The notes below the pieces were generated by a model, which saw only the letters and a program-made list of their open reading frames with translations, was not told the DNA's origin and did not search any database. Both the position numbers and the translations under genes were made by a program. From Tritrichomonas foetus (Eukaryota > Parabasalia > Tritrichomonadida > Tritrichomonadidae), in assembly GCA_001839685.1 (NCBI GenBank), contig MLAK01000593.1:131299-195298 (forward strand): a stretch of DNA of 64,000 nucleotides, given 5' to 3'. This document shows, one piece after another, positions 1 to 64,000 of this stretch (position 1 is the stretch's first letter; each line of letters opens with the position of its first letter).

Positions 1-1
1 A

Positions 2-814
2 GTTGATGGTGAGGTTGATGAGGTTCAATTAATTGGAGGAGCTTCTCGTTTCCCTTTTGTAGTTGATTGTATTAAAAATGTTGTAGGATATACTGATGTT
101 TTGCGTGACTTACCACAAATGAACACAATTGCACTTGGTTCTCTTCATATCATGCATTCAACAGTGAATCAAAGTAGATATAAGTTGGTACCTGTTTTAA
201 AACCACCATATTTTACTAGTGTTGTTGAATGTGGGAGTGTTGAACAAAGTTATTGTAAACTTCGTGAAAAATGTTCTTCTTATACAATTCTACAAGGAGC
301 TATATGTAAAACTGTATCAATCATTGCCAAAAGTGAAGTTCCTGAAGGTGCCAGTAAAGTTTTAGGCCAGTTTGATATGGTGAATATAACCAATTTCCAA
401 CATGAAATTGATGATTCTGTTTCTGCCTTATTAGTAATGAAAGAACCTGCTCCTTATATATCAAGTGCAATGTGGTGTAAAAATGGAAAACGATTTTGTC
501 AAGAAATTTTGGTAAAGGCGACTATAAATGAAGATCCTTTAAAGAAAAGAAAAGAAGCTTTCGTTGAAAGAATTTGGCAAGAAAATGAATGGAGAGTTAA
601 AAAGAGTGAATTTCGAGCAAGAATTTCACAGATTTATGATCGAATCATTTCTATGTCTTCAAATCAAGAAGATAAAGAACTCTCTCAAATATTGGAAAAC
701 GCGCAAAAAATTATCGAAGGAGAAATTGATCTTTCTCTTCCAGATATGCGCCAATTCGTGATAAAATTAGAAAAGAAAGCGAAAGATCTCAAAATTAATA
801 TGAACGAGCTTTAA
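2..814 (+). CDS. Hsp70/Hsp110-like chaperone, C-terminal part (5' end outside window)
   Basis: The frame is open from the first bases of the window and ends in TAA at 812-814, so this is the 3' part of a longer gene. The residues at the window edge (DEVQLIGGASRFPFVV) match the Hsp70 signature near the end of the ATPase domain ([10 protein letters not shown] in BiP, also in this window). The rest is not a canonical substrate-binding domain. It is divergent and ends in a charged helical segment rich in Lys and Glu, which resembles Hsp110/GRP170-type nucleotide-exchange chaperones more than classical Hsp70. There is no KDEL-like ER tail (it ends NMNEL; NEL alone is weak evidence). The superfamily call is firm. 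The Hsp110 versus GRP170 assignment is inference. Confidence 0.7.
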   Translation, partial: VDGEVDEVQLIGGASRFPFVVDCIKNVVGYTDVLRDLPQMNTIALGSLHIMHSTVNQSRYKLVPVLKPPYFTSVVECGSVEQSYCKLREKCSSYTILQGAICKTVSIIAKSEVPEGASKVLGQFDMVNITNFQHEIDDSVSALLVMKEPAPYISSAMWCKNGKRFCQEILVKATINEDPLKKRKEAFVERIWQENEWRVKKSEFRARISQIYDRIISMSSNQEDKELSQILENAQKIIEGEIDLSLPDMRQFVIKLEKKAKDLKINMNEL

Positions 815-1620
815 CACTTATTTGACAGTATATAAAAATAAATATAATCATTATTTTTAAGGCTATCATCTATTTCAATGCCAATTATTTCTATTCATAA
901 TATTTTCCAATGAAAGTTCTCCTTTAAATGGTGTCAGCCAGCTCCTTAAAAGAAATGAGAATTTTACGAATTCTTTTCATCTCTATTATATTCATATTCA
1001 CTACAGCTTGATATAACATCTTTTCCAATTTTTTTTATGTGTGGAGTCATGCATGACATATTTGGCTAAAAAAATGAAGCTACCTCAAAATCTAATTTTA
1101 CAAAAACATGCAAAGCATCGTCATTATGAATAGTATAGACCACCAATAAAGCGAAGCTAAGTCAATTTTAACAAGCAGAATCTCAGAGGGAAATTCAATT
1201 AAATTTCAACCAGATATCTGAATTGAATTCAATTCAAAATGATCGAAAAAGTTGGTTAATATGACCGTTGGTTAGATATTGAATTAGTTATATTTTCAAA
1301 TCTTTATTTTCATTCCATTAAATTTTAAAACTAGACGTTGTTATCCATAAGAAAAAGTTTCATATCAGATCTGAATTTTTTTCTATAATATCTTTGAATA
1401 TTCACAGGTGTAAAAAAGGTAATTGACAAGACATATTTTGAATAAAATATATATTGACATGAAACATTGATCTCAATTTTTCAATAAAACTATGCTTACA
1501 TAAAAAAATATTATTATTGAATATTTGTTACATTATTTTTTCTTAAAAAGTTACTTCCTTACAAAATGATTCTGAAGTAGAAAGAAAAAGTTCTCAGAAT
1601 TGTTTTTTCTCAATCATCCA
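815..1620. other. Intergenic, no gene seen
   Basis: About 800 bases of AT-rich sequence with frequent stops in all frames. It contains one perfect 12-bp palindrome (GTCATGCATGAC, 1046-1057). I see no RNA gene or coding remnant. Confidence 0.6.
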
Positions 1621-4600
1621 ATGAATAAAATCACTCCTCAGACATATCAGAAATGGCAAACCGATGTACTTTCACACCTACGTACAGCAAATTATGACCC
1701 AAATGTGTTTACACCAATTTTTGATTTTGCTGCTGAATTAAAGAATACAAAATCATTGCGCGAACCATTTTCTGAGAAAACAAACGATTTTCTGAACTCT
1801 TTTATTCCATCGGTAATTTCAATCATTTTAAAAACGTCTTCGCCTTCCGCATCGATCGATTCAAATTATTCGAAAATTTTGAAGGCTTTTTCATCACTTG
1901 TTCCAATATTCATCGCTTCAGATAATGACAGCTTTATCGAGGCAGCCAGTTTAATTGCAACGTCACAAAAAGCAGCTTTTTATATGCAATCATTTTCTGA
2001 TTTTTTTGGAGCTACTTCATCATTCTCTCCGCATTATCAATCATGCATTAAACTGATTGTCGCTCCACCATTTTTTCAGCAGATTGATGCTTATTTTGAT
2101 TTTCCATCTATTTCGATTCATCGAAGTTATATAATTTTTATTTTATTATCAGCTGCATATAAATCACTTGATGCGAGGGCCTTAAAAGATTTTCTTAAAA
2201 AAGTCCTGAAAAAATTCCAATATGAAATTAATCGAACCGAAGATAAAGAACTAAGAAATATCAACGAAAAGGAGCTAAATAGAATATACAAAAACTTTTT
2301 AATGATATGTTCAGATTCTAAAGTTAGTGCAAAAATGATTGAAATGAATTTGAATTTTAATATTAAATGTATAAAATCAGGTCTTTTGTCCAAACAATAT
2401 AATGGACTAAAACTATTAAGAGAGTTACTGATATCAAATAATAAAAATATTCATAAATTAGTTTTTTCAAGTCTTGAACATGCAAATGTAATCGATTATT
2501 TACTTCAAAATACTCACCATGAACTTGTAAAAGATTTTGTTATTATCATGCGTGAAATGATTAAAGCAGATATGATTAAACCATCCCAAATTAAACAATT
2601 TTGGGTTATGTCGGTTCATCAACATCAAAGTACCATTGATATTTTCTTTTCTGCACTTAGTAATCTTTCAGTAACTCTTACTCAAGCACAGAAATCCGCT
2701 TTATTTGAAGCAATCATTGATACAAATGAATTTCCAGATTCTTCTTTAATTTTTCTTGGAAAAAATATTTTGAAACTTGATCAAAAACAAATATCCAGAC
2801 TATTTAAGGCAATTTCTGAACTCTATTTCTCTAAAAAGAGGAAAGAAAGCAATGCCCTTATTTTATCTACACTTTCAAAATTAATTCCATCAAGTAAAGA
2901 AAGCAGAATGAAAATTCAAGAAAAATGCCTCCGTTTTATTGAAACACAAGAAAATTTAGAATATTCACTTGCAATTTTAAAGGAAATTCTAATTGATCTT
3001 AATGAGGAATCAGCCTTTTCTTATTTTTATTCTATTATTAATTTGTCATCAATCGAAAATCCACAATACTTGGATTTAATTCTAAGAATTTGGCAGAATA
3101 TAAATGGATGTATGATAGATCAAGATTTCCGAAAATTAGACAATTTAACAGAACAACTCTATTACAAACATCCTTTCAAAGTGATTGAATTTTGGAAAGA
3201 AATGATCACAAAAAAACGAATTAATAATGATATGATTTTAACAATTTTGAGAAATTCATCAAAACCCAATTACATTTCCAATGATATCTTTAGTTTCATT
3301 CAATTTTTATTTGTTAAAATGAATTCTAAGAGAATTACTTACGATATTGGCGAAAATATAGCCGCAGTTAAAAAAGTACATAAATGTTTTGGTCTTAAAG
3401 AATTATGGGATCTTCTTTATCGTGTTGGAAGTCAATCTATTGCAGATTTTATCATTCAATTATATCAAAAATCTAAACAACGTGATAAATACCTCAACTT
3501 TTTGGAATATTGCACACCGAAAATTGACACGGCTGGTGTTCTAAATGCACTTTCATCACTTATTCATGAAGTTGAAGATGGAATTTACAAAGAATTATTA
3601 AATATCTATCCTAATAATTTTCTTAGTGACGAAGATTTCAATAAAGTAACCATTACTGGTGAAGCTGAAATATGCATGCGTATTCCGAAATTCTGCAATG
3701 CAAATGCTCTATTAACACAAATATCATATTTGCTTGATAAGTCTCGACAATGCCTAATTTTTACTGTAAATGATCAAGTTTTTACTAAAAATGATAAAAT
3801 TGAAAACAATATGGTATTAAAAGTCGAAACAAACCGAACAATTGTAACAAGACCACCGCCTCCTTTGAATCCATCATCTCTTCCATCAATGGCTATTTTT
3901 AATTCTCCTATTCGTAAGCAATTATACAAAATTATGACTAAAAACGATCCACACTTAAGTATGCTTGCTTATACTGTCTTAAGCTTACTTCCAACTATTG
4001 ATGATGAAATAAAACTTATTAAAAAGTCTAATGTAGATTGGAAATCTTTTTTCCAAACAGAAAAAACATTTTTATTCTTATATAGATCAGATATTATTGG
4101 TAATATTATTGCTTCACATGATTCAGAATGGTTTGATCGCTTTTTATCAAATGATGGAGCATTAATATTTATCAGCACAGTTCTTGACTTAAGCAATAAT
4201 ATTTCAATTCCTAGTCTTACAAAGTTAATGAAGATTTGTTGTTTAATAACCAAACAAAGTCATTGGGATTTATTTGCATGTTCAATATTTAATAGCATTT
4301 CAGATGATTCAATGACGACGATACTAAATATATTAATTGGATCCGATGATCCAGATTTAACATCAACCTGTTTATACTTTTTATCAAAAGTAGCTTCATG
4401 TAATGTCGATGCATTAATTATTTCTAAAGAGCTTGGAACTTTGGTAAAAAGGACAATATTCCATAAAGATGTAAAAATTAGGGAATCCATTCGAAACATC
4501 GTTTTAATGCTTCCTTTAGAAAAACAGATTGAATTCTCCACTCCACTTTTATCCAAATCTGAAACAACTTCAAAGTGTACTGAATTTTTCACTTTACTAA

Positions 4601-7600
4601 AAGAAATTGCTAAAACTACAGATGATTGTAAAGGCCTTTGGAACAAACTCGTAAATATCTTCATTGATGGGTTTGCTATCCCGAAAACAGATAATCCAAT
4701 CATAAAATTAGAATTTGAGACGCCTTACCCTCAGTTTGTTAATGGACTTATAACGACCTTAATTGAATTGACAAAAAGATTAGATTCACTGACAAATACT
4801 GATGGTTTATTTTGGTTTATCATTGACAACATTTTATTAAATTGCTATAAATATTATGAACTAAATCAAGAATATTTTGAGCTTCTTTCAATATTGATTC
4901 AAAAACAGCCAAGCCTTTCCTCCGAATTAGTTCAAAAATTAAATCAAATTGATTTTCCATCATCTAAAACCATTATCAACTGCAAATTATCACCATATAA
5001 AAGAGAAAAAGGCCTTAAAAACTTAGGTGCAACATGTTATATGAACTCCACCCTACAACAATTATACCATATATCTGAATTTAGAAACCTTATTTTATCA
5101 TCTCATATAAACTCACCAACGCAAGATGATCATTGGTTCTTTGAACTTCAAGACATGTTTGCCAAACTGCTATATTTCCCTTCATCTTACATTGATCCAA
5201 CAGGATATGTAAAACTATGGAAGGGATGGGATGATACATATGTAAATCCTCGCCAGCAGCAAGATGCTGTTGAATATTTACAGATGCTGTTAGATCGAAT
5301 TGAAGAAAAAGTTCCAAATTCGTCTAATTTGTTTAAAGGTGAAATTGTTCATTCTGTCGTTGGAATCTCTCAGGAATATACAGCAGAAACTGTCGAAACA
5401 TTTGTTATATTCCCATTAGAAGTGAAAGATCATCAATGCATTAATGACTCACTTACAACATTTCTTGCACCAAACAGATTTGATGGAAATAACCAATACA
5501 TCGTTGATGGACTTGGAAAAATTGATGCTGAGCGTTTTTCGCGTGTTAGAATAGCTCCGAAAATTCTTATTCTCCAATTAAAACGTTTTGAATATAATTT
5601 ATTAACAAGTGTGAGAGAAAAAGTGAATGATTTATATAAATTTGCAAATGAACTTGATATGTCACCAGTTATGGAAAATCCATGCGAAAATGTTGTTTAT
5701 CAACTCTGTGGTGTTACAATTCATATGGGAAGTGCACAAGGTGGTCATTACATTTCACACATTTTAACAGATTTTGGATGGCTTACATTCAATGATGACA
5801 ATGTTTCTGCAGTTACAGAAGCCAAAATAGAAGCAACTTCTTTCGGTGGCTACGATTTTGTTGAATCCTGGGATGATAAAAATCAAAAAACAACAGTCCT
5901 TAAAGTTCCAAAGAACGGAAATGCTTATTTACTTTTCTATAGAAGAGTAATGATGAGTGCTCGTGATGAATCATCAGTTTTCGATTTTAATTTAATTGCA
6001 CACGAATCACGATCAATTAATCCAATTGTTTTAGTTAATTTTTTACGCGATATGAAAGGTGTTTTATTGAAGAATGTTCTTATGAGTCCCAACTTTAATA
6101 AATTTTTAATGAGTTCTATAGAATTTAAAGATAATCAGCATACGTTTTTATATAATTATATGATTGTTTGTATGCGCAATCATAGTGATCAAAATTTACT
6201 TATTCAAATTACAAATATGATTAAAAATAAACAAATCTCGAGAGAATTAGCAGAGTTTGTCATTTCTAAGAAAGATGATCTTCTAGAATTTTTACTTCTC
6301 GAATCATCAAGACATATTCATCGGCTTTATTATTCAGTTCTCGAAAAATTAATACCCGAATTAACAGAGGAATCTAAAACAGAGTTAATGAAGTTCCTTC
6401 TAGATAAAATGTTAAATGAAGAAAGCATGTTAATGGAATATTGGAGAAACTTTGATGAATTCTTTAAACCATTTTTACTTCTCCTTGATAAAAACAATGA
6501 GAATTTGGTTCCTGTTTTCTTTAATTTCCTGCTGACCACTGTCATTGAATATGCAGAAAAACATAAAGAAAAATCAAAAGTCCTAACAAAAATTAATTTA
6601 TCTTCGATTTTTGAAGTGCTTAATCATATTATTAAAGAACATAATCTTTACTCTAACTTTAAAGCACAAGCAATGGATTCAAATTTTATATTATCCTTTG
6701 TACAATCAAAATATCATAGTCAACCATTTATTAATTTTGCAGTTTCATTTAATGTAAAACCAGAAACTCTTTTCAAAAAATTCAGCGAAAAAATTAATGC
6801 AACGGCAGCAGCTTCATTTTTTGTAATTGCTCTTACATTTGGCAGCAATACTGATTTTGTTACTAACTTTGTAAAATCCAAAAATAATAAGTTTATTGAA
6901 GATTATTTCAAAGCATTAACTGATCGAATATTATCATTTGAGTTATCAAAGAAGAATTTATTCGTGCCAATGCGTAGCCTTCTTGATCATCTAGTAATAT
7001 CCAGAGAAAAATCATTGAGGATTTCTATCTTAGAATTTTTTGAAGCTGCTCAAGTCAACAGAGAGGATTTATTCAATTTCTTAATTAGTGAGATTTATAA
7101 TGTAATTCATATTGTCGATTTAGTCTCTTATGATGTAACACGAGATGAAGTTACACAAGGAAACACTCTAAATCTTCTTCCAACACGTGAATATTTTGCA
7201 TTATTAAAGAAAACTGTTGTTTTAGGTAATTTCCAAGATAAAGTTATTAAAAATGGAAAATGTTTTACTCATGCTATTAAAATGTTTACAAGAATGGTCT
7301 TTTATCCAAATCATCCAATTATGGATACTTTGGAATTCTTAAATGAAGCTCTTGGACCAGAAAATTCGGAAAAATTCTTTAAAGTTGCTCCATTTTCGGT
7401 TTATCTCGAATCCATGTCCTTAGCTTCTTCTAATTGCGAGTTTTCTTATTTGAAGAACTTTTTGAATTTCATACCAAACTCTTACAACGATGTTTTCTTT
7501 AAGCATAGTGTTTATGTCCAACTTATTGAATTAATTTTTCGTGACAAATTGTGTGGCCCACTACTCATGGAAGAAACAATTAAAAGAGCCAATAATGGAA

Positions 7601-8595
7601 ATTGTGCTTTAATTGCTCATGCTCTATGGTCATCTGATGGATACAAGAAAAATTCCAAACATAATGGATATTCTTACTTTAAGACAAGTTGGAAAATCCT
7701 TAAACTTTTCCCTTCACAAGTTTCTAGTGTTAAGTCTTCTATATTCGATGGATGTCTTGAAATTGTCGAAAAATCTGTTAATGGGTCAACATCAATTGCT
7801 CCTTATGTTGCGAAGTTTTTGTCTGTTTATTGTACAGCTTTTGTAGCTAATAATAAAGGCAAAAAAACACTTTTCAAAGGAGATCTTGTTGAATATCTTG
7901 GCAAGAAATTCCAAGACTTAAAACTTAGACCCCTATTAACACTTGCAAGACATGATAGTATGTTTTGTGATTTCTTAAGCTCAATTAGTAAGCTTTCGCC
8001 TAAAATACATTCAAAATTATTTGAATTAGTTGAAAATGATCGAGATGGATTCTTAAAAAGAGTATCCAATAAAGCAATTAAAAGTGCATCTAGATTGATT
8101 GTTGAGTTGTGTAAGCTTAACAAAGATCAAGCTAAAACAAAAATTGTATTAATGAGAGAATTAGCATATACAGTGACTTCTAAGGCAGCAGATCCAGTTT
8201 GCTATGAATTATTAAATATAAAATCATTTAAATTTAATGCAATTTTACCCACAATCCAAAAAGTAATTGAAGAAACAGATGATCCAAAAATGTTTGGAAG
8301 TTTCTGCGGGAAAGTGATCATTGAAGCTGTTAAAAGTGATCATACTACAGTGAATCCTATTATTGAAAGAGCAGCTTTATTATTACAAGTTATTATTGCA
8401 GATCACAAAGTACTTGACAACAAAACTAATATTCGAATACTTGCTGAATTTTTCATCAAAGTTCATGAACTGTTTAGTCCGCAAATGCCGAAAATTTCAA
8501 TTGATGAAGTTGGAACAAAAGAATTAAAATCTCTTGAACTTTCTTCTGGTAAAAATACATTTGTGATTCTAAGTGAATTAAATATGATTAACTAG
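1621..8595 (+). CDS. Giant ubiquitin-specific protease (peptidase C19), USP9X/USP24/USP34-like
   Basis: A deubiquitinase of about 2,324 residues. The catalytic USP domain lies at about residues 1131-1442. The Cys box reads GLKNLGATCYMNST with catalytic Cys about 1139. The His box reads GSAQGGHYISH with His about 1376, followed by WLTFNDDNV, and the domain closes with AYLLFYRR. The QQDAVEYLQMLLDRI motif and LQLKRFEY are also typical. Long helical, armadillo-like regions flank the domain. A ubiquitin-like segment (about 700-750, ending VLKVETNR) precedes it, the layout of the USP9X/24/34 group. The frame is open from TTG 1600, but the first ATG is at 1621, which I take as the start. The protein probably trims ubiquitin chains in the cytosol; substrates cannot be read from sequence. 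It is the longest gene in the window and shows no break. Confidence 0.9.
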   Translation: MNKITPQTYQKWQTDVLSHLRTANYDPNVFTPIFDFAAELKNTKSLREPFSEKTNDFLNSFIPSVISIILKTSSPSASIDSNYSKILKAFSSLVPIFIASDNDSFIEAASLIATSQKAAFYMQSFSDFFGATSSFSPHYQSCIKLIVAPPFFQQIDAYFDFPSISIHRSYIIFILLSAAYKSLDARALKDFLKKVLKKFQYEINRTEDKELRNINEKELNRIYKNFLMICSDSKVSAKMIEMNLNFNIKCIKSGLLSKQYNGLKLLRELLISNNKNIHKLVFSSLEHANVIDYLLQNTHHELVKDFVIIMREMIKADMIKPSQIKQFWVMSVHQHQSTIDIFFSALSNLSVTLTQAQKSALFEAIIDTNEFPDSSLIFLGKNILKLDQKQISRLFKAISELYFSKKRKESNALILSTLSKLIPSSKESRMKIQEKCLRFIETQENLEYSLAILKEILIDLNEESAFSYFYSIINLSSIENPQYLDLILRIWQNINGCMIDQDFRKLDNLTEQLYYKHPFKVIEFWKEMITKKRINNDMILTILRNSSKPNYISNDIFSFIQFLFVKMNSKRITYDIGENIAAVKKVHKCFGLKELWDLLYRVGSQSIADFIIQLYQKSKQRDKYLNFLEYCTPKIDTAGVLNALSSLIHEVEDGIYKELLNIYPNNFLSDEDFNKVTITGEAEICMRIPKFCNANALLTQISYLLDKSRQCLIFTVNDQVFTKNDKIENNMVLKVETNRTIVTRPPPPLNPSSLPSMAIFNSPIRKQLYKIMTKNDPHLSMLAYTVLSLLPTIDDEIKLIKKSNVDWKSFFQTEKTFLFLYRSDIIGNIIASHDSEWFDRFLSNDGALIFISTVLDLSNNISIPSLTKLMKICCLITKQSHWDLFACSIFNSISDDSMTTILNILIGSDDPDLTSTCLYFLSKVASCNVDALIISKELGTLVKRTIFHKDVKIRESIRNIVLMLPLEKQIEFSTPLLSKSETTSKCTEFFTLLKEIAKTTDDCKGLWNKLVNIFIDGFAIPKTDNPIIKLEFETPYPQFVNGLITTLIELTKRLDSLTNTDGLFWFIIDNILLNCYKYYELNQEYFELLSILIQKQPSLSSELVQKLNQIDFPSSKTIINCKLSPYKREKGLKNLGATCYMNSTLQQLYHISEFRNLILSSHINSPTQDDHWFFELQDMFAKLLYFPSSYIDPTGYVKLWKGWDDTYVNPRQQQDAVEYLQMLLDRIEEKVPNSSNLFKGEIVHSVVGISQEYTAETVETFVIFPLEVKDHQCINDSLTTFLAPNRFDGNNQYIVDGLGKIDAERFSRVRIAPKILILQLKRFEYNLLTSVREKVNDLYKFANELDMSPVMENPCENVVYQLCGVTIHMGSAQGGHYISHILTDFGWLTFNDDNVSAVTEAKIEATSFGGYDFVESWDDKNQKTTVLKVPKNGNAYLLFYRRVMMSARDESSVFDFNLIAHESRSINPIVLVNFLRDMKGVLLKNVLMSPNFNKFLMSSIEFKDNQHTFLYNYMIVCMRNHSDQNLLIQITNMIKNKQISRELAEFVISKKDDLLEFLLLESSRHIHRLYYSVLEKLIPELTEESKTELMKFLLDKMLNEESMLMEYWRNFDEFFKPFLLLLDKNNENLVPVFFNFLLTTVIEYAEKHKEKSKVLTKINLSSIFEVLNHIIKEHNLYSNFKAQAMDSNFILSFVQSKYHSQPFINFAVSFNVKPETLFKKFSEKINATAAASFFVIALTFGSNTDFVTNFVKSKNNKFIEDYFKALTDRILSFELSKKNLFVPMRSLLDHLVISREKSLRISILEFFEAAQVNREDLFNFLISEIYNVIHIVDLVSYDVTRDEVTQGNTLNLLPTREYFALLKKTVVLGNFQDKVIKNGKCFTHAIKMFTRMVFYPNHPIMDTLEFLNEALGPENSEKFFKVAPFSVYLESMSLASSNCEFSYLKNFLNFIPNSYNDVFFKHSVYVQLIELIFRDKLCGPLLMEETIKRANNGNCALIAHALWSSDGYKKNSKHNGYSYFKTSWKILKLFPSQVSSVKSSIFDGCLEIVEKSVNGSTSIAPYVAKFLSVYCTAFVANNKGKKTLFKGDLVEYLGKKFQDLKLRPLLTLARHDSMFCDFLSSISKLSPKIHSKLFELVENDRDGFLKRVSNKAIKSASRLIVELCKLNKDQAKTKIVLMRELAYTVTSKAADPVCYELLNIKSFKFNAILPTIQKVIEETDDPKMFGSFCGKVIIEAVKSDHTTVNPIIERAALLLQVIIADHKVLDNKTNIRILAEFFIKVHELFSPQMPKISIDEVGTKELKSLELSSGKNTFVILSELNMIN

Positions 8596-9090
8596 AAAAC
8601 ATCTTTTTAATCCAAACAAAATATTAATGTGATTAATTCGAAAGAATATATATTGCAGTAATCTTAATATTGAATAACATTGCTTATGCTATTCAATATC
8701 CATATGTTTTTATTTTATAAATATATTATTTCTATTTTTTTTTTTTTTTTTTTTTTTAAAAAAATCATTATTCCGTTTTATAGATAAATAGGCCACTCAT
8801 TAAAAATCTTCTTCTCTTTGAATCATTCATGAAAGACTTGCATATTTTGCTGCCAAAAATTATTGATCAAAATGAAAACAGTCATGATTTATTTCAAGAA
8901 GGAGGAGTAAAATATAAATATATATATATTGCTAATTAAATATTTTGGATTGTATTATTTAAAGAAATAATTTCAAACAACAAAATTAATTTTGCATTCA
9001 TTGAATATTTTCTCATACGCATAATTATTTGTCCATTCCATAATCATAGTTTTTTTAGAATTCCTTTTTTTCCCCATTAAGTCATTTTTT
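8596..9090. other. Intergenic between convergent genes, with T23/A8 homopolymer tract
   Basis: The spacer lies between two convergent 3' ends. It carries a run of 23 T (8735-8757) followed directly by 8 A (8758-8765) and a short TA repeat near 8917-8930. No coding or RNA gene is seen. The tract may have an uncertain length in the assembly. Confidence 0.6.
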
Positions 9091-10272
9091 TCATTTATTG
9101 AGCTCATTTAAGAATTTTTCGATGAGTTCAATTGAATCAACATTTGATTTGTCCACTTCGAGAGTGTGTTGCAGACGAATATTGTTTGGCAGGTTCTTGT
9201 TATGGCTTCCTGATGCGAAATGTGAAGCTGCAATCGAACAAGTAACGAGAATGTAAGTTGTTCTTTCATCGAGGCCTTCCATCGACCAAATATCAGCGAG
9301 GTATTGAAAAGACGAAACAATATGTGTAGTAAATTGTGGACAACGAGTCATTCCATCACATACGGCAGGAAGAATGTCATCAGCTGCGGCATTCTTGTCA
9401 GGCAGTGATGCGAGAACACCCTCGAAAAATTGAGTGACCATTGAGATTCCAGCCGATACACTCTGCATGTTATGCAAATCTTTCAAATGTGAAGCAGCCA
9501 CTGTCAATTTCGAAGAATCTCCTAAACTTTTCTGGTATTCTTTTATTGCGCGCTGTGCTGCAGAATTCTCGCTTGAAAGTGCTTCATGATATGCCTTCAG
9601 AAGCTTTGTATGAAAAAGGTTAGTGACTGCATAAAAAATAATATAATTCGTGCGCATTTTAAAAAGTGTTGGAATGTAGTGGAATGGCTTCACTTCGAAC
9701 ACAATATCACTAATTTTATCCATATTTTCATGCATTAAAGCAACAATTTCATCTCGATTGTCGGATCCTATTGGCGAGTAATTGGCCGCGTGTTCGAGCG
9801 AGGAAATTGCTTGTGGAAGTCCGCTTGATCTGATTCGGGTTTTGAGATAATTGAGTGCATCTTTGGGGTTATCGAACCCATCTTTGATTTCGTTGCAAAG
9901 AGGAGGAACTGGAGATGGCATAAATGGATTAATTACAACTTCGTGCATGTCGAAAGAAAATCCGTTCGTTGTTGTGCAGGGAGTGGTCTGTAATATCGCG
10001 CATGGAATCTCATGGTCAAAACCAGCAATCGGAATTAGTTGGTCGTTTTCACAGGAAAATTGATAAGTTCCTTCACCGTATTGAATCCACGTATTGAGAT
10101 TTGTGGTACTTTCGACAAACAGATATAAAATTGCATCACATAAATCTTGTGGGATGTTGTATTCGGGTGGTAAAAGTAGGTGATATAGCATGTTGGGCTC
10201 ATTTAAAATGTTACTCGCTTCCTTTCGGAATTTTTCGATGAGAGGATGCGAATCTAGTTCGACAAGTTTCAT
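9091..10272 (-). CDS. VPS9-domain protein, probable Rab5-type GEF
   Basis: 393 residues. The C-terminal third has the VPS9 pattern: an acidic AAADDILPAVCDGM segment (about 300-312), then a hydrophobic helix (PQFTTHIVSSFQYLADI) and, after a short loop, DERTTYILVTCSIAASHF. That is the conserved Asp...Tyr...Thr core used by Rabex-5, RIN and alsin to open Rab5-family GTPases. The N-terminal half is helical and not recognised. The start is ATG with a TCATT initiator 7 nt upstream. The gene is divergent from the IBP39 gene with 122 bp between start codons. It probably acts at endosomes; the target Rab is unknown. The motif match is by eye, so the domain call is good but not certain. Confidence 0.7.
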   Translation of the reverse strand: MKLVELDSHPLIEKFRKEASNILNEPNMLYHLLLPPEYNIPQDLCDAILYLFVESTTNLNTWIQYGEGTYQFSCENDQLIPIAGFDHEIPCAILQTTPCTTTNGFSFDMHEVVINPFMPSPVPPLCNEIKDGFDNPKDALNYLKTRIRSSGLPQAISSLEHAANYSPIGSDNRDEIVALMHENMDKISDIVFEVKPFHYIPTLFKMRTNYIIFYAVTNLFHTKLLKAYHEALSSENSAAQRAIKEYQKSLGDSSKLTVAASHLKDLHNMQSVSAGISMVTQFFEGVLASLPDKNAAADDILPAVCDGMTRCPQFTTHIVSSFQYLADIWSMEGLDERTTYILVTCSIAASHFASGSHNKNLPNNIRLQHTLEVDKSNVDSIELIEKFLNELNK

Positions 10273-10276
10273 TTCA

Positions 10277-10281
10277 AATGA
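10277..10281 (-). promoter_or_regulatory. Initiator (Inr) of the VPS9-domain gene
   Basis: TCATT on the minus strand fits the trichomonad Inr TCA(+1)-Y-T/A. Transcription from its A would leave a 7-nt leader before the ATG at 10272. Confidence 0.5.
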
Positions 10282-10394
10282 ACAAAATATATCAAATTTG
10301 GTTAATTTATCTCGGTTAAGGTTAAATTATCTATGATGGAAAAATCAAAGGTCAAAAATAAGGCCAATAAAAATCTATCTGTTATTGAAACCAA

Positions 10395-11423
10395 ATGGAA
10401 ATCGATTTTTCAAGCGGAATAGATGGATTCGAAGCACTTCCTCCAGATATCCAAGCGATGCTAAAAAGAAAAAGTAGTCGAGACCCAATTTCACGCTTTT
10501 CGAATAAACTTCATATGCTTTTAAATTTTGCCGATAAAGATCTGATGAAACAAGAATTTATTGGGGCTGGATGGACAGAAGGAAATAATTTCCGCATAAA
10601 CAAAAAACGACTCATTCAAATCATGGATATCAAATTAAATACATTAAACGTAAATCTCAAAGATTTGAAATTTCAACAACTTCACAGCGACCAATCAGGA
10701 TGGACCTTATGGTGCCGTGAAGGGTTTACTCCAAATAGTACAGTCGACGATATCGCAGAAGTGAAATCTGATAAATTCGCTAAAAACGATAAGCCGCTTG
10801 CTCCTGTTTTTACAGATGATATGCAACAGTCAAAACTAGCTGTATTGAAAGACATCACACTTGGGAAATGTGACAGCTCGCAAACCCAAATTTATAAGAA
10901 AATTACAATTTCAATTTGGGAAGAACTTATTGATAGTCCAATTCAAAAATCTTCTGCTCTGCCAGCAGAATTTATTAATTTATCTGCTGTTCGATTTCGA
11001 GCATCACATCAAAAACTAGAAAATGCGAAAGAAATTCTTCACAGAATTTTTATTTGCGCAGATCCTTCACAGCTCACAATTATTGATTTTGCAGTTTTTA
11101 TGGCAAGATTTGGTCCTGAAGAAACACTGATGCAAAAAGTTGGATCTCTTTTGAAATCATCAAATGAAAATAATAACTGGCTTAGATTAACAACAGCCAA
11201 AAATTCTTTACCAAACGAAAATTCGTCGTTTTATGGATTTTTTGACGAAATTGAAAACAATGGTTTTGTACTCCATCGGCCAGACGGAACAACATCACAT
11301 CTCTACAACATCGTGGACACGCCGGCTACAGAAGCATATCTAATTGATGCTGATGGGCAGAAGTACAACTCGTGGCAGGACTACTTTGCAAAGAACCCAG
11401 TTGAGTCCATTTTTGGCTGGTAA
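10395..11423 (+). CDS. IBP39: Initiator-binding protein IBP39 homologue
   Basis: 342 residues, the usual size of the trichomonad 39-kDa initiator-binding protein. Residues about 33-120 form the winged-helix initiator-binding domain: RFSNKLHMLLNFADKD, then GWTEGNNFRINKKRL, IKLNTLNVNLKDLKFQQL and WCREGFTPNS. The C-terminal domain (about 150-342) ends in the acidic and aromatic stretch SWQDYFAKNPVESIFGW, the region known in IBP39 to contact the RNA polymerase II CTD. IBP39 recognises the Inr at trichomonad start sites and takes the place of TATA-centred promoter recognition. This family is restricted to parabasalids and is the best single clue to the organism. I see no clear TCAYW element just before its own ATG; a GGTCAAAAAT element lies 45 nt upstream. 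Confidence 0.9.
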   Translation: MEIDFSSGIDGFEALPPDIQAMLKRKSSRDPISRFSNKLHMLLNFADKDLMKQEFIGAGWTEGNNFRINKKRLIQIMDIKLNTLNVNLKDLKFQQLHSDQSGWTLWCREGFTPNSTVDDIAEVKSDKFAKNDKPLAPVFTDDMQQSKLAVLKDITLGKCDSSQTQIYKKITISIWEELIDSPIQKSSALPAEFINLSAVRFRASHQKLENAKEILHRIFICADPSQLTIIDFAVFMARFGPEETLMQKVGSLLKSSNENNNWLRLTTAKNSLPNENSSFYGFFDEIENNGFVLHRPDGTTSHLYNIVDTPATEAYLIDADGQKYNSWQDYFAKNPVESIFGW

Positions 11424-11564
11424 TTTTGTGTGTTTGTTTTATAAAATGTAAGTATTTGCTATTAATTTTAAATACTATGTTTTATGCGAATGAATAAATT
11501 TTAGCAAGAATATAAAACAAGAACAGAAACAGGAAAAGTGATTTTTTAAGTCAAATTTAGAAAC

Positions 11565-11984
11565 TCAACCCCACGTTTCTTCAAAATTGTTATACAATGC
11601 TTCATAATCAAATTCATTCTCATATCCTTCAAAATGTGGATTCTCCTGTGAATGGAATTGTTCTGTCGCGTCCCATATTGGCTGATTACTGTCTTGATTG
11701 AATTCATTTGTTTCATAATTTTCTGTGGACATTTCATTACTTCTTGACTTACTGCCGGTATCATAAGTAACAAAGCTATTTCTTTGTGTAAGGATAAACC
11801 ACATTCCTACAACAACAGCACCCATGATAACTAATAAAACAATTATTATTCCAGTATTATATCCAATCTTATTGGAATTGGCAATACCAGAATCTGCACC
11901 ATCATTTCCTGATGATTCAATTTCTGTTACATTTGAGTATGGTAATAAGGAATGTGATGTATCTGGAAAGCTGGTATAAAGTAC
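11565..11984 (-). pseudogene. C-terminal remnant of a single-pass surface protein
   Basis: The minus frame is open from just after a stop (TGA at 11985-11987) to TGA at 11565-11567, about 139 residues. It reads as the end of a type I membrane protein: a Ser/Asn-rich ectodomain stub with one N-glycosylation sequon (NVTE), a hydrophobic segment (NTGIIIVLLVIMGAVVVGMW) and a cytoplasmic tail of about 75 residues rich in Asn, Glu and aromatic residues (EGYENEFDYEALYNNFEETW). Such tails follow BspA-like leucine-rich and other trichomonad surface proteins. The only Met (11825) is inside the membrane span, so it cannot be the natural start. No ectodomain coding sequence is found upstream to 12146. 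I read it as a truncated gene remnant. Confidence 0.6.
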
Positions 11985-12146
11985 TCATTTGAATATCGAT
12001 ACCAATGTGAACTCCACAAATAAAAAAATGATGTATATCTTCTAAACGAGGTTATTCACGATTAATATTGTTAAATTAGCAGACTAAAAATTCAAAAAGT
12101 TGATTAATATTGCTTTTAGATTATTCATAAATGAAAGTGAACGAAT

Positions 12147-13832
12147 TTATAATTCGTTATAATCTTTCTCTTGTTCATGATGATGATGGCTATGGTCATG
12201 TTCATGTTCATGTTCATGTTGGTGTTCATGGTCATGATCGCATCCTTCATGTTCTCTTTCAAGCCTGTCGAAGTAACTTGGTGGATAGTATTTCTCTGGA
12301 ATTTGCGGATACTTCGAAAGATCAGTATTTGTTGCATAAGCGAGTTCGTAAGCCCATTCGAAGAAGTTTTCCCTTTCCTGCTGTGGCATGTCCTTGAATT
12401 GTCCAAGAATCTGCTTCAAGTCCATTTCGAACTGGCCATGAGAAATCATGGTGTATCCAACTGGGCATTCATAAGTGCCATATCTGTTGATGAACCAGAA
12501 AATGTTATCCATTCCAAGATTGCCTCTAAGTGGAACAGGATTTGTTTTATTGTTTGCTGGATAAATAAAAAGTTGAGGAATCATGTAAAAGTATGGGAAA
12601 TTGGCTGCATTAGATGTTACATCAATAATACCAAATGACATATTTGTCATTGATGCGTTCTGGGTGATTCGATGCAATTCATACATGGTGTTGTTCATGT
12701 GTGCATTCAATTCGCCAAATGGTCTCATAAGTAGGATTAAAACATCTTTTCCTGGTTGGTTCACAAATTCGTTGTAAGTGATTCCAACGACTTTTTGAAT
12801 TGGACCTGCATTTAAAACTGGTGATGGAACTGGTTCACTTAAATATAGTCTTGTAAACTCATTATTTCGGGCTTTTGTGAGAGCTGCTTTGGCAAGCTCC
12901 AGCCATTCACCATAATTAAATGGTTTATTAAACACATCAGGAGTGAAAATTGAAGAAATGTTCAGATGATATCTCTGAATTGGGTGGAAAATGGAAGCAT
13001 TCAAAAGAGTATTATTGAATTGAACGCCAAGTGTGGTTTGGAAATATGCAAGATATTCTTTGCAAATGTATCCAAATGTGAAATCTGGAAATAGGTCACT
13101 GAGTTCATAAAACAAGTCTTTCATCTCAGCTGTAAATTCTGGTGCAACAATACCAAAGGTTGGCCGTTTTTCATTGACCATAAAGCGATAATTTAATACA
13201 GTATAATATGGAATTCCAGCAATACTGAAGTTGCTGAATGATACAATGACATTATCTTCACGCCTATATAGAGCTAAACGTGTATCATCAAGGTCAAGGT
13301 CATTTAATAATTCTTTTGTGACGAAAACGATATCACACTCAATTTGGTGTTTGTGGAAAACTTCAATAGAATCATTGAAAAGTTCTGGAAGAGATAAAAT
13401 TGAATAATAGCAGTCACCTAAATATGAGAAAAGATCATCTTTGGTCCCAATTTGGAGTGGATGCAATAAGCCTTGCAGGATCTTGACGAAAGTGCTGTCA
13501 TTCTGCGGATATGCGTGCGATGAAATAAGCTTTCCTTCTCTGAAGAAGAAGAAGGAAGGAAGGCTCATTCGATTAATATAGGCAATTTCTTGGGCAAGTG
13601 AGCGTTCTAGATATACGAATGTTGCATATTCACCAAAAATCGAAGCGCCTTCATTCATTGAACGAATAACTGGAACCATTTCTTTATAAGCTTTTTCAAC
13701 TGAAAATGCGATAATCGTTTTGTTTGATTGAACAAGTTTATCGAGCGTTGTCTTGTTGATCTCTGGTAACTCTAAAAGATTTTGCTCCTTATAAGGAATA
13801 AATATTTGGAGTAAAGTGAGAAAGAAAATCAT
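12147..13832 (-). CDS. PDI-like ER protein without CXXC, with His-rich tail and NEL terminus
   Basis: 561 residues. The hydrophobic start (MIFFLTLLQIFI) looks like a signal peptide. The body is a set of thioredoxin folds. The clearest, about 345-460, aligns with the PDI a' domain: GPIQKVVGITYNEFVNQPGKDV, then ILLMRPFGELNAHMN where active PDIs have a WCGHC box, then GIIDVTSNAANFPYFYMIPQLFIYP with the cis-proline. No CXXC occurs, so it cannot be a dithiol oxidase or isomerase. Several N-glycosylation sequons fit a lumenal protein. It ends in a run of about 30 residues of Asp, His and Glu (CDHDHEHQHEHEHEHDHSHH), then YNEL, a plausible KDEL-type retention signal. Likely a non-catalytic chaperone or metal-buffering ER protein (inference). 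A TCATT initiator sits 12 nt upstream. Confidence 0.75.
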   Translation of the reverse strand: MIFFLTLLQIFIPYKEQNLLELPEINKTTLDKLVQSNKTIIAFSVEKAYKEMVPVIRSMNEGASIFGEYATFVYLERSLAQEIAYINRMSLPSFFFFREGKLISSHAYPQNDSTFVKILQGLLHPLQIGTKDDLFSYLGDCYYSILSLPELFNDSIEVFHKHQIECDIVFVTKELLNDLDLDDTRLALYRREDNVIVSFSNFSIAGIPYYTVLNYRFMVNEKRPTFGIVAPEFTAEMKDLFYELSDLFPDFTFGYICKEYLAYFQTTLGVQFNNTLLNASIFHPIQRYHLNISSIFTPDVFNKPFNYGEWLELAKAALTKARNNEFTRLYLSEPVPSPVLNAGPIQKVVGITYNEFVNQPGKDVLILLMRPFGELNAHMNNTMYELHRITQNASMTNMSFGIIDVTSNAANFPYFYMIPQLFIYPANNKTNPVPLRGNLGMDNIFWFINRYGTYECPVGYTMISHGQFEMDLKQILGQFKDMPQQERENFFEWAYELAYATNTDLSKYPQIPEKYYPPSYFDRLEREHEGCDHDHEHQHEHEHEHDHSHHHHEQEKDYNEL

Positions 13833-13841
13833 TTTTGGGAA

Positions 13842-13846
13842 AATGA
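13842..13846 (-). promoter_or_regulatory. Initiator (Inr) of the PDI-like gene
   Basis: TCATT on the minus strand; initiation at its A gives a 12-nt leader to the ATG at 13832. It matches the trichomonad Inr consensus. Confidence 0.5.
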
Positions 13847-14299
13847 AATTATATTTGGTCGAACAAAAGTGATATTTGAATGTAGGGTAATTTTATGGTT
13901 AATTCATATTCAAAAAATTTCAAAAACCGCTTTCGGTTCACTTCAACTCATGTTATCATTCCATGAATATCTTGATAGAGTATGAAAAGAAGTTCAATAT
14001 TATTTCATTAACACATGTTATATATTGAGAAAAAAATGAATAATATTAAATGAACAATTATATTGATTCACATTAGCTAATGACGAAATACTGTTTTTTT
14101 TATTTTCATTTCTGTCTTCATGAATATAAAGTATGTTCATAGTATGGATACAATGTGTACTTTTATTTTATATCATGAAAACGACTCTCTCGATCGAAAT
14201 AAAATTCTAAAATGTTTTTAATTATATGAATATATATAGAAATTTTAATATAAAATACAGTATAACTATAAATTTGGAAAACAAATTCCAAAAAAGTTC
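13847..14299. other. Intergenic, no gene seen
   Basis: AT-rich spacer of about 450 bases between the start of the PDI-like gene and the 3' end of the coiled-coil gene. Stops are frequent in every frame. Nothing recognisable. Confidence 0.55.
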
Positions 14300-16063
14300 T
14301 TATAAAGCATCAGGATCACAAAGTTTTTCTATTTCGCTATTACACATTTTTATTGTGTTCTCTTGTTCTTGTATTTCATTTCTTAATTCATCAACAACTT
14401 CATCCAGACATTCTTTTTCTTGAATCAAATTTGCGAGATCTTCAATAGATATGATATTATGATTTGTCATAAAGACTTTCATTTGATTGAATTCTTCAAG
14501 TTGTTGATTAATCATTTCATCAGGATTTGTAAAAATCTGCTTTTGGAAAATTTCATTAAATCGATTAATTTTTTGTGCATTTGTATTCAATATTTTCTGA
14601 ATGTCATTGAGTGATTTACTTGTTTGGTTTTGCAGTTGAGCCATTGCTTTCGATAAAGCTTTTTCTTTTTTAGATATTTCCGAATCGGATTTTATTTTCA
14701 TCTCCATATTAGCAACTTGACTCCTCAAACAACTATTTTCTTCTGTTAAATTTGAAATTGTATCATTTAATTCTTCTAATATATGGCTTAAATTTTTATT
14801 TGTGCTGTCTAAATCAACTATTTCAATTTCTTGCATTTCTATTGTTTCTTTTAATTCTTTAATAACAGATGAATCCGCTTGGCTTGATAAGATAATCGTC
14901 TCTTCTTCACGATTTGATAATTGTTCTTTTAATATTGATAATTCATGATTAAGTTTATGATTTTCTTTCATTAAATTTCGATTAGTATCATTTAGTTGAA
15001 GACTTTCTTGAATATATTTATCATTATCATCTTCAATGTCTTGCACTTTTTCTCTTAATTCATTGGCTTCTTGTTCGAGTTGTTGAAAATTTACCAAACT
15101 TTCTTTTAATTTTTTTATTTTTTTATGATAAGTATGTTTAATTTTAGTAATTTCTCTTTCATTTTTTTCTTTTTCAATTTGATTTTTTTCAATTTCATTT
15201 TGCAAATTGTCTTGAAGTTGAATTATTTTCCGATCTTTGTCTTCAGCAATCGAAATTAAATTTGTATGAAGATTTTTCGCTCGTTCTGGAGTATGAAAAA
15301 TTTCTTTCTGGCCTTTTAAGAAGAATCCATCGTCTTCTTCTTCACTTATTGCCCTTTTAGTGAAAGGTGAAATAGGAATAGTGCCTTCTTCTGTTTTTTC
15401 ATTCAAAGTTTCCATTTTTTTGAGTGATGAAATTTTATGGACAACTCGTTTGATTAATTTGGTGGTATCATTTGCATATTTGACATCGGAAATACAATTG
15501 TCAATAACATCTAGGATATGATTGTAATTTTCTGAAATAGATTTTGCAGATTCATCGTTTGGATCTTCAAATAAATTTTCAATATAATTTTTAAAGTCAT
15601 GAAAAGCGTTTTGTGCTTGAATAAGTCTATTTGTGTCTTGGCATTTCATAATTTTAGTGAAAGTCGAAATTTTTTCCCGAAATTCAAATACTTTTTCTTT
15701 ATTAATTTTCGGCGCTGATTTTTTACAAAAAGAGTCTAATGAATGTTTAGCATCCAATACACAAGGAAATTCAATCGAAAAATCTATGTCTGCTAATTTC
15801 ATTGACACTTCTTTGTAATTGTAAAAGTAGTGATATGAAAATGTGCGTTTTGAATCTGGTGTAATAATTATTTTGTTCAGTAAATCTAAAAAAGCGATTA
15901 GTCGGGTTCGTGTCGGATTGGAAATAGAATAGCGCTTGCAGTTAATAATTACTTTAATTTGCTTTTCGAGATTCAATAGAATGCTATTTACTTCCGTAAG
16001 AGCTGAGAGTTGACATTCCGATAGTTTATCATGTTCTTCGATACTTAGAAAATTTAAGTCCAT
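14300..16063 (-). CDS. Coiled-coil protein of unknown function
   Basis: 587 residues. The first 220 or so form a helical globular region without recognised motifs. After a low-complexity linker (about 225-255), residues about 270-580 are an almost continuous coiled coil rich in Glu, Lys, Gln, Leu and Asn, with heptads visible in stretches such as KKLKESLVNFQQLEQEANEL. There is no membrane segment or catalytic motif. Trichomonad genomes hold many such proteins, often cytoskeletal or centrosomal, but no specific role can be assigned. The ATG is at 16063; the upstream minus strand holds ATTTGACCAT 28 nt before it. Divergent from the membrane protein at 16357. Confidence 0.7.
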   Translation of the reverse strand: MDLNFLSIEEHDKLSECQLSALTEVNSILLNLEKQIKVIINCKRYSISNPTRTRLIAFLDLLNKIIITPDSKRTFSYHYFYNYKEVSMKLADIDFSIEFPCVLDAKHSLDSFCKKSAPKINKEKVFEFREKISTFTKIMKCQDTNRLIQAQNAFHDFKNYIENLFEDPNDESAKSISENYNHILDVIDNCISDVKYANDTTKLIKRVVHKISSLKKMETLNEKTEEGTIPISPFTKRAISEEEDDGFFLKGQKEIFHTPERAKNLHTNLISIAEDKDRKIIQLQDNLQNEIEKNQIEKEKNEREITKIKHTYHKKIKKLKESLVNFQQLEQEANELREKVQDIEDDNDKYIQESLQLNDTNRNLMKENHKLNHELSILKEQLSNREEETIILSSQADSSVIKELKETIEMQEIEIVDLDSTNKNLSHILEELNDTISNLTEENSCLRSQVANMEMKIKSDSEISKKEKALSKAMAQLQNQTSKSLNDIQKILNTNAQKINRFNEIFQKQIFTNPDEMINQQLEEFNQMKVFMTNHNIISIEDLANLIQEKECLDEVVDELRNEIQEQENTIKMCNSEIEKLCDPDAL

Positions 16064-16356
16064 AAAAGAAATTGGCCAAAAAAGCGCGTTATGGTCAAAT
16101 AAAAATGAACTTCCTCTTTCTCCAAAGTTTTCAAATTTCCTATCAGCTTGTTTAAGCTTATATTCATTTCTTCAATATCATAACAGACATTATTATTTAT
16201 TTTCCAATTCAAAACTATTTTTAAAATAATATATAAAAAGATATAACGGAAATAGAAAAATCAGATTGGTATTTGAAAGTTATCCCAATATAATGAAATG
16301 GTGAATAATTTCAAAGTCATGGTCAAAAATTGAATAATTATTTTTACAACTTTTCG

Positions 16357-19300
16357 ATGGAGCATGATGAAGAAGAGGATGTTCCATCGACAGTGATTTC
16401 GCTGGCCGATCTCCTCGAGAATTTAAAGTTAACTCGATCAAATAAAACAAACGTTCGCTTTCTCCAATTTGAATATTTTGATTGGATGCTCACTCGTACT
16501 CATCTGCCGTCGTGGCTAGATTTCATATCCTGGATGTTATATTTTATGATAATCGAAGTTATTTTGACAGCAACCTCAATTCAAGCTCATTTCTTTGGCA
16601 CATTAAATTCAACGAATTGGACAAAAGACACAAAATCGACTGATTTTCTATTTTCAAAAGTTACAATTCAACTTGCGACAATTATTCTTTTCACTTTTAC
16701 ATTATGCCTCATTATTTTTCAGAGACCCTTTGCATTTACGATTAATTTTAAAAATAGTAGCATGACTCATTTCAGAGCATCACTACTTCATTTTTCTTAC
16801 GTTCATATTCCAATTCTTTTATCACCGGTTTTCGGGATATTATTAGGCTCTCATATTTTGGCCAATGTTGGCTCAGAGACCGAGGATACTACGGCGACAT
16901 ACTATGCATTGCTTGCATGCACAACCTACATCTTACTTCTTTCCAGTGTTTCTGCCTTTGTTGCAGTAATTAATTCAAAGTTAACCATTACAAATACGCC
17001 TTTTGCATTTTGGAAATATCCATACAATTTTGTTGATTTATTATTTTTCTATTTAATTGGTGCATTTTTCCCTTTAAGAAGCTCTCCTGCTGAAAAAGTT
17101 GTCATTGCAATGATGATCATTCAGTTTTTTTATGGGATTTATTTCCTCATTCGAAGAAGAACTCCTGTCTTTTTATACTTAACACCAGCTGTCCTTGAAA
17201 TAAAGATGGGTGTTGACTATATTTTATTTAGTATTTTGACTATTACTAATATTTTATCATCTGTTAATTATCTATCTTATTTATCACTTGTTTGTACAGC
17301 CCATTTTGTGAGTATTATGATTACTACATTTTTAATATCCCGGAATCGCGTTCTTCGATCATTGATCTTAAAACATCATACTTATCAAATTGATCGAAAT
17401 TCAATCAGTTCTCCTTCAAATGCAGTCATTACACTTCGTTCTGGTATAACACTTTCGATTCCTTCTATTGCAGATCCAGCATTCATAAAATGGATTGCTT
17501 TATGTAGATATACACATGAACTTTTACCTGACTTGTTTAGGATTTGTTTGATTTCAAAGATACCTTTAAAAGAAGTTTTAATACCTCATACAGCAATTGG
17601 ACCTACTAATTTGATATCTCTTCAGTTTTTGGTGTTTCAAGCAAATTATTATTTGGAAATGATAAATGATGAATCACTTGTTTTACGGAATACCTATGAA
17701 AAACTGTTGAAAAAGACAGAAAAGATTGAAATTATGTTAAATAATTTTTGGACTACTGCTGATTATGATCAAACTACATTTTATAAATTAGGATGTAATA
17801 TATATGATGTCAAGAATGATTTTGAAGATGCAATTGTTTATTTTCCCTTATCAAAGGAAATTCATAACTTGTATAAAAATTTCCTCGCAAATATTCTAAA
17901 GACGCCCAGATTAATTGAATTTGATAAGAAGAATCCATATTATCATTTATCTAATCCAAAGTCAACTGTTTATGAATGTATAATAAATAAATCACATTCA
18001 CAAACAATCTTCGAATCACGACCGAAACCAACAACAAATGAAAAAATTGCACTGGATACAATTAAGAAAGGTACATTACCAATACTTAATTTCTTTAGAG
18101 TTATTGCACTTGTCTCTATTTTCAACTCTTTTGTATATTGGGGGCTGTATTATGATCATATTGGTAATACATGGAATTGCTATTCCAATGTTACTCAATT
18201 CCAACAAGCGAATGTTGCGCTTGCTACTTCTTTGCTATTACCAACAGATGAATTAATGACTTTTCCTGATGCTCAAAAGATTCAATTGATTATTGGGGTC
18301 CCACTAAATTTAGCTGCATTATTTCGGGCTCCGATGAGTTTCGATAATCCTTTTATTTCATTAATTAATGATATTGTGTATTATTTGCCGCCAAATTATC
18401 TATCATTCCGTATGAATGCTAATTGCTCGAAGATGTCATACTCGGCAACAACTGCATTTAATATTCGAAATGAATCAAGAATCGAAAAAAGACGGTGTTA
18501 TTTAATGAATGTATTGCGTTATATGGATTTACTTGAAAATTGTACTGCAGAGCAATTTGACATCTTCAAACGTTATGTAAATCATAGCTACAGTTTGGAA
18601 ACATATTTTCAAGTTTCTTATGCAGTTGTTGTCACTATTATATTCATTATTATTTTCACTTATATGCGTAAAAAGCACGATGAATTACTTTGTGCAGCTC
18701 GCTTGGTTCTTTCTGCTCAAGAAAATTACCATGAAAATGAATATCTTGAAATGCAATTTTGGGTTTGCCCAACTTTTACAATTTTCATTGTTTATGTTGC
18801 TTGTACTTTTGGACTGTTTCTTGCATTTATTTTCCCATTATATAAAAGTGATAAATTTGTTGAGACAATTATTAATGAAACTGTTGCAGCTACTCGAATA
18901 GCTCGTGGTATTCAAAATGGAATGACTTTAGCTGAATTCTCTATTAAAGATTCTGAATATCGTTCAGAGTATGAAAGAATAACAAAAAATATGTGTATTG
19001 ATGTATATGTGAATACTTTGGCATTAACGCACAATGATATTTCTAAAACGTTCTCTAAAATAGAGCCTTTTAATAATTGGTCACAGCCTTCTCGTACATC
19101 TTATAATACAGTATTACTTGATGTTTGTCGTTTTTTAATTCAAGGAAATCATAGTGAAGAATCCTTTGATTTTCTTGCTGCAAGAGCATATTTCATTTAT
19201 AATATAACATCTTTGCTCAGTTACACACTTCCTGAAATGAGACAATCTGCACATTATGCGATGCAGTTTGAGACATCATCATTTTGGTGGATTACAATTT

Positions 19301-20226
19301 TAATTACTGTCATCATTGTAGCACTAAATCTATTATATAAGCACTTAATTTATCAAAGAAAGAAAATTTGGTTCACTGCAGTCTCGACAGTTTTATTACG
19401 GGCCCATCAAGGCGATATGAAAAACTTAGTACAAAGAAAGAAAGTTACTCTTCCAGATTTGGCGCCTTTCCCTATTTTATTGAAACAAAAGAATACTGGA
19501 ACAATTATGTATGCCAATCCTGCAACAAAACAATATACTGATTTGTCAATTGGTCAGTTAATCGGCCAAAGGGTCCATGAAGTTTGGAATATTGATGACA
19601 ATAATAAATTTACTGCCAATGATAAAACGGTGATTATTACTGAGAAAAAGATAGATAATGGACTTTCAATGATAATGTTTGATGATATTACTGAAATTAA
19701 TGAAATTGAAGAAAAATATAATTCTTTGATCTCACAAAAGCAAATACGAGGAATTAATTTACCTGCTGAAATTGAAATGTTTGCAATTGAAATTAGGATT
19801 AAAGCGGATATTGTAGATTCTGATAAATTATTTAATATTTTGGATTCAACTGAGCCAAAATGTCGAGCATTAATACGTGTTTCATGTGGTCCTTCATTTT
19901 ATAATGCAATTATCCCTGCTGATTGTAAGTTTTCTCGTGTTATTTCATTTTTAAAAGCTTTTGGCGAACAATTGGGAGATTTTTCAAATATAATTGTTTC
20001 CGTAATTCACTCAATAGGAAAAGTTGTAAGTGTGTGTGATTGTGATGCTATTGCACTTGTCTGTGGAAAAGCAGCAAAACGTGTTCATGACTGTGTTCTT
20101 CATGGTACTTGGGGAAGGATTTACATTGATTATGAGCTTCTTGAACAGACAAAGCCAAGGAAATATTCAGCGCTAGCTGATAAAATTATTATGATATCTG
20201 ACACTATAAACCCTAGTAATCACTAG
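16357..20226 (+). CDS. Polytopic membrane protein with PAS and degenerate nucleotide-cyclase domain
   Basis: About 1,289 residues from ATG 16357 (the frame opens at TTG 16330). About 10-12 hydrophobic spans are visible in two blocks, about residues 45-340 and 590-1010. A PAS-like domain follows at about 1033-1125 (PILLKQKNTGTIMYANPATK, then IGQLIGQRVHEVW). The last 160 residues have the order of a class III cyclase core: IIVSVIHSIGKVVSV resembles the strand ending in a glycine turn, and DAIALVCGKAAKRVHDC with WGRIYIDYELLEQ resembles the VNxAaR and pGxIxVS segments. The metal-binding aspartates of active cyclases are not visible. Trichomonads have a large family of adenylate/guanylate cyclase-like proteins with this layout. 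I infer a sensor whose cyclase domain is inactive or regulatory. Confidence 0.7.
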   Translation: MEHDEEEDVPSTVISLADLLENLKLTRSNKTNVRFLQFEYFDWMLTRTHLPSWLDFISWMLYFMIIEVILTATSIQAHFFGTLNSTNWTKDTKSTDFLFSKVTIQLATIILFTFTLCLIIFQRPFAFTINFKNSSMTHFRASLLHFSYVHIPILLSPVFGILLGSHILANVGSETEDTTATYYALLACTTYILLLSSVSAFVAVINSKLTITNTPFAFWKYPYNFVDLLFFYLIGAFFPLRSSPAEKVVIAMMIIQFFYGIYFLIRRRTPVFLYLTPAVLEIKMGVDYILFSILTITNILSSVNYLSYLSLVCTAHFVSIMITTFLISRNRVLRSLILKHHTYQIDRNSISSPSNAVITLRSGITLSIPSIADPAFIKWIALCRYTHELLPDLFRICLISKIPLKEVLIPHTAIGPTNLISLQFLVFQANYYLEMINDESLVLRNTYEKLLKKTEKIEIMLNNFWTTADYDQTTFYKLGCNIYDVKNDFEDAIVYFPLSKEIHNLYKNFLANILKTPRLIEFDKKNPYYHLSNPKSTVYECIINKSHSQTIFESRPKPTTNEKIALDTIKKGTLPILNFFRVIALVSIFNSFVYWGLYYDHIGNTWNCYSNVTQFQQANVALATSLLLPTDELMTFPDAQKIQLIIGVPLNLAALFRAPMSFDNPFISLINDIVYYLPPNYLSFRMNANCSKMSYSATTAFNIRNESRIEKRRCYLMNVLRYMDLLENCTAEQFDIFKRYVNHSYSLETYFQVSYAVVVTIIFIIIFTYMRKKHDELLCAARLVLSAQENYHENEYLEMQFWVCPTFTIFIVYVACTFGLFLAFIFPLYKSDKFVETIINETVAATRIARGIQNGMTLAEFSIKDSEYRSEYERITKNMCIDVYVNTLALTHNDISKTFSKIEPFNNWSQPSRTSYNTVLLDVCRFLIQGNHSEESFDFLAARAYFIYNITSLLSYTLPEMRQSAHYAMQFETSSFWWITILITVIIVALNLLYKHLIYQRKKIWFTAVSTVLLRAHQGDMKNLVQRKKVTLPDLAPFPILLKQKNTGTIMYANPATKQYTDLSIGQLIGQRVHEVWNIDDNNKFTANDKTVIITEKKIDNGLSMIMFDDITEINEIEEKYNSLISQKQIRGINLPAEIEMFAIEIRIKADIVDSDKLFNILDSTEPKCRALIRVSCGPSFYNAIIPADCKFSRVISFLKAFGEQLGDFSNIIVSVIHSIGKVVSVCDCDAIALVCGKAAKRVHDCVLHGTWGRIYIDYELLEQTKPRKYSALADKIIMISDTINPSNH

Positions 20227-20429
20227 ATATCATTTCCATTTATTAGACAGTGCATACTATCTAAATATAAATGTTATTTTATGTTGTTTGTAAAAAATAT
20301 ATCTTGTAATTATCTCTTCTAGATTTTTTTTCATAATATATCATGAATTTATCTCATGAAGTTTCTCAAAAGCGAAAAGAATTATGAAATACAATCATGA
20401 AAGAAAGATGAAAAATATATATATAAACT

Positions 20430-22025
20430 TTATCTAACAAGTGACAAAACAACAGTTGCTCTTTCTGTATGCGGTGCACTATCGATAACTATATATGAAT
20501 CAATATTAAAGTGTGCAGTAGTTTCATTCTGTGGATTTAGAAACACTTCATCGCAATCTTTCACAAGCTGCTCAGCGTTTGTTGATACAAAAATTATCGC
20601 TTTCAAAAAAGAAAGCCTCTGAAGGCCAAAAAGTGCTTTTCTTCTAATTCCACAATGAGGAGGATGAACGATTGCTACAACTTTTTGATTCCTTGATGGT
20701 TTTATTTCCGCAATTTTATCTTCAAAGTATCCTTCTTTTATTTCAACATTTTTTATTGAGTTATTTTGTTTGATTGAATTGAAAGATTGAATTAAACTAT
20801 CATTTGATTCAAAAGCAACAACTTTTGAAACAATATTTGATATAGAAAATGAATATAAGCCATAGCCAGCATCAACATCAATCACAAGAGTTTGTCTATC
20901 AAATGAACCAAATATGGAAACTTGATGAATAATTTTCTCAAAAGATGAAATTGAATTAGGAAAAACAGAAACTGGGTAAATTGGATAAACACAACCACAA
21001 ATTGTATCAGCAATATTTTGAACACCACTCAAATGATGAAGATTATATTTATGTCCAAACGATTCTTTATCTGATGTTTCTGCATAATATAAAGAATGAA
21101 CATTTGTAAATTCTTTTTTAAGCTTTTCTTGCATTTCTTCTGATAAATTTCCAAAAGTACCAATAATTAGCATTATTTGACCTGATAAATTTTGTCTAAT
21201 TCTAGCAAATTTCCAGATTCCAACTTTCTTTATGCGATTGAAAGGAGGTGCTCCACTCACTACAATAAATTTTCGAATCTGGTCTGCAAGTTTGATAGCG
21301 CAAGGTGGAATATTTACACATTTGTTGATTTCTGCTATCGTATCATCTTTTGCAGAACCAAGATTAAAACCAACAACAATTCTTCTGTGTTTATTCCAGC
21401 CAATGGTTAATTCAACGTCATTAAAATAAAAAGTTGTTTTATCCATTGGAATAACATCAGTCAATTGAGAACCATGTGGTACAACTTTTTCTAAGATTTT
21501 TGAATATTTGAATACTTTTTGTCTGATTTGCTCAGGGTATTCAATAGCAAGCCAAGGAGTGACTCGGTCAACAATACTCTTCTTGCTTTTGTTCTTGTTC
21601 TGCAATTTATTGCATTGACTTTGAGTGGCCGTGAAATTTTTGGTTAATGGAACAACATATAAAATCGTATTTTCGAATCGAACTGTTGTCAAAATTTTGT
21701 ATGCGTTTCGACGATCATCGTTATTGTCAAAATATATCGTACCGTATGAAACACCTTGGTCTTTCCTTGCTCGAATAAATAAAATTTGGCTTTTCTTGAG
21801 AAATTTTTTGAACGATTCTGTCGACCAACTGGAATTCAATCCCTCAATGTAGAGGGCGCATGGGTCCCCCCTTTCTGGATCGGCAATTTCATCTTCGGAT
21901 TCGGAAAAATTGATTGACGAAACAATATGCGCAACATCATCGGAATTGAATGTTTTTTTATCGGGATTGAAAGATTCGTTGATTCCTGGGCTGCTTTGCG
22001 GGAAAACGGAAAAAAGGTTGCCCAT
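20430..22025 (-). CDS. TRMT2A/TrmA-like RNA m5U methyltransferase homologue, probably inactive
   Basis: 531 residues. An RRM-like domain (about 55-130; ALYIEGLNSSWSTESFKKFL, later GTIYFDN) precedes a region matching TRMT2A: VDRVTPWLAIEYPEQIRQKV corresponds to the VTPLW...Y..QL..K signature. The Rossmann fold follows (TLVIDVDAGYGLYSFSI, VVAFESNDSLI). Key residues are changed. DPPR is HPPH (about 443-446), and the catalytic VSCNP is VSTNAEQ with Thr 482 in the nucleophile position. In the TrmA/RumA family this Cys attacks uracil C6, so 5-methyluridine formation should be impossible. The start MGNLFS fits the N-myristoylation pattern, unusual for a tRNA enzyme. RNA binding without catalysis, or a tRNA chaperone role, is a reasonable guess. 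ATTGACCATTG lies 10 nt before the ATG. Confidence 0.7.
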   Translation of the reverse strand: MGNLFSVFPQSSPGINESFNPDKKTFNSDDVAHIVSSINFSESEDEIADPERGDPCALYIEGLNSSWSTESFKKFLKKSQILFIRARKDQGVSYGTIYFDNNDDRRNAYKILTTVRFENTILYVVPLTKNFTATQSQCNKLQNKNKSKKSIVDRVTPWLAIEYPEQIRQKVFKYSKILEKVVPHGSQLTDVIPMDKTTFYFNDVELTIGWNKHRRIVVGFNLGSAKDDTIAEINKCVNIPPCAIKLADQIRKFIVVSGAPPFNRIKKVGIWKFARIRQNLSGQIMLIIGTFGNLSEEMQEKLKKEFTNVHSLYYAETSDKESFGHKYNLHHLSGVQNIADTICGCVYPIYPVSVFPNSISSFEKIIHQVSIFGSFDRQTLVIDVDAGYGLYSFSISNIVSKVVAFESNDSLIQSFNSIKQNNSIKNVEIKEGYFEDKIAEIKPSRNQKVVAIVHPPHCGIRRKALFGLQRLSFLKAIIFVSTNAEQLVKDCDEVFLNPQNETTAHFNIDSYIVIDSAPHTERATVVLSLVR

Positions 22026-22417
22026 TAATCAATGGTCAATTATATCAACCTAAAATGAGCGCACTTTTTTCGAAAAATGTGGATGAAAAACCGAAAATTC
22101 TTTCTCATTTTTTCCTCAATAACTAGAAGATTAATAGATTATTAAATTCTCAATATATATTTAATTGCTTATTATAACTATAAATATATATTTTATAAAG
22201 TAATATACTTAATATTCACCAAGATCCAACTCAAGAATGTTGAAGCTATTAGTTTAACCGAAAAACAATTCAATTTTTGAGAGTATGTTTGTATGGAAAA
22301 AAATCTACGACGATACGTTTTGGCGACAAATTGTTTCAGAGAAATTCATCGAAATTGAGAGAAATTGAGAGAAATTGAATGAAATTCATTAAATTTTTTT
22401 TTGGAAAAGCGTTTTGT
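22026..22417. promoter_or_regulatory. Divergent promoter region with 10-bp tandem repeat
   Basis: Shared upstream region of the TRMT2A-like and RRM genes. It holds AATGGTCAAT (22031-22040) next to the minus-strand start. Five 10-bp units of the form GAAATT-NNNN occupy 22341-22390, directly before the RRM gene. Two units carry TTCAT, an Inr-like core. Confidence 0.5.
22341..22390 (+). repeat. Five 10-bp tandem units at the RRM gene start
   Basis: Units begin at 22341, 22351, 22361, 22371 and 22381, each starting GAAATT (GAAATTCATC, GAAATTGAGA twice, GAAATTGAAT, GAAATTCATT). The period equals about one helical turn. The outer units contain TTCAT. Confidence 0.8.
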
Positions 22418-23959
22418 ATGTCTGATAAAAACCATGACCATCATTACCGCCGTCACAAGGATCGCCGTGACCGAGAGCGTGCTAGCCGCGATTATGATCG
22501 ACCGAAGACTGAATCATATCCCAACGATCGGCCATTTTCGCGACGAAATTATGATCACCGCCAGCACGACAACTCGAATAATCCAATCCATACCGTCTTC
22601 TTGTTTAATATCGATTTCCAAACAACTGTTGATCAGTTGAAAGAGTTTGCATCTGAGTTTGGTGAAATCCAACTTTTTTATCAGCCTCCAAAGAAGAAGG
22701 GAATGGTATTTATTACCTTCTACGATATAAGGAACGCAATTCGTATGGTAGATGAAGGCTTTGGCCGCGTCATTAATGGAAACGCGATAAAAACTGCATA
22801 TGCGTATCAGCCTCCGAAGTATTCCAAACGTGATCCGAGAGATATTTGCTCATCAACCTTCTTTGATTCGACTTCGAGTGATTCAAATCTTACTGTTGAT
22901 GATATCAAGCTGGCTGCAGCTGAATTCGGTGAAGTCAAAATGGTCGAGTTTAAAGAGGACTCAAAAAAGTTTGATGTTGTCTATTATGATTTGCGGGCTG
23001 CAAAGGCAGCATGTGAGAAAAAAGAAATTTCAATTAAAAACGAATTAGTTAAAATTGAATACAATTTGGATGAAGGCATTGGAGAAGCCCCTGTTTTGAA
23101 TGAAACATCTCTGGCCAAAAAAGAAAAAAGATCTGATCGAGAGTCAAGAAGTGGCTCGAGAAGCGACTCTAGGAGTCGTGACCGTTCAGATAGAAATGAT
23201 CGAAATGATCGCTCAGAGAAGCGAAGAAGTGATTCGAAAAGAAACAGGTCACCTGAACCGCAAAACAGCTCTTCTCAATATCCTTACCCTTATCCGTATC
23301 CTTATCCTTATCAATATCCATATGGAATGCAGTATCCTGGATTTACTGACTTTTCGACACTTGCAGCAGCCGCAGCTGCAATCAACCCTGCAATGACTCC
23401 AGGTATAACTCCTGGAATGCCCCCTCCTCCTCCAGCGGCCCCAGCACAACTTCCAGCAATTATTCCACAACCAACCGCTCTGATGCCACCTGCAATGCCC
23501 CCAATGAGTCCTGCTGCAACGAATCCTGCACTCGCTCATGCAGCACCGCCACCGAATTATTCAACTCCTCCTGTCAATCCAGCTGTGAATGCATCACCAA
23601 CACCAACGCCAACATATTCATATAATTACATGAATTCTTACCCGCCAACTGCCACTGCTACACCACAAACTGGAAGTTATCCTCCTCAAATGAATCAATA
23701 CAATCCACCGCCTGCACAAAATCCTGCTCCAAGTGTTCCTAATTCTGTTCCAACACAAAATAATCCAGCTCCTGTTCAAAATACTGTTCAAAATACTCAA
23801 AGTGCTCCACCTGCACAGTTTCAAGGATTAAACTTTGCACAACACCCATTTTTCGCACAAGAGTCGAAAGTAGATTCAACAATGCCAGGTAAATCATCAA
23901 CTAGTAGCAGTAATACTGAAAACTCCGCATTGAAACAAATGGTGGAGCTTTTCAGTTAA
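22418..23959 (+). CDS. Mei2-like tandem-RRM protein with RS/RD and proline-rich tail
   Basis: About 513 residues from ATG 22418; a longer start at 22379 adds 13 residues (MKFIKFFFGKAFC) that look like leader. The N-terminus is basic and RD/H-rich. RRM1 (about residues 57-137) reads HTVFLFNIDFQTTVDQLKEF, and KKKGMVFITFYDIRNAIRM matches the 'YDIR' signature of Mei2-type RRMs. A second degenerate RRM follows (DIKLAAAEFGEVKMVEF, VVYYDLRAAKAA). Next come an RS/RD-rich stretch (about 225-275), a YP repeat encoded at 23279-23332, and about 200 residues rich in Pro, Ala, Asn and Gln. Probably a nuclear mRNA-binding protein of the Mei2/RBM class. No RRM3 of true Mei2 is seen. TCATT at 22386-22390 could act as the Inr for ATG 22418. 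Confidence 0.75.
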   Translation: MSDKNHDHHYRRHKDRRDRERASRDYDRPKTESYPNDRPFSRRNYDHRQHDNSNNPIHTVFLFNIDFQTTVDQLKEFASEFGEIQLFYQPPKKKGMVFITFYDIRNAIRMVDEGFGRVINGNAIKTAYAYQPPKYSKRDPRDICSSTFFDSTSSDSNLTVDDIKLAAAEFGEVKMVEFKEDSKKFDVVYYDLRAAKAACEKKEISIKNELVKIEYNLDEGIGEAPVLNETSLAKKEKRSDRESRSGSRSDSRSRDRSDRNDRNDRSEKRRSDSKRNRSPEPQNSSSQYPYPYPYPYPYQYPYGMQYPGFTDFSTLAAAAAAINPAMTPGITPGMPPPPPAAPAQLPAIIPQPTALMPPAMPPMSPAATNPALAHAAPPPNYSTPPVNPAVNASPTPTPTYSYNYMNSYPPTATATPQTGSYPPQMNQYNPPPAQNPAPSVPNSVPTQNNPAPVQNTVQNTQSAPPAQFQGLNFAQHPFFAQESKVDSTMPGKSSTSSSNTENSALKQMVELFS

Positions 23960-24707
23960 TGTTTTAACTTTAGCTTTGTTGATTTCCTTTAGAATAATTG
24001 TTATTATGGATATTTGTGTAGTGTAGTATAATTATATTATTTATGTTATACATTGTAGGTTTCCCATTGATGATGTATAATTATATTGTGATGTATTTCC
24101 TTTTGATTTTTAATCTGTTGGGGTAGTCGTATTTTCGATACTACCAAAATTGTCTGATTTTAATAATAATATCTTTATTCATACCTTCTTTATTTTGTAG
24201 TTTTGTCTTGTATATTTTCTTCAATGTTCATACATCTCGATCTTCCGTTAATTTATATCTCTCTCTTTTATTTTATTTTATTTTTTTCGAAAATTTTGAA
24301 TTCATATTATGAGTTTAATTATTACAAATTCTGAGCAAACATAAATCGAATTAATAGTTCGGAAGTAATTAATTCTTTGAACTGTATAGTTGCGCAAAAA
24401 AATCTAGTTTTTCATCAAAGGAAAAAAAATCATATAAAAAGTAAATATCATGAATTTGGATTATAAAGTTGCACAAAAAGATTAATAATTTAACAGAAAT
24501 AAATATAATTTGTTGCAATTTATGAGTTTCTTTCCCAAGAGCTACTACAAGTTATGGAAATAAATAAGCAAAAAAACAAATAAAAAAAAGCATATATCTG
24601 TGGTTAATCGAAATTTCTTTATATAAAATTAAAATAATAAATAAAATAAAATTTCATTTTCACTCAGTCCTAAAAAGAAAAGGGGAAACATTACCAAACG
24701 ATGATAC
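23960..24707. other. Intergenic between convergent genes, no gene seen
   Basis: About 750 bases, strongly AT-rich, with CT- and T-rich runs at about 24258-24290. No open frame with coding character. Confidence 0.55.
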
Positions 24708-25943
24708 TTATGTCAAAATGCCTCTACTGCGTTTGACAGTAGCCAAATTCATGCATTTTGCATCTCTCATTCTTTTGTTTGTAAAATAAGTTCGAATTTG
24801 ACGTGGCTGTAGCCCAGTAAGCTCAGCAAGTTTTGACACTTCATTCGATCCAGCATACGGATTATTTGAATGAGTCTGAAGATATCTGTTTAAAATTGTT
24901 CGTTGTTTTTCTGTGAAATTTTGTCTTTGCTTTGTTGATTTATTTTTCATTTGGTAAGGCTTTGTTGATGCAACGATTTGTGATGCAATTTCATGTGGCA
25001 AAGGTTGAAATTGGAAATTTTTATCAGGATTTTCTTCAGGATTTTGAGGATGAATCATAATCTCAGGTATTTTTAAGTGATTATCTGAATCAAAGTTTTC
25101 CAAATTGGTTAAATTTTCAGTGTTTTCATTATTTTCTGATGTTTCATTATTTTTCTGAGGTTCTTGTGTTTGTGTCTTTTCAGTTGGCTCTATGTCATTT
25201 GTTTTAATTGAATTTTTGGAATTTTCTTTTTTGATGTTAACGGTTTGATCAGCTTCAATCGAGGAATGTGATGAAATTTCTACATTTTCTTGGCCAGTTA
25301 AATTACAATTTGTGTTTTGATTATTTTGCATGTGAAAATTCCGGTTTTGAAAAAAATTGAATTGTAGCTGAATATTGGGGAAATTTGGATGACGTAAAAA
25401 GTTGCGATTATCAGGAACGAAAACATTATTTATCTTTGGCTGTGGAAACTTTGTCGGATTGTCATTGTTGACAGGAAGAAAACAAGGATGATAATTGGCG
25501 ATCGCATATTTATCCGGAATAATGTTACTCAGGTTCACAAATGTTGTGTCATCTTTAATATTGCTAAAAACTGACTTGAAGTATCGATTTCGCTTTATCG
25601 GGGCTCTTTGATTATCTTTCGAATCTGATTTGAAATCTGTAATACTCACATTTTTATTCGCTTTCAGGCCATCGAGAACAGAAGCAAATGTACCGTGACG
25701 CGACTCATTGATCTGTTTGAGGCGAAATTTGAGCTTAAGTGGGCAATCTTTGTAAATATAATCTTCTAGGTTTGTAGCGCTTTGGTTGAATTGTTGATGG
25801 CCATCTGATGGGTCAGGAATGTTCAAGTTACGCGAGAGAAAACATGAATCGAGAGAATCGTCTCCATCAGCCATGGTGAATGATGGATTTATTGAGGAAT
25901 CCATCATTTCAAAAATAACATCAAATTGAAAAAAGAAACTCAT
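24708..25943 (-). CDS. TALE-like homeodomain protein
   Basis: Up to 411 residues; starts at residue 12, 13 or 24 are also possible because the first residues (SFFFQFDVIF) look like leader. Most of the protein is disordered and rich in Asn, Ser, Pro and Glu. Residues about 338-396 fit a homeodomain: helix 1 NFTEKQRTILNRYLQTHSNN, the NPYAGSNEVSKLAELTGL segment typical of the three-residue-extended TALE class (NPYP in animals and plants), and recognition helix RQIRTYFTNKRMRD, where TALE proteins have QIxNWFxNxRxR. The canonical Trp and first Asn of WF.N are Tyr-Phe-Thr-Asn here; the DNA-contacting Asn and Arg are kept. Presumably a nuclear transcription factor. Target and partners are unknown. 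Confidence 0.75.
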   Translation of the reverse strand: MSFFFQFDVIFEMMDSSINPSFTMADGDDSLDSCFLSRNLNIPDPSDGHQQFNQSATNLEDYIYKDCPLKLKFRLKQINESRHGTFASVLDGLKANKNVSITDFKSDSKDNQRAPIKRNRYFKSVFSNIKDDTTFVNLSNIIPDKYAIANYHPCFLPVNNDNPTKFPQPKINNVFVPDNRNFLRHPNFPNIQLQFNFFQNRNFHMQNNQNTNCNLTGQENVEISSHSSIEADQTVNIKKENSKNSIKTNDIEPTEKTQTQEPQKNNETSENNENTENLTNLENFDSDNHLKIPEIMIHPQNPEENPDKNFQFQPLPHEIASQIVASTKPYQMKNKSTKQRQNFTEKQRTILNRYLQTHSNNPYAGSNEVSKLAELTGLQPRQIRTYFTNKRMRDAKCMNLATVKRSRGILT

Positions 25944-26372
25944 TAAATATACATTGAATTTTCCTCAAAAAATGCTATTCAAAAACTTATGAATAGATGT
26001 ATACAAACTAACTAGCTCTAGATGTAGAAGACTATTGAGAGATCTAAATGAATAATTGTTGATATTATTGTCATCTAAATATTATTTAATTGTAATCCTA
26101 TTAATAATATATAAATATTATAATTTAAAAATCAAGATACAGAGAAAACCAAATCCAAAAAAAAATTGTGAGAAAAAAATAAACCCAACAGAAATTTCTG
26201 AGAATTATTGAGATAAAAAGGGATTTTATAGCATTAATATCTTGATTATTTCTTATCATAAATCGTGCTTTTTATTATCATATGACCCTCCATCGAAAAT
26301 TATAATGTTTTCCAAAATACAAAAATGAAGTATAAAAAAAATATTAATAATTTTGATATAAATAAAAAAAAT

Positions 26373-26588
26373 TTAGGCATCAATGAGAAGATTACGAATG
26401 TTTTGCCATCTAATTGGCGAGTCATCAGAAAATTCACTTGGCATCGAGTCTGGAAAAAAACATATTGGATTCCATTTTTCTTGATTTGGTCTTTCAATCG
26501 TTGTATCTGTATCCCTGCTTGAGAATGTGCTGTTGAGGACTGCCAGTCTATTTTCTTCATATACTAAAATTTTATGACAGAAAAGATT
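26373..26588 (-). pseudogene. Possible decayed gene, 3' fragment
   Basis: Minus-strand open frame of about 71 codons without an ATG, between TGA at 26589-26591 and TAA at 26373-26375. Its composition is protein-like (EENRLAVLNSTFSSRDTDTT, later DDSPIRWQNIRNLLIDA). It is not similar to anything I recognise. Two further short protein-like minus frames lie upstream in other phases, so a frameshifted gene is possible. Low confidence. Confidence 0.3.
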
Positions 26589-27416
26589 TCAATACATTCA
26601 TATTTGTCAAATGGAAATTGAATTAATTCAACATCACTGAGTTAAAACTATCAAAATTTTCGCGATTTTTAATTAAAAATCGATAGAAGAAGTATAAATA
26701 GAATTATGGGAAGCAGTGTTATAATCTTTATGATTCTTGGAAAAAAAGCTTCTCACAATTTTTTTTTAGGCTTTCTCCAAAATCGCTCTTTTTTCGGTTT
26801 AATTGTTGCAAAATTTCAAAACTATGAATAAATATGGCTCATAACTATAAAATATAGATTTAACAATTGACTGAAAGCTGTTCACCCGAAAACTGAAACA
26901 ATAGCTTCTTCAGAATCATTTTCGAAATATTTGTGAATTCGACCATTTGCGAAGTTTGCGATAAGGGAAATTTTCGTCATTCTTTTAGCTATTTGGGTTT
27001 TGATTTTTGACTGATGGTATTAAGTAATACTGATGATAAGGATCATTTNAGTGATTTCGTACGTTAAGACTATTTGGTTTGTATACATCTTTATGAATTG
27101 TAAAACAGACATTTATTTCTCAGAAAAAAGAAAGGAAAATTGAGTTGATACTGTTATTAATTGAGAAAAAGTATTGTTGACATTTACAAAATTGAAACCA
27201 AATTATTTGTAACTGAAAGACACAGTTCCATTCATTATCAACTAGATATTAATTCTAATGAATCTAAGCATTCTATAATAAATAGACACTAAGTTTTTTA
27301 CCTGTTTATTTCGGATACTCATCGAGACAAATTTCCTAATTCATTCTAATATTTTTTTGTTTTTTTGATTCTCATTAGTTCCATTATGATAAGGAAATAG
27401 GTTAAGTTGTAGTCTT
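26589..27416. other. Gene-poor region, possibly decayed minus-strand gene
   Basis: No intact gene. Minus-strand frames at 26882-26980 (begins MTKISLIANFANGRIHKYF) and about 26728-26838 (FEILQQLNRKKSDFGESLKK) look weakly coding but are in different phases and end early. An undetermined base (N) is at 27049. Confidence 0.4.
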
Positions 27417-27428
27417 CTGTGTGTTAGC
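27417..27428 (-). other. Orphan trichomonad-type 3' splice motif
   Basis: The minus strand reads GCTAACACACAG, identical apart from the first base to the T. vaginalis fused branch-point/acceptor consensus ACTAACACACAG. No gene here clearly needs an intron. A GTAAAT candidate donor starts immediately after the BiP stop codon, 143 nt upstream. Confidence 0.4.
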
Positions 27429-27559
27429 AAATATCACCATTAGAGTGATCATAATTATTTTTCTATATTTTCAAAAATCCGCATAATGTGAAGATAATGA
27501 TAGAATTCAAGTTTAGAATAAGAAATTAAAGGTGAAGTTATTATAAAAATAATATTTAC

Positions 27560-29515
27560 TTAAAGATCATCATGTTCCATTGTGTTTTCGTCGTCTGTTG
27601 TTGAGTCAGCTTCTGGTGCGCCTTCTGGTCCTCCTTGTGCGCCGCTGCCAATGAGTGGTGTGAGGGCATCTTGGAGTTCCTTGAATTTGTCATCATAAAC
27701 TTCCTTTTCTTCTCTGGCGTGTTCGTCGAGCCATTTGAGGCCTTCTGTAACAATTTCTGTGATTTTCTCCTTGTCTTCGGCTGAGAAGCGTTCGCTTGTC
27801 TTTTCGTCGTCGAGTTGTCCCTTGACACCGAAAAGATAGTTTTCGACACGGTTCTTTGCGACGACAGCTTGGCGGACGCGCTCATCTTCATCTTTCATTT
27901 CTTCGGCCTTCCTGATAGCTTCTTCACGTTGAGCTTCAGAAAGACGTTGTTCTTGAGCGTTGATTGTGATTGATTCCTTAGCCTTTGTAGCCTTATCTTC
28001 GGCTGAAACGAAGAGCATACCATTAGAGTCGATTTCGAATGTAACTTCGATTTGTGGAACACCACGTGGGGCTGGTTTGATTCCCATAAGGTCGAATGAA
28101 CCGAGTAAGTGGTTATCCTTTGTCATTGGACGCTCACCTTCGAAAACTTGGATTTTAACTTGTTCTTGGTTATCTTGGTAAGTTGTGAAGATCTTGCTCT
28201 TTGATGTTGGAACGCGGGAGTTTCTTGGGATGAGGGCTGTCATGACACCACCGACTGTTTCGATACCGAGTGTGAGTGGGTTAACGTTGAGGAGGATGAC
28301 TTGGCCTGGATCTTCATCATCGGAAAGAACGGCGGCTTGGACGGCGGCTCCGTGAGCGACGGCTTCATCTGGGTTGATGTTCTTAGATGGTTCCTTTCCA
28401 TCGAAGAAGTCACGAACCATTTGCTGAACCTTTGGAATACGTGTTGAACCACCGACAAGAACGATATCATCGATTTCTGTCTTTGAAAGGCCTGAATCCT
28501 TGATAACGTTTTGAACTGGGATCATTGTCTTACGGAAGAGGTCAGAGTTGAGCTCTTCGAATCTGGCACGTGTGAGTGTTTCGACGAAATCATCACCATC
28601 GTTGAAGTTTTCAATTTCGATTGTGACTTGGTGAAGTGATGAAAGGGCGTGCTTGGCTTTTTCGGCTTCGCGCTTAAGCTTGGAAATGGCCTTACGGTTC
28701 TTGATTGGATCCTTTCCTGTCTTGCGTTGGTAAGCCTTACGGAGATATTCGATTGTACGATCGTCGAAATCTTCACCACCGAGGTGAGTATCACCGTTTG
28801 TGGCAAGAACTTCAAAGAGGCCATCTTCGACTGAAAGAACTGAAACATCAAATGTACCACCACCAAGGTCGAAAACTAAGATCTTCTTCGATCCCTTTTG
28901 GTTGAGTCCGTAGGCGAGGGAGGCGGCTGTTGGCTCGTTGAGGATACGAACGACGTTGAGGCCTGAGATTGTACCGGCATCGATTGTAGCCTTACGTTGG
29001 GCATCGTTGAAATATGCTGGAACTGTGATAACGGCGTTCTTGACTGGGCGGCCGAGGTAGTCTTCGGCGATCTGCTTCATCTTGGAAAGAACCATGGCTG
29101 AGATTTCTTCTGGAGAGAAAAGCTTCGATTCGCCTTTGAATTCAACTTGAACGTATGGACGGTTATCTTGGTTAACAACCTTATATGGAAGGCGTTTAAG
29201 TTCGTCCTGTAAATCTTTGTCGGAATAACGAAGACCCATTAAACGTTTGATGCCGAAAATTGTATTTGTTGGGTTGATTGTCATTTGATGCTTGGCTGCG
29301 TCACCAACGAGGCGCTCGCTTTCACCGAATGAAACAACTGATGGAGTAATACGTGAACCGGCTTCGTTAGCGATGATATCTACTTTTCCGTTTTGATAAA
29401 TGGCGACACAGGAATATGTGGTACCAAGATCGATACCGATAACTGTTCCCATCTTTTCTTGTTTGGGTTCCTCATCGTCACAGAGACAGAGGATGCTCAA
29501 GAAAAACAAAAACAT
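27560..29515 (-). CDS. BiP: ER Hsp70 chaperone, BiP/GRP78
   Basis: 651 residues. A short signal peptide ([12 protein letters not shown]) is followed by an acidic linker and a full Hsp70: [26 protein letters not shown] motif ([19 protein letters not shown]), [13 protein letters not shown] and [13 protein letters not shown]. The substrate domain (about 420-530) and helical lid are complete. The tail ends EHDDL, a likely HDEL-type ER retention signal, so this is the lumenal BiP, not cytosolic or mitochondrial/hydrogenosomal Hsp70. It folds secreted proteins with J-proteins and exchange factors. Codons are richer in G and C than in neighbours, as expected for high expression. A TCACT initiator is 11 nt before the ATG. 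Confidence 0.95.
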
Positions 29516-29523
29516 TTTTTAAG

Positions 29524-29528
29524 AGTGA
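29524..29528 (-). promoter_or_regulatory. Initiator (Inr) of BiP
   Basis: TCACT on the minus strand fits the trichomonad Inr. The A at 29526 would give an 11-nt leader, typical of trichomonad mRNAs. Confidence 0.6.
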
Positions 29529-30035
29529 TATGAACAATTTTGTCAGTTTGAATAGCGTGTAATTAACATCACTTCTGAAAATATATGGCCGGCCAAACCG
29601 TTTCCGAAAACGGGCAAATATCATATCAAAAAATAAAAGATTTCAATATATGAAGAACTTTTTGAAATAATACAGATATTTTTGAATAAATTGAGAGAGA
29701 TTTGATCTGAAAAAGTAAATCGATAAATATTCGTGACGATTCTCCCACGTGAAATTATATGTGAGCTAAAATAAAAATCAGAAAAATAAAGTATTCATTG
29801 TATTTAATTTTTATTATTAATTTTATTTATGAACACGAATTCCGAAGGAAATGACACATTTTTTTTTCGGATGGGTCATGTTTTGAGTCATCGTTGAGAG
29901 AAATTCTCTCAAAAAATGGAAAAGAATTAGTGTGGTTTATCTGGACAAAAAAATTTCGTTTTCGAATGAGTTAATATGAGAGAACCTTTATTTATAAACA
30001 AGTATTAATCAAACAAAAAAATATTATTCAACATT
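29529..30035. other. Upstream region of BiP, downstream of IFT144
   Basis: About 500 bases without coding character. A GC-richer block (TATATGGCCGGCCAAACCGT, about 29581-29600) stands out from the AT-rich surroundings and shares TATGGCC with other promoter regions in the window. Confidence 0.45.
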
Positions 30036-33000
30036 TTATTTCAATGCTGCATCTGGATTCACTATCAGCTCAGGATTGGGAACATCAGCATTACATAATG
30101 GACATACTTTTTCCTGTTGCATAGCTGCATATGAGCATGGGAATTTGCATGAAGGGCATTGGCACCAATCTTCGCGTGTCATGTGCATACCAGAAAATGA
30201 ATCAAATGGAAGATTTGATTTGCAATGTCCACAATATAATTCGGAAATTGCTAAGTCAAATCCGCAAACGGGACATTTTGCTTTTTCTTCATCTACTTCT
30301 GACATATCTTTTCTTCTTACTGTTGTTTGAATCTTTTTAAGAACATCTGGTTTAACTTTGCCTTCATATTCAGGTTGCAAAACTTTCGTTGCTATTTCAA
30401 ATGCGCTTTTCTTCATTCCAACTCTTGAACACTCAACTACACCCATAACTAGTAAGTTTGATGCATGTGCAGGGAATTTTGAAACATATTTGGATAATCT
30501 CTTTAATAAAAGAGCAGCAACAACTTTGTTCTTTTCACGTTGTGGCTTAATTAAAAGGTAGGAATGAACAATCATAAGTGCTTGTCTTGTTTCATTTGTG
30601 ACTGATACACTATGCTTCTCTAATTGACAAATTATATCGAATAAAAGATCGCGTGATGGTTTGTATTCACCCCGGAGTCTAAATTCATCAGCAATTTTTA
30701 GAGCCATAGCTGCTGCTTCATCAAATTGTTGCATAATGATGAACATACGAAGTAGGTATCTTAGATCGCGTGTTTTATCTTTCATATTTGCATTCAAGTA
30801 TTCAAGGAACTGATCACGAAGATTTCTATCTGGTACTTTCTCTGCTAGCTCAAGAGCAGCATCCATAGCCTGGTCTGAACCATCTGCCATGTAGCAATTC
30901 ATTGCTCGATGTGGATCACCAGCCATAGCAAAGAATTTGGCAGCTTGAATCATTTGTGATCGAGTACAGAAATATGTCGCGATTGCTTCGTATTGTTGTG
31001 GAGTTCCATTTTCACCAATAAGATCTGCCAGTTCATCCATTTTATCATGAAGTTCTGCAATTCGAAATGCATCTTCTGATTTTCCAGCACGGATCATAAA
31101 TTCAATCGCATATCGAAAGTTATTAAGTTGAATACAATGTTCAGCCACAAGTCTGCAAACTGAAACAAGTGGATGATCTCTGGCGACTGCCGTTGCTCGA
31201 TCTAAGTTGATCTTCAAAAGAACACGGACAAGTGACTCCCAATCACTTGCTCTCTCAAATGCAACAGTAGATGGTTCGAGTTGTCCAGCTCTTTCTAATT
31301 GGAGACCAATAGAACGAAGAACTTTTGTATCGGAAACTTTTGGTATTAAATCTGATGCTTGTTTCACTTCATTCGCACGAAGATGGCATTGTGCTGCAGA
31401 ATTGAACTCATTTACACGTGTATAAAGTTGTGCTGCTGGTCCAAATGCGCATAATCGTTCTAAGATTCTAGCGCATTCAAGAATAAGTTTAGTATCTCGT
31501 GTTTTCGCAAGTTGTTGCATACCTTGCTCAACTTTACCAGCTAAAATGAGACATCGAATGATGCCAGCACGTGATGAATGAGCTAATTCTTTGCATTTAA
31601 TAGCTTCTTTGTATTGCTTAAGAGCGGCAGAATAGTTACCAGTAAGTTCATTTTGTCGGGCAGAATCATGTGAAAGTTGTGGAATTCGTGATGGATCAAG
31701 ATTTTCGGCGAGTTTCAGTGCAAAATCGAATTGTAAAAGCGCAGCACGCATATCAAGTGCCATTTGTGGTCTTGTTGAATTAAGGAAGTTCTTTTGGGCT
31801 GCACCAAAATCGCGATCCATCATTGAAACATAACCGCGTAAAAATGAGTATTCTTCTTCATTCATCATTGGTTGTAAAATGTTGTGCATAGATGCATCTC
31901 CGCATTGTGCAAAAGCTTCTGATGCAATTTCAATGCAAAGGGATGATAATGCGCTTTCACCGACCATATGAATAAGCTTTTTATCACCCAGTTGAAGAGC
32001 AACTTGTAAAGCTCTACGATGACGATGAAGATCAAGTAGCTGTTTCACACATTCTTCTGAATTCTTATCAAGATCAACATGAGATGGCAATGTTTGTGTC
32101 TGTTCTGATGATTGTCCATCAAGATATATTAATGTACCATTTGCTAAGCCAAGAGCAGCTTTCATAGTATTAACATTTATTGTGCAAAGTTGTGTTAATT
32201 GAGGTCCCTTAACGTTTTGGTCTGTAAAATGATAAATTGTTGCACTCTTTGAACCAATTGCAGCAAAAACATTTCTATCCGTAATATCAAACAAAGCATG
32301 TGAGGCATCTGCCTTTTGACTTTCACCCTCACAAGATAGCGCAGTCATTTTGATTGGATTAAATAAGAAAATCTCACTATTAGAATCAATAAATACAAAT
32401 CTGGTTTCGCTTAAATTTGGTGTAATTGATGTAATAGGGCAAGGATGTTTATAACCCTCTAAGAATGCTTGATTGCGTGTATTAAACATTCTTATAGTTC
32501 CATCATCTGTTGCAAGTAGAAGAAGATAATCTGTAAGAGAAAATGCAGTAATTTTAATCTGTGTATCAAAATCAGGGAAAACAAAAGGTTTTTTGCTTTG
32601 ATCAAAGTAATTTAACATTACTTTGGATCCCATCAATACTGCAAACGCAGAATCACTAACTTGAATTGAATCAACTGATGAAGTAAATTCGACATTAGTT
32701 ATTAAACTACAATCTGAAGTATTATAAAACCAACTTTGGTTATTAAAAGCAACAGCCAATTTCGTTGGACAGATTCCAAGTCTTTGAGGTTGTGCTTCAA
32801 CTTGAACTTTCTTCATTTTCTTTTTATGCATATCATAAACTACAAGAGTTGTAAGAGATTCAGAAAATACAGAAATCGGTCCTCTCGAAGCTGTTAAAAT
32901 GGGTACTTCAACGAGATAAACTAAAACTGTTCCATTGCTTATACCAACAGCTCCAACTGTCCCATCTGGCGAAAGATAAACGCAATTCACTTCACCAGCT

Positions 33001-33914
33001 GCATCATTTGGAAATCTGACTTGTTCATCAGTGATATTTGCAGTATCTCCCATTTGAATCAATTTCATTGAACTTCCTGCACAAACAAGCGATTTTGCTT
33101 GTAATGCATCAGCTTTATTCGCTGTTGTAGCAAAAACTTGACGTTCAACAAGAATTGATCCATCAAATCCGACTAATGAAAATTTTCCTGAAGAAAATTG
33201 AACATAAACATAACCATTATTCAAAGTTAAGCATTTTACAATACGACCAAGATCTTTAGAAAATGGAATTTCAGTAAATTTATCATTATTGTTATATTCC
33301 CAAATATAAATTATAGGTTTCTTTGTTGCTGCAAAGATCAGGGATAATTGATTATCCATCCTAATAAAATGTGGGAATGCTGGCGTGTCATCTATTTCAT
33401 GGCGAGCAACAACTTCTCCACGAACAGTGTTAACACTAATAGAATGATCATCTGAGCAGAGAGCAAGCTGTTTTTTCGTATTCCACATGCCATCAGTAAT
33501 TCTATCACAATGGATACCTTGATATGTTTGTGATTGCTGTGAATTTCGATCCCATATCCAAAATTTTCCTTTGTCAGAGCCAGCTGCTAAAAATGATCCA
33601 GACCGCGAAAATGAGAGCCAGGTTGGCGTAAAAGGTGCATCCACTGGTAAAACTTCCCTTTGCTGAAGATTAAAAAGCGAAATTTCTTGACAATTTGATG
33701 ATGCGATCGCAAGTAATTTATTATCTGAATCCCAGTCCATATGTGATGGATTTGCAACAGGAACCATTGCGATTTTCGTTCCATTTCGATCATATAATTA
33801 CGCCGAGTTGTTGTTGCCAAAGCATGCGAGCATTTTCGAATCGCGACTCCATTTAATGATTGGTGATGAATTTGGCCCAAGATCGCCAGGATCGACTTTA
33901 AAAACAAGTTGCAT
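30036..33914 (-). CDS. IFT144: WDR19/IFT144, intraflagellar transport complex A subunit, with in-frame stop
   Basis: WD40 repeats fill the N-terminal half and TPR-like helices the middle. The C-terminal zinc-binding region is diagnostic: CPVCGFDLAISELYCGHCKS, the SGMHMTREDWCQCPSC run and a final CPLCN, the order found in WDR19. IFT-A drives retrograde transport and ciliary import in flagella, which trichomonads have. The reading frame is open from Met 33767, but homology continues upstream to an ATG at 33914 (MQLVFKVDPGDLG, then SKMLACFGNNNSA). A TAA stop at 33798-33800 interrupts exactly where WDR19 has its IFDRHGQ-like strand; LYDRNGTK resumes in the same frame. The full length would be about 1,292 residues, near the usual 1,340. 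The stop could be a sequencing error, a real nonsense mutation, or read through. Confidence 0.85.
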
Positions 33915-36074
33915 GTTTCTTTGAAAATTTAAACGAACATCATCGAATAACGATTTTTTTGTGAAGTTGAATTTGTCAAAATTCTGAAGATAAGATAACT
34001 AATGAAAAAGTGAATATAAACGGTTTCCAAATATTGAAAAATCATATTTATTATCAATATCCACTTTACTTTTTCCGTGTTTCAATGGTCAAAATTCTGC
34101 ATAAAAGACCATATAAATACGGAAAAAGTTTTATGTAGAGAATAATTGCTGAGAAAGCAACCTTTTGAATGCCTCCTTTAGGAATATGAATTCAATTCTG
34201 CGTGAAATGGTCGTTTTTGAATATGAATTCAAAAAAATCATATGATTTTTCGTATGTGATTTTATCCTCGCTCGAAAAAGTATTCTATTTAAAAATGGAA
34301 CCACGTTTCCATCTTTATTCTAATTTGACCACAATACTTACTTGTGAAATCAGTATTTGAATCTAACAATCTTTAATATAGTTTACCATACTTTGAAAAT
34401 TCATGATTGGTTTTTATCCGTTTGGAAATTATCATTGTATTTCAAACTTATTGTTTACATTGTCTTGTAAATTATACGCAATATACGGTCAAAAGCTAAT
34501 CCTCTATAATTTTATTTCTATGTTAAAGTTCATTTGTATAAAACTCATTAGATTTGGTTTTCACCTATCAGAAATCACCTAAACATATCCATAATGATTA
34601 AAGTGTGCCATTTTTAGGTTTTGAAATTATTATATTTTTTTTCAGAAGATGATTGGAATTCATGAAAGGTTCCAATATATTATTTTCAAGAGTAAATAAT
34701 CTTATTTGATCGAAAACGTATGATTTAAGAAGAGAAATTGCAGAGAGTAAAAAAATAACCGAGACTAAAACGAAATAGTTTTTTGGTTATTTTATCACAG
34801 ACATGAGATGAATCCCATCTTACTTCCTCTCTATTTATTCGACTAATTGTGCTATTCTATGAAGTTTTCCAGACACATTGATTGAAGTTTTGTATTATTA
34901 TTATTCAAGAAAATCATCTTCCACAATGGATTTAACCTTAAAAGGGATTTTTTCCTAATCTAGGGATTTGGTCAAGATTTTGGGGTAACCAAAAATCAAA
35001 TTTGTTGATCATTGATCTTCAAATCAGCAATCATGCTTTTTCATCTGTTTCTTTTGGTTTAACATTGTTTTCACTACCAGAAAAGTCAGAATTAAAGTAA
35101 GTAGAAGTAAAAGAATTATTTTGATCTAATTGAGAATTATATAAATTAGATACACTCTATGGATTAAGAAATTTGAGTTTGTTTGTAACTTTATTCCATT
35201 CACCCTTCACATATATTGTTGTGTTACCATAGTGCCAACTTCCGAGATAAATCTGGAAAAGCGATTGACACATTTTTAGCCAGGAAATATTTGCTCAGTC
35301 ATGATTTTTTGGCGCTGTAAAGATTGTATGTTAGGAAATGGCAACAACAAAGAATATTTTTATCTTTTCAACGATTTAACCTATGTGAACTTTTCTTTTA
35401 TGCTCAAATATTTCCAGACGGATATTCAGAAATATGTAAAAAAATTGATGTGCAAATTATTCTCAGAAATAAGATAGAAAATATAGTTAGAGAATATTCA
35501 AGAATTATTATTTTTACTCTATTGTGAAAAATTCATGAAATCTCTTGATTTGTAATAATTTTGAATATATCCAATTCTGATTTGGCTTTTTTGTTTACCA
35601 AAAAACTTATTTCGGGTTTTTTGTATGTTTGCTTGAAATGTAAATCGATCTCATTTGGAAAACAAGTTCACTGTTGATAATCCAAGTTTGGGAAATAATT
35701 TTGATGATTCGATTGAAAATTTAAAAGATGTGAAGAGTTTCTTTTTCCTCCTGGTAAAGAAATTGTTCATTCCATTTCCATGATTAGATAGTATCGAAGT
35801 AGAAAAAGTAGCCGATGTTATTGGAATAATTTCACTACCAATTCAATAGATTATTCACAAAAATTCAATGAGGAGTTAATCTATTATTGAATATTTTTTC
35901 AATATCTTTCAATCTTTCCCTCAATCAACCAATAATTCAATACTTTATTTAATAAAACATGAGTTTACGATATCGTCATATTCATCAATTTTTTCCACAA
36001 TGAGTAATTATATAAGCTATCAAAAAGTTTATTAAAGTCACTTCATCACTCAAAAAACAAAGAAAAATTCAATA
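33915..36074. other. Gene-poor 2.2 kb region
   Basis: No supported gene. It includes a promoter-like pair near 34084-34114 (AATGGTCAAAAT, then GACCATAT) upstream of IFT144. A 58-codon frame at 35301-35477 begins with ATG and has two Cys in CKDC, but stops flank it and nothing similar is recognised. I treat it as a possible gene relic, not as a gene. Confidence 0.45.
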
Positions 36075-38048
36075 ATGGGTTGCGTTAGCTCAGCTCCACC
36101 CTCCTACGTCACATATTCATCCAATGAGACTGGTGTTGAAGTCACACCATACACTATCCGTCGCCACCCCAATTTCGCCTCAGGCGTTCTCCAACTTCCT
36201 GCTGATATGCCAAATGGCCAAGCTCTTTACCTCCAATCAATGAAAAAATACGCAGATCGTGAATACGTTGGAAACCGTAAAGTTGTAAATGGTCAACGCC
36301 AGAAGGAATTCACTTTCATCAAATATAAAGAAGCATTCGAAATTTCAAAAGCCTTTGGTGCTGGACTTGTCAAATACGGAGTTCAGAACGCATCATACGT
36401 TTGCATCTTCAGCGAAAACCGCCCAGAATGGATCCTAACAATGGACGCTTCATATCTTTACGGTTATGTCACAGTCGCTCTCTATGACACCTTCACAACG
36501 GACGCCTTGGAATTCTCAATCCAAAACTGCCAAGCCGAGTACATAGTTTGCTCTAAGAAGAATTTGACCAGTTTGATGAAATGCTCAGATGATGTTTTGA
36601 AACAATTCAAACTTGTGGTTTTCTTCGATGAAGTGACAGAAGCCGAGCCTCAATTCAAATCCAGACTTGAATCCATCGGCGTCACCTTGAAGACCTTCGC
36701 GGAAATTCAAAGCGAAGGAAAAGGACTTTCATATGAATATCCATCAATCGAACCAGAGCAACTCCTCTATGTTTGCTATTCATCAGGAACCACTGGATTC
36801 CCCAAGGGCGTCATGATTAGCCACCGTTCTTTCATCACCAACCTTCTGGGCATCTCTGCCGAAGGAACAAATAAGACATTCGAGAGACATCTCAGCTACC
36901 TTCCACTTTGCCATGTTTTCGAGCGTATGTGTACATCTTGTGCATTGCTAAGTGGAGGTAAAATTGGTACTTTTTCAGGTGATGTGAGATTATTGTCAGA
37001 TGATCTGAGATCACTTCGACCAACATGCATGATTGTTGTTCCGCGTGTTCTCCATCGCATGCATGATGCCGTCATGAATGAAGTTAACAAGAAAGGCTTC
37101 ATCATGCGAACAATTTTCAACACTGCCTGGCACATCAAAAGATTACTCATGCTAAATGAAATGAACTATTCACTAATCGATAAAATGGTATTCAATCGTG
37201 TTAAAGAGGTCATGGGAAGCATGTGTATTGAACAAATTGTGAATGGTGGTGCAGCACTCCCAGTTGATCTCCATGAAACCATGCAAGTCATGCTTGGTAT
37301 TCCAATTAGAACTGGCTACGGCCTTTCTGAAGGTGGAAGTGGAAATACGCTCAATCCATTAAAGATCCAACATATTAAATATGGAACTAACGGCTATCCT
37401 TTACGAAACGTGGAATTAAGAATCGTTCAAGTACCAGAATTCACTGATCCAGGTGTTGGCGAAATCCAAATGGGTGGAACATGTCTCTGCAGTGGATACT
37501 TGAATGACGAAGAAGCAACAAATAACTTGTTTACTGATGAAACACATACATGGATTCATACTGGTGATATTGGAAAATTCGATGAACAAAACTCCCTTCT
37601 TGTTGTTGATAGAATGCGTTCTATTTTCAAGTTATCACAAGGTGAATACGTCGCAGGTGATCTCCTTGCTACATATTTCGAAGGATCTCCACTCATTGAA
37701 CATATCTTCGTTTATGGAGATTCAACAAGACCTTATTTGGTCGGTATTGTCATTCCATACAAACCAGAAGTTGCACGCTTCCTTGGAAAGGATAGAATCA
37801 CTGATGAAGAGCTTGAACAAGCCTGCAACTCAAAGGAATTGAATGAAAGAATCATGCAAGATATTGGTGAAATTGCAAAAGAAAAGAAATTACTTGGCTA
37901 CCAAAGAATTAATTCAATTTGCATCAAATTCGATGAATGGACAATCGATAATGGAATATTATCACCAACATTTAAGCCAAAGAGGAAGGTTCTTTCTGAA
38001 CGTTATAAGAAAGAAATCGATGCTCTTTATTCTGCACAAAAGAAATAA
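36075..38048 (+). CDS. Long-chain acyl-CoA synthetase, predicted dual N-acylated
   Basis: 657 residues, the usual length for eukaryotic ACSL. It activates long-chain fatty acids to acyl-CoA with ATP. The AMP-binding P-loop is YSSGTTGFPKGVMISH (about 234-249). GYGLSEGG (about 416) is the adenylate-binding motif, HTGDIGKFDEQNSLLVVDR the hinge, and SQGEYV the fatty-acyl signature equivalent. The protein begins MGCVSS, matching N-myristoylation at Gly2 with palmitoylation at Cys3, so membrane anchoring by lipid in place of the usual N-terminal membrane helix is likely. The first 45 residues have no transmembrane span. Trichomonads cannot make fatty acids de novo and depend on scavenging, which fits. 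Codons are C-rich in the third position, suggesting high expression. Confidence 0.92.
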   Translation: MGCVSSAPPSYVTYSSNETGVEVTPYTIRRHPNFASGVLQLPADMPNGQALYLQSMKKYADREYVGNRKVVNGQRQKEFTFIKYKEAFEISKAFGAGLVKYGVQNASYVCIFSENRPEWILTMDASYLYGYVTVALYDTFTTDALEFSIQNCQAEYIVCSKKNLTSLMKCSDDVLKQFKLVVFFDEVTEAEPQFKSRLESIGVTLKTFAEIQSEGKGLSYEYPSIEPEQLLYVCYSSGTTGFPKGVMISHRSFITNLLGISAEGTNKTFERHLSYLPLCHVFERMCTSCALLSGGKIGTFSGDVRLLSDDLRSLRPTCMIVVPRVLHRMHDAVMNEVNKKGFIMRTIFNTAWHIKRLLMLNEMNYSLIDKMVFNRVKEVMGSMCIEQIVNGGAALPVDLHETMQVMLGIPIRTGYGLSEGGSGNTLNPLKIQHIKYGTNGYPLRNVELRIVQVPEFTDPGVGEIQMGGTCLCSGYLNDEEATNNLFTDETHTWIHTGDIGKFDEQNSLLVVDRMRSIFKLSQGEYVAGDLLATYFEGSPLIEHIFVYGDSTRPYLVGIVIPYKPEVARFLGKDRITDEELEQACNSKELNERIMQDIGEIAKEKKLLGYQRINSICIKFDEWTIDNGILSPTFKPKRKVLSERYKKEIDALYSAQKK

Positions 38049-38144
38049 AAAATATTTTCATTATTCAAAAAGTTTTGTAATTTGGTCTTTTATATTCAAT
38101 TTTTGAGTCATATCATATCAAAAAGTTTTTGGTTTGTTTTTTTC

Positions 38145-39506
38145 ATGAATGTTTCTTACAAAGAGACAAATGATGATAATAACTCTGCTTCTGTAAAGGA
38201 TAGCTTGAAAGATGGTTTTTTAAATAGTCCAATGGCGAATGAATCATTATCAAATTATTTTCAGTATTATTGTGAAAATACAATTAAAGCATATCAAGAG
38301 AAAAATAAAGATGCTTTTGAAATGTGGATGCACTCAATATTTGATTTTTTTGAAAAAATGAATTATCAAATTTATATTGATAATGCTCAATCTGAAATCA
38401 TTAATATTCTTAAAGAATTGGATTATAACAACTTTATAAATACCATAATGTGTGATCATGACTCAGAATTTTTCTTGAATTTGATTATAATATTCGTATT
38501 TTATATCAGAAATATAGATCCTGATTATCTAAATAATTCTTATGTCTTGCCTATTCTAATAAATACCTATTTTCACAAGAATGAAATGAGAAATTACATA
38601 ATTTCCATTCTTTTCACTTTCCTTCCTTCACAGCTTTCGTTTGATCCAAATTTCGAGCGTTTTTTTCCTGATTTTTTAAAAATTGTAGAATCTATAGATG
38701 ATGAATCAATTAAAATCAAACTTATTAGTGTATTTATTCACACTTCACCAGATTTATCTATTTATTATCCCAAAATTGTTCAGCTTTTGCCAAATTATTT
38801 AAAAAACGTTTTTGTTTCTGAAGAAGAGTTAAGTTTATACAATACCATGATAAAAAATGATAATAATGTGTATGAATATATAGTACAAAGTGGAATAAGA
38901 GATAAAATTTTCTCAACTCTTCAATGTGGAAACAATAAAATAATTAAAATGATTTTAGAATTTGTTTTGATTGTTTTCACAATAGATGAAAATGTTTTAC
39001 ATGAATTTGATTTCATTGATTATTTAATACTGTTTATTGATTCAGAAAAAGAAGAATATTCAATGTTTGCACTGAATTTTTTTACAGAAACCTTTCCAAT
39101 CAGTACCAAAAGTCTGTTGGAGAAGATAGATATTGATTTACTTTGGAGCATTTTGTATGATGGATTAACTGAAGCCAGTTTTGAGATGAAAAAAATAACT
39201 TTGAGTTTCGTATTAAGGCTTATTCAATGCTCAAATGATGATTTAACATTATGTATAATCCAATCAGATATTTGTGAAATAGGAAAATGTATAATAACTT
39301 CAGATAATGAAAAAATGATTTCTCAATATCTGGATTTCTTTGAATATGTTTTTCATTTAGTTGAACGATGTCCCAAATTCTACCAAGAGTTTTCATCTAA
39401 TTTCCAAGAAGGTGACTTTGGTAAATATGTTGAACAGATTTCTAATGAAGACATTAAAGTAAGGGCTTTTGCTTTGTTAGAGACATTATCCTCGCATGAT
39501 GGATAA
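38145..39506 (+). CDS. Armadillo/HEAT-like helical protein, unknown function
   Basis: 453 residues from ATG 38145; the frame is open from TTG 38082, but the added residues look like leader. The protein is almost entirely helical, with repeated Leu/Ile/Phe-rich pairs about 40 residues apart (for example FLNLIIIFVFYIRNI, LPILINTYFHKNEM, YLILFIDSEKEEYSMFALNF) suggesting an armadillo or HEAT solenoid. No catalytic motif, membrane span or signal peptide. Such solenoids without near relatives are common in trichomonads. The gene follows the acyl-CoA synthetase by only 97 bp on the same strand. No functional link is apparent. Confidence 0.65.
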   Translation: MNVSYKETNDDNNSASVKDSLKDGFLNSPMANESLSNYFQYYCENTIKAYQEKNKDAFEMWMHSIFDFFEKMNYQIYIDNAQSEIINILKELDYNNFINTIMCDHDSEFFLNLIIIFVFYIRNIDPDYLNNSYVLPILINTYFHKNEMRNYIISILFTFLPSQLSFDPNFERFFPDFLKIVESIDDESIKIKLISVFIHTSPDLSIYYPKIVQLLPNYLKNVFVSEEELSLYNTMIKNDNNVYEYIVQSGIRDKIFSTLQCGNNKIIKMILEFVLIVFTIDENVLHEFDFIDYLILFIDSEKEEYSMFALNFFTETFPISTKSLLEKIDIDLLWSILYDGLTEASFEMKKITLSFVLRLIQCSNDDLTLCIIQSDICEIGKCIITSDNEKMISQYLDFFEYVFHLVERCPKFYQEFSSNFQEGDFGKYVEQISNEDIKVRAFALLETLSSHDG

Positions 39507-39768
39507 ATTTTTTTCTCAATGCGTACTCATTGTTTTGATGTAATATATATAAATTAGCGTATTCTTCCATCAATATATGAATATTTGCATTTTATTAACA
39601 TTTTTTTGTTAATTACGTGAATGAAAGTTTATCTTATATGCTGTGAGTGATTAAACTAATGAAAATTTTGATTTATTTGAATAAAATAAGAAAAATGGAA
39701 ATTACTAAATTCTAGAAACTTTACCTTTAATAATTAATAAGTTGTTGATTTTTCTCCAATGATTAGAT

Positions 39769-42700
39769 TTATCCGGTCTTGAGGTTATGGAAGAAGTTGT
39801 TGAGCATTGTCTTTGTTGACTCCATTGAGATTTTAGTAAGTTTTGAAAATTCTGCTGCTGCTTCTTCATCGGTTTTATCAAGAAGGAGTTTCTCCTTCAA
39901 AAATTGGACATCAGAAGGTGTCGAAAGCTCAGGAATTCCAGTCCCAAGCATGAGCAACAGTAATGTGATCATTAATGGAGCATTATGTCTTAATACATTA
40001 AATGCAAAGGCAGCCTCCTGTTCGAACTTCTTGAACGTTTCACCTCCTATATCATCGAGTACATATGCACAGGCAGGAGAGAAGTGGAATGGCGCATTTT
40101 CTCTTTGATAACCAAGTTTTGTCTTAAAGTTTCCTAAGAAGTGTCCAAAGTCAATATGGAAGAAGTGACCATCCTTTTGAACCATGATATTACCAGGATG
40201 TCTATCAGCAATACCAAGAACACATGTTGCGACAGCGTAACCAGCAGAGCTCTTCCTGAAGTTTTCTTTTGCGCGTTCATAAGATCGAGGTGTTGGATTG
40301 TTTGCTCGAAGGAAATTCGTAAATGTTTCCTTTGTTAAAACACCACTTATAATACCTTTTTCTTGCTGGATTTGAGATTCTGTCTTCGCATTTGGAACTA
40401 CTTCAATGAATCCTTGGTTGAATCCAGTTGGGAGAACGCCATAACATCTTAATTGAAGATCTTGACCATTAGTACGCCAAAGATGTTCCATGATCTTCAT
40501 AATTTGAAGAGTAAGCTGATCTTGACGTAAATCATCACCAACTTTAAACAAAGTCATTACATCTTCAGTTGCAAAAGGTGCAGCATTCTTGAAAGTAAGG
40601 AAGAAAGGTTTCTTTTTAGAATTCATAACTCGGCATTTTTCAAGAACAAATCCACTGACAATCAATCTTGGATTAATTGGAAGATGGAACTGCTCAGGGC
40701 ATTTAATTTTGCTTAAAGCTTCTGAGAAGAATTCTTGAGCTTCATTATATTTAAGATTAGAAAGAAGTTGATTAGTTTTAACCAATTCTTTTGTAAATAA
40801 GTAACCTTTCACAAGTTCATCACTATAATTTCCAAGTCCATAAAGAAAGTTCACAACAATTGTAGAGAACCTTTGACGAATGTGTGAAATGTGGGCTTCA
40901 CTCATCAATTGCCAGAAAAGTTGATGTCCAAGAAACTTGGGCTCAGCTAAACCTCGTCTGAATAAGAATTCCACAAGTGGTGAATCATCATACAATTCAG
41001 CTTTTAGTGCTTGAACAAGTTGAAGACTATAAAGCATGAGCTCATTATCAGTGAAATTTTCTAAGCAGTTCACAGCATAAGCACGAATGTTATGATCTGC
41101 AAATTTAGCATCAAGAAGAGTTAAAGCCGTTGTTGGTGTTGGTTCTTCCCAATTATTCAAAAGTAGAGGAATTTCATTGACTTGATCAGGTTCTCTAAAG
41201 TTAATAGATGAAAGCATTAAAGGAAGAAGTTCAGGATATAAGAAACAATAAGTTCTATATCGATAAAGTAAATCTTTATCTTTTTGTGTGAGAACATAAA
41301 GTGGATCATAGCTCTTAAGTTCATGAATTCTTTTCCTTTCACTTGGTGAAACAGAAATTGTTGCTTTTGTTTTGAAATCCGAGATTGGTGGTGGTGGAAC
41401 AAAAGCAACGGGGAATTTAAACTTCGGGAAATAAAAAACAAGTGAAATTGGACATAGTTCATTTGATTCACAAGTTGTTAAAAAGAAATCAGTGTCTCGA
41501 TCAACCCACATTTTCTTTATGAATTTACCAGTATTCATCCATCCACTAAATGTATAGACAGCAAAATTATAAGTGGCAATTGCTGCTTTTTTGTCGTTCT
41601 TTGCAAGTAGTCTTGCATCATATAAAGTAAATGCAACTCTTGCTGAACGTGGAATCATTCTGATTGGTAAAGAAAAGGTTAATGTTTGGTTGAAAAGGAT
41701 GTTTGATTTGCCAGCTACAACTGTGGAAACTACATGTGGGCATAGAACAGCTGTACCATTAATTAAATATGCATGAAGAACATATTCACTTTCTTTTCGT
41801 AAGACTGGCAGATCAATACAACTATAAATTTCAATTTCAAGGCCGCAATTTACTTGAGAGTGTGATAAATAACCGATATTTCGAATTAAAGAGCGGCTTG
41901 GCTTAGTGACTTGAATGATTGAAATTGAGGATTCTGGTCCAGGTTCAGGATTGGCTTTTCTTGTACCTAATTCTTTATTTCTAATTGATTCAATCATATC
42001 TTTTTTGTCAACAAGGACCAAATTCAAAATTGGCTGTTGTGCCAAAATGAATTGTCGAACACAGACAAAATGAAGCATTGGTGTATTTCCTGCCAATATT
42101 TCATCAACACCTGGTAACGCAAAAACAAAGTCATCAGCCATATAAGGAAGATCATCCATTGAATCATCTTCATCATCTGAAGACATTAATTTTCCTGAAG
42201 GTAAATTACCCAATGGTCCTGCTTCAACTGCACTGTTAGTTAATGATCCAATAGACGCGAAACTATTAATTGTATGTGTTGTTGCAGATTCTTTTGCATA
42301 CTTCATAGCGATGTCTTGACTGGCGGAACCTGCGCTTTTTATTCTCTTTAAACGTTTGATAAATTGTTTGATCACATTAGAAACTGTTGATTGAGAACTT
42401 ACTCGAATTGACACAGTAAGACTCTCGGATCGGATTATATCCGAACGAACTTCAATTGAAATAGAAATCGGATAAGATATCTTATCAGTGAATGGAAGAG
42501 GAGGTTCACTATCAGAAATTCTCATTCGTGCAATGAGTGGATTAGCTTTTAATTTTTCTATACGTTCTTTTTCAACACGTGATCGAATTTCTGATAATTT
42601 GGTGTTAAGCGCACGCGTTTCTTCATTGTAGATAGATGGGCTGCTGGAAAGATCAAGTTCATTGATATACTTAACAGTTTCTTTATCGAAATATGATGCT

Positions 42701-43407
42701 TTAAATGTTTCGATGAAAATAAATTGCACAATTGTTGGATTCTCATTCTGCTGCTGAAGGAATGACATCAAAACTGGATCATCACCGAACTTGCTGGTCA
42801 GTTTTGGATAATAGCTTGTGACTGTACCCAATCGGTAATCGTTTACACCTTTTATATCGGCATCCCTGTAGATTTCCTTCATTCTTTTATGAATTTTTGT
42901 GCCGATTTCGAAAACAGTATTTTCCAAATTGATTTTTATTGGAATGATGAGATTGCTCTGAATCCTGATGTTAAGTGTGACTTTCTGCTTTTTTCTGAAC
43001 ATGTCACGAGTCCTGATATTGCTTTGGCGAAATGCCTGCAATTCGATATAATCTTGGATGAAGAAGACAAAAAGTGCCATCCTTTGATGCCTCATTGTGA
43101 AAATCATATTCGGTACAAAGATGCTCGAGAGGCTGGTTTCTTGGAAAGGCGTCTGTAATTTTATTTGATTTATTAATGGCGAGGTATTATTGTCTACATA
43201 TAATATTTCGTAAAATTGATCGTTTTGAGAATTTCTGCATATTACATAATTACGAATATTCTCTTTTTCGATGAATTTAATTATATCGGCGCCATTTGCA
43301 CCATCGACAAGTGGGATTGAAAAGTTTCGCTTGTGTGGGAGAACTACATCTATTCGATGGATGTTTATTGCGAACAATTGTTTGTTCGAAAAAATCTGTG
43401 AAAGCAT
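39769..43407 (-). CDS. Phosphatidylinositol 3-kinase catalytic subunit, class I-like
   Basis: 1,212 residues. The order fits class I PI3K: an N-terminal adaptor-like region, a Ras-binding-like region (about 120-260), a C2 domain (about 520-700; SQVNCGLEIEIYSCIDLPVL), the PIK helical domain (about 730-880; NNWEEPTPTTALTLLDAKFA, and ALKAELYDDSPLVEFLFRRG) and the kinase domain (about 910-1212). The kinase shows VGDDLRQDQLTLQIMKIM, ADRHPGNIMVQ (catalytic loop, usually DRHNDNIM) and HIDFGHFLGNFK (the DFG region, where class I enzymes have this form). It makes 3-phosphoinositides at membranes, and in trichomonads would act in endocytosis and signalling. TCATT is 8 nt upstream of the ATG. Confidence 0.9.
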   Translation of the reverse strand: MLSQIFSNKQLFAINIHRIDVVLPHKRNFSIPLVDGANGADIIKFIEKENIRNYVICRNSQNDQFYEILYVDNNTSPLINQIKLQTPFQETSLSSIFVPNMIFTMRHQRMALFVFFIQDYIELQAFRQSNIRTRDMFRKKQKVTLNIRIQSNLIIPIKINLENTVFEIGTKIHKRMKEIYRDADIKGVNDYRLGTVTSYYPKLTSKFGDDPVLMSFLQQQNENPTIVQFIFIETFKASYFDKETVKYINELDLSSSPSIYNEETRALNTKLSEIRSRVEKERIEKLKANPLIARMRISDSEPPLPFTDKISYPISISIEVRSDIIRSESLTVSIRVSSQSTVSNVIKQFIKRLKRIKSAGSASQDIAMKYAKESATTHTINSFASIGSLTNSAVEAGPLGNLPSGKLMSSDDEDDSMDDLPYMADDFVFALPGVDEILAGNTPMLHFVCVRQFILAQQPILNLVLVDKKDMIESIRNKELGTRKANPEPGPESSISIIQVTKPSRSLIRNIGYLSHSQVNCGLEIEIYSCIDLPVLRKESEYVLHAYLINGTAVLCPHVVSTVVAGKSNILFNQTLTFSLPIRMIPRSARVAFTLYDARLLAKNDKKAAIATYNFAVYTFSGWMNTGKFIKKMWVDRDTDFFLTTCESNELCPISLVFYFPKFKFPVAFVPPPPISDFKTKATISVSPSERKRIHELKSYDPLYVLTQKDKDLLYRYRTYCFLYPELLPLMLSSINFREPDQVNEIPLLLNNWEEPTPTTALTLLDAKFADHNIRAYAVNCLENFTDNELMLYSLQLVQALKAELYDDSPLVEFLFRRGLAEPKFLGHQLFWQLMSEAHISHIRQRFSTIVVNFLYGLGNYSDELVKGYLFTKELVKTNQLLSNLKYNEAQEFFSEALSKIKCPEQFHLPINPRLIVSGFVLEKCRVMNSKKKPFFLTFKNAAPFATEDVMTLFKVGDDLRQDQLTLQIMKIMEHLWRTNGQDLQLRCYGVLPTGFNQGFIEVVPNAKTESQIQQEKGIISGVLTKETFTNFLRANNPTPRSYERAKENFRKSSAGYAVATCVLGIADRHPGNIMVQKDGHFFHIDFGHFLGNFKTKLGYQRENAPFHFSPACAYVLDDIGGETFKKFEQEAAFAFNVLRHNAPLMITLLLLMLGTGIPELSTPSDVQFLKEKLLLDKTDEEAAAEFSKLTKISMESTKTMLNNFFHNLKTG

Positions 43408-43412
43408 TCACT

Positions 43413-43417
43413 AATGA
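43413..43417 (-). promoter_or_regulatory. Initiator (Inr) of the PI3-kinase gene
   Basis: TCATT (TCATTA) on the minus strand; the A at 43415 gives an 8-nt leader. Confidence 0.5.
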
Positions 43418-44413
43418 TTTTTTTTATTTTTATTTTTCTTTCAATTCAAATGAAGCTTGCAATTATTTCTGTCAATTCACATTATGAAATTCACAGAAAT
43501 ACAAATCAATACGAAATTTTTCTATAATTTACGAATTTTTCTATAATTTAGGAACTTTTTCAATATAACACTGATTATCTATATGATTATTGAATATTGA
43601 AATGGGCAAAACGATAGACTTTCGAAAGCTTATCTTATTGGTCTCAAAATATCAACAGATCTCAGAAAACTCAAGATGTTTTCAAAATGATGGAAACAAC
43701 ATTCAATTAATGAATTAAATAACTTAATCATTGAATCATTCTCATATAGCATCAACTCGAAAATCTGACTTCAAACTCAATTAAAATCTCACCCGAATGA
43801 TTTCATAATTATTTTTATATTGAATATATGCCTATAATTCGGTAAATAGAATCATATTTCGATTTTTTTTTCGGATTGGTGGAATGTGTTGAGAAATTTC
43901 GTGAATAGAAATGGATAATCATGTTGGAAACATCGATGGGATACGTTTTCTAAATGAAAAACAATCCTACTTTGATACTTTCAACTGATATCCTGTATTG
44001 AAATTATAATTTGAGAAATAAAAATGAAAATATCATTGAACTTTTTTTTATGTTGGTCAATGTCATTCACACTTAAGTGATCTATTAATATTATTTATAA
44101 GATTCAGTAAAAATTATATCTCATTCGATGATTTTTATAGACCAAAAATCTCAAACAGAAAAGTCATATTGATTTCCAATTAAGAATGGTATGGTCAAAA
44201 TATAGCTTTTAGAAATATATAAGTGAGTGATGAAATCTGTGATGATATACAATCTTAACGTAATGAATGAGAATTCCATATCACATTTCTTATTTAATTC
44301 ATTTGAATAGAATGTAATCGTTATATGATGTGAAAAATCGCACTGAGGAAAATTATTTCAAGGCCAATTTCATATGTTATTGGTGAAAAATAGACGGTTT
44401 TAGACCGTTAAGA
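43418..44413. other. Divergent intergenic region, no gene seen
   Basis: About 1 kb between PI3K and centrin, which diverge. It has two ACGAATTTTTCTATAATTTA-like copies close together (about 43513-43547) and ATGGTCAAAA at 44191-44200. No coding or RNA gene recognised. Confidence 0.5.
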
Positions 44414-44418
44414 TCATT
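44414..44418 (+). promoter_or_regulatory. Initiator (Inr) of centrin
   Basis: TCATT fits the Inr; the A at 44416 gives an 8-nt leader to the ATG at 44424. Confidence 0.55.
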
Positions 44419-44423
44419 TAAAA

Positions 44424-45029
44424 ATGTCTGGTGGATCACCCACACCAAAAAGGAGGAGACTTGTCTCACCAAAAAAGAAGACACCACGTAATACTTCAGC
44501 AGCTGCCGATGTTTCGACTCCTAGTTCATCAAGATCCGTAAATCGTTCTAATATAATACCCGTCGAGCTTACAAAGGAACAAAAAATCGAAATGGAAGAA
44601 GTTTTTAACATCTTTGATATTGATAAAAATGGATCCATCAACGGATACGAACTGAAAATCGCTTTAAGGGCACTTGGCTTCAATGCATCCAACGAAGAAT
44701 GCAATAACATCATGGCAAGGTATAACAAGAAGAAAGGGCATCCATTTGACGCCCTGAATCAAGAAGAATTTTTCTTAATCATCGGCGAGCAAATTGCGCT
44801 GAAGAATCCAGAAGATGAAATTAGAGAAGCGTTTGAGCTTTTTGATACCGAAGACAAAGGATCCATCACTGTTAAAAATCTGCAGAATGCTTTAGTCCAG
44901 CTCGAAAGAGGAAATGAAAAAACTGAAGAAGAGCTTCAAGCTGAGATCGCAAGATGGGACAAAGATGGTGATGGACAGCTGAACTACGAGGAATTCCGCG
45001 CAATTATGCTCAATCAAGAAGCAATTTGA
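44424..45029 (+). CDS. Centrin/caltractin
   Basis: 201 residues with a basic, Ser/Thr/Pro-rich N-terminal extension of about 50 residues, then four EF hands. EF1 (DIDKNGSINGYE) and EF4 (DKDGDGQLNYEE) have full calcium-binding loops. EF2 lacks the acidic ligands, and EF3 (DTEDKGSITVKN) ends in Asn in place of Glu. The lead-in ELTKEQKIEMEEVFNIF and KIALRALGF are centrin hallmarks that separate it from calmodulin. Centrins sit at basal bodies and at the contractile root fibres, consistent with the multi-flagellate cytoskeleton of trichomonads. The usual terminal KKTxLY-like tail is absent (it ends MLNQEAI). Confidence 0.85.
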   Translation: MSGGSPTPKRRRLVSPKKKTPRNTSAAADVSTPSSSRSVNRSNIIPVELTKEQKIEMEEVFNIFDIDKNGSINGYELKIALRALGFNASNEECNNIMARYNKKKGHPFDALNQEEFFLIIGEQIALKNPEDEIREAFELFDTEDKGSITVKNLQNALVQLERGNEKTEEELQAEIARWDKDGDGQLNYEEFRAIMLNQEAI

Positions 45030-45213
45030 AATATATTTTTTATTATTATTATAAAATATTTTGTGAATTTTGGACTTGGCGATAGTTGAAAACTTTATTT
45101 AATCAACAAGATTCACCAGGAATAAAATCTATTACTCCGACACTTGCTTTTGTTTTATTCGTCCAATGATAATCAAAGAAAAAAGTGCCATATTCAAAAA
45201 AAGATAAATCCAT
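45030..45213. other. Short spacer, no gene seen
   Basis: 3' flank of centrin up to the left inverted repeat. Nothing recognisable. Confidence 0.5.
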
Positions 45214-45241
45214 TCACTCGTACAACTTTTTCTCAAAATTC
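45214..45241 (+). repeat. Left 28-bp inverted repeat
   Basis: Begins TCACTCGTACAAC and ends CAAAATTC. All 28 bases match the inverse complement of 48371-48398. Confidence 0.9.
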
Positions 45242-45939
45242 GGTTTTTTAAAAAATGACTTTTCAGACCTGAGATTTTCCCAAATTGGGAGAATTTTGTG
45301 TGGAAATGTATATCCAGAGCCGCGAAACCCTATTGTAAAGAGAAAGTTTGGTATGAAAAAAATTATAATATGATTTGCGAGAATTTTTTTCTACTTAATA
45401 AAAACAGGGGGAATTTTGATATGTTGTGAGATTTTTGTTCTTATATATATTTCACGAAATAAAATCAATAAATCATAAATTGTCTGTAAATTTAATATAT
45501 ATTCGTTTTTTGGAATTGGCTTTTATATAGCTTTAAAATATTCGTATGCATTACCCATGAGTTACCAACAATATGGTCATCCTTTATTCGTATAAATTTA
45601 GAAATCATCAGAGACTCCCGTTCCAAAAACAAGTTTTTATTTTTCTATGAAAAATGTAAAATGAATTTGAGAGCATGATTATTTAAAAAATTGAAAGTGT
45701 TCACAATATTGAATACAATATCAAAAAACATGAAGTTGTTATTACTATTGTTGTGATATTATCGCTATGAGAGCATTATCTTTCTATATTTATGATGGTT
45801 TTCTTCGATATTTGGTGTCAATTTTTTTTTTTAAAAAAAAAAAAGAAAGAAAGAAAGAAAAAACGAAGAAAAAAGGTCAATTTTAAAATTAAATATTTTC
45901 TTTAAAAAAATCTTTGTGAGTTTCTTGCTGTATGTAATA
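45242..45939. other. Spacer with T11/A12 and GAAA repeats
   Basis: No supported gene. It holds a near-palindrome TCCCAAATTGGGA (about 45277-45289). A T-run followed by an A-run and four GAAA units (about 45822-45860) lies just past the transposase stop codon. Confidence 0.5.
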
Positions 45940-46740
45940 TTACAACACTGCATGTCTAAATATTTCTGTATAATCCCGATTGCTTGATTGGACAGCTTCA
46001 ATGACCAATTCTTTAAAAGAATTTGCATTTAAAGGTATATATTTTCCAGTTTCGATGACTTTTTGGTGATACAGTTGGGTGAATCTTTTTTGAATAATCG
46101 AAAACACTTCTTCAATCGGATCAAAAAAGCAAGTACTTGGAGCGGTATAAGATGGGAAAATGTTTTTTTGATTCATAGAATCTTTGATTTCTGGTAATAT
46201 TTGATGAAATTTGGCATTGTCAAGGATTAGAAAAGAATTCTGAGAATGTGTTGGAAGGGCTCCGACAAGTTTTTCAATAAACCCGTTAAATGAAATCGTG
46301 GTAAATGGCTCATTAGACAATGCAAAAAAAACTATTCCTTTATAAGTGATACAAGCAATTAAGTAAATAGGTTTGATGAATTTGAGGTTATGAACTGGCT
46401 TGTAAATAGCTCCTGTGAAGTTTTTGGGTACTATTGCAGAGTTGATACCAAGATTCCGGATATTGAATGGTTTTTCGTCAACTGAATAAGTATTTAAGTA
46501 ATTTATCTTGTAAAATATTCGATCAGCAAGCACTGATGGGATATTATCTAATCGACAATCCGCAGCTCCAGTTTTGATTGTGCGTTTTTTAGTTAATTTT
46601 CGCATATTTAAACGAAAATATTCATATGACAATTGTAAATTCGGATTTTGTTTTTTGAAATCTTCGTACATTATCGTTATGTTAAGATTTGGACGTACAG
46701 ATGCAAAATATTGCTTGATTCTTTTTTGGATTGCAGTCAT
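45940..46740 (-). CDS. DDE-superfamily transposase (IS630/Tc1/pogo-like)
   Basis: 266 residues from ATG 46740 (the frame opens at TTG 46785). The N-terminal 70 residues are a helix-turn-helix-like DNA-binding region (QKRIKQYFASVRPNLNITIM). The catalytic core shows the three acidic positions of the family: YSVDEKPFNIR (first Asp), FLILDNAKFHQILP (second Asp) and YTAPSTCFFDPIEEVFSIIQ (Glu after Pro-Ile, the S.xxNPIE box). The frame is complete, so the enzyme could be active or domesticated. Two Inr candidates lie 8 and 14 nt upstream. It is divergent from the gene at 46892, with about 150 bp between starts, and sits inside a pair of 28-bp inverted repeats. Confidence 0.85.
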   Translation of the reverse strand: MTAIQKRIKQYFASVRPNLNITIMYEDFKKQNPNLQLSYEYFRLNMRKLTKKRTIKTGAADCRLDNIPSVLADRIFYKINYLNTYSVDEKPFNIRNLGINSAIVPKNFTGAIYKPVHNLKFIKPIYLIACITYKGIVFFALSNEPFTTISFNGFIEKLVGALPTHSQNSFLILDNAKFHQILPEIKDSMNQKNIFPSYTAPSTCFFDPIEEVFSIIQKRFTQLYHQKVIETGKYIPLNANSFKELVIEAVQSSNRDYTEIFRHAVL

Positions 46741-46751
46741 TCTGATGTGAA

Positions 46752-46756
46752 AATGA
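46752..46756 (-). promoter_or_regulatory. Candidate Inr of the transposase gene
   Basis: TCATT, A at 46754, 14-nt leader. A nearer TCACA (46746-46750) gives 8 nt. Either is usable, so the gene looks transcribable in the host. Confidence 0.4.
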
Positions 46757-46879
46757 AATAAAAAATACCGCGAAAATTGAGACAAATTTGATTATCTTCT
46801 CGATTGTTTGAATGAATTGCCATATTGGTCGAAGAATTGAAAGATAAGCGCGCCATTTTTGAGTTAAACATTCATCAGG

Positions 46880-46884
46880 TCACT
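46880..46884 (+). promoter_or_regulatory. Inr of the 46892 gene
   Basis: TCACT, A at 46882, gives a 10-nt leader to ATG 46892. It overlaps a GGTCACTTT block. Confidence 0.5.
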
Positions 46885-46891
46885 TTACGAG

Positions 46892-47686
46892 ATGACACTC
46901 GAAAATTGGTTGAGTATCGATCCAGAAATCGTTGTCGATGTTCCTTCCTCCACTTCAGTGTACAACATCATTATTTCTACAGCTACAGTCCATAAATATA
47001 AACCACTCGAAAAAACTGTTTCATTGTCTTTGAAAAAATCGCAAGATGTGCAAATAGTGGCCAAATCTGAAGATCTACAAACATTGTCGACGTTTTATAA
47101 ATTCCTCAATACGGCGATGAACGAAATCTGTACTAATCGTTTTTTATTATGGCTGGTGACTGATGCTTGCAATGGTTTCATTGCATCATCAAGTCACCTT
47201 CATAACGCAGCGGTAGGTAATCAGCCGATCAAATTTATTCTTGGTTTAGTCCCCGAGAATGTGGTGAATAGACTCACAAAGCTCAAAAAAGGATCACGGC
47301 TGCCAGAAGAGCTACATAAATTATTTGGTGAAACACCTGATATTTCAGTAATAGGGAGCAGCACTCCTGCAGCTGTTTTGGAGACAAAGAAAATTGAAAA
47401 AATGAAAAGTAGAACAGAAATAATTGAAGCTACCAATCAGTTGGAGTTTTACCCAGCAGAATCAAAAAAAGAAGAAAAATCAAAACTTTTGAATAAAATA
47501 ATTAATATACAAGTATTCGCCGAATTCGCTGATATTCTGCTAGCAATTAATTCCACAATGTTTACCATGAAAAATCATCTTTACCCACGAGGTCGAATTC
47601 TTGACATCAATTACGACCTGATATTTGAAATAATTAATGAAATCATTATGGCGCACATTCCGAGTGAAGAAAATGATGAAGATTAA
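46892..47686 (+). CDS. Unknown protein, 264 residues
   Basis: I do not recognise the family. The N-terminal 140 residues mix beta-like and helical stretches (VYNIIISTATVHKYKPLEKT, FLLWLVTDACNGFIASSSHL). A Lys/Glu-rich linker follows (about 165-200), then a helical C-terminus ending in an acidic tail (IPSEENDED). No signal peptide, membrane span, zinc motif or catalytic signature. A good Inr and ATG suggest a real gene. It lies divergently beside the transposase, inside the 28-bp inverted repeats, so it may be an accessory gene of the element or a host gene enclosed by chance. Confidence 0.6.
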   Translation: MTLENWLSIDPEIVVDVPSSTSVYNIIISTATVHKYKPLEKTVSLSLKKSQDVQIVAKSEDLQTLSTFYKFLNTAMNEICTNRFLLWLVTDACNGFIASSSHLHNAAVGNQPIKFILGLVPENVVNRLTKLKKGSRLPEELHKLFGETPDISVIGSSTPAAVLETKKIEKMKSRTEIIEATNQLEFYPAESKKEEKSKLLNKIINIQVFAEFADILLAINSTMFTMKNHLYPRGRILDINYDLIFEIINEIIMAHIPSEENDED

Positions 47687-48370
47687 GTCAGTTACACAAA
47701 ATAGTTCCCGTAAACAATTTTTTCCAGTTTTGCGTTGTTGGCTTTTTGATATAACATAATATATTTATTATTTTTAAATTTTTCCTCGAGAAAACATAAA
47801 ATATATGTGTAACCAAGATTCAAAGATTAAAAGGGTCATGGAATTTCTTACGACTGATTACCATTTATCTTATAACTAATTCTTTCTGATCATTAATTTG
47901 TTATTTTGATTAAATTTTTCTGATATCTGATTCTTTTTTATATTTGATTCTTTGATGCAACAAAATAGTAATTGTGATTATACTTAAAATTATTTAACGA
48001 TACTTAGTTTTGCTTTTTAATAACCATTTCATTATCTGTTTACACAAATGAATAATATGGCATGATTTATTAATTAAAAACGGATTTTATTTCATGAATA
48101 TATTTTTGCATCTTGAAAAAAAATATTTTTCTTTGCCATGATTGATCTATTCGGGTTAAAATTCACTTTCAATTAATTTGGTGGAGTGAATATTCCTGTT
48201 TACATTTTAGGACAAATTAAATATTTGATAATTAATTTCGTTTTGGGTAATTGAAGTTTTATGATGGAGGATCAACTGTAATGAATTTTTCTCCCAGTTT
48301 GGACAAGAGAAACGGTCACGAAAACAATTGCTTGGTGTCGAGATAGAAAACGGTAAAATTTTTTTTGTGA
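47687..48370. other. Intergenic, no gene seen
   Basis: AT-rich, with frequent stops. A CCCAGTTTGGACAAGAG block (48293-48309) matches, inverted, part of the left end of the candidate element. Confidence 0.5.
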
Positions 48371-48398
48371 GAATTTTGAGAAAAAGTTGTACGAGTGA
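48371..48398 (-). repeat. Right 28-bp inverted repeat
   Basis: The plus strand ends GTTGTACGAGTGA. All 28 bases are the inverse complement of 45214-45241. Confidence 0.9.
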
Positions 48399-48784
48399 TT
48401 CAAAAACCTGATAAAATTAGTACGTTTTATTTCTAAAAAATTGTGTGGTTTTGAGATAATCCTGACCGTCGACCTCTTAATGAGTTGCTTTATGCACTAT
48501 ATATGATGCAAAAATCTAGAAGCAATTCATATATATCATAATCAAAACCAGTAAAAAAATATTTATTTAACGTTTTTGAGAAGTTTCTATAGATTCACCA
48601 ATTGAAATGGTTTTATTGAATATGGTTCATCAACACAAAAAGAAAACCATTCTTCACAAAAAAGTAGACCATTTTCAATACTATTTTTGAAAGAAGTAAA
48701 TAAATTCTATTCAAATTCACATGCATTCAAAAATCCGAAAAACTGTTTTCAATTCCAATTGAGAAGATAAAAAGTTTATCCCAA
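48399..48784. other. Upstream region of the CDF transporter gene
   Basis: No gene seen. The last 20 bases before the ATG (TTTATCCCAA) have no TCAYW Inr. Confidence 0.45.
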
Positions 48785-50116
48785 ATGTCTGAAACTTCTT
48801 CTTCTTCTTCTTCAAATCCTGGAGCTTGTTTCTCATGCTATATGTGCCATCAAGGCACTCGAAACCCCAACCAAATTCAGTTATGCGATAACTGTACATT
48901 GAAATTAAAACAACAGACTAACGCTGATAATTCTTATTCATCAATTGAACCCGAAAATTTCAAAAGACTTGTTCCGTCAACATCAATCGAAGAGATGTCG
49001 GTTGCTATTTCTCGATCTTCGTCCGATTTCAATGATTTCAATATCAAAAACAGACATCAAAAGCACGAGCTAAAAAATTATTACCATTCTGTAAATGAAT
49101 GGATCAACGTGATGGATGAACTCAATCAACCACCTGATTACGAAGATGATTTCGAAGATAAAAACGAAGCCAACTTTTGTATCAGATGTGCAACTTATTG
49201 CTCATTTGGTTTAAACTTAATGCTACTTGTTGGAAAAGCTCTCGCCATGTCAACATCAGCATCATACACAATTATGTCATCTCTCGCTGATTCCTGCTTA
49301 GATATTATTGCCGGCATTATTATTTCGTGCACGGCTGCAAACTCGAAAACTACAGACGAAGACCGTTTAAAATACCCGGTTGGCAAATCAAGAATTTCAA
49401 CTGTTGGAATTCTCGTTTTTTCGGTTTTAATGAGTTGTTGCGCAATTTTCATAATTCTACAATGCACACATTCACTTCTCAACCATGAAAATGCTCCACC
49501 TACAACTAGTACAGCGATGTTTATCATGGTTATGACGATTACTGTGAAATTCTGTATGTGGATCGTTTATAATTATTTAGGTCATCCAATTACTGTCACA
49601 CTTGCTGAAGACCATAGAAATGATGTTTTTACAAATTCGTTCGGACTGTTTATGTATTGGGGAGGTGGCCACTTCGCTTGGTGGATGGATTCAACTGGCG
49701 GTTTACTTTTGTCACTTTTTGTTTTGAACTCATGGGCACGAAATGCACTAGAAAATGCAACAATGCTTATTGGAATTATGGCACCACCTGATATCATAAG
49801 AAATGTTACTTATGTGTCTGCTCATCATCATCCACTCATCAAATCTGTTTCCAAAGTTGTTGCTTACCAAATTGGTCCAAGCTATTTCGCTGAAGTTCAT
49901 ATCGTGGTAGACAATAAAATAAATCCAGAGGCTGCTTTTTGGGTTGCTGATTCTTTGGCAAAACGACTCGAAAGAGTTGAAGACATTGAACACGCTTATG
50001 TTCACTTGGAGACAACAAATCATGATAGGAAGCTTCAAGATATGCTTTCGAGTTTCAACCCGACGCAGGATAAGTTGTTCAAGGCAGATTCGTTGAGTCC
50101 TTTGGCAGAATTATAA
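48785..50116 (+). CDS. Cation diffusion facilitator, probable Mn-type (MTP8-11-like)
   Basis: 443 residues. The N-terminus is Ser-rich with a small Cys cluster (CFSCYMCHQGTRN and LCDNC, about residues 15-38) that could form a zinc ribbon. The membrane part (about 130-345) has six spans. Span 2 holds DSCLD (in SLADSCLDIIAGI) and span 5 holds DHRND (in EDHRNDVFTNSFG). Both are DxxxD, the signature of the Mn-CDF group, while Zn-CDF proteins have HxxxD. The C-terminal cytoplasmic domain (about 350-443) has HHHP and EVHIVVD, the usual CDF dimer fold. Such carriers move Mn2+ (or Fe2+) out of the cytosol in exchange for protons. The N-terminal Cys cluster is not standard for the family. Confidence 0.88.
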   Translation: MSETSSSSSSNPGACFSCYMCHQGTRNPNQIQLCDNCTLKLKQQTNADNSYSSIEPENFKRLVPSTSIEEMSVAISRSSSDFNDFNIKNRHQKHELKNYYHSVNEWINVMDELNQPPDYEDDFEDKNEANFCIRCATYCSFGLNLMLLVGKALAMSTSASYTIMSSLADSCLDIIAGIIISCTAANSKTTDEDRLKYPVGKSRISTVGILVFSVLMSCCAIFIILQCTHSLLNHENAPPTTSTAMFIMVMTITVKFCMWIVYNYLGHPITVTLAEDHRNDVFTNSFGLFMYWGGGHFAWWMDSTGGLLLSLFVLNSWARNALENATMLIGIMAPPDIIRNVTYVSAHHHPLIKSVSKVVAYQIGPSYFAEVHIVVDNKINPEAAFWVADSLAKRLERVEDIEHAYVHLETTNHDRKLQDMLSSFNPTQDKLFKADSLSPLAEL

Positions 50117-50399
50117 TGAATTTCGCATTTGATTCAGCTTTTAATTGTTCGTTGTTGCGTTTCTCAATTTTTATTATTTCTATATGTATACTATCTGTAT
50201 TATTTTTATTATTATTAAAATCTATCTTTCTATTCAAGTTGTTTGTTTTTATCCCCTAATTTACTAAATAACATTCACTAAATACATATATTACCGAAAT
50301 TAAAGATTAGATGAAATAGGTGTTTATCATATCATGAAAACATTTAGAACAAACATATATATACACTTTATGAAGTTCCAAATTGGTCTAAGTTCTAAT
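50117..50399. other. Spacer between convergent genes
   Basis: Less than 300 bases, AT-rich, containing both 3' ends. No gene. Confidence 0.5.
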
Positions 50400-51110
50400 T
50401 TAGAATATAGGATTATCGAGTGTTTCAAAAGGATCCCATTCTAAAATATGATCTAATTGATTAAGCATCCATTGTTCAGGCGGTAAAAACAAATCAATTT
50501 TCTGTTGTTTTAAGTTTCTATTCGGTTTATTTCCCATTTCTGCTTCGTTACTTTCATCAGAAAATAGGCTTAATGTATTTTGAAAATCTAAGGGCGATTG
50601 ACAAATTTCATCATCAAAATGACATTCGGTTTTATTGGTTCTTTTCAAATCAGTTTCTTCGTTATTCTTGATATCCAATTGTTCGATTTGAGTATGATTC
50701 ATTTGGTCAAAATGTTTTGTATTATTAAGTCTATCACTAGTCTGCTTTCTTGTCTGCATAACTGGTTTTTGCAGGGAATCTGTTGAGAGTTTGGCTAAAA
50801 ACTTATACCATCTATTTTTAACATTATTTCCACTACGTCCAACCAAAAACTTTGAGATAGATACCCAATGTGGCCCTAAATCATTATATTTTTGTAAAAT
50901 AATAGAATCTTCTTCTGGTGTGAAAGCGGATGTACTAATTTCTTTAAATAGGTAATTATTATATCGATCTCTACATTGTTGTGCTGATCTTCCAGGCATT
51001 TTTTTTGCAATTTCTACCCAGTTATGAATTCCTAATGTTTTGACAACATCTTTGAGCGTATCATCCTCTTCTTCTGTGAACCTTTTGCGAGCTGTATTTG
51101 GATCGCACAT
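50400..51110 (-). CDS. R2R3-type Myb DNA-binding protein
   Basis: 236 residues from ATG 51110 (the frame opens upstream at TTG 51164). Two Myb repeats sit at the N-terminus. R2 reads RFTEEEDDTLKDVVKTLGIH-NWVEIAKKMPGRSAQQCRDRY, and R3 reads AFTPEEDSIILQKYNDLGPHWVSISKFLVGRSGNNVKNRWYKFL. The tryptophans are conserved except the first of each repeat (Phe). The C-terminal half is disordered and charged. Trichomonads have hundreds of such two-repeat Myb proteins; some regulate iron-responsive and cell-cycle genes. The target is not known here. The gene converges with the CDF gene. Confidence 0.88.
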   Translation of the reverse strand: MCDPNTARKRFTEEEDDTLKDVVKTLGIHNWVEIAKKMPGRSAQQCRDRYNNYLFKEISTSAFTPEEDSIILQKYNDLGPHWVSISKFLVGRSGNNVKNRWYKFLAKLSTDSLQKPVMQTRKQTSDRLNNTKHFDQMNHTQIEQLDIKNNEETDLKRTNKTECHFDDEICQSPLDFQNTLSLFSDESNEAEMGNKPNRNLKQQKIDLFLPPEQWMLNQLDHILEWDPFETLDNPIF

Positions 51111-51955
51111 ATTTCTCGATATAAATAATAAATGAAGTGAAAAACAAAATGGTGGATTTATCAATTAACAATTATTTTGAAAGAAATTAAGAAGGTATAG
51201 GATAAAATATTCAATTTCACCTCAAAACTATTTTGACTGTATTGAATCAAAACTGACATATGACGAATTCCATACAGTCATTTGACAATGGTTTCATTTT
51301 TCCCACAATCGTGAGAAACCACACAATATTTCTTTATCGACTTTTTCACATAAAATCTAGATCGCCAGAAAATCCTTTCATTATCAAATTTATCCAATGT
51401 TTTGATTTGCCTTCATATTGAAGATGAACATTCCAATGGTTAGCTTTTCATTTTTCCTTATTCCTCAGTTAGTCATTTTGATAGAACCATTGTTTTCAAT
51501 TGTGTCATTTGCCAAATTGATGTTTTATCTTATTCATTTGGAATTTTCCTCAAGAAACAATTATGGTGATAAATGCTGAAGAACATAAATAGCTTCAAGC
51601 TTATCATATCCACTACAATAGAATGCATAACTTTCATAATTAAAAGAAAATTTGTTTCAAAAAACCAGAATATGTGAAAATGCTTATTTATCAGAAGTAA
51701 GTATCCAACATTCAAAACTATTTCGAGTTAGATCTATCAATTAAACAACTTTTTATTGTTATGATCAACTTACTTAATCTTTATTGTGCTAAATACAAAT
51801 CATTTTAACTCAACAAAAAGATGAAGATGCAAATCAAATCATTTGTTGAACAAAGATGTTGACGTAAAATCAAATAAAAACATAATCAATATATTTTGTA
51901 ATATTATAAATATTTACTTTAAAAAAGAAATGCAATATATTCGAATATAGATCTA
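51111..51955. other. Intergenic, no gene seen
   Basis: 845 bases of AT-rich sequence. The only long minus frame (51530-51715) has no coding features. Nothing recognised. Confidence 0.5.
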
Positions 51956-52690
51956 TTAAATATCATCTGTTGTGTTATCGACTTCAAAATATCTGTTACG
52001 ATAATCTACTTTGCAAACAAGGGCTGTCTGTGGCAGACAAAGTTTTCCTGATGGTATAATCATTAATTCATCTACCATCAAATTATCTGTTTCTGTTGGA
52101 AGATTCCTATTCTTCATTTCATTTAGAATGGCTGCACGATACAACAAAACAGAGTTTCTTCTATGCTCGAGTTGTTGTCTCATAAATTCCAATGAAATAA
52201 TGATTGGAATTTCAATTTCGTTTGCTTCTTTTTCAGGAATTTCATATTTCCTTGCATTTTCTTCTTGTATTTTATTCAAATCTTCACGGGAACGATTCCA
52301 TTTTAAGTTTACGAGCATTCCTGCTTTCATTTTATAATCTCCGTTTGCTTCGCCTTCGCGGAGGTTACAGTTTCCTTTTTGAATTTCAAAGGGGTCTGCT
52401 CGAATGCCCCCGTATTCGCTAAGGGCTTGCTTCTTTAAAATGCGACATAATGTTGTTCGTAAGGAGGCTCGCGTGCGCCAGGGCAAGTAAATAAGCATCT
52501 GGCTCCAGGCCTGAAGACCATATTTCATGCAGATTTTACGGAAAACAGCGAGTTCGGCTTGATCTTCTGGATGATTGAAAAGATAGACGAGTTGGCCTTT
52601 CGTTAAAGATGGATCAAGAATTTGAGACTTTGGAACTTCGGGCGTTTCTATGACATCGAACTGTGTGAAATCGGAATCTGAGGAAGACAT
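51956..52690 (-). CDS. Divergent single SANT/Myb-like protein
   Basis: 244 residues from ATG 52690 (the frame opens at TTG 52723). Residues about 35-95 look like one atypical Myb/SANT repeat: LAVFRKICMKYGLQAWSQML, then YLPWRTRASLRTTLCRILKK, with the pattern W...(L/M)PxRTxxxxRxxxxxxLKK typical of the recognition half. The tail is rich in acidic residues and ends in a beta-like CKVDYRNRYFEVD segment. In T. vaginalis a protein with one unusual Myb domain (M3BP) binds the M3 core promoter motif. Whether this is its counterpart cannot be settled by eye. Divergent from the two-exon gene. Confidence 0.6.
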   Translation of the reverse strand: MSSSDSDFTQFDVIETPEVPKSQILDPSLTKGQLVYLFNHPEDQAELAVFRKICMKYGLQAWSQMLIYLPWRTRASLRTTLCRILKKQALSEYGGIRADPFEIQKGNCNLREGEANGDYKMKAGMLVNLKWNRSREDLNKIQEENARKYEIPEKEANEIEIPIIISLEFMRQQLEHRRNSVLLYRAAILNEMKNRNLPTETDNLMVDELMIIPSGKLCLPQTALVCKVDYRNRYFEVDNTTDDI

Positions 52691-52968
52691 GAAATTGATA
52701 AACGAATCAAAAGGTGGGCTCAATCACAAGGTGAAATTTGTCGTGAAATTAGGTCAAATTTATATGATGTTCACTTTTTTTCGATGTGTTAACAGAATCT
52801 CAAACTTTTTCCATCATTAGAAATTTTCCTGCATTTATATGGCCGTTTATTCAGAATTCTGGACCATATAATCACGGAAAAAGTTAATGGTGAGAATTTA
52901 TACTTTGAAAAATTCACCAGGTTTGTTTGATAATCAACGAAATTAACTTGAATTTCTCGAATATTTTC
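52691..52968. promoter_or_regulatory. Divergent promoter region with TATATGGCCGTTTA and GACCATAT
   Basis: Between divergent starts. It holds AGGTCAAATT (52751-52760), TATATGGCCGTTTA (about 52836-52849) and GACCATATAA (about 52862-52871). The 14-mer TATATGGCCGTTTA recurs at about 57430 next to the MadBub start. Confidence 0.45.
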
Positions 52969-55251
52969 ATGGAGCTTCCAGAAACTTTTAAAGCGAAAAA
53001 CACCGTTAGTGACGAGTCATCAAGTGTAGAAGATCCAAATTTTCGAAATAGAGGCGTTTCACCTCTAAATTCAACCGCTCAATATGACAGATCTCCAAAA
53101 TCAAAAGAACAAATCGCTAAATTGCAACTCAATAGTATAGTCGGAATAGGAAATACACTTTTATCGCTTTCAGGAAAAAATGATTCTGACGATTATTCAT
53201 ACGAGGAAGAAGAAGAAGAGGAAGAGGAGGAAGAAAATAAATCATCGCAAATAAATGAAAATAATAAAAACATTGAAACTTCATCTGAGGCTCAAAAAAC
53301 CGATTTTTCTAATGAGTTTGCAGATGATGACGATGAAGACATTCACAATGATGATTTTAATAAAGAGAACTCCCCTAATTCTAAAAACAAAAACAAAAAT
53401 GAAACTGAAAATAAAAATATAAATAAAAGTGTAAATAAAAATGTGATAAACAAATTTGAAAATGAAAAAAATAATCAAAACGAATCACAATTTGAAATCA
53501 TTCATTCTGAAAGAGATGAAGAAGAAGACAATCTTGATAAACCAGGAATTTTCGAATTAATCGAAACAGAACCAGAAAGATCCAAAAACAATGAAGAAAG
53601 TTTTGAAAATGAAGAAATTGATTTTAAATTCGATGAATTGAAAAATTTAATTCCGGAAATGTCAGATGTTGCTATTAATGATTCAAATCCACCCCCTTTA
53701 GAATTATCCCCTGAAAAACAACAACCGCAAGATTTGATATCATCAGTAAGAAGTAACAAACTTTCTGGAAGAAGTTCAAAATCAACAATAAAAAGCCCAC
53801 AAACTTCATCAAGGCCAACTCGTCCTTCATCAACAATGGCAAGTTCAAGAAAAAGTGGTAGAAATTCAATTTTTCAGATTACTTCACCAAATAATCAAAA
53901 TTTAAAAACACCAAATACACCACCAAATGCAAAGGGATTTTCAATAATGTCTATCAATGATCCACAAACATTCAGAAAGTATATTGACGGTGAATTGGAT
54001 AATCCACGGGCAATTAAACCAAATTATTTAAATTATATGAATCAAAAACGTCATTTGGAAACAATGATGACACATGATGAAATCGTAGATTTTTGTCAAC
54101 ATGCTATTTCAACACCGATAGACAAAATTAGAAAACCGTATGATAGTCCAGGTGATATTCGTGATATTATTGGTGAATTAAATAGATTAAAAGTTGATGC
54201 AGTTACTTCATGTGATTATAAACTTAGTAAGAAAATTGATGATTTAATAAAACATTTTAGAACTCAATTTAGAATATATGATCGTGAATCATGCCAAAAA
54301 GAAAGAGTAAATGAAATCAAAAGGAAACTAGATGATGCCAAAATAACAATTAAAAATACAACAGCACAGTATGAATTCCAATATTTACTTTTATTCTTTA
54401 TCAATTCAATGACCAATTTCAATGCATTATATTCACAAGGTTTAGTATACTTTATTAGATATTATATTATATTAATTTATTTATTTATAATTGATATGAA
54501 TTGATAAAGAAATAAAGTAAATATTTTGTTTTAAATAATTTCTAACATCAGATTGAAAGATCAAACTAAAGCTAAAGTTGAAAGAAATAAATATAAATTA
54601 GAATATCTTGAGACAAAGCAAGATAACCAACTACAAGATTTAGAAATGGTTTGGAGAGAGCCAAGAACAACTCGTAAATATACAAAACGAAGTCCTACTC
54701 TCTTAAATAATCAATATGTTGAACGTCATTATGCTTTAATTGGTGAATATGATCAAGCTGCTGCTGTACATAAAATCAACTCAAAAATCGAAAAAATTGA
54801 AACTAGTGAAAAACACCAATCTTTGAATGCTTCATTTGAAAGAGCAAGAAGCAACCTTTTAAATGATCAAGAAAAAACAAAAGAAATTGTAACTACTACA
54901 CAAAACACTCATATGGATTTGAACAAAGTTGATCAACAGGCAGAACTTGAGAAGCTTCATAAAAGACAAGTAATACTTGAAAATCTTTTAGAAGAGGAAG
55001 CTGATATTGATAAATTTGTCGCTAAAAGGTTCAAAAAAGCATCAGGGACAGTTTTACCAATGTCTGTAACATTGAATGGTGGAACAAGTTTATCACCTAA
55101 AAAGAATGGAACTAGTCGTGATGTCTCAAATATGGTCAATTTTGTTCAGACTCCAATCGCTTCCCCTTTGCCATTACCCCCGCTCACAGTCAAGAAACTC
55201 AAAAAGCCAAAGAAAGATGATAAGAAAAAGAAAAAACCATCTGTTGTTTAG
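52969..55251 (+). CDS. Two-exon acidic/coiled-coil protein, unknown function
   Basis: Joined exons 52969-54368 and 54552-55251 give 699 residues. The frame is open from TTG 52927, but the first ATG is 52969. The N-terminal 330 residues are acidic and Ser/Asn-rich, with an 11-Glu run near residues 80-90 (from 53203). A helical region (about 330-470) begins near INDPQTFRKYIDGELDNPRA and continues across the splice junction into coiled coil (about 470-630). The C-terminus is basic, Pro/Lys-rich (KKLKKPKKDDKKKKK). Without splicing, the frame would run into the intron and end in a hydrophobic tail at 54504. I do not recognise a family; related charged coiled-coil proteins are common in trichomonads. 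Confidence 0.7.
54369..54551 (+). other. Spliceosomal intron, 183 nt
   Basis: The 5' end is GTATGA and the 3' end is TTCTAACATCAG, close to the trichomonad consensus pair (GTAYGT and ACTAACACACAG, in which branch point and acceptor are fused). The intron interrupts a codon after its second base; joining restores CAA (Gln) and continues a helical coding region in the same frame. The alternative donor GTATAC at 54445 leads straight to a stop, which supports 54369. The size lies within the range known for T. vaginalis introns. Confidence 0.75.
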
Positions 55252-55474
55252 AATCCTCTATTTAGAATTATTAGATTTGTTATTTATTTATTTTGTTATT
55301 ATTTTGTTTGTATAATTTATAAAAATATAAAGCGTGACGAAAATGTTTTTGTTTTTTATTCTAGAATTATTTAATTTTGACTCTCTTACATATTGTAAGT
55401 TACATAGTCATTAATCATATTAACACAAAAAGATGGAAAAAGAAGTAAAATAGTTTCGAAGTTATAAAGTTTAT
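55252..55474. other. Spacer between convergent genes
   Basis: AT-rich 3' flanks. No gene seen. Confidence 0.5.
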
Positions 55475-57427
55475 TCAAACATTCTCCATTAATTTAATGA
55501 ATACTCGTGAAAGTACGCTTCTCAATCGTGATATATTTCCACTCTGAGAAAGGTGATTTTGGATTATATGAATTATTGAATCAAGTTTACTTCTGGTTTG
55601 CAAGACCTGGAAAGTTTGATTCCAAATTTCAGCATTCCATCTTTTTGGCGGTTCTCCAGGATTGCCTTCGAAATTTTTCTTTGTTGCAAGGAAATAAAAC
55701 AAAGCAGCAACTGATTTTCGGTCTTCATTACTTTCATTTGATCGAATTTCATCACATGCACAGAGCTTTATTCCAATTTCTTGCCAAATAGTATCATTTA
55801 AGTCATTTGAAGCTTTCAAGTCGTTTGATGAATACATGTTTAACAATTTTTGAGGGGAAATATTTCCGTGACACATCCATTTTGATTCAAGGCTTTCTAT
55901 CATCATCAAGAGTTGAAAAAGGTAAAATAAAACTACATTTTCTTCGATTCGAGTTGATGAATGCAAAATATCAATAACTTTATCAAAAGTACCAAATCTT
56001 TCAAATTTAGTGACATAAAAGTCACTAATTGAATCAATTGGTAGACAAAATAAAAATGGATATTTAGGATTAAATTTCGAATATTCAATTGGACTTTTTT
56101 TAATCACATATTTTCCACCATTGACTTCGTCAGCTTCAAAGGCTCCTGAACCAATTTGCGAAATAATTTGAAAAGTGAAAACATCAGAAAGAATTGTTGA
56201 ACCAATACTGAGTTCTCTTTTCCGGACAGGTGTTGGTACTCTCTTCTTTTCGGGTATTGTTGGAACATTGGAATTTTTGTTGAATTTAACACCAGTTCCA
56301 CGAGAAGGTGAAGCGGTAGTGGTTGCTGTTTTTTCTTTCTTTTTCAAAATTGATTTAGTATTTCCTTTTGGAAGTACATCAAATTTAAATAGCTTCTCAT
56401 CATCTTCATTGTTTTCTAAAGATGGAGGAATAACAAATTCTGCTTTTTCTATTGGTTTAGTTGGTGAATAATTATCTTTGGATTGATTAAAACCACCAAA
56501 GAAATCATCATTACTATTATTTTTAATATTCATAGAAGATCCTTGGAAATTACGATTTTCATTTTTCTGATCATAGTAAATATAACGATAGTCGTTTTGG
56601 TTATCATCTTGTTGTGGAGGTGAAAGTGTTGACATTTGATTACGATTATAATTTTGATTATTCGAAATGCTATGATTGCTATTGAACGATCGAGAATTAT
56701 GATTAAAATTATTACTCAGATTCAGTGAATTATTATGATTATTTGTAATTTTGTCGTGAAGGTAATTATTTTGATTGTTATTATAAGAATTCATTGATCG
56801 AGAATCATTGTGGAATGATCGTGAATATTGTGGGCTATTATATTGAAGTGCTTTCGCAGAATCAAATCCTAAAATATCTAAAATGTCATATTTTGGTCTC
56901 GAAGGAAGGTTTGTTGTTGAATTTTTACAGGTTATTCCTCCTTCATTAAAAATATAAGATGCTTCTTCAAGACACCCAAGGTCCAAAATATAGTTTCCAT
57001 ATAATCTTTGAAGCATTCTTTCTTTAAAAGAATTGTAATTTTGTTCCAAAAATTCGTAGGGCTGGGCTGACTTTTGGAGAGAGTTTTCATATATATCAAG
57101 TGCCATAATATAATTTTTTTCTCTTTCAAAGCTAATTGCAAGTGCTGTGTGCCAAAGTGTATTAGAACTGCCAATACCAACTTGGTCACACATATAAAAA
57201 AGACTATTGCCGTGTCCAGGATTAAATTTTGATATGAAATTGACAATGGAAAATACCAATCTGTTATTATTAAAGTCTGCAAAATTTTTTTTTTTGATAA
57301 AATTGATAATTTCTGTGAATAATTCTTCCCATTGTTGAGGAATTTCGCCGTTAATTGGATTTAATGCATCAATTTGCGAAATATATGCATTTAATTGCTG
57401 CTGATATGCAAAATTTGAAGAATTCAT
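55475..57427 (-). CDS. MadBub-like spindle checkpoint protein with pseudokinase domain
   Basis: 650 residues. Residues about 30-165 match the Mad3/BUB1 homology region: WEELFTEIINFI, LWHTALAISFEREKNYIMAL, DIYENSLQKSAQPYEFLEQN and YNSFKERMLQRLYG, the TPR-like unit that binds the kinetochore scaffold. The middle (about 200-330) is Asn/Ser-rich and disordered. Residues about 418-640 keep a kinase-like fold: IGSGAFEADEVNGGKYVIKKS, then CHGNISPQKLL where HRDxKxxN is expected, and IGIKLCACDEI where DFG is expected. Both catalytic Asp positions are lost, so it should be a pseudokinase, as in vertebrate BUBR1. No clear KEN box is seen. It probably works in the spindle assembly checkpoint. TATATGGCCGTTTA lies next to the ATG. 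Confidence 0.75.
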   Translation of the reverse strand: MNSSNFAYQQQLNAYISQIDALNPINGEIPQQWEELFTEIINFIKKKNFADFNNNRLVFSIVNFISKFNPGHGNSLFYMCDQVGIGSSNTLWHTALAISFEREKNYIMALDIYENSLQKSAQPYEFLEQNYNSFKERMLQRLYGNYILDLGCLEEASYIFNEGGITCKNSTTNLPSRPKYDILDILGFDSAKALQYNSPQYSRSFHNDSRSMNSYNNNQNNYLHDKITNNHNNSLNLSNNFNHNSRSFNSNHSISNNQNYNRNQMSTLSPPQQDDNQNDYRYIYYDQKNENRNFQGSSMNIKNNSNDDFFGGFNQSKDNYSPTKPIEKAEFVIPPSLENNEDDEKLFKFDVLPKGNTKSILKKKEKTATTTASPSRGTGVKFNKNSNVPTIPEKKRVPTPVRKRELSIGSTILSDVFTFQIISQIGSGAFEADEVNGGKYVIKKSPIEYSKFNPKYPFLFCLPIDSISDFYVTKFERFGTFDKVIDILHSSTRIEENVVLFYLFQLLMMIESLESKWMCHGNISPQKLLNMYSSNDLKASNDLNDTIWQEIGIKLCACDEIRSNESNEDRKSVAALFYFLATKKNFEGNPGEPPKRWNAEIWNQTFQVLQTRSKLDSIIHIIQNHLSQSGNISRLRSVLSRVFIKLMENV

Positions 57428-57892
57428 GATATATGGCCGTTTAAAAAATCAATCGGCCATTTATCTCTTCAAACACCACTATAGAAATGTTTTCACCTTA
57501 TCTTATCGTATATGACATAAAAGTGCGAACATCGGTTTAGGTCATTTATTTTAGCATTCATTCGTCGGCTTTTCATCATCATAAAATCGCAAAAATGAAG
57601 TGAAGAGTTCGGAATTTTGTAAAATGGTTCCTTTTCTTTGAACATGATAATAACAATCCAAATTTCAAGCTTTTTTATTTCTTTATGTAGAATTTCTAGT
57701 TATTTGCACTTATGTTTGTGGAAATTCCTTTAATTTTGTAGGAGATAAGCACATCAAGTGAATTTCATGTTTCAATTGAAAAAATCTCTCAAAAGTTCGA
57801 GAATTCTTGTGAATTGAATGACAGCATTAAAAATTTGAATAAAAATGCATTGCTTCAATAACCCAAGATAAAAAAGTAAAAAATAAAAAATT
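57428..57892. promoter_or_regulatory. Divergent promoter region, MadBub and CYFIP
   Basis: Immediately upstream of the MadBub ATG the plus strand reads TATATGGCCGTTTA, then ATCGGCCATTT. GGTCATTT occurs near 57540. No gene in the remaining 300 bases. Confidence 0.45.
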
Positions 57893-60800
57893 ATGAGTTC
57901 GGGTGAAAATGGAGTAAAGCTTCCACCTCAGGAAATCATCGATGGATGGAATTCCCTGAGTATTAATCCACTTCCTGAGTCGTCCGCGTGCGCCGTTCCG
58001 AAAACTGTTTTTGTTGAATATCATAATGAAGGTTTCTACAATCGATCCCTTTTTGAAAAAGAGCATCCAATGCTCACAGCCAATTCAAACGTCTCTCAGA
58101 TCAAGCTTTTTGCCGATTCGATCAGCCGCGCCGATGAATTAATTACAAAAGTTTATACACGAAGGTGCGTTTCTCACGCAATCAAAAAATTCGTTTCCGA
58201 AACCAAAAACGTGTTGATTCAAGAAGCAAAACCAAACTACGATGAAATTTTCAATTTATGCCAAAGCATCATGTTATTCGTGAAAGATGCTGTTAATACT
58301 ATCCACAGACTTTTTGAATTAACTACTATTTGGCAAAACGGACATTACAGCGACACTTTGATTGATGTGACATGCCAATTGTTTTATAAGATATCAACCA
58401 TTGATGAAATGAAGCTCATTAAATCAGCTTTGATTAATGATTTGACCATCTTCAAGAACATGGCCCTTGGAAATCAATACAACTCACCAGAAATTGCCGA
58501 ACTTCGAACTTGGCTCCCACAAAAAAATTTTGTTGATTCGGCTTTGATTGAAGCTGAAAAAAGCCGTGGAAAGAATGAGAAACAAGCACTTTCCCAAATA
58601 TTTGTGAGTTACATCACCCACAAACTTGAGAAACAAGAATACCTTCAACCAGAAATGGTTTATGTGTATGTCAGGTTTTTGATGTTCCTTGGCCGATATA
58701 CTGAACAAGATGCTAAAACAATAACTTTTCTGGCACACCAAGCAGCAAAGCATCAATTGTTACCACTTGCGTTTGAAGTTTCAATTCACGTTCCAGATTA
58801 TTGTAAATCAATTGCAGGATTTGACAAAGAATACAAAAAAGAAATGAACAATGCAATTAGCATGCAAGAAAGACTTCGAAAATTAAAAGTTGAACTTGAA
58901 ACAAGCATTTCCGAATTCCCAGGACAAGTTGCTGCAGCAGACCATGGAAAATTATCCCCTGAAAAATTCTACGAAACTGTCATAAATATAATTCGTGATA
59001 TCGCCTCCGTGAAAAATGCATTAAGAGAACAACACGCTAATAAATTGGCGAACCCACCTGCCGCAACAACCGAAGATGAAAAGAAGCAATATATGTACGA
59101 AAGATCAGTAAGAAGAGGCTATTCTCATGATGAGTTGAAAACTCTCCTTCAACTTTTGATGCTTTGGAGATCCCTTAGTGACCAACTTCGTGATAACTCT
59201 GAAATTATTATCAGAATCATTTCTGAATTAATTGCACAACATTTTCAGGAATTCGTTAAAAACACATGCCAAACCATTATTCGAAAGTCAAAATCAAACT
59301 TTGAACAAAGGATTAGAGAAATCATTGAAACAATGGCATCTTTTGTTGGCGACTGGCAACAAAATGAACAAATGTTTCCTGTAACCAGGAAGAAGCCCCC
59401 TCCACATTCTATCGTTGAGCGTAAAGCTGCTCCTAATTTAGCTGCAATTGAATTTGCTCGTGTTCAAATTCAACATATCATGAATCCAAACAGCGAATTC
59501 ATGAAAGGCGGTGTTAAAAAGCTTTTCAAGAAAGAAAAAATTGCTAATACTGTGAATGAATTCTTGGCTGATTCAACTTTTTGGACCACAATCCTTCAAT
59601 TTGGTCAACTACTTTCAAACATTTCTGATCAGAGCGATTTATTCTTTAAGGAAGTTCAACTTGATTTAAATAAAACTATTAACTTCCCAATTCGATCAAG
59701 TTTACCTTTCGTTCTCAGCGAATTTGCTTTACATAACTTCATGATTCCTGAATTAACTGAGTTGATCTTTTATCCACTTGGTATTTATGATGATGCTTCA
59801 AGAATTGCTCAACAAAAGCTTCAGTCTCGCTTTTTGTTAGATGAAATTCGTGCTGAAGCTGATATGTGCATTAGAACACTTTCTTTAATGCTTTCTGACT
59901 TTACATATGAGAGTTTTTACACATTTACTGCATTAAAGACGCTTCCATCAACATTTCCAAATGCTCAACAACGTGCTGAAATCAAATCATGGCCAGAATC
60001 ACGTGCTTACAGACTTTCCACACTTCTTCAACAGAATCAATTTTATTTGGACTATACACAAATTGATTTAAAGTCACTTTTATCTGCACCAATTGAAAGC
60101 CAAATTCTTGATGCTATGGTTGCTTTAATTCGTCTTGCAAATAACCATGGTATTGCTTCATTAGTAGCAGTTAATCAAGGCTTTGATATCATTCGTGAAA
60201 CACATCGTCTTCTTTGTGAACAAGGAATTGAACTTCCTCGCTTTGATACTTTATTGAAAGCTTGTCTTGGCGACACTGTTGCAAACTCATTTGTTTCGGT
60301 TTTCTGTAAAAGCATGCTTGGCTCAGCTTCAAAGAAAGTTTCGCATCATTACTACTTACGCACTAATCCACTTAGACTTTCAATTATTAAACCAAGGTCA
60401 ATTCCACAATATGCTTTTGGTAAGGGAGCAATTGGTAAAGCTTTGAAAATAGCCTTCGAGCCAACAGTGAATCCAATCACTGTTGATCATTTTGTTGGCC
60501 TCCAACGTTTGTTTGATGATGGTACAATGTCCTATTTCGTTCGTCAACTTAATAATGAAGTTGATGATGCTGTTCAACGATTAATTTCTCAATATGATGA
60601 TCTTATGGAAGCTTCATTAGTTCAACGTATTTCTGATCTCTCAATTTCAACATCAGCTCAACTTGTTTTTGATAGGTATGAAGGTGCCTATAGTTCATTT
60701 GCTGATGATCCTATTTTCAAGAAACTTATTTCTGAAATGAGAACAGTTGGAAACTTACTTGCAATGGGAAACATGATTGATATTGCAATTTCAAATTCTA

Positions 60801-61396
60801 GACTTACACGTGCACAAATTCTTGCATTCTTGAAGGGGCATGGATTAGATGGTAAAGAGTATAATCAATGCGAACTTTTATATCCACAACCACTTGCACA
60901 AGCACTCAAAGAAGATACAGGTTCAATTCCAGATGGCTCTGATGTTTATCCACTCGTATTAACCATGTTTTTGGCAACAATTAAAAAGAATATTGACAAT
61001 AATATCGATCTTTTTGCTGAAAGAAGCAATACTATTCTAGATTTTACAACATTAACAGGCTTTGCTTCAATTTGGTCAGTTCTTGAGTTTGTTTTCATTT
61101 ATTCTGAAGCTTTCAGAAATGAACAAATGGAATCACCTTTGGAAACTTACGGCGAAGGAGTAATGTTGACTGCTGCAGCAATTTTGCTTATCACGAAGCA
61201 AGAAAGAATTCGACTTGCAACAAACATTGGAAGAAGAATCCAACGCGTCAGAGAAGTCGACTTTTCTGCAAATAAAGATTTGAAGCTCATAAGATTTTGT
61301 GGAGTAAATCAATATGAAACAGCATCACTCGAATGGGCAATGTCAGTCTTCCATCCAATCATTAAGCACATTAACAATACAGGTGGAATCGAGTAA
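57893..61396 (+). CDS. CYFIP: CYFIP/Sra-1, WAVE regulatory complex subunit
   Basis: 1,167 residues, slightly shorter than the usual 1,250. Order and motifs match CYFIP/PIR121: the DUF1394-like N-terminal half (ITKVYTRRCVSHAIKKF, then the STIDEMKLIKSALINDLTIFK helix, equivalent to [20 protein letters not shown]), YLQPEMVYVYVRFLMFLGRY (compare [20 protein letters not shown]) and LPLAFEVSIHVPDYCKSI. The C-terminal FragX_IP part includes PRFDTLLKACLGD and GKGAIGKALKIAF. CYFIP binds active Rac and holds the WAVE/SCAR complex, which activates Arp2/3 actin branching; trichomonads use this for amoeboid adhesion. No premature stop; the ATG is at 57893. Confidence 0.85.
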   Translation: MSSGENGVKLPPQEIIDGWNSLSINPLPESSACAVPKTVFVEYHNEGFYNRSLFEKEHPMLTANSNVSQIKLFADSISRADELITKVYTRRCVSHAIKKFVSETKNVLIQEAKPNYDEIFNLCQSIMLFVKDAVNTIHRLFELTTIWQNGHYSDTLIDVTCQLFYKISTIDEMKLIKSALINDLTIFKNMALGNQYNSPEIAELRTWLPQKNFVDSALIEAEKSRGKNEKQALSQIFVSYITHKLEKQEYLQPEMVYVYVRFLMFLGRYTEQDAKTITFLAHQAAKHQLLPLAFEVSIHVPDYCKSIAGFDKEYKKEMNNAISMQERLRKLKVELETSISEFPGQVAAADHGKLSPEKFYETVINIIRDIASVKNALREQHANKLANPPAATTEDEKKQYMYERSVRRGYSHDELKTLLQLLMLWRSLSDQLRDNSEIIIRIISELIAQHFQEFVKNTCQTIIRKSKSNFEQRIREIIETMASFVGDWQQNEQMFPVTRKKPPPHSIVERKAAPNLAAIEFARVQIQHIMNPNSEFMKGGVKKLFKKEKIANTVNEFLADSTFWTTILQFGQLLSNISDQSDLFFKEVQLDLNKTINFPIRSSLPFVLSEFALHNFMIPELTELIFYPLGIYDDASRIAQQKLQSRFLLDEIRAEADMCIRTLSLMLSDFTYESFYTFTALKTLPSTFPNAQQRAEIKSWPESRAYRLSTLLQQNQFYLDYTQIDLKSLLSAPIESQILDAMVALIRLANNHGIASLVAVNQGFDIIRETHRLLCEQGIELPRFDTLLKACLGDTVANSFVSVFCKSMLGSASKKVSHHYYLRTNPLRLSIIKPRSIPQYAFGKGAIGKALKIAFEPTVNPITVDHFVGLQRLFDDGTMSYFVRQLNNEVDDAVQRLISQYDDLMEASLVQRISDLSISTSAQLVFDRYEGAYSSFADDPIFKKLISEMRTVGNLLAMGNMIDIAISNSRLTRAQILAFLKGHGLDGKEYNQCELLYPQPLAQALKEDTGSIPDGSDVYPLVLTMFLATIKKNIDNNIDLFAERSNTILDFTTLTGFASIWSVLEFVFIYSEAFRNEQMESPLETYGEGVMLTAAAILLITKQERIRLATNIGRRIQRVREVDFSANKDLKLIRFCGVNQYETASLEWAMSVFHPIIKHINNTGGIE

Positions 61397-61815
61397 AACA
61401 TAAAAATAATTTTTTTATTTTACCAATTTATATTTTCAACATATTTAGATATCACTAACTATTTTAGCTTAATATTTTTTTGTTATTTCACAAGAACAAA
61501 GCAAACATGATACCAAATCTTTTATCAGTGGTTTTGAAAGCACATATATATTAACATCATTTTAAATACTTTAATTGATCAAAAAAGCAGATGATCATCA
61601 CATGTTACTGGTTTTGGCTTCGTCTGACGATATATATGAAAGATTTGATCACTTTTCATTTACTAATTCTAAAAAATAACATGTATTAATTACAACACAG
61701 TTATTTCAATTATTATCTTAAAATGTTATATCATTTCCCTGAGTAATATTCACTCGACAACACAAGTGAAAGAATATTAAAATATTAAAACAATTGTGAA
61801 AATTATTAGTGCATA
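61397..61815. other. Intergenic, no gene seen
   Basis: About 420 bases of AT-rich sequence between two plus-strand genes. The 3' end of CYFIP reads GAGTAAAACATAAAAAT, with TAAA overlapping the stop, as in the trichomonad polyadenylation signal. Confidence 0.5.
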
Positions 61816-62385
61816 ATGAACGTTGAAGCCCAGTCAATTGATTTTAAAAATCTAGTGAAAGGAAATGGAATCATATGTCCCTTAGGATTTGGGAATTCTT
61901 TTGTATATTTTGATAAAAATGATTTTTTACAAAATGGCAGCATTCCAGGAATAAATGAAATTCCTCCAGTCAATGTTCCTCCACAAATAAACGAAACTCA
62001 ACAAGTAAATATAGCACAATCAATTAATACAATTCCATATCTTCCTCAAGTCGAAATTAATAATCAAATAACACCAAAAAATCCACTGACAAAAGAAGGA
62101 ATCAATAAAAAAAGTAAACCTCAGCATTATGCGGCAACATGCCAAATACTGGAGCTTTTCCAACGAAATAACCTTCTAACCTTAGAATATGTAGCAAATT
62201 ACTGTAAAGTCGATAAAAGAAGAATCTATGACATTATGAATGTTCTCGAATATTATAAAATGATAACAAAACTCCCAAAAAATGGTAATGAGGTTTATTA
62301 TAAGTTCTGTTCCGAACACACAACATGCATGCCGCTCGATGTTTCATTATTATCCCAATTGAACTTAAATATTCCGGAATCCTAA
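61816..62385 (+). CDS. E2F/DP-family winged-helix transcription factor
   Basis: 189 residues. The C-terminal half (about 95-172) is an E2F/DP DNA-binding domain: QHYAATCQILELFQRNNLLT, then VDKRRIYDIMNVLEYYKMIT, carrying RRIYDI, the invariant DNA-contact signature. The N-terminal 90 residues are Asn/Pro/Gln-rich and disordered. No dimerisation coiled coil, marked box or Rb-binding motif follows, so the protein is essentially the DNA-binding domain alone. E2F/DP proteins control G1/S genes; here the partner and regulation are unknown. It lies about 190 bp upstream of a PP2A-like phosphatase gene on the same strand. Confidence 0.85.
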   Translation: MNVEAQSIDFKNLVKGNGIICPLGFGNSFVYFDKNDFLQNGSIPGINEIPPVNVPPQINETQQVNIAQSINTIPYLPQVEINNQITPKNPLTKEGINKKSKPQHYAATCQILELFQRNNLLTLEYVANYCKVDKRRIYDIMNVLEYYKMITKLPKNGNEVYYKFCSEHTTCMPLDVSLLSQLNLNIPES

Positions 62386-62561
62386 GTTAGGAATCCATCA
62401 ATTTTTTTTTCGTTAAAAAGAGTTGTGAAAAAACTTGTTGTTAGAAATTTTATTTATCAATATCATCATTCTATTCATGACTTTTCCCTGATGTTTATGT
62501 CGTAATATACAATAGATTCAGTGAAATGAAATCTACATCATAAAGTATACAAAATATTTTG

Positions 62562-62566
62562 TCATT
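62562..62566 (+). promoter_or_regulatory. Inr of the phosphatase gene
   Basis: TCATT (in GTCATTTTTTGG); the A at 62564 gives an 11-nt leader to ATG 62575. This favours 62575 over the later ATG at 62608. Confidence 0.45.
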
Positions 62567-62574
62567 TTTTGGCC

Positions 62575-63612
62575 ATGGTGAATTTAAGGTCAAAATATTA
62601 CTATTTGATGGAGTTAAATCCAGACGAGATTATTGACGGCCTTACACCAGCATCATTAAAAAAGGATTTAATTAATGGAGTTCACATCAAAGAATCAGTT
62701 ATCAGTACTCTTTTTCGACGATTGATGAATTTATTAATTGAGGAACCGAATGTTCTTCACTTGGAGTCTCCAATCACCGTATGTGGAGATATCCATGGCC
62801 AAATACTCGACCTTTTTAAACTTTTCGATCAATCCGGCGAAAATTTCGACGAAGATCAAAATTTGCGAAATTCTTATTTATTTCTAGGCGATTACGTTGA
62901 TCGCGGATATTGTTCTATCGAGACATTTGCTTTCCTTGCGCTCCTCAAAATCAAATATCCACAGAAAATGCATATCATTCGAGGAAACCACGAATACAGA
63001 CAAATCAACCAAATTTACGGCCTTTTCAACGACTGCATAACACTCTACGGACACCCAGGAACCTGGTTTTTGATAAATGACGTATTCGATTATTTGCCGA
63101 TTGCGGCGATCGTCGACAAAAAGATATTTTGCGTTCATGGCGGCCTGAGCCCAAAAATCAACTACATTGGCCAGATTTCAGCCCTCGACCGGACAAAAGA
63201 CAATGAAGGATCACCGATTGTTGATCTGACCTGGTCTGATCCAGACAGCGTGAAGCATTTCACACCAAACAGTCGTGGAAATGGTTTCCTATTTGGTCCC
63301 AAGCAAACCCTATCGTTCCTCTACAACAACAGGCTCGTTTCTCCGAGCTATTCATTTGATGGCAGAAAATCGGAAGATCCCCGTCACGGATTTATAGCAC
63401 GATCCCACCAATTGGCAAACAATGGCTACCAGTGGATGCATAATGATAACTTGGTCATTGTTTGGTCAGCACCGAATTACATGTATAAATCTGGAAATCT
63501 GGCATCAGTCATGAAAGTAACAAAAGATAGGGCTCCTGACTTTATCGTCTATAAAGAAGATGAGAGAAGCTCTTTGAAACCAGAAGATCAAATTATTTCA
63601 TATTTTGCTTGA
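62575..63612 (+). CDS. PPP-family Ser/Thr protein phosphatase, PP2A/PP4/PP6-like
   Basis: 345 residues from ATG 62575, or 334 from ATG 62608 (MELNPDEII). All metal-binding motifs are present: GDIHGQILDLFKLF, GDYVDRGYCSIETF, RGNHEYRQINQIYG and HGGLSPKI, with the His-containing SHQLANNGYQW and VIVWSAPNY segments. RQINQIYGLFNDC and SAPNYMYKSGNLAS are closer to PP2A/PP4/PP6 than to PP1 or PP2B. The end is YFA in place of the PP2A/PP4/PP6 YFL tail, so the carboxymethylated terminal Leu is missing. Probably dephosphorylates Ser/Thr substrates with separate regulatory subunits. Confidence 0.92.
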   Translation: MVNLRSKYYYLMELNPDEIIDGLTPASLKKDLINGVHIKESVISTLFRRLMNLLIEEPNVLHLESPITVCGDIHGQILDLFKLFDQSGENFDEDQNLRNSYLFLGDYVDRGYCSIETFAFLALLKIKYPQKMHIIRGNHEYRQINQIYGLFNDCITLYGHPGTWFLINDVFDYLPIAAIVDKKIFCVHGGLSPKINYIGQISALDRTKDNEGSPIVDLTWSDPDSVKHFTPNSRGNGFLFGPKQTLSFLYNNRLVSPSYSFDGRKSEDPRHGFIARSHQLANNGYQWMHNDNLVIVWSAPNYMYKSGNLASVMKVTKDRAPDFIVYKEDERSSLKPEDQIISYFA

Positions 63613-63748
63613 TTTCCAATTATTTTTATTTATTCGGAGTTATTTTTTGTCTAAAAAGGAATGAAAAAACACAAATTTATATGAAAGATTTTTGTTTTTT
63701 TAATAGTTTACAAATATTATATATATATATATAGTTTTGTATTTTCGA
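63613..63748. other. Spacer with TA repeat
   Basis: Between convergent 3' ends. A TA run of about 14 bases lies at 63720-63733. Confidence 0.5.
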
Positions 63749-64000
63749 TTACCAACGCTGGTCTGGATGTTGTTGCCATCTTCCACGGTCATTTCCTCCA
63801 CGTGGAGGCGGTGGTGGTGGCGGTCTTTGGTATCTGTCTTCTCTGTCCCAGTCACGGTCTCGTGGCCTTGTTTCCCTGTCTCTGTCTCTTGGTGGATCAC
63901 GTTCTCTGTCCCATTCACGATCGCCTTGAGGAGGAGGTGGAGGAGGGCGCCTTGCTTGGTAAGGCATTGGTGGCCTATCATCATAAGATGAATATCGCCA
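63749..64000 (-). CDS. RD/P-rich protein, C-terminal part (5' end outside window)
   Basis: The minus frame is open through the window edge and ends in TAA at 63749-63751. The 83 visible residues are low complexity: Arg-Asp/Glu dipeptide runs (RDRDRETRPRDRDWDREDR) framed by two runs of proline (six and seven), ending QQHPDQRW. Such tails occur in splicing and polyadenylation factors and in other nuclear RNA-binding proteins, but no domain is in view. The Met at 63967 is internal; the frame continues upstream beyond the window (ends YSSYDDRPPM). Confidence 0.6.
   Translation of the reverse strand, partial: WRYSSYDDRPPMPYQARRPPPPPPQGDREWDRERDPPRDRDRETRPRDRDWDREDRYQRPPPPPPPRGGNDRGRWQQHPDQRW

What the first reader, a model, noticed from the sequence alone, without database searches (positions are those of the whole stretch)
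45214..48398. Possible undescribed 3.2 kb transposable element with a transposase and a companion gene
A 28-bp sequence at 45214-45241 recurs as an exact inverse complement at 48371-48398. By chance this is effectively impossible in 64 kb. The copies point inwards and enclose an intact DDE transposase (45940-46740) and an unknown 264-residue gene (46892-47686) that share a divergent promoter. A second, imperfect match lies inside each end. An element of two divergent genes with TIRs would be unlike simple one-gene mariner elements. The lack of a clear target-site duplication is a weakness.
Basis: partly seen in the sequence, partly recalled or inferred. Interest (0 to 1): 0.75.

Follow-up and report, generated by a model that had tools for sequence, protein, structure and literature searches.

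The report
Two-gene jumping element in Tritrichomonas foetus
A recently active 3.2-kb DNA transposon in the cattle parasite Tritrichomonas foetus carries a mariner-like transposase plus a second gene of unknown function, and it inserts at ANT instead of the usual TA, which resembles the telomere-bearing elements of ciliates.

Summary
The element is real: a 3.2-kb DNA transposon in a Tritrichomonas foetus assembly, with five further two-ended copies in the same genome and unrelated flanks. A second family (12 copies of the gene pair) has the same layout, with a 38% identical transposase and a 35% identical companion, so the companion travels with the transposase. Eleven of 13 two-ended copies match; the other two lie inverted on one contig and match if the interval between them was inverted. 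The transposase is of the IS630-Tc1-mariner group (DDE_3, DD35E) but does not use TA. The companion has no relative found outside T. foetus. Closest analogue: Oxytricha TBE transposons, which also duplicate ANT, begin with CA and carry a reverse-oriented ORF of unknown function. Common descent could not be tested. Empty sites were sought and not found. The companion's function is inferred.

The parts
45212..45214 (.). left copy of the 3-bp target-site duplication ATT (pattern ANT)
   Evidence: identical triplets at 11 of 13 two-ended copies, 13 of 13 after one post hoc inversion
45940..46740 (-). DDE transposase, 266 aa, DDE_3/IS630-like, catalytic residues D88, D174, E210 (DD35E); three predicted N-terminal helices (one HTH-sized unit)
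   Evidence: Pfam DDE_3 E=1.5e-9, over cut-off; NCBIfam IS630 E=2e-9, below its cut-off; alignment; model and fold comparison
46741..46891 (.). 151-bp divergent intergenic region; initiator-like TCAYWW 16 and 10 nt upstream of the transposase ATG and 12 nt upstream of the companion ATG
   Evidence: no chance control was run
46892..47686 (+). companion gene, 264 aa, relatives found only in Tritrichomonas foetus; no Pfam match over cut-off (best HSDR_N, E 0.029), no NCBIfam match
48371..48397 (-). right terminal inverted repeat, 27 bp, ...GTG
48398..48400 (.). right copy of the 3-bp target-site duplication ATT

Best explanation
This is a recently mobile cut-and-paste DNA transposon of the IS630-Tc1-mariner group, intact in the window. 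Proposed mechanism: the DD35E transposase binds the 27-bp ends, cuts the element out and joins it to target DNA at ANT with a 3-bp stagger; gap repair leaves ANT on both sides. (Shown: ends, copies, ANT duplication, catalytic motif. Inferred: the chemistry.) The divergently transcribed companion gene is a conserved part of the element and not chance cargo (shown: same layout and amino-acid-level conservation in two families diverged to 35-38%). Its most likely role, at about even odds, is a transposition partner that binds the transposase or the ends. It may make up for the transposase's small DNA-binding part, which aligns with Mos1 only from residue 70 on (inferred, from a weak model). In anatomy it works like the ciliate TBE elements.
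Confidence: 0.78

Rival explanations
1. The companion is a passenger or a self-serving host-interaction gene (for instance an anti-silencing factor or a repressor of the element) rather than a partner in the cut-and-paste reaction.
For: No domain over cut-off, no relatives outside T. foetus, no usable fold. The companion reads intact in 6 of 6 two-ended F1 copies, the transposase in 2 of 6, partly because of assembly gaps.
Against: Same companion, same place and orientation in two families diverged to 35-38%, so it has been kept through the same history as the transposase.
Confidence: 0.35
2. The element belongs to the Zator/ISAzo13 lineage, which also makes 3-bp duplications, rather than to a Tc1/TBE-like branch.
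For: 3-bp duplication; Zator and ISAzo13 are reported to make 3-bp duplications (passage in PMC10045372).
Against: Profile matches of both families are to DDE_3 and to the IS630 model; no ISAzo13-type model appeared at E up to 10. The top fold matches are Sleeping Beauty and Mos1, with retroviral integrases tied with Mos1. None of this excludes it.
Confidence: 0.08
3. The copies are segmental duplications or assembly repeats flanked by a chance inverted repeat, not transposition products.
For: The assembly has gaps in several copies and the inverted pair on C581 could be a misassembly.
Against: Copies end at the TIR in both families while flanks are unrelated, and 11 of 13 two-ended copies carry their own duplicated ANT.
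Confidence: 0.01

Closest known systems
TBE (telomere-bearing element) transposons of Oxytricha and relatives (PMC4724952 passages and section 5; PMC12242761 passages and section 20; PMC7325037 section 8)
   Same: IS630-Tc1-mariner type transposase; ANT target duplication; termini begin with CA in the Oxytricha families; an ORF of unknown function in reverse orientation to the transposase; ORF orientation consistent between families
   Different: No telomeric repeat in the TIRs here; TIRs 27 bp instead of 78-138 bp; no third ORF (57-kDa zinc finger/kinase); smaller transposase (266 aa); DD35E counted here, DD34E given for TBE in PMC7325037; host is a parabasalid. Homology of the companion to the 22-kDa TBE protein could not be tested.
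Tc1/mariner proper (for example Tvmar1 of Trichomonas vaginalis, PMC4021607 passages)
   Same: DDE-type transposase between short TIRs, cut-and-paste anatomy (CA termini of Tc1 are recalled)
   Different: Target is ANT with a 3-bp duplication instead of TA; two genes; shorter DNA-binding region
pogo/Fot and Sailor branches of the same group (PMC7386202, PMC8533490 passages)
   Same: Members of the IS630-Tc1-mariner group with duplications other than TA (TAA, TAAA, TATA)
   Different: Those duplications extend TA; ANT need not contain it. Catalytic spacing differs (DD29-56D, DD78-111E)
Zator / ISAzo13 (PMC10045372 passage)
   Same: 3-bp duplication
   Different: Profile matches here point to IS630/DDE_3
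Tec elements of Euplotes (PMC7325037 section 8)
   Same: Ciliate Tc1/mariner-type element with three ORFs, one in complement
   Different: TIRs of about 700 bp and a site-specific recombinase gene; TA duplication is recalled

Membership tests
IS630-Tc1-mariner (ITm) group | DDE_3/IS630-type catalytic domain with D, D and E in YS[VI]DE, DNA.FH and DPIEE | tested here: met
   Pfam DDE_3 over cut-off for F1 and F2, below it for P0003 and the truncated P0004; IS630 model E 2e-9 to 4e-10 for three proteins, below its cut-off; D88 and D174 in 4 of 4 aligned sequences, E210 in 3 of 4, P0004 being truncated there
Tc1/mariner proper | 2-bp TA target duplication | tested here: not met
   11 of 13 two-ended copies have identical ANT triplets and the second outward base is T in 34 of 34 ends
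Tc1/mariner proper | bipartite (two HTH) DNA-binding region | tested here: inconclusive
TBE | ANT target duplication | tested here: met
   TBE value from PMC4724952 Table 3
TBE | companion ORF in reverse orientation to the transposase | tested here: met
TBE | catalytic spacing DD34E (PMC7325037 section 8) | tested here: inconclusive
   35 residues between D174 and E210 here; published counts may follow another convention
TBE | telomeric repeat in the TIR | tested here: not met
   TIRs of F1 and F2 read do not begin with the CA4C4 repeat listed for TBE
TBE | third ORF, 57-kDa zinc finger/kinase | tested here: not met
   two ORFs of 100 aa or more in F1 and in each of four F2 copies examined
TBE | companion homologous to the 22-kDa protein; transposase in the TBE clade | not testable with these tools
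   no TBE protein sequence was obtained; the protein searches returned nothing named as ciliate, and the organism of P0003 is not stated
Zator/ISAzo13 | 3-bp target duplication | tested here: met
Zator/ISAzo13 | ISAzo13-type catalytic domain | tested here: inconclusive
   no such family among matches at E up to 10 in Pfam and NCBIfam; absence of a match is not exclusion

The most novel reading that the evidence does not exclude
Tritrichomonas and ciliate TBE elements are two surviving branches of one ancient ANT-inserting, multi-gene lineage of the IS630-Tc1-mariner group. In it the transposase works with an obligate partner protein encoded in reverse orientation beside it (the companion here, the 22-kDa protein in TBE). 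The lineage would predate the use of TBE transposases in ciliate genome rearrangement.
Probability: 0.2. Interest if true: 0.8.

Novelty: new variant of a known kind. Interest (0 to 1): 0.5.

Why it matters
Elements of the IS630-Tc1-mariner group typically encode only a transposase and insert at TA. Here two diverged families in a parabasalid use ANT and keep a second gene. In the reported parallel, ciliate TBE elements, more than 34,000 transposase paralogues have precluded genetic strategies (start of the abstract of PMC12242761), and the accessory proteins, tested in E. coli, did not alter DNA binding (section 20). The low-copy, almost identical elements of T. foetus are a simpler setting in which to ask what such companion proteins do and how the target changed from 2 to 3 bp.

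Tried and rejected

Rows left out of counts. Pairs of duplicated targets: only two-ended copies were used, 6 F1 plus 7 of 12 F2; five F2 copies (C434, C559, C571, C774, C110) lack at least one end in the letters held, and the F1 pieces on C415, C199 and C675 are one-ended. Similarity inside F2 used 10 of 12 copies (C559 and C455 left out). In one search the C996 copy gave 284 apparent differences of 3066, put down to the non-matching stretch, and is not used as a divergence. The companion of the F2 copy on C455 runs into an N and is incomplete as read.

Full report
What the sequence is. The window belongs to a Tritrichomonas foetus assembly. The 264-residue protein matches hypothetical protein TRFO_08040. 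The contig lengths given for that protein and for TRFO_38484, 163,496 and 25,924, equal those of contigs C581 and C851 of the window's own genome. The locus lies between an EF-hand gene that looks centrin-like (44424-45029) and a cation-efflux gene (48785-50116).

The observation. The 28-nt repeat is exact and about 7e-7 such pairs are expected in 64 kb of independent bases of this composition. Both ORFs are as described. The transposase hits Pfam DDE_3 at 1.5e-9; the companion has no Pfam match over cut-off (best HSDR_N, E 0.029) and no NCBIfam match. The second, inner repeat is not significant.

It is a mobile element. The whole 3,185-bp sequence, or most of it, occurs at further places in the same genome. 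Two-ended copies are on C203 (window), C581 (two), C248, C109 and C996; one-ended pieces on C415 (two left ends), C199 and C675, which reach or lie near contig ends. Similarity stops at the repeat and flanks are unrelated. Four of the five other two-ended copies differ from the window copy at 4 of 3185, 3 of 3159, 2 of 2862 and 0 of 3073 compared bases, gaps and N not counted. In C996 a 646-bp stretch in the middle did not match. So the family moved recently. The transposase reads unbroken in 2 of 6 two-ended copies (the second C581 copy runs into a 317-base gap of N), the companion in 6 of 6.

A second family shows that the two genes belong together. Searching with each protein found 12 copies of a pair with a 38% identical transposase and a 35% identical companion. 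It has the same layout and a related TIR, TCACGCRATCCACTTTTTCCCAAAAY against TCACTCGTACAACTTTTTCTCAAAATT. Seven of the 12 have both ends in the letters held and measure 2,905-3,166 bp, gaps included. Ten copies compared over 2,647 bp differ by at most one base. DNA similarity between the families is nearly gone, but second codon positions are conserved in both genes; dN is 0.59 and 0.64, and dS could not be computed, which I read as saturation. The 18 near-full-length companion genes listed in the genome each lie beside such a transposase (lists are lower bounds). An exact TIR pattern search gave 45 places against 0 for the reversed control; with 3 mismatches the F1 TIR gave 26 against 8. No large population of short derivatives appeared in these lists. 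One 104-bp derivative exists on C21. Decayed or partial transposase relatives lie on C851, C580, C164, C603, C772 and others, and a companion fragment on C189. A further relative, P0003, is 52% identical to the window's transposase, which is its best match in this genome, so another organism probably carries this transposase type.

The duplication. Read outward from the 28-mer, the second base is T at 34 of 34 ends. Shifting the boundary by one base makes the flanks ANT on both sides. Of 13 two-ended copies 11 have identical triplets: ATT, AAT, AAT, AAT in F1 and ATT, AAT, AAT, AAT, AAT, ATT, ACT in F2. The two exceptions are the two copies on C581. They lie 9 kb apart in opposite orientation, and exchanging their inner flanks gives ATT/ATT for both. 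A recombination between the two copies that inverted the interval, or a misassembly of the same form, explains them; this is a post hoc reading. Matching by chance: p=0.007 for 11 of 13, 1e-4 for 13 of 13. The 104-bp derivative has AAT/AAT. Empty sites could not be shown; 11 joined flank pairs returned only their own halves.

How it probably works. Cut-and-paste by the DDE transposase at the 27-bp ends, insertion with a 3-bp stagger at ANT, duplication of ANT by repair. The companion is most likely a partner in that reaction. This last step is inference from conservation, position and the small DNA-binding part of the transposase.

Comparison. Transposons of the IS630-Tc1-mariner group generally duplicate TA (passages in PMC10045372, PMC8533490); exceptions seen here are TAA/TAAA in Fot, TATA in Sailor and 3 bp in Zator (passages in PMC7386202, PMC8533490, PMC10045372). 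TBE elements of Oxytricha and relatives duplicate ANT, begin with CA in the Oxytricha families, and carry, beside the 42-kDa transposase, a 22-kDa ORF of unknown function in reverse orientation plus a 57-kDa zinc finger/kinase ORF (PMC4724952 passages and section 5, PMC12242761 passages and section 20). The Tritrichomonas elements share the first three features and lack telomeric TIRs and the third ORF; one source gives DD34E for TBE against DD35E here (PMC7325037 section 8). I therefore file them as IS630-Tc1-mariner elements that work like TBEs, not as TBEs. No paper among the listings seen describes them in T. foetus (searches, open-licence papers only; I read passages of a few of the listed papers, not all); the T. 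foetus genome paper reports about 30% DNA transposons without such detail in the passages seen (PMC11415386).

Noticed in passing
L002/L004 (G000 contig C581, 15871-19055 and 28096-31274): Two copies in opposite orientation with exchanged target triplets; an inversion of the 9-kb interval between them (or a misassembly) explains both.
   Followed up: partly
L024 (G000 contig C21, 116168-116271): A 104-bp element with two related TIRs and AAT on both sides, a miniature derivative of a related family.
   Followed up: partly
G000 contigs C21, C71, C169, C202, C281, C340, C627, C849, C826: Another DDE_3 transposase family in long open frames (708-747 codons), 9 matches over the cut-off; and 30 matches below the cut-off, 25 of them in 446-codon frames. 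Their target duplications were not read.
   Followed up: no
P0003 (source lgn): A 266-aa transposase 52% identical to the window's and with no closer match in this genome, so probably from another organism; its neighbourhood could not be seen.
   Followed up: partly
L007/L015 (G000 contig C415, 59755-61225): Two left ends of the element in the same orientation, 474 bp apart, near a contig end, each with a different sequence before it; a second insertion nearby or an assembly join.
   Followed up: no
window 51956-52723: A 255-aa ORF without a Pfam match at E 0.001, near a Myb gene (50400-51164).
   Followed up: no
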